Assembly: GCA_020073005.1 (NCBI GenBank)
Contig: JAIQFX010000011.1
Location: 42,675 to 106,674 of the forward strand
Origin: Terriglobia bacterium
GTDB taxonomy: Bacteria; Acidobacteriota; Vicinamibacteria; Vicinamibacterales; CAVVIG01
Reading direction: 5' to 3'
Length of the DNA: 64,000 nt
This document shows positions 1 through 64,000 of the stretch, one piece after another. The notes below the pieces were generated by a model. It was not told the origin of the DNA. It ran no database searches and saw nothing but the letters and a program-made list of their open reading frames with translations. Both the position numbers and the translations under genes were made by a program. Position 1 is the stretch's first letter, and the number at the start of each line of letters is the position of its first letter.

Positions 1-2
1 GG

Positions 3-167
3 ACCGGGCGCGGGCAGGCGCAGGTCCTGGCCGAAGCCCTCGATCGCGCGCGTCTGGCCGAAGCCGTCGGCACGATCGCGGGCGACGACACGATTCTGGT
101 CGTGGCGCGCGGCGCCCGCGCGGCCACGGCCCTCGTGAAGCGGCTGCGGGAATATTCGACCGAATAG
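3..167 (+). CDS. argR: Arginine repressor ArgR, C-terminal fragment (cut by window edge)
   Basis: The first bases encode, in frame 3, the last 54 residues of an ArgR-type repressor, ending at TAG 165-167. The segment contains [12 protein letters not shown], the hallmark of the ArgR C-terminal hexamerisation and arginine-binding domain, in which the two Asp residues contact L-arginine. The DNA-binding winged helix lies upstream, outside the window. Placement directly before argG and argH (30 bp to the argG start) fits an arginine-biosynthesis cluster regulated by its own repressor. The start is missing, so full length cannot be judged. Confidence 0.85.
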
Positions 168-197
168 CGGAATCATCAAGCGACAGGAATCACTGGA

Positions 198-1454
198 ATG
201 CCTGCAACACGTGACTCGTCTGTGAAGGATTCGCGCATGGGGCGCATCGTGATCGCCTACTCGGGCGGCCTCGACACGTCCGTGGCCGTGCCCTGGCTCG
301 CCGAGCGGTACGGCGCCGAGATCGTCGCCGTGACGATGGACCTCGGGCAGGGGGCCGAGCTCGAGGAAGTGCGGGACCGCGCGCTGGCGTCGGGCGCGAT
401 CCGCGCCCACGTGCTCGACGTGCGGGAGGAATTCGCGCGCGATTTCGTCCTGCGCGCGCTCAAGGCCGACGCGCTGTACGAGGACAGATATCCGCTGGCG
501 ACCGCGCTCGCCCGGCCGCTCATCGCCCAGAAGCTGATCGAGATTGCCGAAATCGAACAGGCGACGGCCGTCGCGCACGGGTGCAGCGGCAAGGGCAACG
601 ACCAGGTGCGGCTCGAAGTCACGGCGCGCGCGCTGAATTCCAGCATCCGCATCATCGCGCCGGCGCGGGAATGGGGCATGTCGCGCGCGGAAGAGATCGA
701 GTACGCGCGGCAGCGCAACGTCCCGGTGCCGGCGACCGTCGAGAGCCCGTACAGCACGGATTTCAATCTCTGGGGCCGGGCCGTCGACTGCGGCGCGCTC
801 GAGGATCCCTGGCACGAGCCGCCCGAAGACATCTACACGCTGACCAAATCTCCGCGGGAATGCCCGGACGAACCGGCCTACGTCGAGGTCTCCTTCGAGC
901 GCGGCGTCCCGACGGCGATCAACGGGGTCGCGATGCCGATGCTCGATCTGATCGCCAGCCTCGGCACCATCGCCGGCGCGAACGGCGTCGGGCGCATCGA
1001 TCTGATCGAGAACCGGCTCGTCGGCATCAAGTCGCGCGAAGTCTACGAGGCGCCCGCGGCCGTCGTCCTGCACGCGGCGCACGAAGAACTGCAGCGCCTG
1101 GTCACCACGGCGGATCTCGATCGCCTCTGCCGCGACATCTCCCAGAAGTACGCCGACCTCGTCTACAACGGCCTCTGGTTCACGCCGACGCGTGAAGCGA
1201 TGGACGCGTTCGTCGACACGGTGCAGGAGCGCGTGACCGGCGTCATCCGCCTGAAGCTCTTCAAAGGCGACTGCCGGATCGTCGGCCGCAAGTCGCCGTT
1301 CGGGCTCTACGATCAGTCGCTGGCCACGCACGACGCGGGCGACATGTTCGATCACGCGGCAACGGCCGGCTTCATCAAGATCTGGGGATTGCCGGTCGAA
1401 AGCACCGCCAAGAAGGCGCCAAAGAAACGAAAGTCGTTGGTCGTTAGTCGTTAG
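198..1454 (+). CDS. argG: Argininosuccinate synthase
   Basis: Cytosolic enzyme that joins citrulline and aspartate with ATP to form argininosuccinate, the penultimate step of arginine synthesis. The PP-loop motif SGGLDTS is at residues 22-28, and the family segment HGCSGKGNDQVR lies near residue 130. Length is 418 aa, usual for the family. Two starts are plausible: ATG 198 (AGGA 9 bp upstream) and ATG 237 (AAGGA 7 bp upstream), which gives the compact N terminus common in the family. The last residues (SLVVSR) are encoded by a heptanucleotide repeat that spans the gap to argH, so the C-terminal tail is probably not ancestral. Confidence 0.96.
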   Translation: MPATRDSSVKDSRMGRIVIAYSGGLDTSVAVPWLAERYGAEIVAVTMDLGQGAELEEVRDRALASGAIRAHVLDVREEFARDFVLRALKADALYEDRYPLATALARPLIAQKLIEIAEIEQATAVAHGCSGKGNDQVRLEVTARALNSSIRIIAPAREWGMSRAEEIEYARQRNVPVPATVESPYSTDFNLWGRAVDCGALEDPWHEPPEDIYTLTKSPRECPDEPAYVEVSFERGVPTAINGVAMPMLDLIASLGTIAGANGVGRIDLIENRLVGIKSREVYEAPAAVVLHAAHEELQRLVTTADLDRLCRDISQKYADLVYNGLWFTPTREAMDAFVDTVQERVTGVIRLKLFKGDCRIVGRKSPFGLYDQSLATHDAGDMFDHAATAGFIKIWGLPVESTAKKAPKKRKSLVVSR

Positions 1455-1529
1455 TCGTTTGTCACGATCAACCGCCGCGACGCATCCCTGAGCCGACCAA
1501 TGACCAATGACCCACGACTAACGACCACT
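1433..1529. repeat. Heptanucleotide tandem repeat with inverted arms, argG/argH junction
   Basis: Positions 1433-1463 read as consecutive 7-mers GTCGTTG, GTCGTTA, GTCGTTA, GTCGTTT. Positions 1495-1529 read as GACCAAT, GACCAAT, GACCCAC, GACTAAC, GACCACT, which are near reverse complements. The two arms could fold into a hairpin of about 30 bp around a non-repetitive 31-bp centre. The left arm encodes the end of ArgG; the right arm encodes the first residues of the annotated ArgH. Confidence 0.9.
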
Positions 1530-2897
1530 TTGTGGTCCGGAAGATTCGATACGGCGCCCGATGCGGCGGCGTTCGAGTTTGGCGCGTCGTTCCGGTTCGA
1601 CCGGCGCTTGTTCGAAGACGACGTCACGGGCAGTCTCGCGTGGGCGCGGGCGCTGGCGAAGGCCGGCGTGCTCTCGGCGGACGAGGCTCGTCAGATTGCG
1701 GACGCGCTGACCGCGATGCTCGAGCGCGGCCGCGCCGATGCGTCATTCGTCGACGGCCCGGACGAGGACGTCCACAGCTTCGTCGAGCGCCTTCTTGTCG
1801 AGCGGCTCGGCGACGCCGGACGCCGGTTGCACACCGGCCGCTCGCGCAACGAACAGGTCTCGCTGGACCTGCGACTCTATTTGCGGCGTCGCATTCCCGC
1901 GCTGCAGCACGCGATCGCGGGCGTCGTCGACGCGCTGGCCGCGCAGGCCGCGGCGGCGGGCGACGCGCTGATGCCGTCGTTCACGCATTTCCGTCCGGCG
2001 CAGCCGGTCCTCGTCGCGCACTTCTTTCTCTCGCACGCGGCGCCGCTGCGGCGCGACTTCGCGCGGCTCGCCGCCGCGCGTGACGAAGCCGACGCGCTGC
2101 CGCTCGGCTCCGGCGCGATCGCGGGCACGGCCTACGCGGTCGACGTCAACGCGCTCGCCGCCGATCTCGGCTTCGCGCGCATTGTCGACAACAGCATGGA
2201 CGCGTCGTCGGATCGCGACTTCGCGGCGACCTTTCTCTATGCGTGCGCCATGACGATGGTGCATCTGAGCCGGATGGCGGAGGACTTCATCATCTTCTGC
2301 GGCGACGAGCATCGGTTCTTCGAGCTGTCCGACGCGCTCAGCACCGGCAGCAGCATGATGCCGCAGAAGAAGAATCCCGATCCGCTGGAGCTCGTGCGCG
2401 GCAAGTCCGGCCGCGCGATCGGCCATCTCATGGGGCTCCTGACGACGATCAAAGGTCTGCCGACGGGGTACAACAAGGATCTGCAGGAAGACAAAGAAGC
2501 CGTATTCGGGGCCGAAGATACGCTCGCCGGTTGCCTCGCCGTCGTGCGTTCGGTCGTCCACGGCTTGACGCTCAATCGCGAGGCCGCCGCCTCGGCGGCG
2601 TCGGGCCTGCTGCTCGCGACCGACGTCGCCGATTATCTCGTCGGCCGCGGCGTCCCGTTCCGCCGCGCGCATGAAATCGTCGGCGCGCTCGTGCGCAAGC
2701 TTCACGGCGAGCGGCGCGACTTCGAATCGATGACATTCGCTGAGTGGCGCGCGTCGAGCGACCTCTTCGAGCCCGACGTCGTCGCGCGCGTCAAGCCCGG
2801 CGCCTCCGTGGCGGCGAAGCGGACGCCGCAATCGACCGCGCCGGGGGCCGTGGCGGCGCGGCTGGCCGACGTCCGGCAGTGGCTCGCGTCGCTCTAG
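1500..2897 (+). CDS. argH: Argininosuccinate lyase
   Basis: Cleaves argininosuccinate to arginine and fumarate, the last step of arginine synthesis; cytosolic homotetramer of the fumarase/aspartase superfamily. The signature GSSMMPQKKNPD is present (about residues 283-294), as is HTGRSRNEQ. Length is 465 aa. The ATG at 1500 gives an N terminus MTNDPRLTTT encoded wholly by the heptad repeat. Canonical ArgH begins near LWxGRF, so the TTG at 1530 (L-W-S-G-R-F) may be the ancestral or even the real start. Lies 45 bp after argG. Confidence 0.96.
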   Translation: MTNDPRLTTTLWSGRFDTAPDAAAFEFGASFRFDRRLFEDDVTGSLAWARALAKAGVLSADEARQIADALTAMLERGRADASFVDGPDEDVHSFVERLLVERLGDAGRRLHTGRSRNEQVSLDLRLYLRRRIPALQHAIAGVVDALAAQAAAAGDALMPSFTHFRPAQPVLVAHFFLSHAAPLRRDFARLAAARDEADALPLGSGAIAGTAYAVDVNALAADLGFARIVDNSMDASSDRDFAATFLYACAMTMVHLSRMAEDFIIFCGDEHRFFELSDALSTGSSMMPQKKNPDPLELVRGKSGRAIGHLMGLLTTIKGLPTGYNKDLQEDKEAVFGAEDTLAGCLAVVRSVVHGLTLNREAAASAASGLLLATDVADYLVGRGVPFRRAHEIVGALVRKLHGERRDFESMTFAEWRASSDLFEPDVVARVKPGASVAAKRTPQSTAPGAVAARLADVRQWLASL

Positions 2898-2905
2898 CGC
2901 CGGTG

Positions 2906-2935
2906 TTGCCAGGCGAAAACCGGCTCTGCTAAGAT
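2906..2935 (+). promoter_or_regulatory. Sigma-70-type promoter for the RGG protein gene
   Basis: TTGCCA (2906-2911) and TAAGAT (2930-2935) are separated by 18 bp, directly after argH and about 60 bp before the next start codon. Predicted initiation is near 2942. Seen by eye only. Confidence 0.5.
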
Positions 2936-2997
2936 GGCGCTCGCCTTCGCAATTCCTTTCCCAAAGCAGCGGTGAGTTCGGGAGCCCTGGAGCGTTG

Positions 2998-3723
2998 ATG
3001 CAACAGCGCCAGCTTCGCCTTGGTGACGTTCTGGACGACTACTGTCCGCGCGAGCGGCGCGTGACGAATCACGCCGTGGTGGCGATGATCGGCGACGAGG
3101 TCAAGCAGACCCGCTGCACCGCGTGCGAAGCCGAACACGAGTACAAGCACGCGAAAGTGCCGCGGCAGCGGCGCAAGACGGAGACGCCGGCCGCGCTCTA
3201 CGCGCAGGTGCTGGCGGGCGCTCCCAAGAAAGTCACGCACGAGACCCCGGCGCCACCGAGCGCCGGTCCGGTCGCCGCCTCGGACGATATCGCGCCGATC
3301 GCCGACGAGCCGAATGACGAGGCGGCGACCGACGTGGCCGCTGCCGCCGGGCCGCCTGTGATCGCGGCCGATCGCGCCGAAGGCGACGCCGACGAAGAAG
3401 GTCCGGTGCATCGGCCGCTGATTCGCGCGTCGCTTCCGAGGATCGAAGGGCAGCAGCCTCCCGCGCGACCCATTCCCGAGTTCACCGTGCGCCAGCCCGG
3501 CGGCCGCCAGAACAGATTCCATCCGCGCCATCAGCGCGGCGGCGGACAGCAGGGGCAGTTCGGACAGCGGTTCTCCGGCGATCGCTCGAACGGCAACAAC
3601 TTCGGCGGCCCGCCGCGCGGCGGCGGCATGCGGCAGGGAGGCGGCCGTCCGCCGCAAGGCCACATGTCGTCGCGCCCCCCGCGTCATCGAGGTGGCGGAG
3701 GAGGGCACAAAAGGTCAAAGTGA
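2998..3723 (+). CDS. Zinc-ribbon-like protein with RGG-rich disordered tail
   Basis: I do not recognise a named family. Residues 1-60 are compact and carry YCPRERR and TRCTACE, a Cys plus CxxC arrangement that could bind zinc, within a basic segment. Residues 60-160 are Ala/Pro/acidic and low-complexity. Residues 160-241 are a Gly/Arg/Gln-rich tail with many GGG, RGG and PPRG motifs, ending in HKRSK. RGG tails typically bind RNA, so an RNA- or ribosome-associated role is possible but is inference. Start ATG 2998 follows a GGAG; TTG 2995 is a poorer choice. It has its own likely promoter at 2906-2935. Confidence 0.75.
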   Translation: MQQRQLRLGDVLDDYCPRERRVTNHAVVAMIGDEVKQTRCTACEAEHEYKHAKVPRQRRKTETPAALYAQVLAGAPKKVTHETPAPPSAGPVAASDDIAPIADEPNDEAATDVAAAAGPPVIAADRAEGDADEEGPVHRPLIRASLPRIEGQQPPARPIPEFTVRQPGGRQNRFHPRHQRGGGQQGQFGQRFSGDRSNGNNFGGPPRGGGMRQGGGRPPQGHMSSRPPRHRGGGGGHKRSK

Positions 3724-3808
3724 GAAGTTAGAAGTGAAAAGTAAGAAGGCCGGACTTTCCACTTTCCACTTTACTTTTCTGTTTTCACTTTTCAGTTTTC
3801 ACTTTTCA
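3711..3808. repeat. Heptanucleotide repeat with inverted arms upstream of fabI
   Basis: The left arm (3711-3748) is rich in GAAAAGT/AGAAGT units. The right arm (3754-3808) consists of ACTTTCC, TTTTCAC and TTTTCAG units in 7-bp steps, and the final unit TTTTCAT runs into the fabI ATG. The arms are reverse complements in bulk. The stretch is far richer in A+T than its surroundings and leaves no ordinary Shine-Dalgarno sequence before fabI. Confidence 0.85.
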
Positions 3809-4581
3809 TGTCCATCCTCTCAGGCAAACACGGTCTCATCGTCGGTGTCGCCAACAAGCGGTCGATCTCGTGGGCGATCGCGCAGGCCGCGGCGGCCGCG
3901 GGCGCGCGTCTCGCGCTGACGTATCCGAGCGAGCGGCTCGAAGAGAACGTCCGCGAGCTGGCGGCGACGCTCGAGCACCCGGTCCTCGCGCCGTGCGACG
4001 TCGGCAGCGATCAGCAGATCGCCGATCTCGCGACGACGCTCGACCGCGAGTTCGGCGGCCTCGATTTCCTGGTGCACGGCGCCGGGTTCGCCCCGGCCGA
4101 CGCGCTGCACAATCCGTTCGTCGACACATCGCGCGAGAGCTTCCGGATCGCGCTCGACATCAGCGCGTACTCGCTCATTGGATTGACGCGGGCGATGATG
4201 CCGTTGATGGAGAAGCGCGGCGGCGGCAGCGTGCTGACGCTGACGTATCTCGGCAGCCAGCGCGTGTTCCCGAACTACAACGTGATGGGCGTGGCGAAAG
4301 CCGCGCTCGAATCGTCGGTCCGGTACCTGGCGAGCGAGCTGGGCCCGAAGAACGTCCGCGTGAACGCCATCTCGGCCGGCGCGATCAAGACGCTGGCCGC
4401 GTCGGGCATCGGCGGGTTCTCGACGATCCTGCAGGTCTATCGCGATCGCGCGCCGCTGCGGCGCAGCGTCGAAGGCGCGGAGGTCGCCGACGCGGCGATC
4501 TTCCTGCTCAGCCCGGCGTCGCGCGCGGTCACCGGCGAAATCCTCATGGTGGACTCCGGCTTCCACGCGATGGGCCTCTAG
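3808..4581 (+). CDS. fabI: Enoyl-[acyl-carrier-protein] reductase (NADH)
   Basis: Reduces trans-2-enoyl-ACP in the last step of each fatty-acid elongation cycle. It is a short-chain dehydrogenase fold of 257 aa. The FabI-specific NAD loop VGVANKRSISWAIA is near residues 12-25. The catalytic pair is Y157-x6-K164 in NYNVMGVAK, with the second FabI Tyr in TYLGS about ten residues before. The C-terminal VDSGFHAMG is typical. The ATG follows directly on a heptad repeat with no clear ribosome site. Converges on the reductase gene 18 bp downstream. Confidence 0.95.
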   Translation: MSILSGKHGLIVGVANKRSISWAIAQAAAAAGARLALTYPSERLEENVRELAATLEHPVLAPCDVGSDQQIADLATTLDREFGGLDFLVHGAGFAPADALHNPFVDTSRESFRIALDISAYSLIGLTRAMMPLMEKRGGGSVLTLTYLGSQRVFPNYNVMGVAKAALESSVRYLASELGPKNVRVNAISAGAIKTLAASGIGGFSTILQVYRDRAPLRRSVEGAEVADAAIFLLSPASRAVTGEILMVDSGFHAMGL

Positions 4582-4599
4582 CCCTCAGACGTCCTTCCC

Positions 4600-5289
4600 C
4601 TATTCGACCCGAATCCGCGCGGCGTGGACGCCGAGATCGCCGAGCGCGATCTTCATCTCGTCGACGAGCGACTGCGGGCCGCAGACAAAGCAGAGCGTCG
4701 CGGGATCGCGGATCAATTCCGCCAGCGTCTCGCGCGTGAAGCGCCCGCGCGCTCCGTCCCAGCGTTCGTCGCCGGCGCGCGTCACGGTCTGCCGCAGTTC
4801 AATGCGTCCCGCCCGCGCCAGCGCCCGCAGCTCCTCTTCGTACGCGAACTCGCCGGGCGTGCGCGCGCTGTAGAACAGACCGACGGTGCCGTGCGGCACC
4901 GTCAGCGCGTGACGCAGCATCGCGCGTAGCGGCGCGATGCCCGTGCCACCGGCGACGAAGACGAAGCGTCGCTCCTCCGGCCCGGCTGGGAACGTGAACG
5001 CGCCGAGCGGACCTTCGACGTCGACCTGTTGTCCCGGCTCCAGAATCAGATGCGGTCCCGCGACGGCGCTCGCATCCACGCCGATGAGGAATTCGAGCGT
5101 CCCGTCGCGCCGCGAGTCCTCCGGCGACGCGGCGATGGAGTAGGGGATCCGCTTCTCCTGCCCGTGCGACCCAAGGGCTGCGGCCTGACCCGGCGCGTAG
5201 TCGAATCGCTGGCCGTCGAGCGCGAGACGCACGATCCGCGCGCGCGGCGTGGCGGTGACGATCTCTCGGATGGGCAGCGTCAGCAACAC
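4600..5289 (-). CDS. Ferredoxin/flavodoxin-NADP reductase-like flavoprotein
   Basis: 229-aa oxidoreductase of the FNR superfamily, cytosolic. The FAD-binding motif RIPYSIAAS (RxYS type) is near residues 47-55. The phosphate-binding GPLGAF follows, then the NAD(P)-binding GGTGIAPLRAML near residue 115 and the C-terminal CGPQSLVDEM. No ferredoxin or other redox domain is fused, so the partner is unknown; a ferredoxin/flavodoxin NADP reductase is the nearest description. Divergent from the small membrane protein at 5316. Confidence 0.85.
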   Translation of the reverse strand: MLLTLPIREIVTATPRARIVRLALDGQRFDYAPGQAAALGSHGQEKRIPYSIAASPEDSRRDGTLEFLIGVDASAVAGPHLILEPGQQVDVEGPLGAFTFPAGPEERRFVFVAGGTGIAPLRAMLRHALTVPHGTVGLFYSARTPGEFAYEEELRALARAGRIELRQTVTRAGDERWDGARGRFTRETLAELIRDPATLCFVCGPQSLVDEMKIALGDLGVHAARIRVE

Positions 5290-5315
5290 GGGCGGTGTCG
5301 CGATTATGCTATCGC

Positions 5316-5552
5316 ATGGCTCTTCGCCGCGTCCGCGGCGCCTTGCTGCGGCTGGCCCGGCGCCGCCCGATGGCGATCATCGCCGGGCTCGCGCTCGCCG
5401 CGCCGGCGGCGTGGCTGGAATTCGGCGCGGGGATCGATGCGTGGTGGGCCAACGGCCTGGCGCTCGTGATGGGCGCGACGGGGGTGGCCCTGATGTGGAC
5501 TGGCCTGACGGGGTTGAGAGCTGACTGGGTGGACGAGGAAACTGAAAACTGA
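5316..5552 (+). CDS. Small membrane protein, unknown function
   Basis: 78 aa, no family recognised. A basic N terminus (MALRRVRGALLRLARRR) is followed by two hydrophobic segments, about residues 20-36 and 46-65, so two membrane helices with an Arg-rich cytoplasmic start are likely. The last residues (DEETEN) are encoded by the start of a heptad repeat. ATG 5316 was preferred to the upstream GTG 5295, which would add residues without hydrophobic or family support. A real gene is plausible because it fills the space between two well-supported genes. Confidence 0.5.
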   Translation: MALRRVRGALLRLARRRPMAIIAGLALAAPAAWLEFGAGIDAWWANGLALVMGATGVALMWTGLTGLRADWVDEETEN

Positions 5553-5658
5553 AAAGAGAAAACTGAAAAGTGAAGCTGAAAGACGCACGACAGGAGTGCT
5601 GTCTGAACTTTTTTCTTTTTTCTTTTCTCTTTTCTCTTTTCAGTTTTCAGTTTCAAAG
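5539..5658. repeat. Heptanucleotide repeat with inverted arms, 5.6 kb
   Basis: The left arm (5539-5582) has GAAAACT/GAAAAGA/GAAAAGT units in 7-bp steps. The right arm (5604-5658) has TTTTCTC and TTTTCAG units. The left arm lies across the end of the small membrane protein and the right arm across the stop codon of the minus-strand c-di-GMP gene, so both convergent genes end inside the element. Confidence 0.88.
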
Positions 5659-8145
5659 TACTCCGGACGCCGCCCGCTGCAGATCAGCATCCGAGAGACT
5701 CGCCGCCTGCGCCTTCCCGTGATCGCCCGCGTCCGCGCCGGCGGCGCCGCGCTTGCGTCGCGTCTTGTCGCGGTACATCCGGCTGTCGGCGGTGGCGAGC
5801 AGCGTTTCGTACGCGTCGCCGTCGTGCGGGAAGACCGCCGCGCCGACGCTGATGGCCAGTTTGAGCATCGTCCCCGGGCGCGCTTCGAACTGCAGCTCGT
5901 CCACGCCGCGCTGCAGCTCCAGCCGCTTGCGCTCGGCCTCTTCGGCGCCGCAGCCCGACAGCACGACGATGAACTCGTCGCCGGCGTAGCGCACGCAGAT
6001 GTCGTAGGGCCGGATGCCCGCGCGCAGCACGGCCGCGACGTCGCGCAGGGCGCGGTCGCCGACGTGGTGGCCGTACGTGTCGTTGATGTCCTTGAAGTTG
6101 TCCAGGTCCATGACGAGCAGGGACACCTCGGTCTTCAACCGCTCGGCGCGCGCGAGCTCGCGCGTCAGGTGCATGAACATGAAGCGCGTGTTCGGCAGCG
6201 CGGTCAGCGGATCCGTCAGCGAATCCTCCTGCGTCTGCTCGAACACGATCGAGTTGTAGATGACGGCGGCGGCCTGCTCGGAAATCCGATCGAGCAGGCG
6301 GCGGTGATCGTCGGTGTAGATCGCCGGCTCGGTGTGATACACGGAGATCGTGCCGATGAAGCGCTCGTTGAAGAGCAGCGGGCAGACGAGCGCCGAGTGC
6401 AGCGTCGTGCGATCGGACGGCTGGCCGGCGGCTTCGAGATCCGTGCTCGGGCGGGCGTTGACCAGCGGGCGCCGGTTGCGCGCCACCCAGCCGGTCAGGC
6501 CGTGCCCGTTGCGGATCGTCAGCTGCTGGATGACTTCCGATTCCACGCCGGTCGCGAAGCGGCAGCGCAGCGTTTCGTTCTCCTCGTTGTAGAGGAAGAG
6601 CGCGCAGCACGAGAACGGCACGATGTTCACGAGCTTCGACGAGATGAGCGCCATCGTGTCCGACACGCCGAGGCTGCTGCCCATCGCCTGCGCGATCTCG
6701 TACAGCGCGTAGATCTCGCGGTGCGCGAGCGCGATGTCCTGGAAGACGTTCGTCCGCACCGGCGATTCGTGCACGAGGCCGACGGCCGGCGCCGCGGTCG
6801 GCGCGTGCGTCGGCACGCGCGTGAGCTTGCGCGCGGGCTCCTGGCTGGCTTCGGCTTCGGCGGCCAGCAGCGGATACGTGTCGATGAAGGTCTGCACGAC
6901 GCGCGGGTCGAGCGCCTTGCTCGCTTCCTGGCGCAGGAGACCGAGCGCCGCCTCGAGGCTCATCGCCTTGTGATACGGGCGCTCCGACATCAGCGCGTCG
7001 AAGTAATCGACGACCGAGAGGATTCGCGCGCCGAGCGGAATCTCGTCGCCCTTGAGGCCGGCGGGATAGCCCTTGCCGTCCCAGCGTTCGTGGTGGCTGA
7101 GGATGAGCGGCGACACCGGGTACGGGAACGGCACGCCGCTGATGATTTCCGCGCCCACTTGCGGGTGGATGCGGATCTTCTGGAACTCCTCCTGCGTCAG
7201 CGGTCCCGGCTTCGACAGGATGTGCTCGGGCACGGCGAGCTTGCCGATGTCGTGCAGCAGCGCCGCGGTCTTGACGCCCTGGATTTCGTTGTCGGTCATG
7301 CCGAGCGATCGCGCGAGGCCCGCCGCGTACACCTGCACGCGCCGGATGTGGCTTTGCGCCGTCTGATCTTTCGCGTCGATCGCGAGCGCCAGCGCCTCAA
7401 TCGTGGCGAGGTGGAGATCCGAGACCTGCGCCACGTGCCGCTGCTGATCCTGGATGCGGCTCATGTACACCTTGTAGGTGCGGTAGATCAGGTAGGGCGG
7501 CGCGGCGGTGAGCGCCGCCCACCAATAACCGCCCTGATCGATGACCGTCGCGGCGAGCGCGGCCGCGCCGGCGCCGACGAAGTAGCTCGGCGCGCTCCAC
7601 AGAAAGTTTTCGTTCCAGACGCGCACGATCGACTGCTTCGTCGACAGCCCGATGGCGGTCGCGATCAGCGCCGTGTTGCAGACGAAGTACGTCGTCGCGG
7701 CGCCGACGAGCGGCTTCGGAAGCGCCGTCATCGAGAACTGCTGCATCGACGGCGGGCCGCCGAGCCACGTGTACACGAGCCCCGTCGCCTTCACGGTCAG
7801 GACGAGCGACGCCATGCTGAACAGCGTGCGGTGCGGCGTGGATCGCGTTTCCGTGCGGAACGTGCACTGGCTGAACGCGCTCGCGCTGGCGACCAGCATG
7901 GTCGGGTCGGCGCCAAGGAGGAGCAGCGCGGCGAAATCCACCGCGTACGACACCGACATCGTGACGCCGCTCGTCGCCAGCGGCAGGCTGACCTTCAACG
8001 CCGACGCGAACGAGGACAGTCCCAGCAGGATGGCGAACAGGATCGGGTTCGGCCACGTGTGCGGGAAGAACAGCACCAGGACGAGCGCGCCAGCGCCGAG
8101 GACGGCGCCGACGTACAGCCGGGCCGCAATCGGGAGGTCTTTCAT
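5653..8145 (-). CDS. Membrane HD-GYP / GAF / GGDEF cyclic-di-GMP protein
   Basis: 830-aa protein with both c-di-GMP-degrading and c-di-GMP-making domains. Residues about 10-225 hold six or seven hydrophobic segments. An HD-GYP phosphodiesterase domain follows (HDIGK and HHERWDGKGYP, both intact), then a GAF sensor (about 480-640), then a diguanylate cyclase whose active site is AGDEF, a known functional variant of GGDEF. RPYD lies five residues before it and fits the inhibitory RxxD I-site. Both activities therefore look intact. Last gene of a minus-strand set with the sigma-54 activator and a membrane protein. The stop codon lies in a heptad repeat. Confidence 0.9.
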   Translation of the reverse strand: MKDLPIAARLYVGAVLGAGALVLVLFFPHTWPNPILFAILLGLSSFASALKVSLPLATSGVTMSVSYAVDFAALLLLGADPTMLVASASAFSQCTFRTETRSTPHRTLFSMASLVLTVKATGLVYTWLGGPPSMQQFSMTALPKPLVGAATTYFVCNTALIATAIGLSTKQSIVRVWNENFLWSAPSYFVGAGAAALAATVIDQGGYWWAALTAAPPYLIYRTYKVYMSRIQDQQRHVAQVSDLHLATIEALALAIDAKDQTAQSHIRRVQVYAAGLARSLGMTDNEIQGVKTAALLHDIGKLAVPEHILSKPGPLTQEEFQKIRIHPQVGAEIISGVPFPYPVSPLILSHHERWDGKGYPAGLKGDEIPLGARILSVVDYFDALMSERPYHKAMSLEAALGLLRQEASKALDPRVVQTFIDTYPLLAAEAEASQEPARKLTRVPTHAPTAAPAVGLVHESPVRTNVFQDIALAHREIYALYEIAQAMGSSLGVSDTMALISSKLVNIVPFSCCALFLYNEENETLRCRFATGVESEVIQQLTIRNGHGLTGWVARNRRPLVNARPSTDLEAAGQPSDRTTLHSALVCPLLFNERFIGTISVYHTEPAIYTDDHRRLLDRISEQAAAVIYNSIVFEQTQEDSLTDPLTALPNTRFMFMHLTRELARAERLKTEVSLLVMDLDNFKDINDTYGHHVGDRALRDVAAVLRAGIRPYDICVRYAGDEFIVVLSGCGAEEAERKRLELQRGVDELQFEARPGTMLKLAISVGAAVFPHDGDAYETLLATADSRMYRDKTRRKRGAAGADAGDHGKAQAASLSDADLQRAASGVL

Positions 8146-8225
8146 AGAACTTCGGCCGGGGGAGCCGAATAACCGTTTGATGATACCGCGAAACGCGCCC
8201 GCTTCGGCCGCGCGCGCATGGTGGA

Positions 8226-9581
8226 TCAGGCCCCCTGATCGCGCGAACGGCGGCCGGCTGACCGCGGTTCCGGTTCGAGCTGGTACTCGACGATCTTCCG
8301 GTACAGCGTGCCCCGGCTGATGTCGAGCACCCGGGCCGCTTCTTTCTTGTTCCAGTCGACGGCCTCGAGCACGCGCACGATGTGCGCGCGCTCGGTCTCG
8401 GCCAGCGACGGGAGATGCTCGCCCGTCGTCTGCGAGATGACCGCCGAGGTCGCGTGGAGGAACTCGACGTCCGACGCGCGAATCGAGCGTCCGGGCGCCG
8501 ACAGCGCCGCGCGGGAGACCGTGCTCTCGAGCTCGCGGATGTTGCCGGGCCAGTGGTACCCCATCAGCAGGTCCAGCGCCTCGCGCGAGAAGCCCTTGCT
8601 GTCGATGGGCAGTCCCTGCGCGGCGCAGTACCGGTTGAGGAAGCGCTGTGCCAGCACCGGGATGTCCACCTGCCGCTCGCGGAGCGACGGCAGCCGGATG
8701 GCGAACGCGTTGACGCGGTAGTAGAGGTCCTCGCGGAACCGGCCGTCGCGCACGAACTGCTCGAGCGGTCGGTTCGTGGCGGAGATCAGCCGGAAGTCCA
8801 CGGAGATCGATTTGTGGCCGCCCAGCCGCTCGAAGCGGCGCTCTTCGAGGACGCGCAGCAGCTTGGCCTGCGCGATGAGCGACATGTCGCCGATCTCGTC
8901 GAGGAACAGCGTGCCCTCGTTGGCGAGCTCGAGGCGGCCCGGCTTGCGGTCGTGCGCGCCGGTGAACGCGCCCTTCTCATACCCGAAGATCTCCGATTCG
9001 AAGAGCGTGTCCGGCAGCGCGGCGCAGTTGACGGCCTGGAACTTGGCCACGCTGCGGCGGCTCAGCTCGTGAATCATCCGCGCGACGAGCTCCTTGCCGG
9101 AGCCGGTGGGCCCGAGCACGAGGACCGAGATGTCGGACTTGGCCGCCGTGCGAATCCACTCGAAGACGACCAGCATCTTCTCGTCGCGGCCGATCATTTC
9201 GCGGAAGCGCTGGACCGACGGCGACTGATCCTCGGTGCTGACCGCGGCGCGCCGCTCGAGGAACGTGTCGAGGTGCTCGGCGACGGCCTCGTCGGTCGGC
9301 CGCGCGGCCATGAAGCGCTCGGGCGAGCCGGGGATGAGCTGCGCGACGCCGAAATCCACGAGCTCGCGCACGCAGTTGTCGACGTCGAGCTTCAGGCGGC
9401 CGAACGTCTGCATCAGCGACTCGACGTCGAAGCTTTCGTCGGGCCGCGCGCTCAGGTAGCGCAGCAGGCCCGCGCGCAGCGGCGACTGCACGAGGCTGCG
9501 GAAGCGCGTTTCGAGATCCGCCGGTTCGGGCTTGGCCGTGCCGGCGCTGGCACGGCGCGCGCTGAAGGTCAGATCATCCAT
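8226..9581 (-). CDS. Sigma-54-dependent transcriptional activator without receiver domain
   Basis: 451 aa. The AAA+ domain has Walker A GPTGSGKE, the sigma-54 contact loop GAFTGA, and Walker B TLFLDEIGD. A Fis-type helix-turn-helix is at the C terminus (AARVLDISRGTLYRK). The first 100 residues are not a two-component receiver; they resemble a winged helix (LLRYLSARPDESFDVESL), so the input signal is unknown. It lies 80 bp upstream of the HD-GYP/GGDEF gene on the same strand and may control it; that link is inference from position. Confidence 0.9.
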   Translation of the reverse strand: MDDLTFSARRASAGTAKPEPADLETRFRSLVQSPLRAGLLRYLSARPDESFDVESLMQTFGRLKLDVDNCVRELVDFGVAQLIPGSPERFMAARPTDEAVAEHLDTFLERRAAVSTEDQSPSVQRFREMIGRDEKMLVVFEWIRTAAKSDISVLVLGPTGSGKELVARMIHELSRRSVAKFQAVNCAALPDTLFESEIFGYEKGAFTGAHDRKPGRLELANEGTLFLDEIGDMSLIAQAKLLRVLEERRFERLGGHKSISVDFRLISATNRPLEQFVRDGRFREDLYYRVNAFAIRLPSLRERQVDIPVLAQRFLNRYCAAQGLPIDSKGFSREALDLLMGYHWPGNIRELESTVSRAALSAPGRSIRASDVEFLHATSAVISQTTGEHLPSLAETERAHIVRVLEAVDWNKKEAARVLDISRGTLYRKIVEYQLEPEPRSAGRRSRDQGA

Positions 9582-9600
9582 TTATCTGAGTACTTATCGG

Positions 9601-10014
9601 CTACACCCGGCTTTGCCGATAGTATTCGGTCTGGTAGCGCTCGATGAGGCTTTTCATGCGGTCGGCGTCCCGTTTTCGGTGCCCGTGGCAGACGATGGGA
9701 TCGGTGCCGCCGGTGGTTTCGATCTGCACGTCCGACAGGATGGCGCCGGTCTGAATCCTCACAGACGCCACGTGCGCGAGGTGAATGGTCTCCTCCTGGC
9801 GGCCGATCCATCGCGGTGTGTACTGGACGACGCTCGTCGGCGTGATCAGCACCTGCGTGGGGAAGAGGCGATTGCCCGAGCCGAGCCGGCTCGCGATGAA
9901 GACATCGCCCTCCGCGAACCGACGGCCTTTCCGCCAGACCCACCAGACCAGTGCCGCGGCCACGGCCACGAGGATCGTGACGCTCCAGAGGATCCAGAGA
10001 GACTCGCCAGTCAC
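9601..10014 (-). CDS. Single-span membrane protein, PH-like C-terminal half
   Basis: 137 aa from GTG 10014. One strong membrane helix at about residues 5-27 (LWILWSVTILVAVAAALVWW) is followed by a basic stop-transfer segment and a soluble beta-rich domain with a pattern typical of small bacterial PH-like (DUF304-type) domains; family assignment is tentative. ATG 10068 would add 18 residues reaching into the promoter region of the divergent gene. Neither start has a clear ribosome site. It lies 19 bp before the sigma-54 activator, so the two are probably co-transcribed. Confidence 0.6.
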   Translation of the reverse strand: MTGESLWILWSVTILVAVAAALVWWVWRKGRRFAEGDVFIASRLGSGNRLFPTQVLITPTSVVQYTPRWIGRQEETIHLAHVASVRIQTGAILSDVQIETTGGTDPIVCHGHRKRDADRMKSLIERYQTEYYRQSRV

Positions 10015-10095
10015 TAGGGCAGATGTTAAGCTATTTCGGCTGAAACGCCGCGACACTCGCGACGTCATTCACCAGGCACAACAGGGAGCTGCCAC

Positions 10096-11262
10096 TTGCC
10101 GCACCGCGCCCCCGGCTCGCCCGGGCATTCTCAGAAGCAATTCCTGTCTGGCAAACCGATTCGCTATTACCGGCCTCAGGGGAGCCCGCACATCCGGCAC
10201 CTCATCGAGGAAGGCTTCCAGGCATTCAACGCCGGCCGCCTGTCGGAGGCTTCGCAGATCTTCGCCAACAAGATGCTGGCGCCCGAGAACGACACGACGA
10301 TCGGGCTGACGATCGCGGGCGCGATGACGCCGGCGGGCCTGGGCGGGTGCGTCATCGAGCTGATGGACCGCGGCCTGGTCGACTTCATCATCTCGACGGG
10401 CGCGAATCTCTACCACGATCTCCACTACGCGCTGAACTTCACGCTGCGGCGCGGATCGCCGTTCGTCAACGACGTCGAGCTGTACGAAGACGGCGTCATC
10501 CGGATCTACGACGTCTTGTTCCCCGCGACGGTGCTGCTCGAGACCGACGCGTACATTCGCGACTTCATCGTCCGCTCCGGGCTCAACGAGCCGATCGCGA
10601 CGTCGGAGTTCCACTATCGCCTCGGCCTCGACCTGATGGAACGCTATCCCGGCTGCGCCGAATATTCCGTCGTCGCGCGCGCCGCGCAGGACGGCGTGCC
10701 GATCTACACGTCGTCGCCCGGCGACAGCTCGATCGGCATGAACATCGCCTATCACGAGCTGATAAACGGCAGCCGCTTCATGATCGATCCCAACAAGGAC
10801 GTGAACGAGGTCTGCGCAATCGTCATGGCGGGCACGCGGAACGGCTGCGTGATTCTGGGCGGCGGATCGCCGAAGAACTTCTACCTGCAGGCGCAGCCCA
10901 CGCTGTGGGAGGTGTACGGCATCCCCAAGGGCGGCAACGAGTACTTCATCCAGATCACGACCGACTCGGTCGTCTGGGGCGGCTTGTCGGGCGCCACGCC
11001 GGCCGAAGCCGTGAGCTGGGGCAAAGTAAATCCCGGCGTGCTGCCGGACACCGTCGTGGCCTACTGCGATTCGACGATCGCGTTCCCGCTCTTCTGCGAG
11101 TACGCGGTCGGATCGCCGAACGGGCGGCGGAAGCGCAAGGAACTGATCCACAAACGCGACGCGCTCGTCGCGGCGCTCACGCGGGACGCGAAGGCGGCGC
11201 TCGCCAAGCGGAAGGGCGGGAAAAGTCCGAAGGCAGAAGGCACGAGCAAGAAGAAGAAATAG
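10096..11262 (+). CDS. Deoxyhypusine synthase-family protein
   Basis: 388 aa, homologous to deoxyhypusine synthase, which transfers the aminobutyl group of spermidine to a lysine of eIF5A. NAD-site features are conserved (TGANLYHDLHYAL; EAVSWGK). The catalytic-lysine context LGGGSPKNF is present, K260 matching the nucleophile of the eukaryotic enzyme. Bacteria lack eIF5A, so the acceptor is unknown; related bacterial enzymes make homospermidine. TTG 10096 is chosen because AGGGAG lies 7 bp upstream. The C terminus is Lys-rich. Abuts the DUF5615 gene (TAG then ATG). Confidence 0.85.
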   Translation: MPHRAPGSPGHSQKQFLSGKPIRYYRPQGSPHIRHLIEEGFQAFNAGRLSEASQIFANKMLAPENDTTIGLTIAGAMTPAGLGGCVIELMDRGLVDFIISTGANLYHDLHYALNFTLRRGSPFVNDVELYEDGVIRIYDVLFPATVLLETDAYIRDFIVRSGLNEPIATSEFHYRLGLDLMERYPGCAEYSVVARAAQDGVPIYTSSPGDSSIGMNIAYHELINGSRFMIDPNKDVNEVCAIVMAGTRNGCVILGGGSPKNFYLQAQPTLWEVYGIPKGGNEYFIQITTDSVVWGGLSGATPAEAVSWGKVNPGVLPDTVVAYCDSTIAFPLFCEYAVGSPNGRRKRKELIHKRDALVAALTRDAKAALAKRKGGKSPKAEGTSKKKK

Positions 11263-11697
11263 ATGGGCACGCTGTCGTCGGAACTGTTCCCGCACGCCGA
11301 ACGGCTGTCGCCGCGGCCGCGGATCTACGCCGATGCGAACGTGCCGGCCGGGCTCGTCACCTATATGCGCGTACGGCTCCGCTGGGACGTGCTGTTCGTC
11401 CTCGAACAGAGCGACCTGCGCCGCGCGCCCGACATCCGGCACTATCAGCTCGCGCAGCAGCTCCGGCGCACGCTCGTGACGATGGACAAGGATTATCTGG
11501 ACGACCGCCGGTTTCCGCCCGCGGAAGGCGCCGGCGTCCTCGTGATCAACGCGCCGGACGAGCGCGAACTCTCGTCGCTGCTCGATCGGATTGACGCCAC
11601 GCTGTTTCACGACGAGCCCGCGGACGATCCCGTCACGCTGCCGCTCGCGGGACGCAAGCTGCAACTCAACAGCGACTGGGGAAGAGAAGGAAGTTAG
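11263..11697 (+). CDS. DUF5615 PIN-like protein
   Basis: 144 aa. The N-terminal IYADANVP and the central TMDKDYLDDRRF give the two Asp positions typical of DUF5615/Mut7-C-type PIN-like domains, a fold of candidate ribonucleases often found in toxin-antitoxin pairs. No antitoxin-like small gene accompanies it. Instead it starts directly after the deoxyhypusine-synthase-like gene with no spacer, suggesting a linked housekeeping role. Nuclease activity is not shown. Confidence 0.7.
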   Translation: MGTLSSELFPHAERLSPRPRIYADANVPAGLVTYMRVRLRWDVLFVLEQSDLRRAPDIRHYQLAQQLRRTLVTMDKDYLDDRRFPPAEGAGVLVINAPDERELSSLLDRIDATLFHDEPADDPVTLPLAGRKLQLNSDWGREGS

Positions 11698-11701
11698 AAC
11701 G

Positions 11702-12598
11702 GTGAAGTCAGAAGGAAGCCGTGTGCGGATCGGCGTGGAGCTCGACGACGCGAGCGTCACCGCCGTGGCGGTCGACGATCGCGTGCAGTCGCGCGCCTCG
11801 GTCGCGGCCAAAGGCGATCTTCCGGCAGCGGCGATAGCGGCGGTTCGCCAGGTGATGCGCGGCGTCGCGACGCCAGCGCCGACGGGCATCGCGTCTTTCG
11901 TGACCGACACGCCGGCCGCGAGCGGCGTCGCGGACGCGCTCGCGAAGGAATGCGGCACGCGCCCGAGCATCGTCGCGTCCGGAACAGCCGCGGCCGTCGC
12001 GGAAGCGTGGATTGGCGCGGCGGCGGGCGCGCGGGATGTCGTCTTTTTCGCGGTGAGCGAGCACACGACGGCCGGTTTGGTCCGCGAGGGCGTTCCGGTG
12101 ACCGGGGCGCGCGGACGTGCAGCATCAATCGCGTGGCTCTCGCTCAATCCGGTTGAACGCGAGGACTATCGCAAGAGCGGATGCCTCGAAGCCGAAGTCG
12201 CGGCCGCCGGCATCGTGCGCCGGCTCATCTGGCGCATCAAGTCCGGTGATCGATCGCGCGTGCAGGACACCGTCGACGGCGACCTGGCCGCCATCACGGT
12301 CGCGCACGTGCTCGACGCGGCGCGCGCCCACGATGGCGTGTCGATCTCGGTCGTCCGCGACACCGCCAAGTACCTCGGCATGGCGGCGGCGAACCTCGTC
12401 GTCGTCGCCGATCCCGGGACGCTCGTGCTCGGCGGCTTCATGGCGTCCGCGGCCGATTTGCTGCTCGAGCCGGTGCGCGTGGAGATCTCGCGCCGGCTGC
12501 CGCGCGCGATGATGGACGCGCTGACGATCGTGCCCGCGACGCTCGGCGCCGACGCGGCGGCGATCGGCGCGGCCCGCCTCGCGGCGACGGGCCAATGA
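11702..12598 (+). CDS. ROK-family protein, probably catalytically degenerate
   Basis: 298 aa of the ROK (repressor, ORF, kinase) actin-like fold. The C-terminal half has the ROK-typical KYLGMAAANLVVVADPGTLVLGG layout. The kinase motifs look eroded: the N-terminal phosphate loop reads IGVELDDASVT instead of DxGxT, the usual GNDANAAA catalytic segment is replaced by ASGTAAAVAE, and the zinc-binding CxCGxxGC is absent. Sugar kinase activity is therefore doubtful. GTG 11702 is preceded by AAGGAAG inside the end of the previous gene. It overlaps nagA (ATGA), pointing to a role linked to amino sugars. Confidence 0.7.
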   Translation: MKSEGSRVRIGVELDDASVTAVAVDDRVQSRASVAAKGDLPAAAIAAVRQVMRGVATPAPTGIASFVTDTPAASGVADALAKECGTRPSIVASGTAAAVAEAWIGAAAGARDVVFFAVSEHTTAGLVREGVPVTGARGRAASIAWLSLNPVEREDYRKSGCLEAEVAAAGIVRRLIWRIKSGDRSRVQDTVDGDLAAITVAHVLDAARAHDGVSISVVRDTAKYLGMAAANLVVVADPGTLVLGGFMASAADLLLEPVRVEISRRLPRAMMDALTIVPATLGADAAAIGAARLAATGQ

Positions 12599-13848
12599 TC
12601 GTCCTGTCGGGCGCCGCGCTGGTCCTGCCCGACCGCGTCCTTTCGCCCGGCACGCTCGTGATCGACGAAGGGCGCATCATCGAGATCCGCCCCGACACGC
12701 CGTCGCATCACCCGTCAGCGTTCGCCTTCCACGGCCATTACATCGTGCCCGGCTTCATCGACGTGCACGTGCACGGCGTCGACGGCGTGGACTCGCAGGA
12801 CGCCGACGTTGTCCACAGGGGCGGCGCGATTGCGGCGCTGGCCGAGCGCCTGCCGCGGTACGGCGTCACGGCGTTCTGTCCGACGACGGTGGCCTGCGGT
12901 CCGGCGGCGCTGCGCGACGTGCTCGATCAGGTGCGGCGCGCACGAGAGGCGCAGGCGCCGCGCGCCGCGCGTGTCCTGCCCGCGCATCTGGAAAGCAACT
13001 TCATCAACCCCGAGTACGGCGGCGCGCAGCCGAGGACTTGCTTGCGCAGTCCACGAGGGGCGAGTGACGCGGGTCGGGCGGGTGAGGCAGGTGGGGCTGG
13101 TGAGGCAGCTGGGGAGTTCAGCGGCGCGGACATCCTTCACGAGATCGAGCGCGCGCGGCCTGATGTCGGCATCGTGACGCTCGCGCCGGAGCTCGACGGC
13201 GGTCTCGATTTGGTCCGGTGGCTCGTGGCGCGCGGCCATCGCGTGTCGCTCGGACATTCAGGCGCGACGTACGACGAGGCGCTGGCCGCGATTGCCGCGG
13301 GCGCCTGCCAGGCGACCCACCTCTTTAACAGGATGCCGCCGCTCGGGCACCGGGCGCCGGGCCTTGCCGGCGCGGTGCTGCAAGCCGACGAAGTCGTCGC
13401 GGAGATCATCTGCGACGGCGTGCACGTCCATCCGTCGCTGGTGCACACGGCGATTGCCGCCAAGCATCCGGGGCGCGTCATGGCGATCACCGACGCCACG
13501 GCCGCCGCCGGCCTCGCGATCGGCGCGCCCGCCTCGCTCGGCGGCCAGCCGATCACCGCCGGCGAGTTCTCGGCGCTCCTGCCCGACGGCACGATCGCCG
13601 GCAGCATCAGGACGATGGATCGGACGTTTCAGACGCTGGTGGGTGTCGTCGGCGTCTCGCTCGTGGATGCGGCCGCGCTGTGCGCCACGACGGCGGCGCG
13701 GGAGCTCGGCCTGGTGGGGCACGGAGTGCTCGCGCCAGGCGCGGTCGCCGACCTCGTGGTCCTCGACGCCAACTTCACGGTCGTGCAGACCTACGTCGCG
13801 GGCCAGCTCGTCTATTCCCGAAACACTCCCGCTGCGGCGCCCGTCTAA
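12595..13848 (+). CDS. nagA: N-acetylglucosamine-6-phosphate deacetylase
   Basis: Removes acetate from GlcNAc-6-P during amino-sugar and peptidoglycan recycling; amidohydrolase TIM barrel. Metal and substrate motifs are present: HVHGVDG (about residue 58), HLESNFINPEYGGA, SLGHSGATYDEA, HLFNRMPPLGHRAPG and the catalytic-Asp segment AITDATAAAG. Length 417 aa is long for the family because residues about 148-178 (DNA 13040-13130) form a Gly/Ala/Glu-rich low-complexity insert directly after the GAQ loop. The ATG overlaps the ROK stop codon. Confidence 0.92.
   Translation: MIVLSGAALVLPDRVLSPGTLVIDEGRIIEIRPDTPSHHPSAFAFHGHYIVPGFIDVHVHGVDGVDSQDADVVHRGGAIAALAERLPRYGVTAFCPTTVACGPAALRDVLDQVRRAREAQAPRAARVLPAHLESNFINPEYGGAQPRTCLRSPRGASDAGRAGEAGGAGEAAGEFSGADILHEIERARPDVGIVTLAPELDGGLDLVRWLVARGHRVSLGHSGATYDEALAAIAAGACQATHLFNRMPPLGHRAPGLAGAVLQADEVVAEIICDGVHVHPSLVHTAIAAKHPGRVMAITDATAAAGLAIGAPASLGGQPITAGEFSALLPDGTIAGSIRTMDRTFQTLVGVVGVSLVDAAALCATTAARELGLVGHGVLAPGAVADLVVLDANFTVVQTYVAGQLVYSRNTPAAAPV
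13040..13130. repeat. G-rich low-complexity insert inside nagA
   Basis: A stretch with recurring GGTGAGGC/GGTGGGGC/GCTGGGG units keeps the nagA frame open and encodes a Gly-Ala-Glu-rich loop not expected in NagA. Composition and near-7-bp stepping resemble the intergenic heptad repeats elsewhere in the window, but the period is less clean. Confidence 0.6.
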
Positions 13849-13863
13849 CCGACCGGAGGATTT

Positions 13864-14772
13864 ATGGGTGTGAACGCCGTGACCCGTTGCGCGCACGCCG
13901 TCGCGGTCCTGACCGCGCTCGCCGGCGCAGGCTGTGTCGACATCGCCAGCGCCGACCTCGGCAAGTACGTCGAGCGCGAAGAGAAGCATTTCACGACGGC
14001 CGGCCGGCCCGACGTGTCCGTGTCCACCTTCGACGGGTCGATTGAGATTCGTCCGTGGGACAAGCCCGAGGTGCAGGTCGTCGTCGAGAAGCACGCGCGC
14101 GACAAGGCGGACGCCGACGACATCGACGTGCGCGCCGAGCAAAACGGCGATCACGTGATCGTCGAAGTGAAGTCGCGCAAGGACGACCATGCCTTCCACA
14201 TCGGGTGGAACGTGTCGCGATCGGCGAGATTGATCGTGTCGGCCCCGGCGACGGCCGACGTCGCGGCGCGCAGCGGCGACGGATCGATCGACGTCGAGCG
14301 CATCAGCGGACGTCTGGAGCTGAAGTCGGGCGACGGCACCATCCACGGACGCGACCTCGGCGGCGCCGTCACGGCGCACAGCGGCGACGGATCGATCAGG
14401 CTGGACGGCGTGAGCGGCGCGCTCGACGTCGACACGGGCGACGGCAGCATCGTCGTGGCGGGCAAGCTGACGTCGGTCCGCGCGCGCTCGGGCGACGGGA
14501 ACGTCACGGTGCGCGTCGAGCCCGGCAGCGCGCCGAGCGCCGACTGGAACATCACGACGGGCGACGGCTCGGTCACGCTCGAAGTGCCGGAGGGCTTTGG
14601 CGCCGAACTGGACGCGCACACCGGCGACGGCCGCGTGAGCCTGCACGACGTGACCGTGTCGAATGTCGTCGGCGAGATCGGAAAGAGCACGGTGAAGGGC
14701 CGGATAGGATCGGGCGGTCCGGCGCTGCGCGTCCGCACGGGAGATGGATCGATTACGCTCCGGCGGCCCTGA
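13864..14772 (+). CDS. DUF4097-type beta-repeat exported protein
   Basis: 302 aa with a hydrophobic N terminus ending AGAGC, a possible lipoprotein site although the -3 residue is not Leu. The body is a run of short beta repeats, each centred on SGDGSI/TGDGS (at least eight copies, roughly every 20 residues from residue 135 on). This is the DUF4097 putative-adhesin right-handed beta fold. A strong GGAGGA lies 4 bp before the ATG. It follows nagA by 15 bp and ends 2 bp before the convergent gene. The function of this family is not known to me. Confidence 0.8.
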   Translation: MGVNAVTRCAHAVAVLTALAGAGCVDIASADLGKYVEREEKHFTTAGRPDVSVSTFDGSIEIRPWDKPEVQVVVEKHARDKADADDIDVRAEQNGDHVIVEVKSRKDDHAFHIGWNVSRSARLIVSAPATADVAARSGDGSIDVERISGRLELKSGDGTIHGRDLGGAVTAHSGDGSIRLDGVSGALDVDTGDGSIVVAGKLTSVRARSGDGNVTVRVEPGSAPSADWNITTGDGSVTLEVPEGFGAELDAHTGDGRVSLHDVTVSNVVGEIGKSTVKGRIGSGGPALRVRTGDGSITLRRP

Positions 14773-14774
14773 CG

Positions 14775-15656
14775 CTACTGCACCACGCGTCCCGTCGTGA
14801 GGAACCGGCGGTAGTTGGAAAACACCTGCGTGGTCCGGTGGGATGCGGCGGACCCGCCGAACACCGTCAGCGATTCGATGGATTCCGGCAGCAGCACGGC
14901 CTCTTCGGGATCGTGGAACGCCACGCGACGATAGCGAATCGTCGAGTCGGCCCGTTCCACGATGTAGGTATCCTCGCTCCCCGCGTAGCGCGCCCCCTTC
15001 GGACGCTGCAGGCGGTACTCCAGCCGGCTGATGAGCTGTTCGTCGAGCCTGAGCACGTCGTGCGTCAACTCGTCGATCCAGATGCGACCTTTCGAATAGC
15101 CCGGCGCCGAGATGCTGACGCAGTCGTCCTTCAGCGAGCCTTCGATCTTGCCGCGGACCCGCGATCGATAGTCCAGCATGAACGTGCGCAGGTTCTTCAG
15201 CTTGCCCGGGCCCATCCACGAAAACAGATAGTCCTCGCGATGCCGCGGCAGCAGGAGCTCGAGCGGCTCCGGCGACACCGACTTGGGGTCCATGCACGCT
15301 TCGAGATCCTTCGGGCGGGGCGGGCGGCCGTTCACTTTGCGGAGCTCGCGCACGACCTTGGCGTCGGGCGCGCCGTCGCCCTGCGCGATCGCCTCCCACT
15401 CGATGCGGAGGTCGTACTCGAGCACGCGGGCGAATCCTTCAGGCGAGAACGAGTGGTTGATGGGCTGGATCGTGACCTTCTCGTCGCACATGACGCTCTG
15501 CGCGCGTCCGTAATACTGCCGCACGCGATCGCCGACCCGCGTCAGGACGTCGATCAGGCTGGGCGCCTGCGCCGAGACGGACGTCGTCGCCAGGGTCGCC
15601 AGCGCGGCCAGCAACGCGATTCCGGCGCCGGGTCGCAGGGCCGAGACGTCCCGCAT
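14775..15656 (-). CDS. Secreted protein of unknown function
   Basis: 293 aa with a clear signal peptide (hydrophobic stretch ending in TSVSAQA, likely cleavage after residue about 30). The mature part has no motif I can name. It has two well-separated Cys (in VMCDEK and EACMD) plus a third in KDDCVSI, and a pattern reminiscent of outer-membrane-lipoprotein-sorting-like beta proteins; this is weak. It lies 54 bp downstream of queC on the same strand. Confidence 0.7.
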   Translation of the reverse strand: MRDVSALRPGAGIALLAALATLATTSVSAQAPSLIDVLTRVGDRVRQYYGRAQSVMCDEKVTIQPINHSFSPEGFARVLEYDLRIEWEAIAQGDGAPDAKVVRELRKVNGRPPRPKDLEACMDPKSVSPEPLELLLPRHREDYLFSWMGPGKLKNLRTFMLDYRSRVRGKIEGSLKDDCVSISAPGYSKGRIWIDELTHDVLRLDEQLISRLEYRLQRPKGARYAGSEDTYIVERADSTIRYRRVAFHDPEEAVLLPESIESLTVFGGSAASHRTTQVFSNYRRFLTTGRVVQ

Positions 15657-15710
15657 TAGGCGGCACGATACGCCGCGGGCGGAACCCGAGTCAACGCCCG
15701 CGACGCGCCG

Positions 15711-16421
15711 TTATCGGAGGAATCTGGTGTCCGCGTACCGGGTTGTATCGGCGACGCCGGCGTCGACGAACGCGTCGTGCCGCTCGCGGCATTTGCTGCA
15801 CGTACCGCAGTGAATGGGGGACGGGTCTCGGGTTGAATCCGCGCCGAGACCCGTCCCCCGCATGTCCGGGCTCATGCACGAGAGCGTGAGATCGAAGGGG
15901 ACGTTCAACGCGAGACCGCGCCGGATGACGTCGGCTTTGCTCGTGCCCGCGTACGGCGCGTCGATCTGCAAGTCGTGCGCGAGCCCGAGCGACAGCGCGC
16001 GCGCCAGCGCCGCGCGAAACTCGGGCGTCGCGTCCGGAAACGGATTGTGCGCGAGCGTCCCGAGCACGAGGCGGCCGAGCTGCGCGGCCGCGCAGTAGAC
16101 GCCCGCCTTCCCGAGCAGGATGATGTTGCGGCCGGGCAGGTACACGTCCTCGTCCGGCGTGTGATAGGCGGGCGGCCGGCCCTGCACCGCCCAGTGCGTC
16201 GCGGCGTACACGTCGGTCATGTCGACGGAGAGCGAGATCAACGGCCGCACGGCGCGCGCAAACGGCGCGCGCGCGAGAAAGGCCGAGACCATCGCCAGCT
16301 CGGCGCGCTCCCACGCCAGCCCGACGCTCACGTAAATGGGTTGCGCCTCGTCGCGCGTCGCTTCGTCGGCCAGAAGCACGGCGCTGTCCAGGCCGCCGGA
16401 AAGAAGCACTGCGGTAGGCAT
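15711..16421 (-). CDS. queC: 7-cyano-7-deazaguanine (preQ0) synthase
   Basis: Converts 7-carboxy-7-deazaguanine to preQ0 with ATP and ammonia, in queuosine tRNA modification. The PP-loop motif LLSGGLDSAV is at residues 6-15. The zinc site is in LSCMSP and HCGTCSKC. In QueC about eight residues normally separate the first zinc Cys from the CGxCxxC triplet; here 22 do, because a 44-bp palindromic element (15816-15859) is inserted in frame and encodes most of that loop. All four Cys are kept, so the enzyme may still fold. Divergent from queD with only 18 bp between starts. Confidence 0.93.
   Translation of the reverse strand: MPTAVLLSGGLDSAVLLADEATRDEAQPIYVSVGLAWERAELAMVSAFLARAPFARAVRPLISLSVDMTDVYAATHWAVQGRPPAYHTPDEDVYLPGRNIILLGKAGVYCAAAQLGRLVLGTLAHNPFPDATPEFRAALARALSLGLAHDLQIDAPYAGTSKADVIRRGLALNVPFDLTLSCMSPDMRGTGLGADSTRDPSPIHCGTCSKCRERHDAFVDAGVADTTRYADTRFLR
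15816..15859. repeat. Palindromic element, family B, inside queC
   Basis: Perfect 16-bp arms: GGGGGACGGGTCTCGG (15816-15831) and its reverse complement (15844-15859), around a 12-bp loop. It lies in frame inside queC between zinc ligands. The same arm core recurs in the cysO-moeZ gene at 36421-36477. Confidence 0.92.
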
Positions 16422-16439
16422 CGGGTAATATCATCCTCT

Positions 16440-16844
16440 ATGTACTCAGTCACCAAGCGCATCGACTTCTGTTACGGCCATCGGCTGCTCGACTACGACG
16501 GCATCTGCAAGCATCCCCACGGCCACAACGCCGTCGCGGAGATCGAAGTGCGGACGGGGACGCTCGACAATCGCAACATGGTGTGCGACTTCAGCGACAT
16601 CAAGCGCGTCATCAAGGGCTGGATCGACGAGGAGCTCGATCACAAGATGCTGCTGCGCCAGGACGATCCGCTGGTCAAGCCGCTGCAGCAGCTCGGCGAG
16701 CCGATGTACCTGCTCGACAGCAATCCCACGGTGGAGCGCATCGCGCGCCTCATCTTCGACTACGCCAGCGGACGGGGATTCCCGGTGGTCCGCGTCAAGG
16801 TGTGGGAGACGCCGACGTCCTTCGCTGAATACGGGAACGTTTGA
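16440..16844 (+). CDS. queD: 6-carboxy-5,6,7,8-tetrahydropterin synthase
   Basis: Converts 7,8-dihydroneopterin triphosphate to 6-carboxytetrahydropterin, the first committed step of queuosine precursor synthesis. 134 aa, PTPS fold. Zinc-binding His are in FCYGHRL and HPHGHN, and the catalytic Cys precedes it in ICKHPHGH. The C-terminal VKVWETPTSFAEY carries the substrate-binding Glu. It pairs functionally with the divergent queC 18 bp away, and overlaps the next gene by TTGA. Confidence 0.93.
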   Translation: MYSVTKRIDFCYGHRLLDYDGICKHPHGHNAVAEIEVRTGTLDNRNMVCDFSDIKRVIKGWIDEELDHKMLLRQDDPLVKPLQQLGEPMYLLDSNPTVERIARLIFDYASGRGFPVVRVKVWETPTSFAEYGNV

Positions 16845-17506
16845 CCTTCCGTCTCATCGTTTTCGATCTCGACGGCACGCTCATCGATTCCCGGCGTGAC
16901 ATCGCGGACGCGGCCAACGCCCTTCTGCAATCGTGCGGCGCCGGCCCGCTGCCGGAGGACCGCATCGGGCGCATGGTGGGCGACGGCGCGGCGACGCTGG
17001 TCGCGCGCGCGTTCGCCGCAAGCGGCATCGAGCGGCCGGCGGACGCGCTCGACCGCTATCTCGCGTTCTACGCCACGCGCCTTCTGGCGCACACACGTCC
17101 CTATGACGGAATCGCCGGCGTGCTGCGGACGCTCGCGGCGTCGACGGCGCTCGGCGTCCTGACGAACAAGCCGCTGGCCGCGACTCGAGAGATTCTCGAC
17201 GGTCTCGATCTCGCGCGGTACTTTTCCGCGGAGGCGATCGTCGGCGGAGACGGTCCGTTCGCGCGCAAGCCCGATCCGTCCGGGCTGCGTCACCTGGCGG
17301 CCGCCGCCGGCACGCCGCTCGACGCCACGCTGCTCGTCGGCGATTCGATCATCGACTGGCGCACGGCGCACGCGGCGCCAACAGGAATATGTCTCGCCCG
17401 CTATGGTTTCGGCTTCGACGGATTTCCCCTCAGCCAAGTCGGCCCCGCGGACCTGACGATCGACACGCCCGTTCAGCTCCTCGACGTCTGCCGCCGCGAC
17501 GTGTAA
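16841..17506 (+). CDS. gph: Phosphoglycolate phosphatase-like HAD hydrolase
   Basis: 221 aa HAD-superfamily phosphatase. Motif I is FDLDGTLIDS at the N terminus, motif II is the LTNK segment, and motifs III/IV are RKPDPSGL and VGDSIIDWRTA. The cap domain is the helical subtype 1 of the Gph group. The likely substrate is 2-phosphoglycolate, but other phosphate monoesters cannot be excluded. TTG 16841 overlaps the queD stop codon (TTGA), so translational coupling with queD is likely. Confidence 0.85.
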   Translation: MTFRLIVFDLDGTLIDSRRDIADAANALLQSCGAGPLPEDRIGRMVGDGAATLVARAFAASGIERPADALDRYLAFYATRLLAHTRPYDGIAGVLRTLAASTALGVLTNKPLAATREILDGLDLARYFSAEAIVGGDGPFARKPDPSGLRHLAAAAGTPLDATLLVGDSIIDWRTAHAAPTGICLARYGFGFDGFPLSQVGPADLTIDTPVQLLDVCRRDV

Positions 17507-17567
17507 GGAAGTCGCAGTGTCCGCGCGTCGCGGTTCTCGCCGAATGATTGCGGTATCATGCGACGTG

Positions 17568-18086
17568 ATGATTTTCCGCGCGCGGCGGGCGACCGTGACG
17601 ATCGCGTTCGCGATCGGCATGGCGGCGTCCGCGCAGGCACGCGCGGCCGGCGTGCCCGCGGGCACGATCGTGCGCATCGGACGCGCGATCGATACCGCCG
17701 CGTTCGCGCGCGCCCTCGATCGGCAGTTCGACGTGAAACTCCGGCGTGTCGTCGCGACCGATATCGACCGTGACGGCGACCTCGACATCGTCGCGTCGAC
17801 CGATCGCGGTTTCATGGTGTGGGTGAACGACGGCGCGGGACGGCTGACGTCGCAGTCGCCCAGGCACGCGCCGGTCGTCGACGGGGGAGCGCCGGCCGAC
17901 ACGTGGCATCGTGGCCGGTCCCATCGGGACCTCACCGTGCAGAACGACGCGCCCTCGTCGCGCACCGCGACGAGTTGCGCGCACGCGCCGCCGCCGGTCG
18001 CGGCTCGCGCAGCCGTCGTTCAGGATCGGTTCGTTCAAACCGGCGCCGCCAGCAGCCCCAGCACTCCCCGCGCGCCTCCTCTCTAG
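17568..18086 (+). CDS. Exported protein with one FG-GAP/VCBS-type repeat
   Basis: 172 aa from ATG 17568, which gives a clean signal peptide (basic MIFRARR then a hydrophobic core ending ASAQARA). One calcium-type repeat DIDRDGDLDIVAS occurs near residue 65. The C-terminal half is Ala/Pro/Ser-rich with scattered His and Cys (RGRSHRDL, SCAHAPP), possibly metal-interacting. Upstream GTG 17517 and ATG 17544 are alternative starts. Position before czcCBA suggests a small periplasmic accessory of metal efflux; this is inference. Confidence 0.5.
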   Translation: MIFRARRATVTIAFAIGMAASAQARAAGVPAGTIVRIGRAIDTAAFARALDRQFDVKLRRVVATDIDRDGDLDIVASTDRGFMVWVNDGAGRLTSQSPRHAPVVDGGAPADTWHRGRSHRDLTVQNDAPSSRTATSCAHAPPPVAARAAVVQDRFVQTGAASSPSTPRAPPL

Positions 18087-18159
18087 ATCGCCCGGCGGAT
18101 TCGTTCCGTCACCTTTCACTCGTTCCGGTTCCACACGACTGTTATCGGAGTCGTTTGCT

Positions 18160-19443
18160 ATGTCACGACCGTGGTTTGTCGTTCTCGTTCTGTGCACGTG
18201 TGTGCCTGCGGCCATCGCGCAGACGCCGGCGCCGGGCGCGCCGGAGTCGCTGACGGTGACGCAGGCCGTCGACGAAGCGCTGCAGCACAACCTGAGCCTG
18301 CTGGCCGAGCGGGGCAATCTCACGATTGCCGACGCCGCGATGATCTCGGCGAAGCTCAGACCGAATCCGGTCTTCAGCTTCAGCGCCGACCATCTCGACC
18401 TGCTCGGCACCGGATTCGACGCCACCAACAACGGCGGACCCCCGGAGATCGCCTGGCGCGTCGACGTCCCGCTCGAGCGCGGCGGCAAGCGCGAGGCGCG
18501 CATCGCGCTCGCCTCCGTCGTGAAGTCGGCGGCGGAAGCGCAGTTCGCGGATGCGGTGCGCACGCTGCGCCAGGACGTGACGATGGCGTGCGTGGACGTC
18601 ATCGCGGCGCAGGCGACGCGGACGCTCCTCGCCGACAACCTGCGGACGTTCGAGGATCTCGTGCGCGTGAATCGCGCGCGCGTCGCGGCGGGATCGATCG
18701 CGCCGTTCGAATCGACGCGATCCGAGGTCGCGATGCTGCAGTTCCGCGCGACCGTCGTGCGGGCCGATCTCGATCTCGCCGCCGCGACCGCGCGGCTGCG
18801 CACGCTGCTCGGCCGGCCGCCGGGCGGGCCGCTCGTCGTCGCCGATCCGCTGACGATCGATCGCGCGGAGCCCGCGCCCGATCCGGCCCGGCTCGAAACC
18901 GTCGCGTTCGACGCGCGTCCCGATCTGAAAGCGTTGCAGCTCGCGCAGGCGCGATCGACCGCCGATCTGCGCCTGCAGGAGGCGCTCGGCCGCATCGACT
19001 ACACGGTCGGCACCGAGTACCGCCGGCAGCAGGGCATCGCGGGCCGCGGCAATTCCCTCGGCTTCTTCTTCAGCACGCCGCTGCCGTTCTCGAACCGCAA
19101 TCAGGGCGAGATCGCCAGAGCCGGCGCGGAAGGCCATCAAGCCGGGCAGCAGATCGCCGCCCGCCGCGCGCAGATCGTCGCCGACGTCAGGAGCGCGTAT
19201 CACGAGTACGTGACGACGAGCGATCTGGTGGCGAGCATCGAACGCGATCTGCTCGCGCCGGCGACGCGCGCGCGCGACACCTCGGCCTACACGTATCGCG
19301 CAGGCGCGGCGACACTGCTCGAACTGCTCGACGCGCAGCGGGCCTTCAACGACACGATGCAGAGCTACGTCGACGCCCAGGCGGGTCTGCGGCGCGCGGT
19401 GACGCGCCTCAACGCCGCCGTCGGCACGGAGGTGGTGCGATGA
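18160..19443 (+). CDS. czcC: TolC-family outer membrane channel of a heavy-metal efflux pump
   Basis: 427 aa with a signal peptide (cut near AAIAQ). Two OEP repeats of long alpha-helical coiled coil carry the family starts LTVTQAVDEALQHN and the C-terminal AYTYRAGAATLLELLDAQRAF. Forms the outer-membrane tunnel of the tripartite CzcCBA pump that exports divalent cations. GGAG lies 9 bp before the ATG. It overlaps czcB by 4 bp. Confidence 0.88.
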   Translation: MSRPWFVVLVLCTCVPAAIAQTPAPGAPESLTVTQAVDEALQHNLSLLAERGNLTIADAAMISAKLRPNPVFSFSADHLDLLGTGFDATNNGGPPEIAWRVDVPLERGGKREARIALASVVKSAAEAQFADAVRTLRQDVTMACVDVIAAQATRTLLADNLRTFEDLVRVNRARVAAGSIAPFESTRSEVAMLQFRATVVRADLDLAAATARLRTLLGRPPGGPLVVADPLTIDRAEPAPDPARLETVAFDARPDLKALQLAQARSTADLRLQEALGRIDYTVGTEYRRQQGIAGRGNSLGFFFSTPLPFSNRNQGEIARAGAEGHQAGQQIAARRAQIVADVRSAYHEYVTTSDLVASIERDLLAPATRARDTSAYTYRAGAATLLELLDAQRAFNDTMQSYVDAQAGLRRAVTRLNAAVGTEVVR

Positions 19444-20594
19444 CCGCTCGTCTCAGATGTCTTGGCGCGGCGCTGGTATGGACGGCGCTTGCTGCCGCCG
19501 CCTGCGGCGGCCGCGGCGATACCGGGGCGTCCGCCGAATCGCCCGCAACCGACGCGCGCGCCAAGGACGACGCGATTGCCGTCGACGACAAGATGCGCGC
19601 CTCGCTCACGATCGCGCCCGTCGCAGAGCGCGATGTCGCCAGCTCGCTCTCGATCGCCGGCAAAGTGCAGTTCGACGAAGACCGCCTGTCGCGCGTGCTC
19701 GTGCCGCTGGCGGGGCAGATCGTCGATCTGCGCGTGAAGGTCGGCGACATCGTGCGGAAAGGCCAGCCGCTGTGCGCCGTCAACAGCCGCGAAGCGTCGG
19801 CCGCCGTCGGCGAGCACATCGAGAGCCACAAGGATCTGGAGCTCGCCGAGAAGACCGCGGCGATGACCGAGGATCTCTTCCAGCACGACGCCGCGTCGAA
19901 GATCGCGCTGCAACAGGCGCAGAGCGATCTCGCGAAGGCGCAATCCAAGCTCGCGCGGACCGAGCAGGCGCTGCACGCGCTCGGTATCGAGGACGATCAC
20001 CAGCTCGCGTCGTTCACGGGCCGCGTGCCGATTCCCGCGCCGATCGGCGGCTCGATCATCGAGCGCAAGGTGACCGAAGGGCAGTTCGTCCAGAGCGACA
20101 GCACGCCGATCATCACGGTCGCGGATCTCTCCACCGTCTGGGTGATGGGCGACCTCTTCGAACGCGATCTGCATCTGGTCAGCGTCGGCCAGCCGGCGAC
20201 GATCACGACGGCCGCGTACCCGGGCGAGCAGTTTCAGGGCCGCGTGAACTACATCAGCGAGGCGATCGATCCCGCGACGCGCACCGCCAAAGTCCGCATC
20301 AGCGTGCCGAATCCCGGCGGCCGGCTGAAGCCGGAGATGTTCGCCGCGGTCGCGCTCGGCGTCGCCGCGAACGAGCGCGCCGTGATGCTCCCGTCGCGCG
20401 CGATCTTCACCGAGGACGGCAAGACGTTCGCGTTCGTCGAGGCCGGCGCGGGCCGGTTCGCGCGCCGCCCGATCGAGGTCGCGCCGGGCGAAGGCGCCGA
20501 GCGCCGGATTCTCAGCGGCCTCCGCGCCGGCGATCGCGTCGTCGTCGACGGCGCCATCCTGCTGCGGCAGGAGGAAAACAAGAGGGGCAGCTGA
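19440..20594 (+). CDS. czcB: Periplasmic adaptor subunit of heavy-metal efflux RND pump
   Basis: 384 aa membrane-fusion protein. The N terminus is hydrophobic and ends at a Cys (AAAACGG), so lipid anchoring is possible, although the -3 residue is Ala. Lipoyl halves surround a helical hairpin (about 120-180: VGEHIESHKDLELAEK to QSKLARTEQALHALG), followed by a beta barrel (VPIPAPIGGSIIER) and membrane-proximal domain. It bridges CzcA and CzcC. ATG overlaps czcC (ATGA), and its stop overlaps the czcA start (TGATG). Confidence 0.88.
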   Translation: MTARLRCLGAALVWTALAAAACGGRGDTGASAESPATDARAKDDAIAVDDKMRASLTIAPVAERDVASSLSIAGKVQFDEDRLSRVLVPLAGQIVDLRVKVGDIVRKGQPLCAVNSREASAAVGEHIESHKDLELAEKTAAMTEDLFQHDAASKIALQQAQSDLAKAQSKLARTEQALHALGIEDDHQLASFTGRVPIPAPIGGSIIERKVTEGQFVQSDSTPIITVADLSTVWVMGDLFERDLHLVSVGQPATITTAAYPGEQFQGRVNYISEAIDPATRTAKVRISVPNPGGRLKPEMFAAVALGVAANERAVMLPSRAIFTEDGKTFAFVEAGAGRFARRPIEVAPGEGAERRILSGLRAGDRVVVDGAILLRQEENKRGS

Positions 20595-23500
20595 TGGTCC
20601 GCCGACTCGTTTCGTTCGGGCTCTACCAGCCGCTGTTCCTGCTGCTGCTCACGGGCCTCTTCATTGCGGGCGGCATCGTGGCGTTTCGATCGCTGCCCGT
20701 CGAAGCGTTTCCCGACGTGAGCGACGTGCAGACGACGGTCATCACGCTGTTTCCTGGGCACGCGCCGGAGGAGGTCGAGAAGCAAATCACCATCCCGCTC
20801 GAGATCGTGCTGTCCGGTGTGCCGCACGCCGTGCGGATGTTCTCGCACACGCAGTTCGGTCTTTCGTATCTGACGCTGACGTTCGACGATCAGGTCGACG
20901 ACTACTTCGCGCGGCAGCGCGTGCTCGAGCGGCTGCAGCAGGCGGACCTGCCGCCGGACATTCAGCCGCAACTCGCGCCGCTCTCGACGCCGGTCGGCGA
21001 GCTCTATCGCTTCCGTCTCGTCTCGGACACGGCGAGTCCGACCGAGCTCCGCAGCATCGAAGACTGGACCGTCGAGCGCGCCCTCCGTATGGCGCCGGGC
21101 GTTGCCGACGTCGTGAGCCGGGGCGGCTTCATCAAGCAGTACCAGGTGAACGTCGATCCCTCCCGGATGAAGGCGTTCGGCATCGCGCTCCAGCAGGTGT
21201 TCACGGCGCTCGGCCGCGGCAATGCGAACGCGGGCGGCAACTACCTCGAGCAGGGCGAGCAGCAGTATCTGATTCGCGGCGTCGGGCTGCTGCGGTCGCC
21301 GGACGACATCGGCTCCATCGTTGTCGCCGAGCACGGCGGCACGCCGCTGTTGATCCGCGATATCGCCGACGTCTCGATTGCGTCGGTGCCGCGTCAGGGC
21401 ATCGTCGGCCGCAACGACGACGACGAAGTCGTGACCGGCATCGTGCTGATGCGGAAGGGCGAGAACCCCTCCGAAGTCCTGACCGAGATCAAAGACCGCA
21501 TCGATCATCTCAATGCAGCGGTGCTGCCGAAGGGCGTGCGCATCGTCCCGTACTACGACCGCTCGGTGCTCATCGCGACGACGCTGACGACCGTGTTCCG
21601 CAATCTGCTCGAGGGCGCGCTGCTCGTCACGCTCGTGCTGTACGTCTTTCTTCGCAATGGACGCGCCGCGGGCATCGTGGCCGCAGTCATCCCGCTCGCG
21701 CTGCTCTCGACGTTCATCGGCCTGCGCATCCGCGGCATTCCGGCGAACCTGCTGTCGCTCGGCGCGATGGACTTCGGGATCATCGTCGACGGCGCGGTCA
21801 TCGTCGTCGAGAACGTCTTTCGCACGCTGGCGGAGCGCGACATCTCCACCGGACGCGAGTCCGTGCGGGGCGCGATTCTCGACGCGACCGTTCAGGTCGG
21901 ACGGCCGACGCTGTTCTCGATGCTGATCATCATCGTCGCGCACATTCCGATCTTCACGCTGCAGCGCCACGAGGGACGCATCTTCGCGCCGATGGCGTAC
22001 ACCGTGTCGTCGGCGCTCGTCGGGTCGCTCGTCTTCTCGCTCACGCTCGTGCCGCTCCTGTGCTACTTCATGTTCGGCAAGGGCGTGAAGCACGAGCACA
22101 ACTGGCTCGTCGCGTTCTGCCAGCGCATCTATCGCGCCGTCCTGGATCGCACGCTGCGACGGCCGGTCATCGTGATCGGCAGCGCCGTGGCCGCGCTCGC
22201 CGTCGCGCTCGCGCTCGTGCCGCAGCTCGGCACCGAGTTCCTGCCGGAGCTCAACGAGGGCACGATGTGGTTGAACCTCACGCTGCCGTCGAGCGTGTCG
22301 GTGTCGGAGGCGTCGAAGCTGGTCGCCCGCGTGCGCGCCACCGTGCGCCAGTTTCCCGAAGTGACCCAGGTCATCTCACAGGCGGGCCGTCCGGAAGACG
22401 GCACCGATCCCAAGCCCATCAACATGGCGGAGTTCTTCGTCGATCTGAAGCCGCCCGCCGAGTGGACGCGCACAATCACGCGCGAGGAGCTCGCGGCGCA
22501 GATCGAGGATGCCGTGGGCCAGATGCCCGGGCTGGAGCCGGCGATTTCCCAGCCGATTCGCGACAACGTGCTCGAGAGCATTTCGCAGATCGACGGGCAG
22601 ATCGTCGTCAAGGTCTTCGGCGACGATCCGCAGACGCTGCGGCAGAAGGCGGCGGACGTTCTGCGCGCGGTGTCAGGGATTCGCGGCGTGTCGCGCGCGT
22701 TCGTCGATCGCGCGGGTGAAGTCCCGCAGCTGCAGATCGAAGTCGATCGCGGGCGCTCCGCGCGGTACGGCCTGAACGTGGCGGACGTCGAGGACGTCAT
22801 CGAAACCGCGCTCGGCGGAAAAGTCGCGACGGAGATCTGGGAGGGGGACAAGCGCTTCGGCGTCGCCGTGCGGCTGCGCGAGCAGGATCGTCGGGATGTC
22901 GCCGCGATCGGCAACGTGCTCGTCGACACGCCCTCCGGGCCGCGCGTGCCGCTGTCCGATGTCGCCAACATCGCCGTGCGCGGCGGAAGCATGAACATCA
23001 GCCGGGAGAGCGGGACACGCGTCGCCGCGATCGGCGTGTTCATCCGCGGCCGCGACATGGGCGGCATCGTGCAGGACATGCGCGACCACGTCGCGAAGAG
23101 CGTGACGTTTCCGCCGGGCTACTACGTGACGTTCGGCGGCGAGTTCGAGAACCAGCAGCGCGCGATGACGCGGCTCGCGGTCATCGTGCCGGTGAGCGTG
23201 CTCCTGATCTTCATCCTGCTCTTCAACGCGTTCGGATCCGTGAAGAACGCCGGCATCATCCTCGCCAATATTCCGCTCGCGTCGATCGGCGGCATCGTCG
23301 CGCTGTATCTCACCGGCATTCACCTGAGCGTGTCGGCCGCGATTGGATTCATCGCGCTGTTCGGCCAGGCGGTGCTGAACGGCGTCGTCATGGTCAGCTA
23401 CTTCGCCGATCTGCGGTCGCAGGGATTGTCGCCGGCCGACGCGGTGATGACGGGCGCGACCGTGCGCTTGCGGACGGTGCTGATGACGGCGCTGCTCGCG

Positions 23501-23665
23501 ATGCTCGGGCTGCTGCCGATGGCGATGTCGCACGCCATCGGATCCGAAGTGCAGAAGCCGCTCGCGGTCGTCGTCATCGGCGGACTCGTGTCGGCGACGC
23601 TCCTGACGCTGCTCGTGCTGCCGACGCTCTACTACTTGGTGGAAGCGCGCGCGGCGCGGGCTTGA
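20594..23665 (+). CDS. czcA: Heavy-metal efflux RND transporter, inner-membrane pump
   Basis: 1023 aa proton-driven antiporter with 12 predicted membrane helices and two large periplasmic loops. The proton-relay motif DFGIIVDGAVIVVEN in TM4 marks the HME (metal) branch of RND pumps. The N-terminal FPDVSDVQTTVIT and GTEFLPELNEGTMW segments are also CzcA-like. Which metal is carried (Zn/Co/Cd/Ni or Cu) cannot be fixed by eye; no methionine-rich CusA signature stands out. The 3' end overlaps the convergent gene by 34 bp. Confidence 0.93.
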   Translation: MVRRLVSFGLYQPLFLLLLTGLFIAGGIVAFRSLPVEAFPDVSDVQTTVITLFPGHAPEEVEKQITIPLEIVLSGVPHAVRMFSHTQFGLSYLTLTFDDQVDDYFARQRVLERLQQADLPPDIQPQLAPLSTPVGELYRFRLVSDTASPTELRSIEDWTVERALRMAPGVADVVSRGGFIKQYQVNVDPSRMKAFGIALQQVFTALGRGNANAGGNYLEQGEQQYLIRGVGLLRSPDDIGSIVVAEHGGTPLLIRDIADVSIASVPRQGIVGRNDDDEVVTGIVLMRKGENPSEVLTEIKDRIDHLNAAVLPKGVRIVPYYDRSVLIATTLTTVFRNLLEGALLVTLVLYVFLRNGRAAGIVAAVIPLALLSTFIGLRIRGIPANLLSLGAMDFGIIVDGAVIVVENVFRTLAERDISTGRESVRGAILDATVQVGRPTLFSMLIIIVAHIPIFTLQRHEGRIFAPMAYTVSSALVGSLVFSLTLVPLLCYFMFGKGVKHEHNWLVAFCQRIYRAVLDRTLRRPVIVIGSAVAALAVALALVPQLGTEFLPELNEGTMWLNLTLPSSVSVSEASKLVARVRATVRQFPEVTQVISQAGRPEDGTDPKPINMAEFFVDLKPPAEWTRTITREELAAQIEDAVGQMPGLEPAISQPIRDNVLESISQIDGQIVVKVFGDDPQTLRQKAADVLRAVSGIRGVSRAFVDRAGEVPQLQIEVDRGRSARYGLNVADVEDVIETALGGKVATEIWEGDKRFGVAVRLREQDRRDVAAIGNVLVDTPSGPRVPLSDVANIAVRGGSMNISRESGTRVAAIGVFIRGRDMGGIVQDMRDHVAKSVTFPPGYYVTFGGEFENQQRAMTRLAVIVPVSVLLIFILLFNAFGSVKNAGIILANIPLASIGGIVALYLTGIHLSVSAAIGFIALFGQAVLNGVVMVSYFADLRSQGLSPADAVMTGATVRLRTVLMTALLAMLGLLPMAMSHAIGSEVQKPLAVVVIGGLVSATLLTLLVLPTLYYLVEARAARA

Positions 23666-24498
23666 GCGCGTCGCGCGCGTCCCTCGGGACCGTGGCCGCC
23701 GAGAACGTCGCCGACGATCATCGAGAATCCGCCGAACGCCGCGAGGTCCGCGGGACCGCGGTGCAGGCCGATCTGGACGCCGCCGTCGATCGCGATTCGA
23801 TTCCCGATCTGGTAGATCCCGCCCGCGTCGATCGCGGTCACGCCGCTGCCTTCGGCGTCCTGACGCGAGAACCAGAACGTCTCGACGTACGGATTCCAGT
23901 TGTCCGTCGCGGCCACGCTCACTGATACGGACGCGAGATGCTGGACGAAATGCGGCTCACCGCCGCCCGCGCCGATGGCACCGATGCCGTAGTTGACGTC
24001 GGCGTGCCAGTGCCGGCCGATGTCGGTGCCGGTCAACACGGCGAGCGTGAAGTCGGCGTCGCCTGATCCGAGACCTTTGTCGGCGCTCGCGGTCGGCAGA
24101 TTGATCGTCGGCAGAATCGAGAGCACGGGCACGCCTCCGGGATCAGCCCACAGTCGCAGCTTCGCGCCGAGCTGCGTGTTGCCGGCGCCCGTTTGCCGCG
24201 TGACGCCGTCGGTCTGCGTCAGCACGCCGTCGGTGCCGACGCGCATCTCCAGCCAGTCCGTCAGTCCGACGCGCGCCGTGATCGGCGTGCCGAGCGCGTG
24301 CTGACCCGGCGTCGCTCGCGTGAACAGCCCGCCGACTTCGATCTGCAGCAGCCCGATGTCGACGATGTGCGTGCCGTTGGTGACGTCGGGACGATCGGGC
24401 TCGATGGCTTCCTGCGCCTCGGTGGCGGGGGCGAGACAGAGGAGGACGACGCACGCTGGCAGGAAGCGTCGCGCGCACTCGCGGAGGAGCGCGATCAC
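23632..24498 (-). CDS. Outer-membrane transporter-like beta protein (phenol MetA-type family)
   Basis: 288 aa with a signal peptide (LPACVVLLCLAPATEA-Q). The mature part alternates amphipathic strands with repeated Gly/Thr turns (IEVGGLFTRAT; QLGAKLRLWADPGG; DADFTLAVLTG), a pattern seen in the MetA-pathway-type outer-membrane beta-barrel family. GTG 24498 overlaps the mntR stop (GTGA), so the two are coupled. The last 11 codons lie antisense inside the end of czcA. A role in metal transport is suggested by both neighbours. Confidence 0.75.
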   Translation of the reverse strand: MIALLRECARRFLPACVVLLCLAPATEAQEAIEPDRPDVTNGTHIVDIGLLQIEVGGLFTRATPGQHALGTPITARVGLTDWLEMRVGTDGVLTQTDGVTRQTGAGNTQLGAKLRLWADPGGVPVLSILPTINLPTASADKGLGSGDADFTLAVLTGTDIGRHWHADVNYGIGAIGAGGGEPHFVQHLASVSVSVAATDNWNPYVETFWFSRQDAEGSGVTAIDAGGIYQIGNRIAIDGGVQIGLHRGPADLAAFGGFSMIVGDVLGGHGPEGRARRAQARAARASTK

Positions 24499-25166
24499 CG
24501 TTCCAGTTCGACGAGCAGTTTCGACGCCGCGCGGGCGCCGATGGTGATGCGCCGGTCCTTGCCGCGCAGCATGACCGCATCGGCGGCCGTGTCGCGCGTC
24601 TCGACCTCGACCGGCTGTCCGGGCTTGAGGCCGTTGGTCTCGATGAACCGCAGGAACGCCGGATCCTGATCGGCGATGCGCGTCACGCGCAGCGGCGTGC
24701 CGGTCGGGCAGGTGAGGAGGCTGTCGAGATCCTTCTTCGGAATCGCGCCCTCGGGATTCGGAATCGGATCGCCGTGCGGATCGTGCGTGGGATGCCCGAG
24801 CATCTCGTCGATGCGCTCGATGAGCCGCTCCGACACGACGTGCTCGAGCTGCTCGGCATCGTCGTGCACTTCGTCCCACCGCATGCCCATCACCTGCACG
24901 AGGAAAGCCTCGACGAGACGGTGGCGGCGGACGACGAGGCCGGCCAGTTTTTCGCCGGCGGCGCTCAGCCGCACGCCGCTGTACGGCTCGTACTCCGCGA
25001 GCCCGGACTCCGCGAGCGCCTTGACCATCGTGGTCGCCGTGCCCGGCGTGACGCCCAGCGTCGACGCGACCTGTCCCATCGGCACGAGACGCTGATCGCG
25101 CGCGAGCGTCGACTGGCCCTGGAAGATGGCCTTCAGGTAGTTCTCGACCGTGCTCGACGGGAACAT
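24495..25166 (-). CDS. mntR: DtxR/MntR-family metal-dependent transcriptional regulator
   Basis: 223 aa. A winged helix (residues 1-65, TVENYLKAIF...GVTPGTATTMVKAL) is followed by the dimer and metal-binding domain (VRRHRLVEAFLVQVMGM, WDEVHDDAEQLEH, supplying the usual His/Glu/Cys-type ligands) and a C-terminal FeoA/SH3-like domain (about 150-223). The 223-aa length matches the three-domain DtxR branch. Whether it senses Mn, Fe or Zn is unclear. Located between the czc operon and menG; a local target is the overlapping outer-membrane gene. Confidence 0.9.
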   Translation of the reverse strand: MFPSSTVENYLKAIFQGQSTLARDQRLVPMGQVASTLGVTPGTATTMVKALAESGLAEYEPYSGVRLSAAGEKLAGLVVRRHRLVEAFLVQVMGMRWDEVHDDAEQLEHVVSERLIERIDEMLGHPTHDPHGDPIPNPEGAIPKKDLDSLLTCPTGTPLRVTRIADQDPAFLRFIETNGLKPGQPVEVETRDTAADAVMLRGKDRRITIGARAASKLLVELER

Positions 25167-25184
25167 GCCACGATATTATCCGAC

Positions 25185-25919
25185 ATGTCCCTCGGGCAGG
25201 AGATTGCGACGCCGGACGGGAAGCGCCGCTACGTGCGCGCGCTGTTTGCGACGATCGCCGATCGCTACGACTTCATTACGGTCGTCCTGTCGTACGGACA
25301 GGATCGGCGGTGGAAGCGGCGGCTGATCGATCTCGCGGCGCCGCGTCCCGGCACGCGCGTGCTGGATTTGGCGACGGGGACCGGCGACATCGCGTTCGCC
25401 GCCGCCGCGCGCGGCGCGCGGGTGCTGGGACTCGACATCACGCTCCGCATGATCGAGCTCGCGCGCGCGAAACACCAGAATGTCGCGCGAGCCTTTCGGG
25501 CGAGCGATCGTCCACGCTTTCTGGTCGGGGACATGCTCGCGTTGCCCTTTCAGGGCGGCGCGTTTGATATCGTGACGACTGGTTATGGGTTGCGTAACGT
25601 GCCGGATCTGACGACAGCGATCGACGAGATTGCGCGAGTGCTGGCGCCGGGCGGTCAGCTCTTGTCGCTGGATTTCAATCGGCCGTCGAATCCGATCGTC
25701 CGCGCGGCGTACCTCGCGTATCTCACGGCTGTTGGCGCGACGCTCGGGTGGGTGCTGCATCGCGATCCGGACACGTATCGCTACATTCCCGCGTCGATCC
25801 GGCAGTATCCGGGGGCCGCCGCGGTCGCGCGGATGTTCGAGTCGCGCGGGTTCAGCCGCGTGCGATGCTATCCGGTACTGGGCGGACTGATGTCGATTCA
25901 TCATGCCATTCGAGATTGA
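25185..25919 (+). CDS. menG: Demethylmenaquinone/UbiE-type C-methyltransferase
   Basis: 244 aa SAM-dependent methyltransferase that completes menaquinone by methylating the naphthoquinone ring. The family motif YDFITVVLSYGQDRRWKR is at about residues 27-45, the SAM loop VLDLATGTGDIAFA near 60, and the C-terminal RYIPASIRQYPG is diagnostic for UbiE/MenG. With mqnB, mqnD and mqnE in the same window the product is more likely menaquinone than ubiquinone. Divergent from mntR by 18 bp. Confidence 0.92.
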   Translation: MSLGQEIATPDGKRRYVRALFATIADRYDFITVVLSYGQDRRWKRRLIDLAAPRPGTRVLDLATGTGDIAFAAAARGARVLGLDITLRMIELARAKHQNVARAFRASDRPRFLVGDMLALPFQGGAFDIVTTGYGLRNVPDLTTAIDEIARVLAPGGQLLSLDFNRPSNPIVRAAYLAYLTAVGATLGWVLHRDPDTYRYIPASIRQYPGAAAVARMFESRGFSRVRCYPVLGGLMSIHHAIRD

Positions 25920-26337
25920 CGCGACCGGCTGGTCGGGCGAGGGCGAGTTCACGCAGGTGCTGATCGAGCGCCTGCGGCGGATCGACGCGATTCGATTCGT
26001 CCGCGTCGAAGACGCGCCGGCGACGCGTTCCGAAGCCGACTACAACTTCATCAGCAACGAGCTGTACGTCGCGTTTACGACCGTCGAGCGCCGCGAGCCC
26101 ATCAAGCGGTTCGGCCTGCTCCCGGGATCGCGCGTCGTCGTCGACAAGGCGATGACGCTCGCGGGGCTGGAGGCGGCGCTCACCGCCATTCCCGATGTCG
26201 GCGAGCCAGACTACGGCGACGAGGGCATGCTGCAGTACCTGCGGACCGAGCGGATCATTCCGCCGTATCAAACCCGCGGGTATAAGCTGGTGGAACTGGT
26301 TCGAGTCTACGAGGTTGGCACGCCCCGCCGTTCCTAA
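25903..26337 (+). CDS. Conserved-looking hypothetical protein
   Basis: 144 aa, no recognised family. It overlaps the end of menG by 17 bp and so is probably translationally coupled. Soluble, mixed alpha/beta, without signal or membrane segments. Noticeable charged segments are RRIDAIRFVRVEDAPATRSEADYN-like in the middle N half (about residues 25-48) and DYGDEGMLQYLRTERIIPPY near the C terminus. No function can be given. Confidence 0.65.
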   Translation: MPFEIDATGWSGEGEFTQVLIERLRRIDAIRFVRVEDAPATRSEADYNFISNELYVAFTTVERREPIKRFGLLPGSRVVVDKAMTLAGLEAALTAIPDVGEPDYGDEGMLQYLRTERIIPPYQTRGYKLVELVRVYEVGTPRRS

Positions 26338-26447
26338 TGGTCCTGCGCGCTTACGCCGACACTTGAAGCGGTGAGCATGGGCCGACTGGCGCATGCCGTC
26401 GTGTGCAATCGTATGAACAATCGTCCACAGCCTGAGTCCGGCGATCG

Positions 26448-28529
26448 ATGAGCCTCGTTCCTTCACTCCTCCAGGCCATCGTCCGCGTCGACGGGGAAGC
26501 GCTGGTCATGCATGCCGGCGACAAACCGTACGTGGTGTCGCCGACCGGTCAGGTCGAGCTGGCGAGCAAGGGGCTCGCGCTCGAGGCCGTGAACGGCATC
26601 GTCTCGCAGCTTCTGCCCGCCGAGTTGCAGCACGCGCTCGACGAGTTCGGCGCCGTGCAGTACGAGTTGCCCGCCGCGCTGGAGTTCCCCGGAGAACAGT
26701 TCACGGTCGTCGCCGCGCGCGGCGGAGACGATGTCTGGATCGAGATTCGCCGCCGGCACGTGGACGAGGATTATCGAATCCCCGAAGAGATGTTGCCGCC
26801 GCGTTCGTCCGCGCCGGTTGAAGTCGACACGACGATTCCCGAGGGCATCATGCCGGCGGCCGCGCCAGTGCAGGCGCCGCCGCAGCGAGCGACGCCGCCC
26901 GCTGCCGCGATCGCGCCGCCCCCCGCGCCCGTCGTCGCGCCGCTTCCGGCTCCGGTCGTCGCGCCGCCGGCTCCTGTCGCCGTTCAGCCTCCGGCCACGA
27001 GCGTCCGCGCGGATGCCGCGCCTCATCTGGAGTTGGTCGACGAGGAGCTCTCGTTGCCGGAGGCGCATCAGTTGTGGGGACACGCGGGCGCGCCCGCGCA
27101 CGGCGCTGTCGAGCAGGATCGCGGCGTCGAGGTGAACGAGCCCGCGCCTCCGCTGCCGGCCCCGGTGCCCGCGCCGACGCCAGCGCCGATTGCCGCTCCG
27201 CCCAAGGTCGCCGCGCCGCCGACAGTGGCGCCGGCACCGCCCAAGGTCGCGCCGGCACCGCCGAAAGTCGTCATGCCTCCGCCGGTCGTGGCTGCTCCGG
27301 CGCCGCGAATGTCGGCCGTTCCACCGCCGCGACCGATCGAAACGCCGGCGCCTCCGCAGCCGGCCGTCGTCCTGCCGATCGCGCGCAATCCGATCCGGCC
27401 CGAGCCGCAATTGCCGTCGATGGGCGATCCGACCATGTCGGGCCTCGATCGATTGCTGCGGACGTCAGCGGCGCGCGGCGCGTCGACCTTGTATCTCTCC
27501 TCGGAATCGCGGCCGTCGGTGCGCGTGGACGGCGAACTGCAGATGCTCGACGGCGAGCCCGTGCTGACGAGTCGCGACGTCGAGTCGCTGCTCCTCACGC
27601 TGATGCCCGAGCGCAGTCACGAGGCGCTGCGGACGGGCGCGGCCACCGAGTGGATTTGCGACATCGAAGGCGTCGGGCGCGTGCGCTGCATGAGCTTCCG
27701 CGATCACTGCGGACCGGGCGGCGTCTTCCGCCTGATGCCCACGCGCATGGTCTCCATCGATCAGCTCGGCCTGCCGCAGGCGGTGCAGTCGCTGACGATC
27801 GAGCCGGAGGGGCTCGTGCTGGTGGCGGGCCCGCGGTCGAGCGGCAAGCGCACGCTGCTCTCGGCCTTCGTCGATGCGATCAATCGCACGCGCAAGGATC
27901 ACGTCATCACGATCGAGCGCGAGATCAACATCGTCCACGAGCGCGGCAACTCGTTCATCAGCCAGCGCGAAGTGCGCGGCAACGACGACGATATGCTGGC
28001 CGCGGCGCGGGCGGCGCTGCGCGAGGATCCGGACGTCCTCGTCATCGAGGATCTGCGGACCGGCGGACTCATGAACGTCGCGCTCGAAGCGGCGGCGTCG
28101 GGCCACCTCGTCGTCGGCGGCTTCTCGGCGCACACGGCGACCGGCGCCATCGACCGCATCATTGATCTCTATGCGCCGGAGTTCCGGCGTCAGGTGCAGC
28201 TCGCGCTGGCCGACAGCCTGCGCGGCGTGGTTGTCCAGGTGCTGTTGCGGAAGATCGGCGGCGGCCGCGTCGCGGCGCGGGAAGTGCTGCTCAACACGCC
28301 GGCGGTATCGAGCGTGATCGCGGAAGGCAAGACGTCGCAGCTGCCGATGGCGATCGAAGGCGGCCGGCGCTACGGCATGATGCCGCTGAACGACGCGCTG
28401 GTCGGCCTCGTCCAGTCGGGCGTCGTCGAGGCGCGCGAAGCCTACCGCCAGACGACCGACCGCGGCGGCCTGCTCGCCGCGCTCAAACGACAGGGCGTCG
28501 ATACATCCTTCGTCGAGAAGCTCGCGTAG
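26448..28529 (+). CDS. PilT-like type IV pilus ATPase homologue with long Pro/Ala linker
   Basis: 693 aa. Residues 1-105 look like a first PilT N-terminal (PAS-like) domain. Residues about 115-310 are a Pro/Ala-rich linker, and about 325-690 form a complete PilT-type module. Key sites are altered: Walker A reads GPRSSGKRT with Arg in place of the Mg-binding Ser, the Asp box reads TIEREINIV instead of TIEDPIEF, and Walker B is DPDVLVIEDLR with Glu kept. The His box (GHLVVGGFSAHT) is partly kept. ATP hydrolysis may be weak or lost. No other pilus genes are adjacent. Confidence 0.82.
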   Translation: MSLVPSLLQAIVRVDGEALVMHAGDKPYVVSPTGQVELASKGLALEAVNGIVSQLLPAELQHALDEFGAVQYELPAALEFPGEQFTVVAARGGDDVWIEIRRRHVDEDYRIPEEMLPPRSSAPVEVDTTIPEGIMPAAAPVQAPPQRATPPAAAIAPPPAPVVAPLPAPVVAPPAPVAVQPPATSVRADAAPHLELVDEELSLPEAHQLWGHAGAPAHGAVEQDRGVEVNEPAPPLPAPVPAPTPAPIAAPPKVAAPPTVAPAPPKVAPAPPKVVMPPPVVAAPAPRMSAVPPPRPIETPAPPQPAVVLPIARNPIRPEPQLPSMGDPTMSGLDRLLRTSAARGASTLYLSSESRPSVRVDGELQMLDGEPVLTSRDVESLLLTLMPERSHEALRTGAATEWICDIEGVGRVRCMSFRDHCGPGGVFRLMPTRMVSIDQLGLPQAVQSLTIEPEGLVLVAGPRSSGKRTLLSAFVDAINRTRKDHVITIEREINIVHERGNSFISQREVRGNDDDMLAAARAALREDPDVLVIEDLRTGGLMNVALEAAASGHLVVGGFSAHTATGAIDRIIDLYAPEFRRQVQLALADSLRGVVVQVLLRKIGGGRVAAREVLLNTPAVSSVIAEGKTSQLPMAIEGGRRYGMMPLNDALVGLVQSGVVEAREAYRQTTDRGGLLAALKRQGVDTSFVEKLA

Positions 28530-28556
28530 TCGCTCGGCTGAGCCTCGCGCGACAAC

Positions 28557-28976
28557 TCACCGCTCGACGAACCGCTCGATCGCCTTCGTCAGAAACTCCA
28601 GCAACCCTTCTTCGGTGATCGTCTCGGGCGCGCCGATCGCCTGCTCCGACTGGATCACGCGGGATCCGCGTTTGCGGCTCGTGTGGCCCATCACCTGCGG
28701 CGTCTCGCCGTCGCTGTCGAGCGAGAGCTCGATGAAATCCTCGGTGCTGCGATCCGACATCATCCGCACGCTGCCGGTCGGCGTGAACACGGTGAACGCG
28801 ATGCCCTCCGCCTTCAGGATGTTGGCCACCTGCCGGAAGAGCGGCACGGCCGTGCGGTTCAGCAGGACCTCGAAGGCGTTCGCGGCCTCGTCGTTGCGCG
28901 CGCGCCGCTCGGCGGCGCGGTGTTTGACGTGTTCGATCGTGCGGAGGAGATGTTTGCGGACGTCGGCGGTTTCCAT
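28557..28976 (-). CDS. Hypothetical protein, acidobacterial type
   Basis: 139 aa, no named family. An N-terminal basic helix (residues 1-45) precedes an alpha/beta segment with GIAFTVFTPTGSVRMMSD and FIELSLDSDGETPQV; the C terminus is helical (EEGLLEFLTKAIERFVER). It is cytosolic, with no signal or membrane segment. It starts 4 bp after the stop of the CaiB-type gene upstream and is probably co-transcribed with it. Confidence 0.7.
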   Translation of the reverse strand: METADVRKHLLRTIEHVKHRAAERRARNDEAANAFEVLLNRTAVPLFRQVANILKAEGIAFTVFTPTGSVRMMSDRSTEDFIELSLDSDGETPQVMGHTSRKRGSRVIQSEQAIGAPETITEEGLLEFLTKAIERFVER

Positions 28977-28980
28977 ACGG

Positions 28981-30159
28981 TCAAATCACGTTCTGCCGGC
29001 GAAGGCCGGCGATGGCGTCAGGGCTGAATCCAAGGTCGCCGGCCAGGACGGCGTCGGTGTGCTGGCCGAGCAGTGGCGGCGGTGTCCGCACGGCGCCTGG
29101 TGTGTCCGACAGCTTCACCGGCACGCCGAGCGCGCGCAGCGATCCGATCGTGGAATGCTCGACACGCGCGATCATCTCGCGCGCGTCGATCTGCGGATCG
29201 TCGAAGAGCTCCTGCAGGTTGCGCACGGATCCGCACGGCACGCCGGCCGCCGTCAGCCGGTCGATCCAATGCTGCCGCGGCCGCCGCCGCAGCGCGTCGG
29301 CGACGAACGGCCGGAGCGCGTCGTACGACGTCACCCGCTGGCGATTCGTCGCAAAGCGCGGATCGTCGGGCACATTCGCGACCTCGCGAAAGCGGCGCCA
29401 CTGCTCGTCGGTTCCTACAGCAAGAACGAAGTCGCCGTCCGAGGCGGCGAACGTCTCGTACGGCACGATGCTCGGATGCCGGTTGCCGAGTCGCGCCGGC
29501 ACCGTGCCGCTTGCGAAGTAGTTACCGGCCTGGTACGTGAGCAGCGCCACGACTGAATCGAGCATCGCGACGTCGACTTCCTGGCCGCGGCCCGTCCGTT
29601 CGCGCGTGAAGAGCGCCATCGACACGCCGTACGCGGCGAACATGCCGGTCACGATGTCGGCGATCGCCACGCCGAGCCGGAACGGCGGACCCTCGGGCGC
29701 GCCCGTGATGCTCATCAGTCCGCCCTCGGCCTGCATCACGGCGTCGTAGCCCGGCTCGTTCTGTCTCGGTCCCGTGTGACCGAAACCCGAGACCGAGCAG
29801 TACACGAGCCGCGGATACTGCGCCGCCAGCGATGCGTAGTCGAAGCCCAGCTTCGTCAGCGTGCCGGGGCGGAAGTTCTCGACGACGACGTCGGCCTTCG
29901 CGACGAGTTGGCGAAGCACCGCCTGGCCTTCGGGCTGCTTGAAGTCGAGCGTCACGCTCTCTTTGTTCCGGTTGATGCTGAGGAAGTACGCGCTCTCGCC
30001 CTCGAGAAACGGCGGACCCCAGGCGCGCGTGTCGTCGCCTTTGCCCGGCTGTTCGATCTTGATGACGCGCGCGCCCATGTCGGCGAGCAGCATCGTGCAG
30101 TACGGGCCCGACAGCACGCGCGTCAGGTCGAGAATCGTGATTCCGTCGAGTGGCCTCAT
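28981..30159 (-). CDS. CaiB/BaiF-family CoA-transferase
   Basis: 392 aa class III CoA-transferase, which moves CoA between carboxylic acids. The N-terminal GITILDLTRVLSGPYCTMLLADMGARVIKIE segment (residues 5-35) and the catalytic-Asp region NEPGYDAVMQAEGG are typical. Length matches formyl-CoA/carnitine transferases; the substrate cannot be told. It diverges from the selenocysteine glutaredoxin gene with only 9 bp between the two start codons, so promoters must overlap coding DNA. Confidence 0.9.
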   Translation of the reverse strand: MRPLDGITILDLTRVLSGPYCTMLLADMGARVIKIEQPGKGDDTRAWGPPFLEGESAYFLSINRNKESVTLDFKQPEGQAVLRQLVAKADVVVENFRPGTLTKLGFDYASLAAQYPRLVYCSVSGFGHTGPRQNEPGYDAVMQAEGGLMSITGAPEGPPFRLGVAIADIVTGMFAAYGVSMALFTRERTGRGQEVDVAMLDSVVALLTYQAGNYFASGTVPARLGNRHPSIVPYETFAASDGDFVLAVGTDEQWRRFREVANVPDDPRFATNRQRVTSYDALRPFVADALRRRPRQHWIDRLTAAGVPCGSVRNLQELFDDPQIDAREMIARVEHSTIGSLRALGVPVKLSDTPGAVRTPPPLLGQHTDAVLAGDLGFSPDAIAGLRRQNVI

Positions 30160-30168
30160 AATGCCTGA

Positions 30169-30408
30169 ATGATTATCGTCTACGCGGGCTCCGCCTGACG
30201 AAGCTGCGAACAGGTGAAAGAGTTGCTTTCACGAGAAGGCGTGCCGTTCACGGCCTACAACGTCGATGAAGACGATCGCGCGTACGACGACCTGATCGCG
30301 CGCGGCTGGCGCACCGTCCCTGTGACGATCATCGGCGACAACGCGATCAAGGGCTTCGACGAGCGCGCGCTGATGGCCGCGATCGCCGATTGGCGCGCCC
30401 GGCCGTAA
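30169..30408 (+). CDS. Selenocysteine-containing glutaredoxin-like protein (in-frame TGA = Sec)
   Basis: 79 aa if TGA 196-198 (30196-30198) is read as selenocysteine. The reading frame runs ATG 30169, MIIVYAGSA, TGA, RSCEQVKELLSREG, then a full glutaredoxin fold with the cis-Pro segment TVPVTIIGD and GFDERALM. The TGA sits exactly where the first Cys of the CxxC active site belongs, giving U10-x-x-C13. A hairpin with 7-bp stem starts 15 nt after the TGA. A conventional caller would start at GTG 30214 and lose the beta-1 strand and active site. There is a stop just upstream of ATG 30169, and no ribosome site is obvious, so the transcript may be leaderless. The 3' 62 bp overlap hom on the other strand. 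The alternative is a nonsense-mutated gene. Confidence 0.8.
30196..30232 (+). promoter_or_regulatory. Bacterial SECIS-like element
   Basis: Directly after the in-frame TGA, GTGAAAG (30214-30220) pairs perfectly with CTTTCAC (30226-30232) around the loop AGTTG. The loop begins 22 nt after the TGA and has G at its second position, both inside the known limits for bacterial SECIS elements (loop 16-37 nt downstream, G among the first two loop bases). The codons involved (AAA, TTG, CTT, TCA) are A+T-rich compared with neighbouring genes, as expected if RNA structure constrains them. Confidence 0.75.
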
Positions 30409-31450
30409 CGTCTCGGGCAATCGTCACCAGGTCCGATAACAGCGCATACGCGGTCTGCGTGAGACTGCCGCTTCGCTGGACGACCGCGATCTCCTCGAGC
30501 AGATCGGTCCGCAGGACGAGCGCGTTCTGCTGCCCTTCGAGTCCCGCGAGCAGATCGTCGCCGGCGAGTTCTTCGAGCGCGACGCGGGCCCGCACGCGCC
30601 CACGGCCCCGGTCGGCTCGGGCCACGAGCTTCAATCGCCGGCCGGCCGCTCGCGCATCGACGGCTCGCTGTCCGCTGTCCCTCGTAATGCCTTCGCGCTC
30701 GACGTCGTGCGGCGTGATGCGCGCGTCGAGCAGCACGTTGGCGAGCGCCGCCGTCTTGGCGGCGGCGTCCCACCCGTCGACGTCGAAGGACGGGTCGGCT
30801 TCCGCAATGCCGCTCGCCTGCATTTCGGCAAGTGCAGCGTCGAACGTCCGGCCTTGTTCCATCTCGGTGAGCATGTAGTTGGTCGTGCTGTTGATGACGC
30901 CGCGAAAGCCCTGGACGCGCACCGCCGGCAGCGTCTCGCGCACCAGATTGAAGATCGGCACGCCGTCCATCACCGCGCCCTCGAACAGAAAGCGCCGATC
31001 CGCTCGCTCCGCCGCGCGGGCAAGCGCGTGATACGCGAACGCGACCGGGCCCTTGTTCGCCGTCACGACGTGCGCGCCCAGCGAAAGCGCGGTCCGTACA
31101 TGGCTGATGGCCGGCTCGCCGCGATCGATGTCCAGCGTCGTCGTCTCGACGACGACGAGACGACGATTGCGGGCGGCGGCGCGACTCGTCGTCGTCGCCT
31201 CGCGAAGCAAGGCGGCCGCGGATCCGGTTTCAGCCGGTCCAATCGATCTTCCACGCGCAACGGCCACAGCCAGCGCTCGGGTGTTCAGACCCTTCGCGGA
31301 GTAGGCGCATCCGTGACGGCGTGTCGCGATCCCGACGACGCGCGCGTCGACGCCGTGCTCGCGCGCGAGGACGCGGCGCCGGTCGTGGAGCAGCGCGGCG
31401 AATCGCCGGCCAACGTGGCCGAATCCGATCAGGATGAGGTCGAACGTCAC
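30347..31450 (-). CDS. hom: Homoserine dehydrogenase
   Basis: 367 aa. Reduces aspartate semialdehyde to homoserine for Thr and Met synthesis. The NAD(P)-binding start is LILIGFGHVGRRFAALL; the catalytic region has GAHVVTANKGPVA, the signature GFRGVINSTTNYML, and the DPSFDVDGWDAAAKTAALANVLL segment. No ACT domain is present, so allosteric control by Thr is unlikely. GTG 31450 overlaps the stop of the upstream aminotransferase (GTGA). The final 62 bp lie antisense to the selenoprotein gene; the C-terminal Arg/Ser-rich tail there is atypical. Confidence 0.9.
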   Translation of the reverse strand: MTFDLILIGFGHVGRRFAALLHDRRRVLAREHGVDARVVGIATRRHGCAYSAKGLNTRALAVAVARGRSIGPAETGSAAALLREATTTSRAAARNRRLVVVETTTLDIDRGEPAISHVRTALSLGAHVVTANKGPVAFAYHALARAAERADRRFLFEGAVMDGVPIFNLVRETLPAVRVQGFRGVINSTTNYMLTEMEQGRTFDAALAEMQASGIAEADPSFDVDGWDAAAKTAALANVLLDARITPHDVEREGITRDSGQRAVDARAAGRRLKLVARADRGRGRVRARVALEELAGDDLLAGLEGQQNALVLRTDLLEEIAVVQRSGSLTQTAYALLSDLVTIARDVTAGRANRRSRPSARARRSP

Positions 31451-32577
31451 CGCGCGGCGCCGATGTCGAGGAGCAGGTCGTGAAGCCGGTTCAATCCGTT
31501 CTGCAGGTACGACATCTCGTCGCCGAATCCGATGCGCAGGTAACCGTCCATGCCGAAGTGATCGCCGGGGACGATGAGCACGCTTTTCTGTTCGCGCAAA
31601 CGGGTGACGAGCTCCGTCGAGTTGATCGGGTGATGATAGCGCGCGTAGACGATCGCGCCGGCGTCCGGCGGCGCATGGCTGAAGAGCGCGCCGTGCGCGG
31701 CGAGCCATTCGGCGATTACCGGATAGTTCGCGTTCAGAATGCGACGCGTGCGCGCGAGGATCTGCGCGCGGCGTGCGGGCTCCAGGGCGCGTCGCGCGAG
31801 CGCGTCGCTCAGCGCGCCGGGCGAGATCGTCGTGTAGTCGTGATACGACCAGAGCGCGGCGATGAGCGCGGGCGGCGCGACGACCCAGCCGATGCGCAAT
31901 CCCGGCAGCGCATAGGCCTTCGAGAGCCCGCTCGTCACGATGACCCGATCGCTCCGGCCCCACATCGTCGGCGTCTCGCGGCCGTCGCGTTCGGCCCCGC
32001 GATAGATTTCGTCCGACAGGATCCAGGCGCCGCGGCGGTTCGCAATCGCCGCAATCGCGTCGAGATCCGGCGCGTCGACGCGCGCGCCGGTCGGGTTGTT
32101 CGGATTGCAGATGATGATCAACTTCGTCCGGTCGGTGACGAGGCGATCCAGGCTCTCGATGTCGATGCGCCACGCGGGCCCTGCGGCCTCGAGCAACGGC
32201 CATTCCTTGACGTTCGCGCCGAAAGCCCGCGCGAGGCCCCACGTCTGCCGGTATGCGGGCACCATCATCACGATCTCGTCGCCCCGTTCGACGAGGTTCC
32301 ACGTCGAGATGTAGTTCGCCTCGGCCCCGCCGTTGGTGACTTGCACGGAATCTGGCGTGGCGTCCGGGTACTGGGATGCGATGAGCAATCGGAGCGGCGC
32401 CGTGCCATTCGACTGCGTGTAGCGAAGCGTTTCCGCGAGCAGGCTCTCGCGCGAGGCCGAATCGTCGACCAACTCGCCGAGCCGCAGCGGATGCACGCCG
32501 CTTTCAGACAGATTGAAGGCCACCTGGTTCTCGTAGGTGGACTGCATCCGCTCCATCGCAAATTGTTCGAGTTTCAT
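31447..32577 (-). CDS. Class I/II PLP-dependent aminotransferase
   Basis: 376 aa, aspartate-aminotransferase fold type I. The PLP lysine lies in SGLSKAYALPGLRIGW (about residue 228). Other conserved points are NPNNPTG, SDEIYRG and the C-terminal RIGFG that binds the substrate carboxylate. Overlap with hom suggests amino-acid metabolism of the aspartate family, but substrate specificity cannot be read by eye. The start ATG 32577 faces the divergent FGE-like gene across 123 bp. Confidence 0.88.
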   Translation of the reverse strand: MKLEQFAMERMQSTYENQVAFNLSESGVHPLRLGELVDDSASRESLLAETLRYTQSNGTAPLRLLIASQYPDATPDSVQVTNGGAEANYISTWNLVERGDEIVMMVPAYRQTWGLARAFGANVKEWPLLEAAGPAWRIDIESLDRLVTDRTKLIIICNPNNPTGARVDAPDLDAIAAIANRRGAWILSDEIYRGAERDGRETPTMWGRSDRVIVTSGLSKAYALPGLRIGWVVAPPALIAALWSYHDYTTISPGALSDALARRALEPARRAQILARTRRILNANYPVIAEWLAAHGALFSHAPPDAGAIVYARYHHPINSTELVTRLREQKSVLIVPGDHFGMDGYLRIGFGDEMSYLQNGLNRLHDLLLDIGAAR

Positions 32578-32700
32578 CGGCGTTCACTGTACTGTGACTT
32601 GCGCGACAAATGAGTAATAGCTCCTGGACTATACTGAACTCTTTTTGTGCCACGGGCGCAGACAGCACGGGCTATCAGGAGCAGTAGTACCGAAGTACCG

Positions 32701-33489
32701 ATGACGTCAGCGCCCCCTCCGAATCTCGCGCGCATCCCCGCCGGTGAGTTCTATATGGGCGCGGCCGATGCCGGAGAAGATGAACGCCCGGTTCATCGCG
32801 TCTTCGTCAGTGAGTTCTTCATTGGACGCTTTCCCGTCACGCACGACGAATACGCGCGCTTCATCCGGTCGACCGGCTATCCCGCGCCGGCGATCCGCGG
32901 TCTTCCGCTCATCGCGGCCGGCGGGCGCGATTCGGTGTTCAAGGAACTCGCGGCGCCGTACGTCTGGCAGGACGGACAGCCGCCGCCGGGGCACGGCGGT
33001 CATCCGGTCGTCCTCGTGCGGCACGACGATGCGGTCGCGTATTGCGAGTGGCTGTCGACTACCCTGGGGCGCGCCGTACGCCTGCCGACCGAAGCGGAGT
33101 GGGAAAAAGCCGCGCGCGCCAACATGGATGGCCAGAAATATCCGTGGGGACAGGAGATCGATTCGTCGCACTGCAATTACCTGATCGATCCCGCGTTGAA
33201 GCGCCAGCGGGGCACGCGATCGACGGGCACGTATCCGCCCAACGGCTACGGTCTCTATGACATGTGCGGCAACGTGTGGGAGTGGGTCTCCGACTGGTAC
33301 AGCGCCGACGCGTACGGTCTCGCCGACGCGCGCGATCCGCGCGGTCCTTCATCTGGGAGCCTGCGCATCGTGCGCGGGGGATCGTGGGTGACGGACGACG
33401 TGTCGATGCTGCGCTGCGCGTACCGTCACAAGGTGCCGCCCGACACGTATTCTTACAGCGTGGGATTTCGAGTCGTATGCGAAGCCTGA
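32701..33489 (+). CDS. Formylglycine-generating-enzyme (SUMF1/EgtB-type) domain protein
   Basis: 262 aa single-domain member of the FGE-sulfatase family. It has the N-terminal IPAGEFYMGAAD, the LPTEAEWEKAARA helix, YGLYDMCGNVWEWVSDWY, RIVRGGSWV and the terminal GFRVV signatures. True FGEs need two active-site Cys near the C terminus. Here one Cys is in MLRCAYRH, at about the expected place; the second candidate is the terminal VCEA, so formylglycine synthesis is uncertain. ATG 32701 was chosen over GTG 32647. A TATACT -10-like box lies at 32632-32637. Confidence 0.85.
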   Translation: MTSAPPPNLARIPAGEFYMGAADAGEDERPVHRVFVSEFFIGRFPVTHDEYARFIRSTGYPAPAIRGLPLIAAGGRDSVFKELAAPYVWQDGQPPPGHGGHPVVLVRHDDAVAYCEWLSTTLGRAVRLPTEAEWEKAARANMDGQKYPWGQEIDSSHCNYLIDPALKRQRGTRSTGTYPPNGYGLYDMCGNVWEWVSDWYSADAYGLADARDPRGPSSGSLRIVRGGSWVTDDVSMLRCAYRHKVPPDTYSYSVGFRVVCEA

Positions 33490-34127
33490 CGCCCGACGGG
33501 TACGCGCGCGCGCGCCGCACGCTCATGCGGCGCGATCCCGTGCTCGCCGAGGCCATCAAGCGCATCGGCGCGTGCGGCATGGCCGACCGCCAGCGCAAGG
33601 ATCATCTGAGCGCGCTCGTCGGCGCGATCGTCAGCCAGCAGTTGTCGACGAAAGCCGCCGCGACGATCTTCGGCCGCTTCGTCGCGCTGTTTCCCGACGG
33701 TCACATCCCGCATGCCGGGGCCATCGCCGCGCGCAGCGACACCGAGCTTCGCGGCGTCGGACTGAGCGGACAGAAGGTCGGCTACATGCGCGACCTGTGC
33801 GCCCGAATCATCGACGGCCGGCTTCAGCTCGACGAGCTCGAAGTGCTGGCGGACGAAGAAGTCATCGAGCGGCTGACGGCCGTCAAAGGTTTCGGGCGCT
33901 GGACCGCGGAGATGTTCCTGATGTTCCGGCTGCACCGGCCCGACGTGCTGCCGGCCGGCGACCTCGGCATCGTCAATGCGATTCACCGGTTGTACGGACT
34001 GCGAAAGAAGCCCGACGCCAAGCGCATTCTGAAGATCGGCGAGGCGTGGCGGCCCTATCGATCCGTCGCGTCGTGGTATCTGTGGCAGACGTTGAGAGAA
34101 ACTGAAACGTCAAAACAGAAAACTTAG
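33477..34127 (+). CDS. HhH-GPD DNA glycosylase (3-methyladenine glycosylase II/AlkA-like)
   Basis: 216 aa base-excision-repair glycosylase. It has SALVGAIVSQQLSTKAA, the helix-hairpin-helix LTAVKGFGRWTAEMFLMF, and the catalytic Asp in LPAGDLGIVNAI. No C-terminal Fe-S cluster Cys motif, so it is closer to AlkA/MPG II than to endonuclease III. It overlaps the FGE-like gene by 13 bp. The last residues (ETETSKQKT) are encoded by the left arm of a heptad repeat. Confidence 0.88.
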   Translation: MRSLTPDGYARARRTLMRRDPVLAEAIKRIGACGMADRQRKDHLSALVGAIVSQQLSTKAAATIFGRFVALFPDGHIPHAGAIAARSDTELRGVGLSGQKVGYMRDLCARIIDGRLQLDELEVLADEEVIERLTAVKGFGRWTAEMFLMFRLHRPDVLPAGDLGIVNAIHRLYGLRKKPDAKRILKIGEAWRPYRSVASWYLWQTLRETETSKQKT

Positions 34128-34170
34128 AACTCAGTTTTCAGTTTTCAGTTCCAGGTTGTCAGTTTCAGCC
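34096..34170. repeat. Heptanucleotide repeat with inverted arms, 34.1 kb
   Basis: GAAACTGAAAC...GAAAAC-type units (34096-34128) face CAGTTTTCAGTTTTCAG-type units (34131-34170). Both flanking convergent genes end inside the element: the glycosylase stop is at 34125-34127 and the methyltransferase stop at 34145-34147. Confidence 0.85.
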
Positions 34171-34726
34171 ATAGCAGTACGTATCCTGCCGCTATGGCGA
34201 CCAGCGTCCCGCGCTCGCTGAACAGCGTTTCCTTCCACGAGAACGCGGCCGCGGGGACCGCTGAGTTCGCAGAACGTACCTGATTCGTTCCGCGTTCTCC
34301 GCGCGCTCCGCGGTGGCTTCCCGGAATCCAGCGCGGCACGCGCGTCGTGTAGTCGCGGTAGGGCTCGCCGAGGCGCGACAGGAGAAGCTGCTCCTCCCAC
34401 TTCACGATCGCGTGGTATTCGGCGGCGAGGAGCAGCGCGATGATCGGCGCCATCCACAGCAGCCGCGCGGTCAGCGCGACGCCGACCCAGAGCCCGATGT
34501 TGCCGATGTAGAGCGGATTGCGCACGATGGCGAACGGGCCCGAGTCGATGAGCGGACCGAGCCGATCGGTCCGGGTCCGCGAAATGGCGCCGATGTGATG
34601 GACGCCCCACAGGCGGATCACCTCGCCGAGCAGCGTCACTGCGACGCCGCCAAAGACGATGAACGGGGAAACCGGATTTTCGCCGACCGGCGTCAGAAGA
34701 AGGGCGAGGGCGAAGGGAATCGGCAT
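34145..34726 (-). CDS. Isoprenylcysteine carboxyl methyltransferase-like membrane protein
   Basis: About 193 aa, ICMT/PEMT-like membrane methyltransferase. The core motif is GPFAIVRNPLYIGNIGLWVG followed by EEQLLLSRLGEPYRDYTTRVPRWIPG, the usual SAM-binding and active-site segments; four or five membrane helices. The family N terminus (GRWLFQHR) is coded upstream of ATG 34726 with no standard start, so the true start may be the CTG at 34747 or another rare codon. After RWIPG the protein has an unusual tail (residues about 125-193), partly coded by short CTCCGCG repeats (34285-34316) and ending in a heptad repeat. Confidence 0.72.
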   Translation of the reverse strand: MPIPFALALLLTPVGENPVSPFIVFGGVAVTLLGEVIRLWGVHHIGAISRTRTDRLGPLIDSGPFAIVRNPLYIGNIGLWVGVALTARLLWMAPIIALLLAAEYHAIVKWEEQLLLSRLGEPYRDYTTRVPRWIPGSHRGARGERGTNQVRSANSAVPAAAFSWKETLFSERGTLVAIAAGYVLLWLKLTTWN

Positions 34727-34797
34727 GGCGGTGCGGTGTTGAAACAGCCATCTGCCGATTTTGGTAGAATCAGGACTAGTCCGGTCGGATATCGGTG

Positions 34798-35736
34798 ATG
34801 TTGTCAAACGCCTCCATTCTTGATCGTGCGCCCGGGTCGTCCGTGCTCGACATGATCGGGCGCACGCCCCTGGTGCGGCTCCACCAGTTCGAGCGCGAGA
34901 CGCCTGGCGTCGAGCTGTACGCGAAGGCCGAGTGGCAGAACCCGGGCGGGTCGGTGAAGGACCGGGCGGCGGCGCGGATGATCCTCGACGGCGAGGCGTC
35001 GGGCGCGCTGACACACGGCAAGACGATCATCGACGCCACGTCGGGCAACACGGGCATCGCCTACGCGATGGTGGGGGCGGCGCGCGGCTACAAGGTCACG
35101 CTGTGCCTGCCGGAGAACGCGAGTCCCGAACGCAAACTGATTCTGCGCGCGCTGGGCGCCGAGCTGATCCTGACGAATCCGCTCGAAAGCACCGACGGCG
35201 CCATCCGTGAAGCGCGACGGCTGGTGGCGTCCGATCCCGGCCGCTACTTCTATCCGGACCAGTACAGCAACGACGCCAACTGGCGGGCGCACTACGATAC
35301 GACCGCGCCCGAGATCATCGAGCAGACGAGCGGGCGGCTGACGCACTTCGTCGCCGGTCTGGGCACGAGCGGCACGTTCGTCGGGACCGGACGGCGTCTG
35401 CGGAAATTCAATCCGGCCATCAAGCTGATTTCGTTTCAGCCCGACGCGGCGTTCCACGGGCTGGAAGGGCTGAAGCACATGGACTCCGCGATCGTGCCGG
35501 GCATCTACGACAAGACGCTGGCCGACGAGGATCTCCGCATCGATACCGAGCGCTCGTACCAGATGGTGCGGCGTCTGGCGCGCGAAGAGGGGCTGCTGGC
35601 CGGAATCTCGTCGGGCGCGGCCGTCGTCGCGATGCTGGATGTGGCCCGGCGGCTGAAGCGCGGCATCATCGTGACGGTGTTTCCGGACGGCGCCGAGAAG
35701 TACCTCAACGAGAGTTTCTGGACGGTCAATGGCTGA
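34798..35736 (+). CDS. cysM: Cysteine synthase, CysM type
   Basis: 312 aa PLP enzyme. The Schiff-base lysine is in GGSVKDRAA (about residue 50), the substrate loop is TSGNTG, and the phosphate-binding loop GLGTSGTFVG. CysK would use O-acetylserine and sulfide. Here the next two genes encode a JAMM protease and a CysO-like carrier fused to MoeZ, the exact partners of mycobacterial CysM, which uses O-phosphoserine and thiocarboxylated CysO. So a CysO-dependent CysM is the better call. A TAGAAT -10-like box is at 34765-34770. It overlaps mec by 8 bp. Confidence 0.88.
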   Translation: MLSNASILDRAPGSSVLDMIGRTPLVRLHQFERETPGVELYAKAEWQNPGGSVKDRAAARMILDGEASGALTHGKTIIDATSGNTGIAYAMVGAARGYKVTLCLPENASPERKLILRALGAELILTNPLESTDGAIREARRLVASDPGRYFYPDQYSNDANWRAHYDTTAPEIIEQTSGRLTHFVAGLGTSGTFVGTGRRLRKFNPAIKLISFQPDAAFHGLEGLKHMDSAIVPGIYDKTLADEDLRIDTERSYQMVRRLAREEGLLAGISSGAAVVAMLDVARRLKRGIIVTVFPDGAEKYLNESFWTVNG

Positions 35737-36202
35737 TCGCGCGCTCACGATCACGGCCGACGTCGATCAGGCGATCCGGCGTCACGGCCAGGACACGTAT
35801 CCGCACGAGTGCTGCGGCGCGATGGTGGGCCGCGACGGCCGTGTGACCAGCGTCGTCGCGCTGCCGAATACGACAGAAGAGGGGCCGCGCCGGCGCTTTC
35901 TCGTGCGGCCGTCGGACTATCGTCTCGCGGAGCGTCGCGCGAGCGAACTGGGCGGGGAGCTGCTGGGGTTCTATCACTCGCATCCCGATCATCCGGCGAG
36001 GCCGTCCCAGTACGACCTCGATCACGCGTGGCCGACATTTGCGTACGTCATCGTGGCGGTGGCCGCAGGCACCGCGGGCGATATGACCGTGTGGCACCTG
36101 CAGGACGATCGATCCCGTTTCCTCGAGGGCAGTCTGCATCATGGCGAAAATTCTCATTCCGACCCCGCTCAGGCCGTACACCGACAAGCAGGACACCGTT
36201 GA
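35729..36202 (+). CDS. mec: JAMM/MPN+ metalloprotease, Mec-like
   Basis: 157 aa Zn-dependent isopeptidase-type protease. The full JAMM motif is present: Glu in HECCGAMVG (E27) and HSHPDHPARPSQYD, i.e. HxHx10D. In mycobacteria Mec releases cysteine from the CysO-Cys adduct, regenerating the carrier. Here it may also cut the carrier from its fusion partner (see the next gene). The last 20 codons overlap the next gene by 62 bp in another frame and look unlike family tails. Confidence 0.88.
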   Translation: MADRALTITADVDQAIRRHGQDTYPHECCGAMVGRDGRVTSVVALPNTTEEGPRRRFLVRPSDYRLAERRASELGGELLGFYHSHPDHPARPSQYDLDHAWPTFAYVIVAVAAGTAGDMTVWHLQDDRSRFLEGSLHHGENSHSDPAQAVHRQAGHR

Positions 36203-37640
36203 TGCGCTCGGCGCGACGGTCGGCGAACTGCTCGCCGATCTGACGCGCAAGCACTCGGGTCTCAAGGCGCATCTCTACAACGAGCAGGGCAAGCTGCGCA
36301 GCTTCGTCAACGTGTACGTCAACGACGAAGACATCCGGTACTTGCAGAAAGAGCAGACGCCGGTGAACGCGGGCGACACGGTGAGCATCATCCCGTCGGT
36401 CGCAGGCGGGTCAGACGATCGGGGGACAGGTCTCGCCGCTGGAACCGCAGTCGCGGACGCCGCGAGACCCGTCCCCCAACTCTCGAACGACGAGGTGAAG
36501 CGGTACTCGCGCCACCTCATCATGCCGGAGGTCGGTATCGAGGGTCAGCGCAAGCTGAAGGCCGCGAAGGTGCTGTGTATCGGCGCCGGCGGTCTGGGAT
36601 CGCCCGCATCGATGTATCTCGCGGCCGCAGGCGTCGGGACGATCGGCATCGTGGACTTCGACGTCGTCGACTTCAGCAACCTGCAGCGGCAGATTGTGCA
36701 CGGCACGCCGGATGTAGGCCGATCGAAGCTCGCGTCGGCGAAGGATCGGCTGCACGCCATCAATCCTGAGATCCGGATTGAGACGTACGAAGCGGCGCTG
36801 TCCTCGCAGAACGCGTTCAAGCTGTTCGAGCCGTACGACATCATTTTGGACGGGACGGACAATTTCCCGACCCGTTATCTCGTGAACGACGCGTGCGTTC
36901 TGCTCGGCAAGCCCAACGCCTACGGCAGCATCTTCCGCTTCGAAGGACAGGCGTCGGTGTTCGCGACCAAGGACGGCCCGTGCTACCGCTGTCTGTATCC
37001 GGAGCCGCCGCCGCCGGGGCTCGTGCCAAGCTGCGCCGAAGGCGGCGTCCTCGGCGTGCTGCCCGGCATCATCGGCGTGATTCAGGCGACCGAGACCGTC
37101 AAGCTCATCATGGGCATCGGCGAGCCGCTGATCGGACGCTTCCTGATCTACGACGCGCTGCGGATGAAATTCCGCGAGCTGAAGCTGCGCAAGGATCCGG
37201 ACTGCCCGGTGTGCGGGACCCATCCGACCGTCACGCAGCTCATCGATTACGAACAATTTTGCGGCGTGAAGCCGCTGCAGGGTCCCGTGGCTCAGGATGG
37301 GACTCCCGTCCCCCTGAACAACGCGACTGAAATCACGACCGTGGATCTCAAACATCGGCTGGACCGCGGCGACGCGCTGCGGATCATCGACGTCCGTGAG
37401 CCGCACGAGTACCAAATCTGCCGGATTCCGGGATCGATCCTGATCCCGCTCGGCGACATCCCGAAGCGCTACAACGAGCTCAATCCGGACGATGAGCTCA
37501 TCATGCAGTGCCGGTCGGGCGCCCGGAGCGCGAAAGCCGCGGATTTCCTGCGATCGGTCGGGTTCAAGCGCGTGCTGAACCTGAAGGGCGGCATCCTGGA
37601 TTGGATCGACAAGGTTGACCCCAGTCAGCCGAAGTATTAA
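36141..37640 (+). CDS. moeZ: CysO/ThiS-like sulfur carrier fused to MoeB/MoeZ adenylyltransferase and rhodanese
   Basis: 499 aa, three parts. Residues 1-90 are a ubiquitin-like carrier ending in VAGG (G89-G90). Residues about 115-380 are an E1-like adenylating domain (GAGGLGSPASMYLAAAGVG; zinc CxxC pairs in CYRCLY and CPVCG). Residues about 395-499 are a rhodanese with active-site loop MQCRSGARSA. The carrier needs a free C-terminal GG to be thiocarboxylated. Here it is followed by a 25-residue linker mostly encoded by a palindromic element (36421-36477), so a protease, plausibly the adjacent Mec, would have to expose it. A second GGGACTCCCGTCCCC-like stretch is at 37303-37317. Confidence 0.9.
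   Translation: MAKILIPTPLRPYTDKQDTVDALGATVGELLADLTRKHSGLKAHLYNEQGKLRSFVNVYVNDEDIRYLQKEQTPVNAGDTVSIIPSVAGGSDDRGTGLAAGTAVADAARPVPQLSNDEVKRYSRHLIMPEVGIEGQRKLKAAKVLCIGAGGLGSPASMYLAAAGVGTIGIVDFDVVDFSNLQRQIVHGTPDVGRSKLASAKDRLHAINPEIRIETYEAALSSQNAFKLFEPYDIILDGTDNFPTRYLVNDACVLLGKPNAYGSIFRFEGQASVFATKDGPCYRCLYPEPPPPGLVPSCAEGGVLGVLPGIIGVIQATETVKLIMGIGEPLIGRFLIYDALRMKFRELKLRKDPDCPVCGTHPTVTQLIDYEQFCGVKPLQGPVAQDGTPVPLNNATEITTVDLKHRLDRGDALRIIDVREPHEYQICRIPGSILIPLGDIPKRYNELNPDDELIMQCRSGARSAKAADFLRSVGFKRVLNLKGGILDWIDKVDPSQPKY
36421..36477. repeat. Palindromic element, family B, in the cysO-moeZ linker
   Basis: Arms GGGGGACAGGTCTCGC (36421-36436) and GCGAGACCCGTCCCCC (36462-36477) pair with one mismatch around a 25-bp loop. 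The arm core is the same as in queC (15816-15859). It is in frame, beginning three residues after the carrier Gly-Gly. Confidence 0.9.
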
Positions 37641-37643
37641 ACT
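37615..37643 (+). promoter_or_regulatory. Promoter of the isc operon
   Basis: TTGACC (37615-37620) and TAAACT (37638-37643) with 17-bp spacing, the -35 lying inside the end of the moeZ gene. Initiation near 37650 falls inside the operator that follows. Confidence 0.6.
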
Positions 37644-37661
37644 CCGACTATAGCGGTCGGA
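37643..37661 (+). promoter_or_regulatory. Rrf2/IscR-type operator
   Basis: TCCGAC (37643-37648) and GTCGGA (37656-37661) form a perfect inverted repeat 7 bp apart, closely following the type 1 IscR box CCGACTA...GTCGG. It overlaps the -10 and start site of the predicted isc promoter, 15 bp before the iscR-like ATG, so binding should repress, presumably by the [2Fe-2S] form of the encoded Rrf2 protein. Confidence 0.65.
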
Positions 37662-37675
37662 TTTAAAGAACCACC

Positions 37676-38137
37676 ATGCTGAGGCTCTCGAAAAAGGCGG
37701 ATTACGCGCTCATCGCGATGAAGCATCTCGCGGTTCGGGGCGACCGCGGCACTCAGGGGTCCGCGTCCGCCAGGGAAATCGCCGAACTCTACGATATTCC
37801 TGTGGAGCTGATGGCCAAGGTGCTTCAGCGTCTGGTCCGGCGGGGTCTGCTGGCGTCACAGCAGGGCACGCGCGGCGGCTACCAGCTCGCGCGGCGGCCG
37901 GCGCTGATCTCGGTGGCCGACGTGATTCAGGCGATCGAGGGTCCGGTGACGGTGACGGCGTGTTCGACCGAGGAAGGGCAGTGCGAGCAGTTTTCGAAAT
38001 GCAACGTCCGCGACCCGCTGTGGCGGGTGCGTGAACGGATCCTGACCGCGCTCGGTGAATGCACGATCGCGGAACTTGCCGCGGATCCTCCGATTCCGGC
38101 GCCCGCGCGAGCCGCGGTGCTCCATACGCATCTATAA
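37676..38137 (+). CDS. iscR: Rrf2-family Fe-S-sensing regulator, IscR-like
   Basis: 153 aa winged-helix regulator. The N-terminal MLRLSKKADYALIAMKHLA and the recognition helix region AREIAELYDIPVELMAKVLQRL are typical Rrf2. Three Cys in CSTEEGQCEQFSKC (C-x6-C-x5-C) would hold a [2Fe-2S] cluster, so it likely senses cluster supply. The operator at 37643-37661 suggests autoregulation. First gene of the isc operon. Confidence 0.9.
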   Translation: MLRLSKKADYALIAMKHLAVRGDRGTQGSASAREIAELYDIPVELMAKVLQRLVRRGLLASQQGTRGGYQLARRPALISVADVIQAIEGPVTVTACSTEEGQCEQFSKCNVRDPLWRVRERILTALGECTIAELAADPPIPAPARAAVLHTHL

Positions 38138-38143
38138 GGGACT

Positions 38144-39370
38144 ATGGCCATCAAACTTCCGATCTACATGGACTATCACGCGACGACGCCGTGCGACCCG
38201 CGCGTCGTCGAAGCGATGCTCCCGTACTTCACCGAGAAGTTCGGCAACGCCGCCAGCCGCAACCATCCGTTCGGGTGGGAAGCGGAGGAAGCGGTGGAGA
38301 AGGGGCGCAAGCAGGTCGCCGATCTGATCGGCGCGAGCCCGAAGGAAATCGTCTTCACGAGCGGCGCGACCGAATCGGACAACCTGGCGATCAAGGGCGT
38401 CGCCGAGATGTACCGCGAGAAGGGCAACCACATCATCACGTGCGTGACCGAGCACAAGGCGATCATCGACACGTGCAAGCGGCTCGAGAAGAACGGCTAC
38501 CGCGTCACCTATCTGCCCGTGCAGAAGGACGGCCGGATCAGCCTCGACGAGCTGAAGGCCGCCATCTCGGACAAGACGATCCTCATCTCGATCATGGCGG
38601 CCAACAACGAGATCGGCGTCATCCAGCCGATCGCCGAGATTGGCGCGATCGCGAAAGAGAAGGGCATCCTCTTCCACACCGACGCCGTGCAGATTGTCGG
38701 CAAGGTGCCGTTCAACGTGAACGACCTCAAGGTCGACATGGCGTCGCTCAGCGGGCACAAGATGTACGGCCCGAAGGGCGTGGGCGCGCTCTACGTCCGC
38801 CGCCGCAACCCGCGCGTGCTGCTGGCGCCCATCATCGACGGCGGCGGCCACGAGCGCGGCATGCGGTCCGGCACGCTGAACGTGACGGGCATCGTCGGCT
38901 TCGGGAAAGCCGCGGAGCTCTGCAAGCAGGAGATGGCGGCCGAAAGCGAGCGGCTGCGCGGCCTGCGCGACTATCTGAACGACAAGCTGCACAAGAACCT
39001 GGACGAGATTTACATCAACGGGTCGATGGAGCACCGGCTGCCGCACAACCTGAACATCAGCTTTGCGTACGTCGAAGGCGAGTCGCTGCTGATGGGCATC
39101 AACGACGTCGCGGTCTCGTCGGGCTCGGCGTGCACGTCGGCCAGCCTCGAGCCGTCCTACGTGCTCAAGGCGCTCGGCGCCGGCGACGATCTCGCGCACT
39201 CGTCCATCCGGTTCGGCCTCGGCCGGTGGTCGACCAAAGAGGAAGTCGACTACGTCGCCGACAAGCTGACGTCGGTCGTCACGAAGCTGCGCGACATGTC
39301 ACCGCTGTACGAACTCGCCAAGGAAGGCGTCGATCTGTCCACGATGGTGTGGCAGACAGAAGGACACTAA
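38144..39370 (+). CDS. iscS: Cysteine desulfurase
   Basis: 408 aa PLP enzyme that takes sulfur from cysteine as a persulfide and gives it to IscU. The PLP lysine is in [12 protein letters not shown]. The catalytic Cys is in [17 protein letters not shown], the long-loop pattern of the IscS/NifS class I. N terminus [13 protein letters not shown] is family-standard. Six bp after iscR and 4 bp before iscU. Confidence 0.95.
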
Positions 39371-39374
39371 CGTC

Positions 39375-39800
39375 ATGGCATATTCCGACAAAGTCATCGA
39401 TCACTACGAGAACCCGCGCAACGTCGGGTCGCTCCCGAAAGACGACGTCAACGTCGGCACCGGGCTCGTCGGCGCGCCCGAATGCGGCGACGTGATGAAG
39501 CTGCAGGTCAAGGTCAACCCGGCGACGGGCGTCATCGACGACGCGAAATTCAAGACCTTCGGCTGCGGCTCGGCGATCGCGAGCTCGAGCCTCGCGACCG
39601 AGTGGCTCAAGGGCAAGACCGTCGATGAAGCGCTGGCGATCAAGAACACCGACATCGTCAACGAGCTGAGCCTGCCGCCCGTGAAGATCCACTGTTCGGT
39701 GCTGGCGGAGGACGCGATCAAGGCGGCGATCGCCGACTACAAGAAGAAGCAGGCATCCGAGGGCAAGCTCTCAGCTGTCAGCTCTCAGACGTCGGTCTGA
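39375..39800 (+). CDS. iscU: Fe-S cluster scaffold
   Basis: 141 aa scaffold on which [2Fe-2S] clusters are built. Ligand Cys are in GAPECGDVMKLQ, KTFGCGSAIASSS and KIHCSVLAEDAI (three conserved Cys). The HscA recognition motif LPPVK precedes the third Cys. The body ends at about KKKQA; the extra tail EGKLSAVSSQTSV is encoded by the left arm of a heptad repeat, so the stop codon has been moved by the repeat. Confidence 0.95.
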   Translation: MAYSDKVIDHYENPRNVGSLPKDDVNVGTGLVGAPECGDVMKLQVKVNPATGVIDDAKFKTFGCGSAIASSSLATEWLKGKTVDEALAIKNTDIVNELSLPPVKIHCSVLAEDAIKAAIADYKKKQASEGKLSAVSSQTSV

Positions 39801-39834
39801 ACACTGACAGCTGAAAGCCGATAGCTGACAGCCA
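39767..39834. repeat. Heptanucleotide repeat with inverted arms, iscU/iscA junction
   Basis: CTCAGCTGTCAGCTCTCAG-type units (39769-39790) face CTGACAGCTGAAAGC...CTGACAGCC (39805-39834). The left arm is coding (end of iscU); the right arm ends 7 bp before the iscA ATG. Confidence 0.85.
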
Positions 39835-39841
39835 AAGCGAC

Positions 39842-40168
39842 ATGATTCAGATCAGCGAGACCGCGGCGCACAAGATCCGGACGTTGATGACCAAGCAGGG
39901 CATCGACGAGGGCGGCCTGCGCGTCGGCGTGAAGGGCGGCGGCTGCTCCGGGCTGAGCTACACATTCGCCTGGGAGAAACAGCCGCGCCTCGGCGATGAA
40001 GTGTTCGAGGGGCCGGAAGGCGCCAAGATCTACGTCGACAGGAAGAGCTTGATCTACCTGAACGGCACGGTGCTCGACTACGACACGAACCTGATCAGCA
40101 AGGGGTTCGTCTTCAACAACCCGAACGCGAAGTCGACCTGCGGGTGCGGCAGTTCTTTCGGAGCGTAA
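39842..40168 (+). CDS. iscA: A-type Fe-S carrier
   Basis: 108 aa HesB/IscA-type cluster carrier. Conserved Cys are in GGGCSGLSY and the C-terminal CGCGSSF, the standard three-Cys A-type set. Full length and collinear with the family. Placed in canonical order after iscU. Confidence 0.94.
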   Translation: MIQISETAAHKIRTLMTKQGIDEGGLRVGVKGGGCSGLSYTFAWEKQPRLGDEVFEGPEGAKIYVDRKSLIYLNGTVLDYDTNLISKGFVFNNPNAKSTCGCGSSFGA

Positions 40169-40181
40169 CAAGTCCGGCGTG

Positions 40182-40241
40182 TGACGGCTGAAGTCTGGGG
40201 GGCGTCTTCAGACTTCACCCTTCAGACTTCAACCTTTCATG
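40182..40241. repeat. Heptanucleotide repeat with short inverted arm upstream of hscB
   Basis: GGCTGAAGTCTGG (40186-40198) faces TTCAGAC, TTCACCC, TTCAGAC, TTCAACC units in 7-bp steps (40207-40234). The last T-rich unit, TTTCATG, supplies the hscB start codon. Confidence 0.8.
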
Positions 40242-40924
40242 TCCTCCCCGACACTTCAAGTTTGTCGCGAATGCGGCGGCGGCGCGCCGGTCGACGCGCA
40301 CTTCTGCCCTCAGTGCTCGAAGATCCTGACGCTGGGACGGCACGGCGACTACTTCGCGTTTCTCGGATTGCCGCGCAAGCTCGGCATCGACGCCGAGGAT
40401 CTCGAGCAGCGCTTTCGCGGGCTGAGCCGCAAGTTTCATCCGGACTACTTCTATAACGCGGCGCCCGCGGAGCGCCGAGCGAGCCTCGAGCGGTCGTCGT
40501 ACCTGAACGACGCGTACCGCACGCTGAAGCAGCCGATCACGCGCATCGAGTACCTGCTGCAGGTGGAAGGCCTGGCGCCGAAGAATCCGCAGGAGGCGTC
40601 GCGGCAGGTGCCGCCCGCCTTGCTCGAAGAAGTCTTCGCGCTGAACGAGGAACTGGACGAGATTCGGGATCTGCGCAGCGGCGGCGCGCCGGCGGAGGCG
40701 TGGAAGAGCCGGCTCGAGCGCGCGCGGCGGCCGATCGAGGCCAAGCGCGTCGAGCACGAAGCCCAGCTGGAGGAGCTGTCCGCGCGGTGGGACGCGCTCG
40801 TCGAATCCGGCGCCGGCGAACGCGATCGGCGCGCGGCGCTCGAAGCGCTCCGCGATCGGTTTCTCGAGCGCAACTACATCACGAATCTCCTTGCCGGAAT
40901 TGAACGAGAGCTGAACGCCGCCCT

Positions 40925-40928
<4 letters not shown>
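40239..40928 (+). CDS. hscB: Fe-S co-chaperone HscB with N-terminal zinc ribbon
   Basis: 229 aa J-protein that delivers IscU to HscA. The J domain has the HPD loop in [10 protein letters not shown]. The C-terminal HSCB domain (about 120-229) forms the IscU-binding helices. The first 35 residues add VCRECGG and HFCPQCSK, two CxxC pairs that probably bind zinc, as in eukaryotic HSC20 and some bacterial HscB. The ATG is inside a heptad repeat; it overlaps hscA by 4 bp (ATGA). Confidence 0.92.
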
Positions 40929-42781
<1,853 letters not shown>

Positions 42782-42784
<3 letters not shown>

Positions 42785-42830
42785 CGCGAGCAGCCACCGC
42801 GACTGTAGCGCGAGCCTTTCAGGCGAGCGG
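42782..42830. repeat. TAGCGC repeat pair, family C, hscA/fdx gap
   Basis: Two direct copies of TAGCGCGAGC (42782-42791 and 42806-42815). The second continues into GAGCCTTTCAGGCGAGC, a small hairpin. The first copy contains the hscA stop codon. Confidence 0.7.
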
Positions 42831-42837
42831 AAACCAT

Positions 42838-43248
42838 ATGCCCAAAGTCACGTACATCATCGACGGCGAGCCGACGGTCATCGAGTTCGAGCACGGCAAG
42901 GTCCCGTACTCGAATCACGGCAAGCCCGAGTCGTTTCTCGATCTCGCCAAGCACTTCGGCGTGCCGCTCGAGCACGCGTGCGGCGGCAGCTGCGCGTGCA
43001 CGACGTGCCACGTGATCATCCGCGAGGGCGCGCAGAACCTGAGCGAGATGCAGGACGATGAAGCCGATCGCCTCGACACCGCATGGGGGCTGACCGCGCA
43101 TTCGCGGCTCGGCTGCCAGGCGATCATCACGGGCGACGTGGTCTGCGAGTTGCCGATGTACACCCGCAACTACGTGCAGGAAGGCGGCGGCATCCAGCTC
43201 GGCAAGTCCGACAAGAAGGAGCGGAAAGCGCAGGAGGTGACGCCGTGA
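42838..43248 (+). CDS. fdx: [2Fe-2S] ferredoxin of the ISC system
   Basis: 136 aa adrenodoxin-type ferredoxin giving electrons for cluster assembly. Ligands lie in HACGGSCACTTCHV and LGCQAI. The central insert near residues 25-40 (SNHGKPESFLDLAKHFG) is common in longer members. The C-terminal tail is Lys-rich. It overlaps iscX (GTGA). Confidence 0.93.
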   Translation: MPKVTYIIDGEPTVIEFEHGKVPYSNHGKPESFLDLAKHFGVPLEHACGGSCACTTCHVIIREGAQNLSEMQDDEADRLDTAWGLTAHSRLGCQAIITGDVVCELPMYTRNYVQEGGGIQLGKSDKKERKAQEVTP

Positions 43249-43448
43249 AGTGGACGAATTCCGAAGACATCGGCATCGCCCTCGCGGAGAAATTTCCCGG
43301 CGTCGATCCGCTGGGCCTTCGCTTCACCGATCTGCGCGAGCGCGTGCTCACGCTCGAGGGCTTCGACGATGATCCCAAGACGTCGAACGAGTCGAAGCTC
43401 GAGGCGATCCAGATGGCGTGGTACGAAGAATTCAAGGACGCCCAGTGA
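43245..43448 (+). CDS. iscX: Fe-S assembly protein IscX
   Basis: 67 aa acidic protein (VKWTNSEDIGIALAEKFPG at the start, EIQMAWYEEFKDAQ-like end) that binds IscS and modulates desulfuration. Length and acidic patch match the family. GTG 43245 overlaps the fdx stop (GTGA) and its stop overlaps the next GTG, so it is tightly coupled. Confidence 0.92.
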   Translation: MKWTNSEDIGIALAEKFPGVDPLGLRFTDLRERVLTLEGFDDDPKTSNESKLEAIQMAWYEEFKDAQ

Positions 43449-43942
43449 GCGCAGGCGGCATCTTCCGCCCGGGCATGCGCGGTTATTTCGTGCCCTTCGT
43501 CGCCGGCATCGCGCTGATCGTCAGCGCGTTTCTGCCGTGGGTCGTCGTCGGCGGTGTCTCGATGCAGGGCGTGCCCGACGTGCCGGCGCTCTGGGTCATC
43601 GGGCTCGGCGCGGTCGCCGCCGTTCTCGCCGTCCTCAGCCTGATCACGCGCAAGAACTCGCGCCATCCGCTGCTCATCGTCGGATTGATGGCGCTCGGGA
43701 TCCTGTTTCTGTCGTGGCGCATTCTGCCGCGCACGGCGGGCGAGCGCGCGCTCACGATCTCGCAGGCGTTCGCGATCGTGGAGAACACTGAAATGAAGGA
43801 CGCGCCGCCGGCGTTCGTCGGCGCGGGCATCTACGTTGGTGTGCTCGCGGCGTGCACGATCGTCGCCTTCGGCATGACCATCGTCGTCAAGCGCGTCTCG
43901 CGGCCCTATACCGTTCCGTCGCCGGACGACGACGTCGACTAG
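43445..43942 (+). CDS. Four-helix membrane protein, unknown
   Basis: 165 aa from GTG 43445, which overlaps iscX by 4 bp. Four hydrophobic segments, at about residues 14-34, 46-66, 75-91 and 125-148, with a basic N terminus and an acidic tail (DDDVD). No Cys motif that would tie it to Fe-S work. It ends directly before mqnB (TAG, ATG), so it belongs to the same transcription unit. Confidence 0.75.
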   Translation: MSAGGIFRPGMRGYFVPFVAGIALIVSAFLPWVVVGGVSMQGVPDVPALWVIGLGAVAAVLAVLSLITRKNSRHPLLIVGLMALGILFLSWRILPRTAGERALTISQAFAIVENTEMKDAPPAFVGAGIYVGVLAACTIVAFGMTIVVKRVSRPYTVPSPDDDVD

Positions 43943-44587
43943 ATGCGCGTCCTCATCGTCTCCGCGACGGCGCCGGAGACTGACTCGATCGCCGCGGTCT
44001 TCAGGAACTTCCCGCAGCATCACATCGATCGGCTTGTCACCGGCGTTGGCATGGTGGCGACCGCGGCACGATGCGCGCAGGCGCTGACCAGGGAGCGTTA
44101 CGACCTCGCCCTCAATCTCGGCGTGTGCGGAAGTTTTGATCCTGCGCTGGCGCCCGGCGCCGTCGTTCACGTGGCCACCGACTGCATCGCCGAGTTGGGC
44201 GCCGAAGACGGCGAGGCGTTCCTCACGATTCAGCAGATGAATCTGCTCGCCGCGAACGAGTTTCCGTTCACGGACGGCCGGCTCGTGAACGCGCACCCGC
44301 CGGCGAATGCGACGCTGGCGCGCCTGCCTGCCGTCGACGGCATCACGGTCAACACCGTGCACGGCAACGCGCGATCGATCGCCGCGATCGTGGCGCGCTT
44401 TGCGCCGCAGGTGGAGAGCATGGAGGGCGCCGCGTTCATGTACTGCTGTCTGATTAAGGGCGTCCCCTTCGTTCAAGTGCGCGCCGTGTCGAATGTGGTG
44501 GAGACGCGCAATCGCGCGGCGTGGAAAATGGCGGAGGCGATCGACGGCCTCACGCGCGCGGCGCTGAGTATTCTCAAAGACGCATGA
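43943..44587 (+). CDS. mqnB: Futalosine hydrolase
   Basis: 214 aa nucleoside-phosphorylase-fold enzyme that cleaves (amino)futalosine to hypoxanthine or adenine and dehypoxanthine futalosine in the alternative menaquinone route. The PNP-type features are GVGMVATAARCAQ, LNLGVCGSFD and the catalytic-Glu segment ESMEGAAFMYCC, with VRAVSNVVETR near the end. Adjacent mqnD confirms the pathway rather than MTA/SAH nucleosidase. Confidence 0.9.
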   Translation: MRVLIVSATAPETDSIAAVFRNFPQHHIDRLVTGVGMVATAARCAQALTRERYDLALNLGVCGSFDPALAPGAVVHVATDCIAELGAEDGEAFLTIQQMNLLAANEFPFTDGRLVNAHPPANATLARLPAVDGITVNTVHGNARSIAAIVARFAPQVESMEGAAFMYCCLIKGVPFVQVRAVSNVVETRNRAAWKMAEAIDGLTRAALSILKDA

Positions 44588-45420
44588 CGCTGACGCTCGG
44601 CTTCTCGCCGTGCCCGAACGACTGCTTCATGTTCGACGCGATCGTGCATCGACGCGTCGACCTGGAGGGCCTGGAGTTCACCGCGCACCTGGCCGACGTC
44701 GAGGCGCTGAACAAGGCCGCGTTCGCGGGCGAGGCCGACGTCACCAAGCTCAGCTACCACGCGTACGCGTACTGCGCCGATCGGTATGCGCTGCTCGACG
44801 CCGGCAGCGCGCTGGGACGCAATTGCGGTCCGCTGCTCATTTCGAAGCGCGCGATCTCACGCGAGGACGTCGCAGCGGGCGATCTGACAATTGCGATTCC
44901 AGGGAAATACACGACGGCGAACTTTCTGCTCGGCCTGGCGTTCCCGCGCGCGCGCAACACGACGGAGCTCGTGTTCTCGGAGATCGAGTCGGCGCTGCTG
45001 AGGGACGAGTACGACGCCGGGCTCATCATCCACGAGAATCGATTCACGTACGAAGCGAAGGGACTGAAGAAGATCATCGACCTCGGCGAATTCTGGGAGA
45101 GCGAGACCGGCGCGCCGATTCCGCTCGGCGGCATCGTCATCCGTCGTTCGCTTCCAGTCGAGGTTCAACGCGCGGTGAATCGCGTGCTCAGGCGCAGCGT
45201 CGAGTACGCGTTCGCGAACCGCTCTGCCAGTCTGCCGTACGTGCGCGCCCACGCCCAGGAGATGAGCGAGGACGTCATGTACAAGCACATCGATCTGTAC
45301 GTGAACGAGTATTCGATTGATCTGGGGGGCGAGGGACGGCGGGCCGTGCGGCTCCTTTTCGAGAAGGCCACAGCCGCCGGCGTCATTCCCGGGATGACGG
45401 ACCGTCTGTTCCTGACGTGA
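44584..45420 (+). CDS. mqnD: 1,4-dihydroxy-6-naphthoate synthase
   Basis: 278 aa periplasmic-binding-protein fold enzyme, acting in the cytosol. It turns cyclic dehypoxanthinylfutalosine into 1,4-dihydroxy-6-naphthoate. Family landmarks are LGFSPCPNDCFMFDAIV, TKLSYHAYAYC and the active-site His in LIIHENRFTY. ATG overlaps the mqnB stop (ATGA). The 3' end overlaps the convergent DUF983 gene by 38 bp. Confidence 0.93.
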   Translation: MTLTLGFSPCPNDCFMFDAIVHRRVDLEGLEFTAHLADVEALNKAAFAGEADVTKLSYHAYAYCADRYALLDAGSALGRNCGPLLISKRAISREDVAAGDLTIAIPGKYTTANFLLGLAFPRARNTTELVFSEIESALLRDEYDAGLIIHENRFTYEAKGLKKIIDLGEFWESETGAPIPLGGIVIRRSLPVEVQRAVNRVLRRSVEYAFANRSASLPYVRAHAQEMSEDVMYKHIDLYVNEYSIDLGGEGRRAVRLLFEKATAAGVIPGMTDRLFLT

Positions 45421-45811
45421 GGCTGCCCGCCGCGTCCGTCGGCCTCGTCGGATCGTCCGCGTCGTCGAGATGGACACGCGCCAGATAGTGCAGCGCGGTA
45501 CCGACGCCCCAGCGGTTGGGCGCCGTGAGGATGACGAACGCGACCGCCGCCGCAAACGCTCCCAGAAACACGACAGGCCTCGACCGGTGGACGCCGAAGT
45601 ACAGCAGTCCAATCATCACGCCGATCGCGAGTCGGTCGCCCATGATGGTGAAGAACCACGTGTCGCCTTGATTGCGCTCGTACACGAGCCCGCAGACGCC
45701 GCACCGATTCACGGGACGCGCCCAGCCGGTGTAGAGCGTTCCCTGGCCGCACTGCGGACATCGTTTGCGCCACCCGCGCCACACCGCCGTTCGGACCGGG
45801 ACCGTCGGCAT
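45383..45811 (-). CDS. DUF983 membrane protein
   Basis: 142 aa. Two zinc-type CxxC pairs (RCPQCGQG and RCGVCGLVY) precede two hydrophobic segments (about 55-72 and 78-97), the DUF983 layout. Start ATG 45811 is 5 bp from the stop of the cobalamin-binding-protein gene, making it the last gene of the B12 operon. The C-terminal 13 residues overlap mqnD antisense. Function not known to me. Confidence 0.8.
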   Translation of the reverse strand: MPTVPVRTAVWRGWRKRCPQCGQGTLYTGWARPVNRCGVCGLVYERNQGDTWFFTIMGDRLAIGVMIGLLYFGVHRSRPVVFLGAFAAAVAFVILTAPNRWGVGTALHYLARVHLDDADDPTRPTDAAGSLTSGTDGPSSRE

Positions 45812-45816
45812 CGCCG

Positions 45817-46611
45817 TCAATCTGCGAGCCCGTGAACGTCGCGCAGCGCCGCGTGCAGCTGACGCACGCCGTCCGTCAGGCTCGCTGGACCCGGCTGCAG
45901 GATGTACGTGGACTTGATTTCGAAAATCCGATCGTCTCGCACCGCGCTCACGGCGTTCCACCCGGGCCGCGACTGAATCGTCGGCTTCTTCATCTTCTTG
46001 CCGCACCACGACGCGAAGACGACCTGCGGATCGCGTCGCGCGACCTCGGCCGGATCGACGATGCGATCTTTCGCGAGCGCCGCGGTTGAGAGTTCGGGAA
46101 AGATCGGCGTGCCGCCGGCGATCTCGACCAGTTCTTCCACCCAGCGGATGCCGGAAATGAGCGGCTCGTCCCACTCCTCGAAGAAGACGCGCAACCTGGC
46201 TGGGAAGCGCGACGCCGCGTCGCGCATGCGATCGAGATCGGCCGCGAGCCGGTCCGCGAGACGCTCCGCCTCCGCCTGGCATCCAACGAGACCGCCAAGC
46301 ATCCGGATCATCTGCAGAATCTCGGCGACCGATCGCTGATTGAACGTGACGACCGCCATGCCTCTTCGGACGAGCTCCGCGGACAGATCGGCCTGTAGAT
46401 CGGAGAACGCGAGCACGAGATCCGGCTTGAGCGCCTGAATCTTGTCGAACTTCGCGTTGATGAACGCCGAGATCTTCGGCTTCAGCCGCGCTTCCGGCGG
46501 CCGCACCGTGTAGCCGGAGACGCCGACGATGCGGTCGCCTTGCCCGAGCAGGTACAGGGTCTCGGTCGTCTCTTCCGTCAGGCAGACGATGCGTTCTGGA
46601 TAGCGAGCCAT
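45817..46611 (-). CDS. BtuF-like cobalamin-binding protein without signal peptide
   Basis: 264 aa with the periplasmic-binding fold of the BtuF/FhuD class (RIVCLTEETTETLYLLGQGDRIVGVSGYT at the start, ALKPDLVLAFS in the middle). Unlike the btuF two genes upstream it begins directly with the mature fold and has no signal peptide, so it may act in the cytosol. Annotated relatives are called cobalamin-binding proteins. Its role in B12 handling is inferred from family and operon. Confidence 0.85.
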   Translation of the reverse strand: MARYPERIVCLTEETTETLYLLGQGDRIVGVSGYTVRPPEARLKPKISAFINAKFDKIQALKPDLVLAFSDLQADLSAELVRRGMAVVTFNQRSVAEILQMIRMLGGLVGCQAEAERLADRLAADLDRMRDAASRFPARLRVFFEEWDEPLISGIRWVEELVEIAGGTPIFPELSTAALAKDRIVDPAEVARRDPQVVFASWCGKKMKKPTIQSRPGWNAVSAVRDDRIFEIKSTYILQPGPASLTDGVRQLHAALRDVHGLAD

Positions 46612-46616
46612 GATCG

Positions 46617-46639
46617 GCAGCCCTAAAGAGCTGCGCTAC
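46617..46639. repeat. Family C palindrome at the end of the PP-loop gene
   Basis: GCAGCCCTAAAGAGCTGCGCTAC; reverse strand reads GTAGCGCAGCTCTTTAGGGC. Arms GCAGCCCT and AGAGCTGC are imperfect. It encodes the last residues (SAAL) and stop of the minus-strand gene at 46623. Same layout as the pair at 62494-62552. Confidence 0.72.
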
Positions 46640-47318
46640 GGGTCGGCGGCGCCAACTCGAGATCGGTGAAGACGAATCCATCGCGTTCGACGGTGATTCC
46701 CGTCTTGATTGGAATCTCGCGGCTGAACATCGGTCCCTTGTAGGCGAACGAGTGAAACTCGCCGCGCTCGCCGCACGGATCGACGGATGCGGGCAGCTCA
46801 TCGAGCAGCGTTGCATCGAAGTCACGGCCGGCGAAGCGGCGATCGAGTTGCTTCGGATTGATGCAGGTGATCCGCGCGGCGAGGCCGCCGGCGATCATTT
46901 CGCGCGCAAGCGCCGGCGTGGCGCTGTCGTCCTCGTGGAAGAGCGGAAAGAGAGGCGTCAGGCCCGTCCCTGCGAGGCGCTCCTCGCGATACCGGCGAAT
47001 GTCCTGCAGAAACAGATCGGCGAACGCGATCTGGGTGAAGCCTTCGGCGACGGCTCGTCGCACCGCGTCGGCCATCACGCGCTCGTAGACGTCGTTGGGG
47101 CAGGGCGACGGGATCGGAAGCATCCAGAGCGGCAGGCCCAGCGCGTCCGCCTGCGCCTGCAGCAGCTCGACTCGCACCGCATGCATCGCGACGCGCTGCG
47201 CGGGCTCGTTGATTGTGGTCAGGAGACCGGCGAGTTGAACGTCACCACGTTGGCGCAACACGTGCACCATCCACGCCGAGTCTTTCCCGCTGCTCCATGA
47301 GACAAGGCATTTGGTCAT
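46623..47318 (-). CDS. DUF71/COG2102 PP-loop ATPase, B12-linked (copy 1)
   Basis: 231 aa N-type ATP pyrophosphatase. The PP-loop is SWSSGKDSAWM at residues 7-17; the family signature DPCGERGEFHSF is near residue 186. Eukaryotic and archaeal relatives (Dph6) amidate diphthine, but bacteria lack diphthamide; a bacterial subgroup has been predicted to act in B12 salvage from its operon context, as here. Substrate unknown. It overlaps the stop of btuF (ATGA). C-terminal SAAL comes from a repeat. Confidence 0.85.
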   Translation of the reverse strand: MTKCLVSWSSGKDSAWMVHVLRQRGDVQLAGLLTTINEPAQRVAMHAVRVELLQAQADALGLPLWMLPIPSPCPNDVYERVMADAVRRAVAEGFTQIAFADLFLQDIRRYREERLAGTGLTPLFPLFHEDDSATPALAREMIAGGLAARITCINPKQLDRRFAGRDFDATLLDELPASVDPCGERGEFHSFAYKGPMFSREIPIKTGITVERDGFVFTDLELAPPTRSAAL

Positions 47319-48157
47319 TTCTGATGCAGCGTCTGCGCGAGCTTGCGCGTTGCGTCGACGACGCGCGGGCCGGGGACGACGAATTCGTCGCCGACCAGGA
47401 GATACACGCGATGGTTCCTCACGGCCGGCACCGACGGCAGCGCGTCCCACGCCGCCAGCTCGCGCTTCACGTCGAGAGACGTCGCGCTGTCGCCGTACCG
47501 CAGCTCGATGATGACGTCCGGCCGTCGCGTGAGGATCATTTCGGTCGTCGTCTCGACCGACTGCTTCGCGATGTCGGCGAACATGTCCTCGCCGCCGGCG
47601 ATGTCCAGCATGTCGTGGAGGAACCCGTAGCCGCCGCTCGCGTCGATGTTCCTCAGCGATCCGGCGTCGCGGCCGAAGACGAGCAGCGTCTTCGGCCGCG
47701 TCTGACCGGCGACCGATCGGCGAATCGCCGCGAGGTCGGATTCCATCTTCGATGCGACGCGGTTCGCGGCGTCCGCGGATCCGATTCGCGCGCCGACGGC
47801 ACGCACGGTCCCGGTGATGTCGGGCAGTCCGCGGTGCTCGTACAAGTACATCGGGATGGCCGCGCGTTCGAGGCGCTGCTTCAGCTCCTGCTGCGTGTTG
47901 TAGACGATGACCAGGTCCGGACGCAGCGCGAGCAGGCGCTCGACATTCGGATCCAGCAGCCCGCCGACCTTGGCGATGGAGGCGACTTGCGGCGGAAATC
48001 GATCGTAGCTGCTGACGCCGACGAGGCGCGATTCTTCGCCCATCGCGAAGATCATCTCGGTCACGGCCGGAATCAGCGACACGATCCGCTTCGGTGGCTC
48101 CGCCGCGCCAAGCGCGGCCGTCATCGCCAGGGCGAGTAGAACGATTCGTCGGATCAT
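47315..48157 (-). CDS. btuF: Periplasmic cobalamin-binding protein
   Basis: 280 aa with a short signal peptide (MIRRIVLLALAMTAALGAA). PBP class III fold: RIVSLIPAVTEMIFAMGEE, VGGLLDPNVERLLALRPDLVIVY, and the second lobe starting TLLVFGRDAGS. Delivers corrinoids to BtuC. It overlaps the btuC stop by 4 bp. Iron-siderophore binding is the alternative, but the riboswitch and DUF71 genes favour B12. Confidence 0.88.
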   Translation of the reverse strand: MIRRIVLLALAMTAALGAAEPPKRIVSLIPAVTEMIFAMGEESRLVGVSSYDRFPPQVASIAKVGGLLDPNVERLLALRPDLVIVYNTQQELKQRLERAAIPMYLYEHRGLPDITGTVRAVGARIGSADAANRVASKMESDLAAIRRSVAGQTRPKTLLVFGRDAGSLRNIDASGGYGFLHDMLDIAGGEDMFADIAKQSVETTTEMILTRRPDVIIELRYGDSATSLDVKRELAAWDALPSVPAVRNHRVYLLVGDEFVVPGPRVVDATRKLAQTLHQK

Positions 48158-49170
48158 CGCGCTCTCCTGAAGAGCAGCCAGAGAAAAAACGGTCCGCCGA
48201 TCATCGCCGTCACGATGCCGACGGGCAACTCGAGCGGCGCGAACGCGGTGCGCGCGATCAGATCGCAGCCGATGAGGAACGCCGCGCCGAAGAGCGCCGA
48301 CGCCGGCAGCACGAGCCGATGATCCGCGCCGACCATCAAGCGGACGAGATGCGGCACGACGATGCCGATGAAGCCGATTGGCCCTGCGAGCGACACCGCC
48401 GCGCCTGTCGACAGCGATGCGCTGACGAGGGCGACGCGCTCGGCGCGAACGACGTCGACCCCTCGCGCGGCTGCCGCTTCAGGACCCAGGCTCATCAGGT
48501 CGAGCGCGCGCGGCAGCGTGGCGTACCCGATCGCCGCGCACGCAAGCGGAACGAGCGCGGCCACGATCGGCGGATAGCTGCCGACGTCGAGCGATCCCAT
48601 CAACCAGCGCACGGTCCGGAACGTCTGTGTGAAATCCGAAAGGTACTGAATGAGCGTCAGGATCGCTCCCAGGAACGATGTCAGCACAACGCCGCCGAGC
48701 AGGAGCACGGTCGACGACATGCCGCGGCTGCGGGCGGCGGACAATCCGTAGACGATCGCCAGCGCGCCGAGCGATCCCGTGAAGCTCGCCACCGGCACCG
48801 CCGAGATCCCGCCGATCGAGAAAGACGGGAGAAACGTGATCGCGATGACGGCGCCTACGGACGCGCCGATCGAGACGCCGAGCGTCTCGGGCGCCGCAAG
48901 AGGATTGCGCAGCAGCGCCTGAAAGACGACGCCCGCCGCTGCGAGGCCGGCGCCGACGAGCGCGGCTCCGACTACCCGCGGCAGGCGCGCGATGAAGAAG
49001 ATCTGCGCGTCGACGTTGTCGGCGAACGGCACGGACTGACTGAATGCCCGTGCCAGCGAGATGTGCGTGCTGCCGACGAGCGGCGCCAGCACACAGACGA
49101 TCGCGAGCAGCGCGCCGAACGCACCGGTCGTCAGCAGCAGCCGGCGGCGGATGTCGCTACGCTCGCGCAA
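48154..49170 (-). CDS. btuC: B12 ABC transporter permease
   Basis: 338 aa FecCD/BtuC-family permease with about ten membrane helices. Family motifs seen are RLPRVVGAALVGAGLAAAG, NPLAAPETLGVSIGAS and the coupling segment GPIGFIGIVVPHLVR. Overlaps btuD by 14 bp, so stoichiometric translation is likely. Confidence 0.92.
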   Translation of the reverse strand: MRERSDIRRRLLLTTGAFGALLAIVCVLAPLVGSTHISLARAFSQSVPFADNVDAQIFFIARLPRVVGAALVGAGLAAAGVVFQALLRNPLAAPETLGVSIGASVGAVIAITFLPSFSIGGISAVPVASFTGSLGALAIVYGLSAARSRGMSSTVLLLGGVVLTSFLGAILTLIQYLSDFTQTFRTVRWLMGSLDVGSYPPIVAALVPLACAAIGYATLPRALDLMSLGPEAAAARGVDVVRAERVALVSASLSTGAAVSLAGPIGFIGIVVPHLVRLMVGADHRLVLPASALFGAAFLIGCDLIARTAFAPLELPVGIVTAMIGGPFFLWLLFRRAR

Positions 49171-49933
49171 TCGGCACCACCGTCAGATGCTTCGCGCCGG
49201 CATGAAACGCGACGTCCGCCCGCACGTCGTACAGCGCCGCGACGTTGGCCGGCGTCAACACGTCGGCGGTCGCGCCCTGCGCCAGGATGCGGCCCTGCCG
49301 AATCAGAACGAGCTCGGCGCACAGCGACGCCGCGAAATTCAGATCGTGCGTGCAGACGACCATCGTCGTGCCGCGATCGCGATGGAGCCGCGCGAGCAAC
49401 GCGGCGATGTCGAGCTGCGCGCCGAGATCGAGCGACGCCGTCGGCTCGTCGAGGAGCAGCGCGTCGGACGCCTGCGCCAGCGCGCCGGCGATCACGACAC
49501 GCTGTTTCTCGCCGCCGCTCAGAGTCGCGAACGTGCGCGCCGCGAGCGCGCGCGTGCCCGTCACCTGCAGGGCCTCGTACGCGATCGCGCGATCGTCCGG
49601 ACCTTCGAGCTCGAACGCGGAGAGATGGGGATAGCGGCCCATCAGGACGATGTCTTCGACGGTGAAGTCGAACGTACTGTGCGTCTCCTGCGGCACGACC
49701 GAGATCCGCCGCGCGATCTCCCGGCGCGACATCGCGGTGACGGAGACGCCGTCGATCTCCACGCGCCCGCGCTGCGGCGCGAGCGTTCCCGCGATGATCC
49801 GCAAGAGCGTGGTCTTGCCGGATCCGTTGGGACCGAGCAATCCGACGATGTGCCCGCGCGGGACGGCGAACGACACGCCGTGCAGAATCACATGCTCGCC
49901 GTACGCGAATGCGACGTCAGAGACCGCCAGCAT
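49157..49933 (-). CDS. btuD: B12 ABC transporter ATPase
   Basis: 258 aa. Walker A GPNGSGKTTLL, Q-loop VPQETH, signature LSGGEKQRVV, Walker B ALLLDEPTASLD and the switch His in THDLN are all intact. It powers corrinoid import with BtuC. Overlaps the upstream PP-loop gene by 17 bp. Confidence 0.93.
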   Translation of the reverse strand: MLAVSDVAFAYGEHVILHGVSFAVPRGHIVGLLGPNGSGKTTLLRIIAGTLAPQRGRVEIDGVSVTAMSRREIARRISVVPQETHSTFDFTVEDIVLMGRYPHLSAFELEGPDDRAIAYEALQVTGTRALAARTFATLSGGEKQRVVIAGALAQASDALLLDEPTASLDLGAQLDIAALLARLHRDRGTTMVVCTHDLNFAASLCAELVLIRQGRILAQGATADVLTPANVAALYDVRADVAFHAGAKHLTVVPIARA

Positions 49934-50612
49934 TCACAGTCTCCAGACGCGCGGGACGGACATCGTCGAGGACGACGTCGAGCGACCAGCAGTCCGAACG
50001 CTGGACGTGACCGTTCGTCCGCACCCGAAGGGGCGCTCGGAACAGCGGACTGTTCGTCACCAGCGTGTGATACTCGCCGCGCTCGCCGCACGGATCGACG
50101 CCGAGGCGCGTGAATTCCTCGAGCATGCCGCGGTGCAGCGGGCGGCCCAGCCAGCTCGCGTCGAGCAGCGCCGCGCGTGTCGTCACGATCAGCGCGTCTG
50201 CGCCTGAGGCCGTCCATTCTTCGAACAGCGACGTGGTCGACGATCCGAACAGCGGCTCGACGGCGATCAAGCCGTTCGCGGCGCACATCTGCTCGGCCCA
50301 GCGGCGATGCTCGTCGAACAGGATGTCGCCGAAGATCACGTGCGTAATTCCGTCCGCCTTCGCGCGGGCGAGCGTGTCGCTGAACACGGCGTCGTAGGTC
50401 TGCCACGTGCACCGGCCGATCGCGTGACGCAGGCCGAGTCGATCCGCCTGCGCCGCGAGGACCTCGGGCCGCAATCCGTGGGAGCGGCTCCGCGCCGCGC
50501 TCTCGTCGAACATCGTCACCATCGAGACGACGTCGAAGTCCGCGTGCGTGCGGTGCAGCGCGGCGCAGCTGTCCTTGCCGCCGCTCCACGAAATCGCGGC
50601 CCGGGGCTTCAT
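49917..50612 (-). CDS. DUF71/COG2102 PP-loop ATPase, B12-linked (copy 2)
   Basis: 231 aa paralogue of the gene at 46623. PP-loop SWSGGKDSCAA at residues 8-18 and DPCGERGEYHTL near residue 185. It lies directly after btuB, while copy 1 lies after btuF, so the operon keeps two diverged copies. An ATP-dependent step in corrinoid salvage is the likely theme; the reaction is not known. Confidence 0.87.
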   Translation of the reverse strand: MKPRAAISWSGGKDSCAALHRTHADFDVVSMVTMFDESAARSRSHGLRPEVLAAQADRLGLRHAIGRCTWQTYDAVFSDTLARAKADGITHVIFGDILFDEHRRWAEQMCAANGLIAVEPLFGSSTTSLFEEWTASGADALIVTTRAALLDASWLGRPLHRGMLEEFTRLGVDPCGERGEYHTLVTNSPLFRAPLRVRTNGHVQRSDCWSLDVVLDDVRPARLETVNAGGL

Positions 50613-50614
50613 GG

Positions 50615-52864
50615 TCAGAACCCGACGCGGACGCCGAGCCGTACGGCGCGGCCGAGCGCCGGATAACCGAGCGGCTCCATGTACTGCGCGTCGGCGACGT
50701 TGTCGATCGCGAGCGTGCCCGTCAGCTGCCGCGTGATCTTCAGCGCGACGCGCGCGTTCCACGTCGCGTAGCCGTCGTTCATCAGGATCGGCGGCTGGAG
50801 CGATGAGAAATCGCTGTCGACGAACTGGCCGACGATCACACCGTCGACGTCGGCGGTGATTCGCTGCCAGGTCCACGCTGCGCCGATGAATCCGGAGTGA
50901 CGCGGCCGCCGGAACAGCCACTGGCCCGCCTGGAAGACGACGTTGTTCGGCGACGTGCTGTCGAGTATCTCCGACGCGAGGAACGTGTAGCCGGCGCGCA
51001 CGTGCAGCACGGGTGCGGGCGCCGCGTCGAACGCGATTTCCGCACCGCGCGCCTGCGACAGCCCGATGTTGAAGTACTCGGACGCGAACGTCGCCGGATT
51101 CGTCGTCCGCGTGGAGATGATGTCGCGGTAGCGATTGTCGAACCAGGTGACCTCGATCTTCGCGCGATCGTGCGCGAGCCGCTGCTCCACGCCGGCTTCG
51201 ACCGTTCGCGATCGCTCGGGCGACAGCGCCGGGTTGCCGAGGAAGTACGGCGAGAGGCTGAACGACTGAATCAGCGTCGGCTCCTTGATGCCGAGCCCCG
51301 CGCTGGCCTTGATCTTCGTCTCGCCGATCGCGCCCGTCGACGGGTGCGCCACGATGGCGACCGATCCGCGCGGCACGGCGGCCGTGCCGAAGCTGTCGTT
51401 GTGTTCGATGCGGCCGCCCGCCGTGACGGCCACGCGCCGCCACGTCGCCTGATGCTGCACCGACCAGCCGAAGTTATTGCGGCTGGGCGTCGTCTGCGTG
51501 GACGCGAGGCGATCGGTGAGCTGCGCGCGCTCGCCGTCCCAGTCGACGAGGAACGTCAGCAGCTGATCGCCGCGCGTGGCATCCGAGGCGAGACGCCAGT
51601 CCGCTTGATAGCTCGCATGATGCCGGCGGAGATCCGTCGTGCTGTCGAACGCGAAGTCCGAGAATTGAAACGGCGCCTTCCGTCCTTCGAATGTGGGCGT
51701 GTACGGCGGATCGAGCACGAGGTTCGTCGACTGGTAGTTCGACACGGCCAGCGAATACGTCGCCCGCTGACGGAATGCCGTGTTCACCTGCTGATCGAAC
51801 GAAACGCCGCCGGTGCCGTCGCGCCGCTGGAAGAACGCGTCGAGGTCCGGCCGGCCGAATGCCGTCTGGCCGGGCGTGCCGACGTGTTCGAGCTCGCCGC
51901 GGCCGATGAACCGCAGCGTCGCGGAATCCCTCAGCGCGACGCCGACGTTGGCGGAAAGCGTCGTGTTGTCGAACGCGTTGTTCGGCTCGCGATTGTCCGT
52001 CGTGAAGCGCGCGGCGCCGAGCGAGTAGTCGAGCGCGCCTGTGGCGCCGGACACGGCGGCGTTGCCGCGCCAGGTGCCGTACGTGCCGCCTTCGAGCGAC
52101 AGCAGCGTCTGCGGCTTCGCGCGCGACCGGTCGGGCTGCTTCGTGAAGAGCTGGACGACGCTCGCCATCGCATCGGATCCGAACAGCGCCGAATGCGCGC
52201 CGCGCACGATCTCCACGCGCTCCAGGTTGTCCGTCGTCAGGTTGCTGAAGTTGAACGTGCCGCCGGGCTCGTTCAGCGGGATGCCGTCGAGCAGGACCTT
52301 GTTGTAGTTGCTCTCGCCGCCGCGCACGAAGAGCGACGTGACCGTCCCCAGTCCGCCCGCGCGCACGAGCATCACGCCGGGCGAGGCGCGAAGGAGATCC
52401 GCGACGAGCGGCGTCTGCCGCTGCTCGAGATCGTCGGCCGTGAACGCCGTCACGCTCGCGCCCGCCTGACCGGCCGGCGTTTCCGTGCGCGTCGCGCTGA
52501 CGACGACCGTTTCGTGCACGGGCGCGACGGCGAGCGTGAGACGCAGCGGCTGTGTGTCGCAGGCCGCGATCGCCGTCGCGAATCCAGTGACTGACGCTTC
52601 GACACGGCAGTCGTCGATGCTCGCCGTCACGCGAAAGCGGCCGGCTTCGTCGGCGAACGTGCCGGCGACTTCCTGGCCGCCTCGATCGAGGACGCGGACG
52701 TACGCGCGCGGAATGGCGCGGCCGGTCGAATCGACGACGCTGCCGGCGACGACGCGATCGGCGGCCGACGCATTCGCTGCGGCGACGCCGAATCCGATCG
52801 TCAGAAGAACGGTGAAGAACGGACGGCAGGCCGCAGCCAGCCGCGTGAGGCGGGACGAATCCAT
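50615..52864 (-). CDS. btuB: TonB-dependent cobalamin receptor
   Basis: 749 aa. Signal peptide (ending NASAAD), then a carboxypeptidase-regulatory-like beta domain (about 38-115), then the plug (ETVVVSATRTETP, SPGVMLVRAGGLGTVTSLFVRGG, GGTFNFSNL) and a 22-strand barrel ending in VRLGVRVGF with terminal Phe. The first gene of the riboswitch-controlled operon. GGAAGGAG precedes ATG 52864. Longer in-frame starts upstream would run into the riboswitch. Confidence 0.92.
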   Translation of the reverse strand: MDSSRLTRLAAACRPFFTVLLTIGFGVAAANASAADRVVAGSVVDSTGRAIPRAYVRVLDRGGQEVAGTFADEAGRFRVTASIDDCRVEASVTGFATAIAACDTQPLRLTLAVAPVHETVVVSATRTETPAGQAGASVTAFTADDLEQRQTPLVADLLRASPGVMLVRAGGLGTVTSLFVRGGESNYNKVLLDGIPLNEPGGTFNFSNLTTDNLERVEIVRGAHSALFGSDAMASVVQLFTKQPDRSRAKPQTLLSLEGGTYGTWRGNAAVSGATGALDYSLGAARFTTDNREPNNAFDNTTLSANVGVALRDSATLRFIGRGELEHVGTPGQTAFGRPDLDAFFQRRDGTGGVSFDQQVNTAFRQRATYSLAVSNYQSTNLVLDPPYTPTFEGRKAPFQFSDFAFDSTTDLRRHHASYQADWRLASDATRGDQLLTFLVDWDGERAQLTDRLASTQTTPSRNNFGWSVQHQATWRRVAVTAGGRIEHNDSFGTAAVPRGSVAIVAHPSTGAIGETKIKASAGLGIKEPTLIQSFSLSPYFLGNPALSPERSRTVEAGVEQRLAHDRAKIEVTWFDNRYRDIISTRTTNPATFASEYFNIGLSQARGAEIAFDAAPAPVLHVRAGYTFLASEILDSTSPNNVVFQAGQWLFRRPRHSGFIGAAWTWQRITADVDGVIVGQFVDSDFSSLQPPILMNDGYATWNARVALKITRQLTGTLAIDNVADAQYMEPLGYPALGRAVRLGVRVGF

Positions 52865-52904
52865 GAGACTCCTTCCGGCGTCGCTCGCGCCGTGGAAAAG
52901 ACGC

Positions 52905-53112
52905 CCCCGGATTGACCAGGTTTCCTGACTCGCGGATCGCGGCGACGTCGCGCTCGTCTTCCCAAGCCGTTGCCGGCTCAGTGACGCCACGATCCCGACA
53001 ACCTGGGATCGCGGACCTCCTGCGCGTGTCGCTAGCCGCTTACAGTGGCGGGACCGTGTGGGCTTCGCACCCACTTCGCGTGGCCGCCGGGGTCAGCGTC
53101 AAGTACACCGCG
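52905..53112 (-). ncRNA. Cobalamin riboswitch
   Basis: On the minus strand the leader of btuB contains GAAGTGGGTGCGAAGCCCA, then CCGCCACTGTAAGCGG (53036-53049 holds the B12-box core), and near the 3' end GAGTCAGGAAACCTG (52915-52932). These are the invariant parts of the adenosyl/cobalamin riboswitch. It ends about 40 bp before the btuB ribosome site, so translation or transcription of the whole btu operon should fall when B12 is plentiful. Boundaries are approximate. Confidence 0.93.
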
Positions 53113-53140
53113 AGTATAGCAGGGTTGCCTCTGCTGTCTT
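53113..53140 (-). promoter_or_regulatory. Promoter of the btu riboswitch operon
   Basis: Minus-strand AAGACA (53140-53135) and TATACT (53118-53113), 16 bp apart, just upstream of the riboswitch. It overlaps the plus-strand promoter of yjbQ. Confidence 0.6.
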
Positions 53141-53153
53141 TTCTGCGTAACAT
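53125..53153 (+). promoter_or_regulatory. Promoter of yjbQ, leaderless transcript likely
   Basis: TTGCCT (53125-53130) and TAACAT (53148-53153), 17 bp apart. Initiation would fall at or next to the ATG at 53161, predicting a leaderless mRNA. Confidence 0.5.
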
Positions 53154-53160
53154 CCATTCG

Positions 53161-53664
53161 ATGAGCAAGCGCTCGACCGTCACCGTGCGCGAGCGACCCG
53201 TGGAACACGTCGTCTCGGCGAACGTCGGCGGCCTGACCATTCATGGTGAGACGATCGTGATCGATACCGATCAGCGCATCGAGCTCGTCGATCTCACCGA
53301 GCGGGTCATGGAGTTCGTGAACCGCTTTCAGGTGCGCGAAGGACTCGTCAGCCTCTGGTCGATGCACACGACCTGCTGCCTCTTCATCAACGAATACCAG
53401 GGCGCGCTGCTCTCCGATATCAAACGATTTCTCGAGCAGATGGTCGCGCGCGACGCGGAGTGGCTGCACAACGATCCGCAGCACTCCGACTGCGATCGCA
53501 TGAACGCGGACGCGCACCTGCGGGCGCTGCTGCTCGGCCACAACCTGACGCTGCAGATCAGCGGCGGGGAAGTCGTGCTCGGGCAGTGGCAGCGGATTCT
53601 GATGGCCGAGCTCGACGGCCCGCGCGCGCGTTCGCTGCGCATTCAGATCTTCGGCATCTCCTGA
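53161..53664 (+). CDS. yjbQ: YjbQ/UPF0047 family protein
   Basis: 167 aa. Contains SMHTTCCLFINEY and HNDPQHSDCDRMNADAHLRALLLG, the invariant His/Asp/Cys-rich core of UPF0047. Members have weak thiamine-phosphate-synthase activity; the physiological role is unsettled. Begins 8 bp after a promoter-like -10. Followed by a heptad repeat and mqnE. Confidence 0.88.
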   Translation: MSKRSTVTVRERPVEHVVSANVGGLTIHGETIVIDTDQRIELVDLTERVMEFVNRFQVREGLVSLWSMHTTCCLFINEYQGALLSDIKRFLEQMVARDAEWLHNDPQHSDCDRMNADAHLRALLLGHNLTLQISGGEVVLGQWQRILMAELDGPRARSLRIQIFGIS

Positions 53665-53671
53665 TGCTGAA

Positions 53672-53753
53672 TTTGGTCATTGAGTCATCTGGTCATCGAG
53701 TCATTGTGAGGAGTGAGACCGAATCCAATGACCCGATAACCAGATGACTCGAT
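53672..53753. repeat. Heptanucleotide-type repeat with inverted arms, yjbQ/mqnE gap
   Basis: GGTCATTGAGTCATCTGGTC...GAGTCATT (53675-53706) faces CCAATGACCCGATAACCAGATGACTCGATGG (53725-53753, read in short pieces). Reverse-complement arms of about 30 bp around an 18-bp centre. Confidence 0.82.
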
Positions 53754-53765
53754 GGACACATTCCC

Positions 53766-54869
53766 ATGCTGTCCCGCCTCGCTGACGCCCGCCTCCTCGA
53801 TATCGCCGACAAGCTCGACGCGGGCGCGCGGCTCACGCTGGACGACGGCGTGCGCCTGTTCGACAGTCCGGATCTGCTCGCCGTCGGCTGGCTCGCGAAC
53901 CGCGAGCGCGAAAAGCGGCACGGCGCGCGCACCTTCTACAACTTCAACATCCGGCTCGAAGCGACCAACGTCTGCGTGGCGAGCTGTCTGTTCTGCTCGT
54001 TCGCGCGACTGAAGCCCGGCGATCCGGGCGCGTACACGATGTCGCTCGAGCAGGCGTGGGACAAGCTCCGCACGCGCGCCCATCAGCCGCTGACTGAAAT
54101 CCACGTCGTCAACGGCTTGCATCCCGACTTGCCGTGGAGCTACTACACGGACCTGCTCCGCGGCTTCAAGCGGATCCGCCCCGACATCCATCTGAAGTGT
54201 TTCACCGCGGTCGAGATCGCGTTTTTCGCCGAGCTGTACGGGAAGACCGACGAGCAGGTGCTGCGGGAGTTGATGGACGCCGGCCTCGACTCGCTGCCCG
54301 GCGGCGGCGCCGAGATCTTCGCCGCGCGCGTGCGAAAGAAGATCGCGAACGATCCGAACAAGTGCGACGCGGATCGCTACCTGTCGATCCACCGGCTCGC
54401 GCACCGTCTCGGCATGCGATCGAACGTGACGATGCTCTACGGGCATATCGAGACGGCGGAGGAGCGCGTCGATCACATGCTGCGCGCGCGCGCGCTGCAG
54501 GACGAGACGGGCGGCTTCCAGGCGTTCATCCCGCTGGCGTTCCATCCCGACCACAACCAGATGCGCAAGTTGCCGGCGCCGAGCGCGGCCGACACGCTGC
54601 GCGTGCACGCGGTCGCGCGGCTGATGTGCGACAACATCGATCACATCAAGGCGTTCTGGATCGCGACGGGCGTCGAGGTCGCGCAGACGTGCCTGTGGTT
54701 CGGCGCCGACGATCTCGACGGGACGGTGCAGGAAGAGAAGATCTACCATATGGCCGGCTCGCGGACGCCGGAGTCGATGACGACGCGCGAGATCGAGCGG
54801 CTGATTCAGGCGGCGGGGCGGGAGCCGGTCGAGCGCGACACGCTGTACAACGTCGTCGCGCACGCGTGA
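53766..54869 (+). CDS. mqnE: Aminofutalosine synthase
   Basis: 367 aa radical-SAM enzyme that joins SAM to the enolpyruvyl benzoate intermediate to form aminofutalosine. The cluster motif is CVASCLFCSF (CxxxCxxC, about residues 60-67). MqnE/MqnC-type segments are HVVNGLHPDLPWSYY and LPGGGAEIF. The C-terminal ARLMCDNIDHIKAFWI also fits. MqnC is the alternative, but the N-terminal NFNIRLEATNVC and length favour MqnE. Confidence 0.9.
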   Translation: MLSRLADARLLDIADKLDAGARLTLDDGVRLFDSPDLLAVGWLANREREKRHGARTFYNFNIRLEATNVCVASCLFCSFARLKPGDPGAYTMSLEQAWDKLRTRAHQPLTEIHVVNGLHPDLPWSYYTDLLRGFKRIRPDIHLKCFTAVEIAFFAELYGKTDEQVLRELMDAGLDSLPGGGAEIFAARVRKKIANDPNKCDADRYLSIHRLAHRLGMRSNVTMLYGHIETAEERVDHMLRARALQDETGGFQAFIPLAFHPDHNQMRKLPAPSAADTLRVHAVARLMCDNIDHIKAFWIATGVEVAQTCLWFGADDLDGTVQEEKIYHMAGSRTPESMTTREIERLIQAAGREPVERDTLYNVVAHA

Positions 54870-54914
54870 CGGCGGCGCGTTTCCGGGCGGTGGCTGACCG
54901 GATAACGCAGATGC

Positions 54915-54920
54915 TATAAT
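54915..54920 (+). promoter_or_regulatory. Consensus -10 box upstream of nadA
   Basis: Perfect TATAAT. A -35 match is poor (CTGACC at 54894-54899, 15 bp away). Initiation near 54927 would place the next hairpin at the very 5' end of the transcript. Confidence 0.5.
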
Positions 54921-54928
54921 TCGCGGAG

Positions 54929-54970
54929 GCCAAGCTTCAACGGCGACGGCCGGTTGGCGCTTGGCTTTTT
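54929..54970 (+). terminator. Intrinsic-terminator-like hairpin in the nadA leader
   Basis: GCCAAGC (54929-54935) pairs with GCTTGGC (54959-54965), with CAAC/GTTG nested inside, followed directly by TTTTT (54966-54970). It lies after a consensus -10 and before the nadA ATG at 55024. It could end mqnE transcripts or act as an attenuator in the nadA leader. Confidence 0.6.
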
Positions 54971-55023
54971 CGTAACTCTGGATTGAGAAAGTTTTCACAA
55001 GCGCGCAAGCGCGCGCGAGGCCC

Positions 55024-56154
55024 ATGCTGATTCCGCTGCTGACCGATTACGAAAAGGCGCACATCAGTGAGCGCCAGCGGTTGCCGGACACGTACCTCGG
55101 GCTGTCGGACGAGGACATGGACGCGCGCATCGCCGCCGCGAAACGCGCGCTCGGCTCGCGCGTCGTCATTCTCGGCCATCACTATCAGCGCGACGAAGTA
55201 ATCAAGTTCGCCGATCACACCGGCGACTCCTTCAAGCTCGCGCAGCAGGTCAGCAAGCATCCCGACGCCGAGTTCATCGTCTTCTGCGGCGTGCACTTCA
55301 TGGCCGAGAGCGCCGACGTCCTCAGCGCCGGCCATCAGCAGGTCATCCTTCCCGATCTCGCGGCCGGCTGTTCGATGTCCGACATGGCGTCGCCCGATCA
55401 GCTCGATCTCTGCTGGAGCGATCTCCAGCAGATGGGCATCACGTCCGTCGTGCCCGTCACCTACATCAACTCGGCGGCGACCATCAAAGCGTTCTGCGGC
55501 GAGCACGGCGGCGTCGTCTGCACGTCGTCGAATGCCGCGGCCACGCTGAAGTGGGCATGGGAGCGCGGCGAGCGGATTCTCTTTCTCCCCGATCAGCATC
55601 TCGGCCGCAACACGGCGTACAGCCTCGGCGTGCCGCTCGATCAGATGGTCGTGTGGGATCCGAACGAGATCTGGGGCGGGCTCGAGCCCGACGCCGTGCA
55701 GCGCGCGCGGCTGATTCTCTGGAAGGGCCACTGTTCGGTGCACACGCGCTTCACCGTGCGGCAGATCGAGCACCTCCGCGCGCAGCATCCCGGCGTGCGC
55801 GTCATCGTGCATCCCGAGGTGACGTGGGACGTCGTCCAGGCCGCCGACGACTGCGGATCGACCGAGCACATCATCAAGACCGTGACGAACAGCCCGGCCG
55901 GATCCGTCTGGGCCGTCGGCACCGAAGTCCATCTCGTGAACCGGCTCGCGCGTCAGCTCGCGCCGGACCGCACGGTCATTTCCCTGGATCAATTCGGGTG
56001 CCTGTGCTCGACGATGTTCCGCGTCTCCCCGAATCACCTGCTCTGGACGCTCGAAGGCCTCGTCGACGGCGTCGTGCACAATCGCATCGTCGTGCCCGAC
56101 GACCAGAAGCACTGGACGAGGACCGCGCTCGACCGCATGCTTTCCATTTCGTAG
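55024..56154 (+). CDS. nadA: Quinolinate synthase
   Basis: 376 aa [4Fe-4S] enzyme that condenses iminoaspartate and dihydroxyacetone phosphate to quinolinate, first ring of de novo NAD. Motifs: VVILGHHYQRDEVIKFADHTGDS, VFCGVHFMAESADVL, TSSNAAATLKWAWE, and the last cluster Cys in DQFGCLCSTMFR. The long form with an N-terminal extension. No nadB or nadC adjacent. SD GCGAGG precedes the ATG. Confidence 0.94.
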   Translation: MLIPLLTDYEKAHISERQRLPDTYLGLSDEDMDARIAAAKRALGSRVVILGHHYQRDEVIKFADHTGDSFKLAQQVSKHPDAEFIVFCGVHFMAESADVLSAGHQQVILPDLAAGCSMSDMASPDQLDLCWSDLQQMGITSVVPVTYINSAATIKAFCGEHGGVVCTSSNAAATLKWAWERGERILFLPDQHLGRNTAYSLGVPLDQMVVWDPNEIWGGLEPDAVQRARLILWKGHCSVHTRFTVRQIEHLRAQHPGVRVIVHPEVTWDVVQAADDCGSTEHIIKTVTNSPAGSVWAVGTEVHLVNRLARQLAPDRTVISLDQFGCLCSTMFRVSPNHLLWTLEGLVDGVVHNRIVVPDDQKHWTRTALDRMLSIS

Positions 56155-56175
56155 ATTTCGCAGGAGGACACTCAA

Positions 56176-56775
56176 ATGGCTCACTCGCTCCCCGCCTTGC
56201 CATACGCGCATGACGCGCTTGAACCGCACATCGACAAGATGACGATGGAGATTCATCACGGCAAGCATCACAACGCGTACGTGACGAATCTGAACGCCGC
56301 GCTCGAGAAGTATCCGGAGCTGCAGTCGAAAAGTGTCGAAGACCTGCTGCGCGGCATCAACACGGTGCCCGAGGACATTCGCACCGCGGTGCGCAACAAC
56401 GGCGGCGGCCACGCCAACCACTCGATGTTCTGGCAGATCATGGGCCCGAAGGCCGGCGGCGCGCCGACCGGCGCGATCGCGGACGCGATCAAGTCGTCGT
56501 TCGGCAGCTTCGAGACGTTCAAGGAGCAGTTCGCGAAAGCCGGCATCGGCCGCTTCGGCAGCGGCTGGGCGTGGGTGATCGATCAAGGCGGCAAGCTCGT
56601 CATCGAGAGCTCGGCGAACCAGGACAGCCCGCTGATGGAAGGCAAGAAGGTCGTCTTCGGCATCGACGTCTGGGAGCACGCGTACTACCTGAAGTACCAG
56701 AACCGCCGGCCCGACTACATCGGCGCGTGGTGGAACGTCGTGAACTGGACGGAGATCAACAAGAGGCTTCGCTGA
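56176..56775 (+). CDS. sodA: Fe/Mn superoxide dismutase
   Basis: 199 aa, cytosolic. Metal ligands are H in [12 protein letters not shown] in NHSMFW, and D and H in [24 protein letters not shown] and FGSGWAWV are SOD signatures. Which metal is used cannot be decided by eye. AGGAGGA lies just upstream of the ATG. Downstream a heptad repeat starts 2 bp after the stop. Confidence 0.94.
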
Positions 56776-56777
56776 CA

Positions 56778-56878
56778 TTGCGGAGTGCGGAGTGCGGATT
56801 GCGGATCTGACGTTGTCTTTCAATCGTCCAGTCGCCCGATAAATCCGCACTCCGCACTCCGAGATCCGCAATCGCATG
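56778..56878. repeat. Heptanucleotide repeat with inverted arms, 56.8 kb
   Basis: TGCGGAG, TGCGGAG, TGCGGAT, TGCGGAT in 7-bp steps (56779-56806) face CCGCACTCCGCACTCCGAGA and CCGCAATCGCATG (56845-56878). The last unit supplies the ATG of the next gene. Confidence 0.87.
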
Positions 56879-57697
56879 TCCCTTTCCACCGTCCTCTTCC
56901 TCTTCCTCTCGCATCTCGGCGTCGGCATCGCCTTCACGCTGGTGTTCGTCTCGCGCGACGCGGGCGTGAAGTTCTTTCGCTTCAACGCGGGGCTTGCGGC
57001 GATTCTGATCGTCGTCGGTCTGGCGTTCCGGTACGGCGCGCTCGGCGCCGCCGACGCGGATCAGTCGCGCGTGGCGCAGCTCGGCGTGCTGACGCTGGTC
57101 TGCGCGGAAGCCGCGCTCGTGCTGTATTGGGCGACGGTCGGCCGCACGCTGGCGTCCATCCGTCCGGCGATCGTCGCCGTCGGCGCCGGCGGCGGCGTCG
57201 TCGCGATCGTGCTGCAGGCGCTCGCCGTCTCGGCGGATCGCTCGCTGCCAGTACAGGCCCTGACGGTCGCGAGCTTCGTCAGCTCGGCGGCGATGCTCGG
57301 CGGCGCGTGCACGGCGATGATCCTCGGCCACTGGTATCTCATCCTGCCGTCGATGCAGGTATCGCACCTGCAATCGATCGTGAAGCTTCACATCGGGTCG
57401 ATGATCGTGCGCGTGGCCGTCGTGGGCGCGGCCGTGGTCTTTGCGATCGCGACCTGGCAGCCCGGACTGGGGCCGAGCTTCCGCCACTACATCACGTCGA
57501 TTGACGGCATTTTCTTCTGGCAGCGCGTGCTCTTCGGGCTCGGCGGGCCGGCCGTGCTGTCGTACCTCACGTGGGAAACCGCGAAAATCCGCTCGACGCA
57601 GTCCGCGACCGGCATCCTCTACGTGGACTTCTTCACCGTCGTCGTCGGCGAGGTGCTGGCGAAGTACATCATCCTCGCGACCCGCGTACCTGTGTAG
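56876..57697 (+). CDS. Multi-pass membrane protein, unknown
   Basis: 273 aa, about eight hydrophobic segments. Conserved-looking polar membrane residues are in FLSHLGVGIAF, LGHWYLILPSMQVSHLQSIV and FFTVVVGEVLAKYI; several His in helices hint at haem or quinone contact, but this is guesswork. No homologue recognised. It starts inside a heptad repeat and ends 11 bp before a palindrome pair. Confidence 0.75.
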   Translation: MSLSTVLFLFLSHLGVGIAFTLVFVSRDAGVKFFRFNAGLAAILIVVGLAFRYGALGAADADQSRVAQLGVLTLVCAEAALVLYWATVGRTLASIRPAIVAVGAGGGVVAIVLQALAVSADRSLPVQALTVASFVSSAAMLGGACTAMILGHWYLILPSMQVSHLQSIVKLHIGSMIVRVAVVGAAVVFAIATWQPGLGPSFRHYITSIDGIFFWQRVLFGLGGPAVLSYLTWETAKIRSTQSATGILYVDFFTVVVGEVLAKYIILATRVPV

Positions 57698-57708
57698 TAC
57701 ACTTCAAG

Positions 57709-57767
57709 GTCCGCCTGAAGGCGGACGCCACGATTGTGAGACTCGTGGGGTCCGGCTTCAGCCGGGC
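57709..57767. repeat. Head-to-head pair of family A palindromes upstream of SRP RNA
   Basis: GTCCGCCTGAAGGCGGAC (57709-57726, loop TGAA) and GTCCGGCTTCAGCCGGGC (57750-57767, loop TTCA) lie in opposite orientation, each with a GTGGCG/GTGGGG flank toward the centre. This is an intergenic form of the element that is in frame in hscA. Confidence 0.85.
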
Positions 57768-57779
57768 CATTTGCGGATT

Positions 57780-57891
57780 GCACCGCGGTCCGGAACCTGT
57801 GCAATTTCAGCCTGCGAACCGCGTCAGGGCCGGAAGGCAGCAGCGCTAAACAGATCCTGAGATGTGCCGCAGGCCCTCCGGGCCGCGGTGC
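57780..57891 (+). ncRNA. ffs: Signal recognition particle RNA, small bacterial (4.5S) type
   Basis: The invariant apical domain GTCAGGGCCGGAAGGCAGCA lies at 57823-57842. The ends GCACCGCGGTCCGGA (57780-57794) and TCCGGGCCGCGGTGC (57877-57891) pair over 15 bp. Total about 112 nt. It binds Ffh to target membrane proteins. Position directly before dnaX-ybaB-recR is the classical arrangement. Confidence 0.95.
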
Positions 57892-57910
57892 AGGCCGCAA
57901 AGCGGCCTGA

Positions 57911-57981
57911 AGTTGGAAGTGAGAAGGCAGAAGGCAAGAGTCTTCGCTTCTTCCTTTTGCCTTCTGCCTTCTCACTTCTGA
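57911..57981. repeat. Heptanucleotide repeat with inverted arms between ffs and dnaX
   Basis: GAAGGCAGAAGGCA units (57923-57936) face TGCCTTCTGCCTTCT units (57958-57972); arms total about 30 bp each. It lies 7 bp before the dnaX ATG. Confidence 0.87.
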
Positions 57982-57987
57982 TTATTC

Positions 57988-59604
57988 ATGTCTTACTTAG
58001 TCATCGCGCGCAAATGGCGGCCGCAGAAGTTCGACGATGTCGTCGGACAGCAGGCGGTGACGCGCACGCTGCGCAACGCGCTGTCGAGCGGACGGCTGGC
58101 GCAGGCGTTCGTGTTCGCGGGACCGCGCGGCGTCGGCAAGACGACGACCGCGCGGATTCTGGCGCGCGCGCTGAACTGCGTGAAGGGCCCGACGCCCGAT
58201 CCGTGCGGCGTCTGCGAGCCGTGCGTCGAGATCGCCGAAGGCCGCGACATGGACGTCCTCGAGATCGACGCGGCGACGCACACGCAGGTCGACAACATCC
58301 GCGATGTGATTATCACGGGCCTGTCGATTACCCCGGTCCGGAACCGCTACAAGGTCTTCATCATCGACGAAGTCCATCAGCTCTCGAGCCATTCCTTTAA
58401 TGCGCTGCTCAAGTCGATTGAGGAACCGCCGCCGCACGTCATCTTCATGATGGCGACGACCGAGCTCGAGAAGATTCCCGAAACCGTGCTCTCGCGCTCG
58501 CAGGTGTACGAGTTCCGCACGATCAGCACGAAGGCGATCGCCGACCAGCTGCGCAAGATCGTGGACGCGGAGGGCATCACCGCGCCGCAGGAATCGCTGC
58601 AGCTGATCGCGCGCGACGCGGAAGGGAGCATGCGCGACGCGCAGAGCAAGCTCGATCAGGTGATCGCGTTCACCGGCAAGACGATGACCGGTGACGACGT
58701 GTCGACCGTGCTCGGGCTGGTGGGCCGGGATCTGCTGCTCGACGCCGTGCAGGCCGTCGCAGACGACGACGCGCCCGCCGCGTTCGCGATCGCTGCGCGG
58801 GCGGTCGATCAGGGCCACGACCTCCGCGCCGTGTGCCGCGAGCTGTCGCGCGTCGTCCGCGATCTGCTCGTGCTGTCGGTCGATCCATCGCGCATCAGCG
58901 ATCCCGAGATCGCCGGCGAAGCCGAACGCGATCGCGTGAAGGCGCTGGCCGGCCGGTTCTCGCGCGAAGATCTGCTGCGCGCCTTCGACGTGCTGACGCG
59001 CGCCGAGGTCGATATCCGCACCGCCGCCCAGCCGCGGTATCACCTCGAGATGGCGCTGCTCCGATGGATCTACCTGCGGAAGCTCGTGCCGATCGAGGAT
59101 CTGATCGCGAATGCCGGGAGCGGCGCTCCGCTCCCGAAGGCGGCGCCGGCGGCCCCCGCGCCAACGCGCGCGGTGTCGGCGCCGGCGGTCGCGTCCGGCT
59201 CGAGCCGGACACCGCCTGAAGGGGCCGGCTTCAAAGACGCGTTCCTCGCGGAAATCCGCAAGGCGAAGGGCGTCTTCTACAACATGGTCGTCGCGCAGGC
59301 GCAGAAGATCGAAATCGCCGGCGACAAGGTGACGTTCACGTTCTCGCCCGCGCAGCGCGCGTTGCGGGAGCAGCTCGAGCAGAATCGCGCGTGGCTCGAG
59401 TCGCTGGCGCAGCAGGCGGCGGGACGGAAGGTCACGATCGTCGGCGTGCAGCAGGACACCGCCGGCGGGCCGCAGCCGAGCGAGGGCGCGCAGAAAGCCG
59501 CCGACAAGAAAACCGCGCTCCGCGAGCAGGCGCTCGCCGACTCTGGCGTGCAGGCGATGCTCGAAGTCTTCCCGGCGGAAATCCGCGACATCGAAGAAAT
59601 CTAG
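57988..59604 (+). CDS. dnaX: DNA polymerase III gamma/tau subunit
   Basis: 538 aa clamp-loader ATPase. Walker A GPRGVGKTTTARIL, zinc Cys in CGVCEPCVEI with an earlier Cys in LNC, DEXX box IIDEVHQLS, sensor 1 MATTELEKIPETVLSRSQ. Domain III ends near residue 365. A linker (about 375-415) is Ala/Pro-rich and contains VASGSSRTPPEGAGF, encoded by a family A palindrome (59193-59210) and neighbour sequence. A short tau-like C-terminal domain follows. No obvious frameshift slippery site. Confidence 0.94.
   Translation: MSYLVIARKWRPQKFDDVVGQQAVTRTLRNALSSGRLAQAFVFAGPRGVGKTTTARILARALNCVKGPTPDPCGVCEPCVEIAEGRDMDVLEIDAATHTQVDNIRDVIITGLSITPVRNRYKVFIIDEVHQLSSHSFNALLKSIEEPPPHVIFMMATTELEKIPETVLSRSQVYEFRTISTKAIADQLRKIVDAEGITAPQESLQLIARDAEGSMRDAQSKLDQVIAFTGKTMTGDDVSTVLGLVGRDLLLDAVQAVADDDAPAAFAIAARAVDQGHDLRAVCRELSRVVRDLLVLSVDPSRISDPEIAGEAERDRVKALAGRFSREDLLRAFDVLTRAEVDIRTAAQPRYHLEMALLRWIYLRKLVPIEDLIANAGSGAPLPKAAPAAPAPTRAVSAPAVASGSSRTPPEGAGFKDAFLAEIRKAKGVFYNMVVAQAQKIEIAGDKVTFTFSPAQRALREQLEQNRAWLESLAQQAAGRKVTIVGVQQDTAGGPQPSEGAQKAADKKTALREQALADSGVQAMLEVFPAEIRDIEEI
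59193..59210. repeat. Family A palindrome inside dnaX
   Basis: GTCCGGCTCGAGCCGGAC, a perfect 18-bp palindrome in frame in the dnaX linker. Followed by CCGCCTGAAGGGGCCGGCTTCA (in two pieces at 59212-59233), a further degraded part. Reads VASGSSRT as in hscA VASGFSRT. Confidence 0.85.
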
Positions 59605-59624
59605 CCACCAGTCACCAGCCACCA
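59604..59624. repeat. Heptanucleotide repeat filling the dnaX/ybaB gap
   Basis: GCCACCA, GTCACCA, GCCACCA: three units that share one base with the dnaX TAG and one with the ybaB ATG, so the 19-bp spacer is repeat only. Confidence 0.85.
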
Positions 59625-59923
59625 TGAATATCCAACAGATGATGAAACAGGCGCAGCAGATGCAGGAGCGCCTGCAGCAACAGATGGCGTCGCTGCGCGC
59701 CGAAGGCAACGCCGGCGGCGGCATGGTCACCGTCGTCGTCAACGGCGCCAAGCAGGTGCAGTCGCTGAAGATCGATCCCGAGGTCGTCTCGAAAGAGGAC
59801 GTCGAGATGCTGCAGGATCTGATCGTCGCCGCGATCAACGACGCCCAGCGAAAGGCCGACGAACAGATGCAGCAGGCGATGGGCGGAATGCTGCCGCCGG
59901 GCATGAAGCTGCCGGGGATGTAA
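59624..59923 (+). CDS. ybaB: YbaB/EbfC nucleoid-associated protein
   Basis: 99 aa DNA-binding dimer. Two helices (MMKQAQQMQERLQQQMASL; VEMLQDLIVAAINDAQRKAD) flank a three-strand sheet (GGGMVTVVVNG). The Met/Gly/Pro tail is family-typical. Canonical dnaX-ybaB-recR order. No ribosome site is visible in the repeat spacer. Confidence 0.95.
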   Translation: MNIQQMMKQAQQMQERLQQQMASLRAEGNAGGGMVTVVVNGAKQVQSLKIDPEVVSKEDVEMLQDLIVAAINDAQRKADEQMQQAMGGMLPPGMKLPGM

Positions 59924-59979
59924 TTGAGAATTTGGAATTTCCTAATTCCTAATTCCTAATTCCTAATTCTTCATTTCTC
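59922..59979. repeat. Heptanucleotide repeat upstream of recR
   Basis: Short left arm AATTGAGAATTTGGAATTT (59922-59940), then four exact TCCTAAT/CCTAATT steps (59940-59969) and TTCATTTCTCATG, which gives the recR ATG. Confidence 0.87.
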
Positions 59980-60573
59980 ATGTCTCTTCCAGAGTCTCTT
60001 CTCCGCCTGATCGAAGAGCTTCAGCGCCTGCCGGGCATCGGACCGAAGGGCGCGCAGCGCCTCGCGTTCCACCTGCTGCGGACGCCGCGCGAGCAGACCG
60101 AGCGGCTCGTCGACGCGCTGCGCGACGTCAAGGAGCGCGTGACGTACTGCTCCTCCTGCAACAACATCACCGACGTCGACCCGTGCGCGTTCTGCAGCAA
60201 CGAGGCCCGCGATCGCACGATCATCTGCGTCGTCGAGGAGCCGCAGAACGTCGCGGCGATCGAGAAGACGCGCGAGTTCAAGGGCACGTACCACGTGCTG
60301 ATGGGCGCGCTGTCGCCGCTGCAGGGCATCGGGCCGGACGATCTCAAGATCAAGGGGCTGCTCGCGCGCGTCAGCAACGGCGTGCGCGAAATCATCCTGG
60401 CCACCAACCCCAACGTCGAAGGCGAGGCGACCGCGATCTATCTCGCGCGTTTGCTCAAGCCGCTCGGCGTGAAGGTGACGCGCATCGCGATGGGCGTGCC
60501 GGTCGGCAGCGATCTCGAGTACGCCGACGAAGTGACGATGCACAAATCGCTCGAAGGCCGTCGAGAAGTGTAG
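59980..60573 (+). CDS. recR: Recombination mediator RecR
   Basis: 197 aa. HhH ([20 protein letters not shown]), C4 zinc finger ([16 protein letters not shown]), Toprim ([18 protein letters not shown]) and Walker B-like tail ([14 protein letters not shown] region). Works with RecO/RecF in gap repair. Start ATG 59980 lies at the end of the heptad repeat. Confidence 0.95.
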
Positions 60574-60590
60574 AGCCGCTCTTTGTGACG

Positions 60591-61205
60591 ATGTCGCCGA
60601 TGCTTCCGCCCTCCTACGAGTTGCCGTTCGCGATCCTGCTCGTGCTCGGCGGCGCGCTTTCGTGTTTCGCCGGCTACCGCCTCTTCAAGATCGTCCTCGC
60701 CATCTTCGGCTTCTTCCTCGGCGCGCTGCTCGTCAGCTCGACCATGGGTCTCAGCAACACGACGGGGATGATCACCGGCGCGATCGTCGGCGGCATCGTC
60801 GGCGTCCTCATCCTCGCGTTCGCGTACTTCATCGGCAACGCGCTCGTCGGCGCGGGCATCGGCGCGGCCGTCGCGCACATCGGCTGGGGCGTGATGCGCA
60901 CCGGCGATCCGCCCGTCGCGCTCGTCATCGTGCTGACGATCGCGGGCGCGCTGGCGGCGCTCGTCCTGCGGCGGTACGTGATCATCGTCGGCACCGCGTT
61001 CGGCGGCGCGTGGACGGTGATCCTCGGCGCGCTCGCGATCGCCGGCGATCGCAGCGCCATGAAAGCGGCGGCGAGCGGCGACGTCTGGATCCTGTATCCG
61101 ATTCCGCCCGCACCCGGCCGCGGCTGGATGACGGTCGCGTGGACCGTGCTCGGCCTCGCCGGCACGGCCGTGCAGTTAGGTCTGACGGGTAAGAAGAAGC
61201 GCTGA
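60591..61205 (+). CDS. DUF4203/TMEM198-like membrane protein
   Basis: 204 aa, seven hydrophobic segments with many Gly, including GYRLFKIVLAIFGFFLGALL near the start, the usual opening of DUF4203. No enzyme motif. GTG 60585 is an alternative start. 17 bp after recR. Confidence 0.78.
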   Translation: MSPMLPPSYELPFAILLVLGGALSCFAGYRLFKIVLAIFGFFLGALLVSSTMGLSNTTGMITGAIVGGIVGVLILAFAYFIGNALVGAGIGAAVAHIGWGVMRTGDPPVALVIVLTIAGALAALVLRRYVIIVGTAFGGAWTVILGALAIAGDRSAMKAAASGDVWILYPIPPAPGRGWMTVAWTVLGLAGTAVQLGLTGKKKR

Positions 61206-61251
61206 AACAGAAAGTCAGAACTGAAAAGTGAAAACAGAAAAGTGAAAAGTA
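61203..61251. repeat. One-armed heptanucleotide repeat upstream of osmC
   Basis: GAAACAGAAAGTCAGAACTG and GAAAAGTGAAAACAGAAAAG-type units, 7-bp steps, no mirror arm. A normal GGAGG follows before the ATG. Confidence 0.75.
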
Positions 61252-61263
61252 CCGGAGGATTCG

Positions 61264-61707
61264 ATGGCGACGTTCGAACGGCATGTTGACGTGAACTGGC
61301 AGGGCTCGGTGATGGACGGCAAGGGCGAAGCGAAGGCGGGGACGGGCGCGTTCACGCTGCCGGTGACGTTCCCCGCGCGCATCGGCGAATCGGGCGGCAA
61401 GACGAGCCCCGAGGAATTGATGGCGGCGGCGCACGCCGCGTGCTACGCGATGGCGCTCAACGGCACGATTGGCCGCACCGAGGGCGTCTCGGTCGAGCGG
61501 ACCGCGGTGCGCGCGACCGTGACGGCGGACAAGGGCGACGCCGGGATCAAGATCATGTCATCGAAGCTCGAGGTCACCGCGTACGGGCTCAAGGGCGCCG
61601 ACGCGAAGAAGTTCGCGGAGATCGCGACGCTCGCCGAAGGCCGCTGCCCGGTGTCGAACGCGTACCGCGGCACGATGACGATCACGGTGGAGGCGAAGGT
61701 CGGCTAG
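61264..61707 (+). CDS. osmC: OsmC/Ohr-family peroxiredoxin
   Basis: 147 aa thiol peroxidase for organic hydroperoxides. First Cys in AAHAACYAMALNG, second in EGRCPVSNAYRG, with Arg/Glu partners kept (EELMAAAHAA). OsmC rather than Ohr by the VDVNWQG/EAKAGTGAF start. GGAGG lies 5 bp before ATG. A heptad repeat follows. Confidence 0.92.
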   Translation: MATFERHVDVNWQGSVMDGKGEAKAGTGAFTLPVTFPARIGESGGKTSPEELMAAAHAACYAMALNGTIGRTEGVSVERTAVRATVTADKGDAGIKIMSSKLEVTAYGLKGADAKKFAEIATLAEGRCPVSNAYRGTMTITVEAKVG

Positions 61708-61734
61708 TCACCAGCCACCAGTCACCAGCCACCG
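61707..61734. repeat. Heptanucleotide repeat in the osmC/ywiC-like gap
   Basis: GTCACCA, GCCACCA, GTCACCA, GCCACCG: same unit set as at 59604-59624. It begins at the last base of the osmC stop and runs into the GTG start. Confidence 0.85.
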
Positions 61735-62496
61735 GTGTTTCCAAGAGAGCACGGCGCGTACGGCCAGCTGCTGTTTCCGTTGATCGCGGCGCTGGCCGTC
61801 GGCCGTCCCGGCGCGGCCGCGTTTGCCTTCGCGGCCGCCGCTTTCTTCGCGTTTCTCGCGCATGAACCGCTGCTCGTTCTGCTGGGGCAGCGGGGGCCGC
61901 GCGCGCGGCAGGACGCCGGGCAGCGCGCGATCCGATGGTTCGCGACCACCGGCCTCGCCGCCGCCGGCCTCGCCGTGTTCGCGATCGCGACGATGCCGCG
62001 CGTGGCGCAGCACGCGGTGATCTTCTGCGCCGCGCTCGCGGCGATTCTCCTGGCGGTCATCGCCACCAGACGCGAGCACACGACCCCCGGCGAGATTCTG
62101 TCCGCGTGCACGCTCGCGTCACTCGCGCTTCCGGTCGCGCTGGCCTCTCATACCACGCACGCTGTCGCCGTCACGTGCGTGCTCGTGTTCGCGGCGGCGT
62201 TCACGACCGCGACCGTGTGCGTCCGCGCGGTCATCATGCACACACGGCGTCCGCCCGCCTTCGCATCGCGGATCACCGGCGCGCTCACAGCGGCCGGAGC
62301 GATTGCGATCCTCGCGTTCTTCGGTGCGATCGGTTTCGCGTCGTCCGTCGCGCCGTGGGCCGCGCTACCCGGATGCGGTGCGGGCGTGGCGCTCGTGGTG
62401 AAGCCTCCGTCCGCGCGTCAACTGCGCATCGTCGGCTGGACGCTCGTCGCGACGACGGCCGCCGCGGCGGCCATCCTGATCGCCGTGCTCGGGTAG
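61735..62496 (+). CDS. YwiC-like membrane protein
   Basis: 253 aa with about eight membrane helices. Starts with FPREHGAYGQLLFPL, the diagnostic PREHGAY motif of the YwiC-like family. Function unknown. GTG 61735 follows the repeat. Stop TAG is part of a palindrome pair. Confidence 0.8.
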   Translation: MFPREHGAYGQLLFPLIAALAVGRPGAAAFAFAAAAFFAFLAHEPLLVLLGQRGPRARQDAGQRAIRWFATTGLAAAGLAVFAIATMPRVAQHAVIFCAALAAILLAVIATRREHTTPGEILSACTLASLALPVALASHTTHAVAVTCVLVFAAAFTTATVCVRAVIMHTRRPPAFASRITGALTAAGAIAILAFFGAIGFASSVAPWAALPGCGAGVALVVKPPSARQLRIVGWTLVATTAAAAAILIAVLG

Positions 62497-62552
62497 CAGC
62501 GCAGCCCTTCAGGGCTGCCCGACCGCCGTGGCAGGCCTGAAGGCCTGCGCTA
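62494..62552. repeat. Head-to-head family C palindromes giving both stop codons
   Basis: GCAGCCCTTCAGGGCTGC (62501-62518) and GCAGGCCTGAAGGCCTGC (62531-62548), 7-bp arms, opposite loops, outer flanks GTAGC and GCTAC. The outer TAG on each strand is the stop codon of the convergent genes on either side. Confidence 0.85.
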
Positions 62553-63809
62553 CTTCTTCAGCGTTCCGGGCAGCGGCTGGATAATCGCGTTCGCCAGCGC
62601 GCCGCTGAACTCGGTCAGCTCGCCCGCTTTCTTTCCCGGCGCCGGCAGCAGCCGCGCGGCCAGCGGCTTGTTCCACTTGAACGCGAGCGTGGCGACGTCG
62701 CCGACGATCCGCGCGATCGCGTCTTCGCTCGTGTCGCCCGGCAGCGGCACCGTATCCACGCCGCCCGCGCACACGGCCGAGTACGCCAGGATCGAATCGA
62801 GACCGTACGTGCCTTCCGTCCATCGCTGCGTCAGCACCTTTTCCTCGAGCACCGGAATCATCAGACCGGAATAACCCGTCTGCTTCACCGGCACATCTTT
62901 CACAGCGCGCGTGATGACGCCGGATGCGGTCTCGGTTCCGGGCGATCCGAACGGTGCGCCGGTGAACGATTCGATCGCCGCGGCGATGGAGTTCTGTCCG
63001 CCTGGCGCCGGTGTTGGATCGATGCCCGCGTACGTCCACCCGCTGCCGGCCGCGGTCTTCATCGCCGCGGCTTCGACGGCGCGAAGATGCACGGCGAGCG
63101 CGTCGGTGAGCGCCTTCGCGGCCGTGCGCGGATCGTGCTCGCGCGCGAAGACGTCCATGACGACGTTCGCGGACTCGAGTCCGATCGCGAAGCTGCGCGG
63201 TCCGCCGCCGGGATGCCACGCGCCGGGATAGAACGGTCCGTACGGCTTCAGCATCGCGGTCGCGCCGAAGTTGAAGTTGCCCTGCCCGTGCGGACTCCGC
63301 TCGCCGACGCCCTTGATGATGCGCGCGGCCTGCCGCACCGCGTTCCAGTGAATGCCATCGTCGCCCGCGACGACGATGTTCGCGTTGAGGCGGTTGCCGG
63401 GCGCCGACAGGACGTCCGTCAGCAGATCGACCGGCGCCGTGCTGTCGGTGTCTTTCACCATCGCCGGGCCGATGTTGGGCGCGAACCGCAGCTTCGCCGC
63501 CAGTTCGTTGATGTTGCGCAGCAGCGCCATCGCATCGTCGTGGCTGAGCCCGCGCGTGTATTCTGGGAACGGCTGGGTCGAGATGCGGACGCCGGCCACG
63601 TCGTACCCGGCGGCCTTGACGGCGTCCCTCACCTTATTAAGAAAGGTGACGGTTTCCTCGAGTTGCGCCGCGTAGGACTTCGCGTCGATCGTGACGAAGC
63701 CGGTGATGGCGCGGATTCTCGGCTTCACCGGGTCCGCCGCGCGCGGAGCGGGAGCGACGGCAGCGATCAAGACGATGACGGCGGCCAGAAGACGTGAGGC
63801 GTGTTTCAT
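62550..63809 (-). CDS. DUF711-family protein with signal peptide
   Basis: 419 aa of the PFL/DUF711 group (RIRAITGFVTIDAK; GDDGIHWNAVRQAARIIKG; PGGGPRSFAIGLESANVV; GIDPTPAPGGQNS; CAGGVDTVPLPGD). An N-terminal signal (LLAAVIVLIAAVAPAPRAA) suggests export, unlike the cytosolic members I know. Reaction unknown. Stop codon comes from a family C palindrome. Confidence 0.83.
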   Translation of the reverse strand: MKHASRLLAAVIVLIAAVAPAPRAADPVKPRIRAITGFVTIDAKSYAAQLEETVTFLNKVRDAVKAAGYDVAGVRISTQPFPEYTRGLSHDDAMALLRNINELAAKLRFAPNIGPAMVKDTDSTAPVDLLTDVLSAPGNRLNANIVVAGDDGIHWNAVRQAARIIKGVGERSPHGQGNFNFGATAMLKPYGPFYPGAWHPGGGPRSFAIGLESANVVMDVFAREHDPRTAAKALTDALAVHLRAVEAAAMKTAAGSGWTYAGIDPTPAPGGQNSIAAAIESFTGAPFGSPGTETASGVITRAVKDVPVKQTGYSGLMIPVLEEKVLTQRWTEGTYGLDSILAYSAVCAGGVDTVPLPGDTSEDAIARIVGDVATLAFKWNKPLAARLLPAPGKKAGELTEFSGALANAIIQPLPGTLKK

Positions 63810-63839
63810 CGGGGTAGCCTACGCCAGGCCGGCTGAAGT

Positions 63840-63869
63840 TTGACGGCGTTTGTGCCGATTGGCTACGAT
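63840..63869 (+). promoter_or_regulatory. Promoter of tRNA-Asn
   Basis: TTGACG (63840-63845) and TACGAT (63864-63869), 18 bp apart, about 55 bp before the mature tRNA. Confidence 0.55.
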
Positions 63870-63924
63870 TGGGGTTCTGGCCGGCCCCGATCGGGCCCGC
63901 CGGTGAACACGCTCCTGCCTGTGT

Positions 63925-63999
63925 TCCTCAGTAGCTCAATGGTAGAGCATCCGGCTGTTAACCGGAGGGTTGCTGGTTCGAATCCAGCCTGAGGAGCCA
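63925..63999 (+). tRNA. tRNA-Asn (GTT)
   Basis: Full cloverleaf: acceptor TCCTCAG/CTGAGGA, D arm AGCTC/GAGC, anticodon arm CCGG-CTGTTAA-CCGG with GTT at 63957-63959, T arm GCTGG-TTCGAAT-CCAGC, discriminator G and encoded CCA. Decodes AAC/AAU. Confidence 0.97.
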
Positions 64000-64000
64000 A

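Follow-up and report, generated by a model that had tools for sequence, protein, structure and literature searches.

A predicted selenocysteine glutaredoxin encoded across an in-frame TGA in an acidobacterial genome

The locus and its neighbours

The window, i.e., the whole stretch of 64,000 nucleotides analysed here, carries on its plus strand a short glutaredoxin-fold gene, flanked by two genes of the opposite strand and interrupted by a single in-frame TGA. The features of the locus are the following:

28981..30159, minus strand: divergent neighbour, CoA-transferase family III (PF02515, 470 bits), found beside 29 of the 39 orthologous loci
30169..30408, plus strand: coding sequence of a predicted selenocysteine (Sec) glutaredoxin of 79 residues with Sec10 and Cys13 (frame with one TGA; Pfam; AlphaFold2; 39 orthologous loci)
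30196..30198, plus strand: TGA, predicted Sec codon (codon 10); TGA in 39/39 orthologous loci, Cys in the relatives P0123, P0124 and P0125
30205..30207, plus strand: TGC, putative resolving Cys13 of the UxxC motif (TGC in 38/39 loci, TGT in 1/39)
30214..30216, plus strand: GTG, codon 16, at the 5' end of the hairpin stem, taken as the start by gene callers (19/21 database relatives; frame of 64 amino acids)
30214..30232, plus strand: predicted bacterial SECIS hairpin, with a 7-bp stem (30214-30220 / 30226-30232) and the loop AGUUG (30221-30225), based on pairing, frozen codons and a published model
30347..31450, minus strand: convergent neighbour, homoserine dehydrogenase (PF00742, 159.6 bits), overlapping the 3' end of the glutaredoxin gene and found beside 27 of the 39 loci

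The start of the CoA-transferase gene and the ATG at 30169 are separated by 9 bases (window 30159-30169), a close spacing seen again in several relatives, and all 39 loci adjoin at least one of six neighbours present in the window when flanks of up to 1.5 kb are searched. Five neighbours were scanned, namely the CoA-transferase III, the homoserine dehydrogenase, an aminotransferase, a protein with an FGE-sulfatase domain and one without a Pfam match, and none of these five gives a hint of the substrate. Elsewhere in the window lie a cobalamin riboswitch (52898-53122, minus strand), a bacterial small SRP RNA (57788-57886, plus strand) and a tRNA-Asn (63925-63999, plus strand).

Reading frame and predicted protein

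The translation of 30169-30408 reads MIIVYAGSA*RSCEQVKELLSREGVPFTAYNVDEDDRAYDDLIARGWRTVPVTIIGDNAIKGFDERALMAAIADWRARP* (shortened form: MIIVYAGSA*RSCEQVKELLSREG...WRARP*). Its only internal stop is that of codon 10, and the frame closes with TAA (30406-30408). Since another in-frame TGA (30166-30168) stands directly 5' of the ATG, a start farther upstream is impossible; inspection by eye showed no clear ribosome-binding site upstream of this ATG. With Cys put for the TGA residue, the product matches the Pfam Glutaredoxin profile PF00462 at 53.9 bits (gathering cut-off 22.9) over profile positions 1-59 of 60, and AlphaFold2, supplied with an alignment of 37 rows, predicts a strand-helix-strand-helix-strand-strand-helix order with a mean pLDDT of 96. 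Moreover, among relatives the third positions are the most variable both in codons 2-9 and in codons 23-56, as expected if the sequence is under coding constraint before as well as after the TGA. An earlier note on this DNA had described the frame from ATG 30169 as a whole glutaredoxin whose sole interruption is a TGA at the first Cys of CxxC, and the product from GTG 30214 as devoid of strand beta-1 and of the active site. The first description is borne out by the Pfam score and by the 39 orthologous loci, the second by the open frame of 64 amino acids, which lacks strand 1 and the UxxC motif.

Conservation of the TGA and its replacement by Cys or Arg

In the class, 39 of 193 genomes contain a match, for 42 matches in all, of which 40 contain an internal TGA; in all these counts, L023-L029 were excluded as duplicates of L030-L034, L039 and L059. 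When the 42 matches were read singly, 39 turned out to be UxxC orthologues, each with TGA at codon 10 (39/39) and distributed over 38 genomes, i.e., the own genome and 37 others, with L059, which runs off a contig end, and L060 belonging to the same genome. The DNA alignment (A1) was made without the three remaining matches, L041, L069 and L070, and the protein alignment (A2) also without L059 and L060, these last two being cut short or carrying an insert. At the level of the family, 12 of 27 genomes match, and each of their 13 matches has one TGA.

The three matches outside the orthologue group are of different kinds. L070, with TGC, is a paralogue of the Cys type. The glutaredoxin-like frame L041 (YSQPG-TGA-MFC) encodes a second, distant UxxC protein in G015, a genome that also holds the orthologue. 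L069, from G065, is damaged: it shows CGA at codon 10 and loses the frame further on, with the hairpin still there. G065 was considered as a genome in the course of losing Sec; a tRNA-Sec match of 56.9 bits and a SelA frame that reads N in part remain there, so that the glutaredoxin alone is seen broken.

Four further relatives, all Pfam glutaredoxins, show what else can occupy the codon-10 residue: Cys in P0123, P0124 and P0125, and Arg in P0122, whose C-terminal part is intact. In the phylum the alignment is matched by 70 of 396 genomes, and among 24 loci read at codon 10 there are nine with TGA and 13 with TGC or TGT, the other two (L078 and L100) being out of register and left out. The check proposed in the earlier note, namely to look for relatives with Cys at codon 10, therefore came out in favour of its reading, thanks to P0123, P0124, P0125 and the more distant TGC or TGT loci. 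A tree of 45 rows (39 U including L041, four C and two R, with L059 left out), drawn to see if the Cys forms derive from losses, requires five label changes, little different from the mean of 5.8 after shuffling, for a short protein that offers few columns.

A predicted SECIS hairpin within the coding sequence

The hairpin, GUGAAAG-AGUUG-CUUUCAC, begins its loop 22 nt past the TGA. According to the available text of PMC13188914, the bacterial SECIS model has a loop of 3-9 nt and a stem of 4-16 bp, a G within the first two loop positions, a spacing of 16-37 nt and a minimum free energy of at most -7.5 kcal/mol. With a loop of 5 nt that starts A-G-U, a stem of 7 bp, a spacing of 22 nt and energies of -7.8 and -8.9 kcal/mol, the hairpin agrees with all four SECIS constraints. 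Pairing of the stem is complete in the 38 distinct rows (266 of 266 cells), compared with 25-67% when the partner is slid by 1-3 columns, and the loop G and U are present in 39/39 loci; the positions that close the loop form A-U in 22, C-G in nine and no pair in eight.

The synonymous sites through which the stem runs are likewise frozen. Across the orthologous loci, which are related and not independent, GTG is found in 39/39, CTT in 37/39 and TCA in 38/39, to be compared with a background, in 38 long frames of the window, in which CTT makes up 4.1% of the Leu codons and TCA 3.9% of the Ser codons. In the two rows with CTC (L040 and L064), AGG replaces AAA or AAG on the opposite arm, so that an A-U pair becomes G-C. 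Thermodynamic and covariation measures are less distinctive. In the 31-nt core, 38 of 39 loci fold into the hairpin and the energy is at most -7.5 in 39/39; compared with shuffled sequences, the folding energy does not stand out over 43 nt (z -0.64) and stands out modestly over the core of 31 nt (z -2.0), and a 56-nt stretch of the window takes a different fold, not the hairpin. The covariation score is 0.100, with the slide control at +2 reaching a higher value, 0.140, and some slides equal in double changes. Since folding energy gives little support, the SECIS assignment is based on pairing and codon use. The predicted hairpin, which the earlier note does not mention, is the strongest evidence for the selenocysteine reading.

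Truncated database entries and the possibility of a true stop

A single-sequence database search matched 990 proteins, and for every one of the best 120 of these 990 the query coverage is at most 81%. Among the matches listed, 21 relatives were read: 19 begin with V or M followed by K at codon 16, corresponding to GTG 30214, and two begin later. From these 19 of 21 starts it follows that gene callers place the start codon on what is the 5' arm of the hairpin, and the truncation by automatic annotation that the earlier note had anticipated is thus what the relatives read among the matches listed actually display.

The same entries speak for taking the TGA as a true stop, either in a decaying pseudogene or ahead of a real product that would be the 64-residue protein from GTG 30214: the database proteins are annotated in this way, and the relative L069 is damaged. 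We nevertheless regard a true stop as very improbable. The shortened form would lack strand 1 and the active site, codons 1-9 vary in a protein-like manner in relatives, mostly at third positions, and the paired synonymous sites are frozen. As to decaying relatives, which the earlier note had indicated as the finding that would speak against it, L069 is indeed damaged, but the same TGA persists in 39 loci in which other damage is not general.

Selenocysteine machinery in the genome and its relatives

The own genome (5.86 Mb, 179 contigs) contains tRNA-Sec (60.4 bits, cut-off 47; called by ARAGORN as tRNA-SeC with anticodon tca), SelA (541 bits, cut-off 267.9), SelB (347.6 bits, cut-off 242.25) and SelD (349.4 bits, cut-off 125), so that the four components whose presence had been suggested as a check all exceed their cut-offs. 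The SelD gene itself shows one in-frame TGA, in the motif U-A-S-K (L018, about 1492-1550). SelD, with the Sec motif UxxK, is on the list of selenoproteins in the available text of a 2026 review (PMC13188914), and the TGA in this motif therefore points to a second predicted Sec protein in the own genome.

The presence of the gene is linked to that of the machinery. Within the family, 12/12 genomes with the gene reach at least 56 bits for tRNA-Sec, compared with 6/15 without it (Fisher p 0.001, kinship ignored), and a SelA match is found in 12/12 and 7/15, respectively (Fisher p 0.003, kinship ignored); the 56-bit line was chosen post hoc, at a gap in the scores from 56.7 to 52.9, the tRNA-Sec family cut-off being 47. 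In the class, SelA is matched in 38/39 genomes with the glutaredoxin match and in 121/154 others (Fisher p 0.004, kinship ignored), the sole matching genome in which it was not found being G060. Of the 39 matching genomes, 33, as counted by eye, reach 56 bits or more for tRNA-Sec; no such match was found in the other six, whose completeness is 57% (G060), 83% (G076), 87% (G078), 74% (G079), 93% (G117) and 74% (G156).

These data also bear on whether a near-cognate tRNA could read the TGA, e.g., as Trp or Cys, with no involvement of selenium. Given the whole Sec machinery in the genome, a hairpin that fits the bacterial SECIS model and the relatives that carry Cys at that residue, such decoding appears even more improbable than a true stop. 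Finally, that a TGC or TGT was misread in sequencing or assembly, as is conceivable in a draft genome of 179 contigs, has a negligible probability and is refuted by the relatives, in view of the identical TGA in 37 other genomes and of the 81% limit on coverage in the best database matches.

Interpretation and proposed mechanism

The locus is a glutaredoxin-fold gene in which an in-frame TGA accompanied by a conserved hairpin is very likely translated as selenocysteine, which would give rise to a 79-residue UxxC redox protein. In particular, the codon is very likely selenocysteine because 37 related genomes share both the stop and the hairpin and because the genome possesses the Sec machinery. 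The selenoprotein reading of the TGA put forward in the earlier note is supported by the machinery genes, the Cys relatives, the TGA in 39/39 loci and the SECIS hairpin, from which we infer the insertion of Sec.

In the mechanism that we propose, SelB and Sec-tRNA-Sec would bind the hairpin at 30214-30232 and Sec would be delivered at the TGA (30196-30198). Our best guess for the chemistry, by analogy with the clostridial glutaredoxin cGrx1, is that Sec10 would act as the nucleophile, attacking either a disulfide or the oxidised form of a thiol or selenol enzyme, and that Cys13 would resolve the mixed bond. The oxidised protein might then be reduced again via thioredoxin reductase or a bacillithiol route. 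The choice of these donors derives from a comparison of biosynthetic genes: BshC, an enzyme of bacillithiol synthesis, is present in the own genome (L101) at 429.6 bits, over the cut-off, and no match to glutathione synthetase was found there with the one family searched (TIGR01380). The organism is thus a likely bacillithiol maker, and glutathione is both a doubtful partner and an improbable reductant.

A broader picture can be drawn only tentatively, and we consider it somewhat less than an even chance. The gene may represent a seleno-redoxin of bacillithiol-making Acidobacteria, with Sec ancestral in the orthologue group across many families of the class, V-K-x-x-L-S helix residues that owe as much to the SECIS RNA as to the function of the protein, Cys and Arg forms arising later through repeated losses, and bacillithiol or thioredoxin reductase in place of glutathione.

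Regarding its significance, a predicted redox protein of 39/193 genomes of the class has been hidden, the closest entries among the matches listed beginning past the active site, on the putative SECIS stem. The gene offers an unusually clean case of an RNA signal that freezes both codons and amino acids within a coding sequence, and truncated glutaredoxins starting [VM]K..LS could lead to more members. If the donor is not glutathione, Sec would be working in a bacillithiol background.

Comparison with known systems

The nearest solved structure is that of cGrx1 from Clostridium oremlandii (PDB 7c10 and 7c12), which has the same fold and carries Sec at the same place of U(C)xxC. It is the best match both by sequence profile, at 82.4 bits, and by structure, with 35% identity and a TM-score over the query of 0.87. 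In the available text of PMC7642778, cGrx1 is a native selenoprotein with the motif U(or C)PXC, proposed as the reductant of the selenoprotein MsrA, and its own reductant is named as glutathione. The window protein differs in its motif, which is U-R-S-C and not UPxC, and in coming from a genome where the search for glutathione synthetase gave no match. Other Sec glutaredoxins have been described in Sargasso Sea metagenomes and in Geobacter, Alkaliphilus and Moorella (PMC1088965 and PMC1794560, in their available text); like the window protein they belong to PF00462/COG0695 and have UXXC and a SECIS past the TGA, while the lineages differ.

As for the Acidobacteria, four selenoproteins in three families, given without family names, are reported in the available text of PMC1794560, and one acidobacterial genome with three selenoproteins in that of PMC12013277. 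No acidobacterial glutaredoxin is named in the available text of PMC1088965 and PMC1794560, and no publication on an acidobacterial Sec glutaredoxin was recognised among the papers listed for glutaredoxin or acidobacterial selenoproteins.

Membership in three described groups was considered and rejected, the scores lying under the cut-offs. For the YruB-family glutaredoxin-like model TIGR02196 the window protein reaches 60.1 bits (cut-off 88.55), although all 37 of 37 alignment members match it at E <= 0.001. For Uxx-star (NF041212), which together with related NCBIfam models also comprises small glutaredoxin-like proteins, many with Sec, it reaches 37.5 bits (cut-off 66). The NrdH redoxins (PDB 1h75, 4hs1, 4fiw and 4f2i), which receive electrons from thioredoxin reductase, resemble the window protein in fold, with TM-scores of 0.80-0.84 over the query; the window protein scores 47.7 bits against TIGR02194 (cut-off 85.75), and no ribonucleotide reductase is present among the five scanned neighbours. 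UxxC glutaredoxins are, as the earlier note stated, an established selenoprotein kind (PMC13188914, PMC1088965 and PMC1794560, in their available text), and the window gene, with its predicted Sec codon, is a new clade of this known kind.
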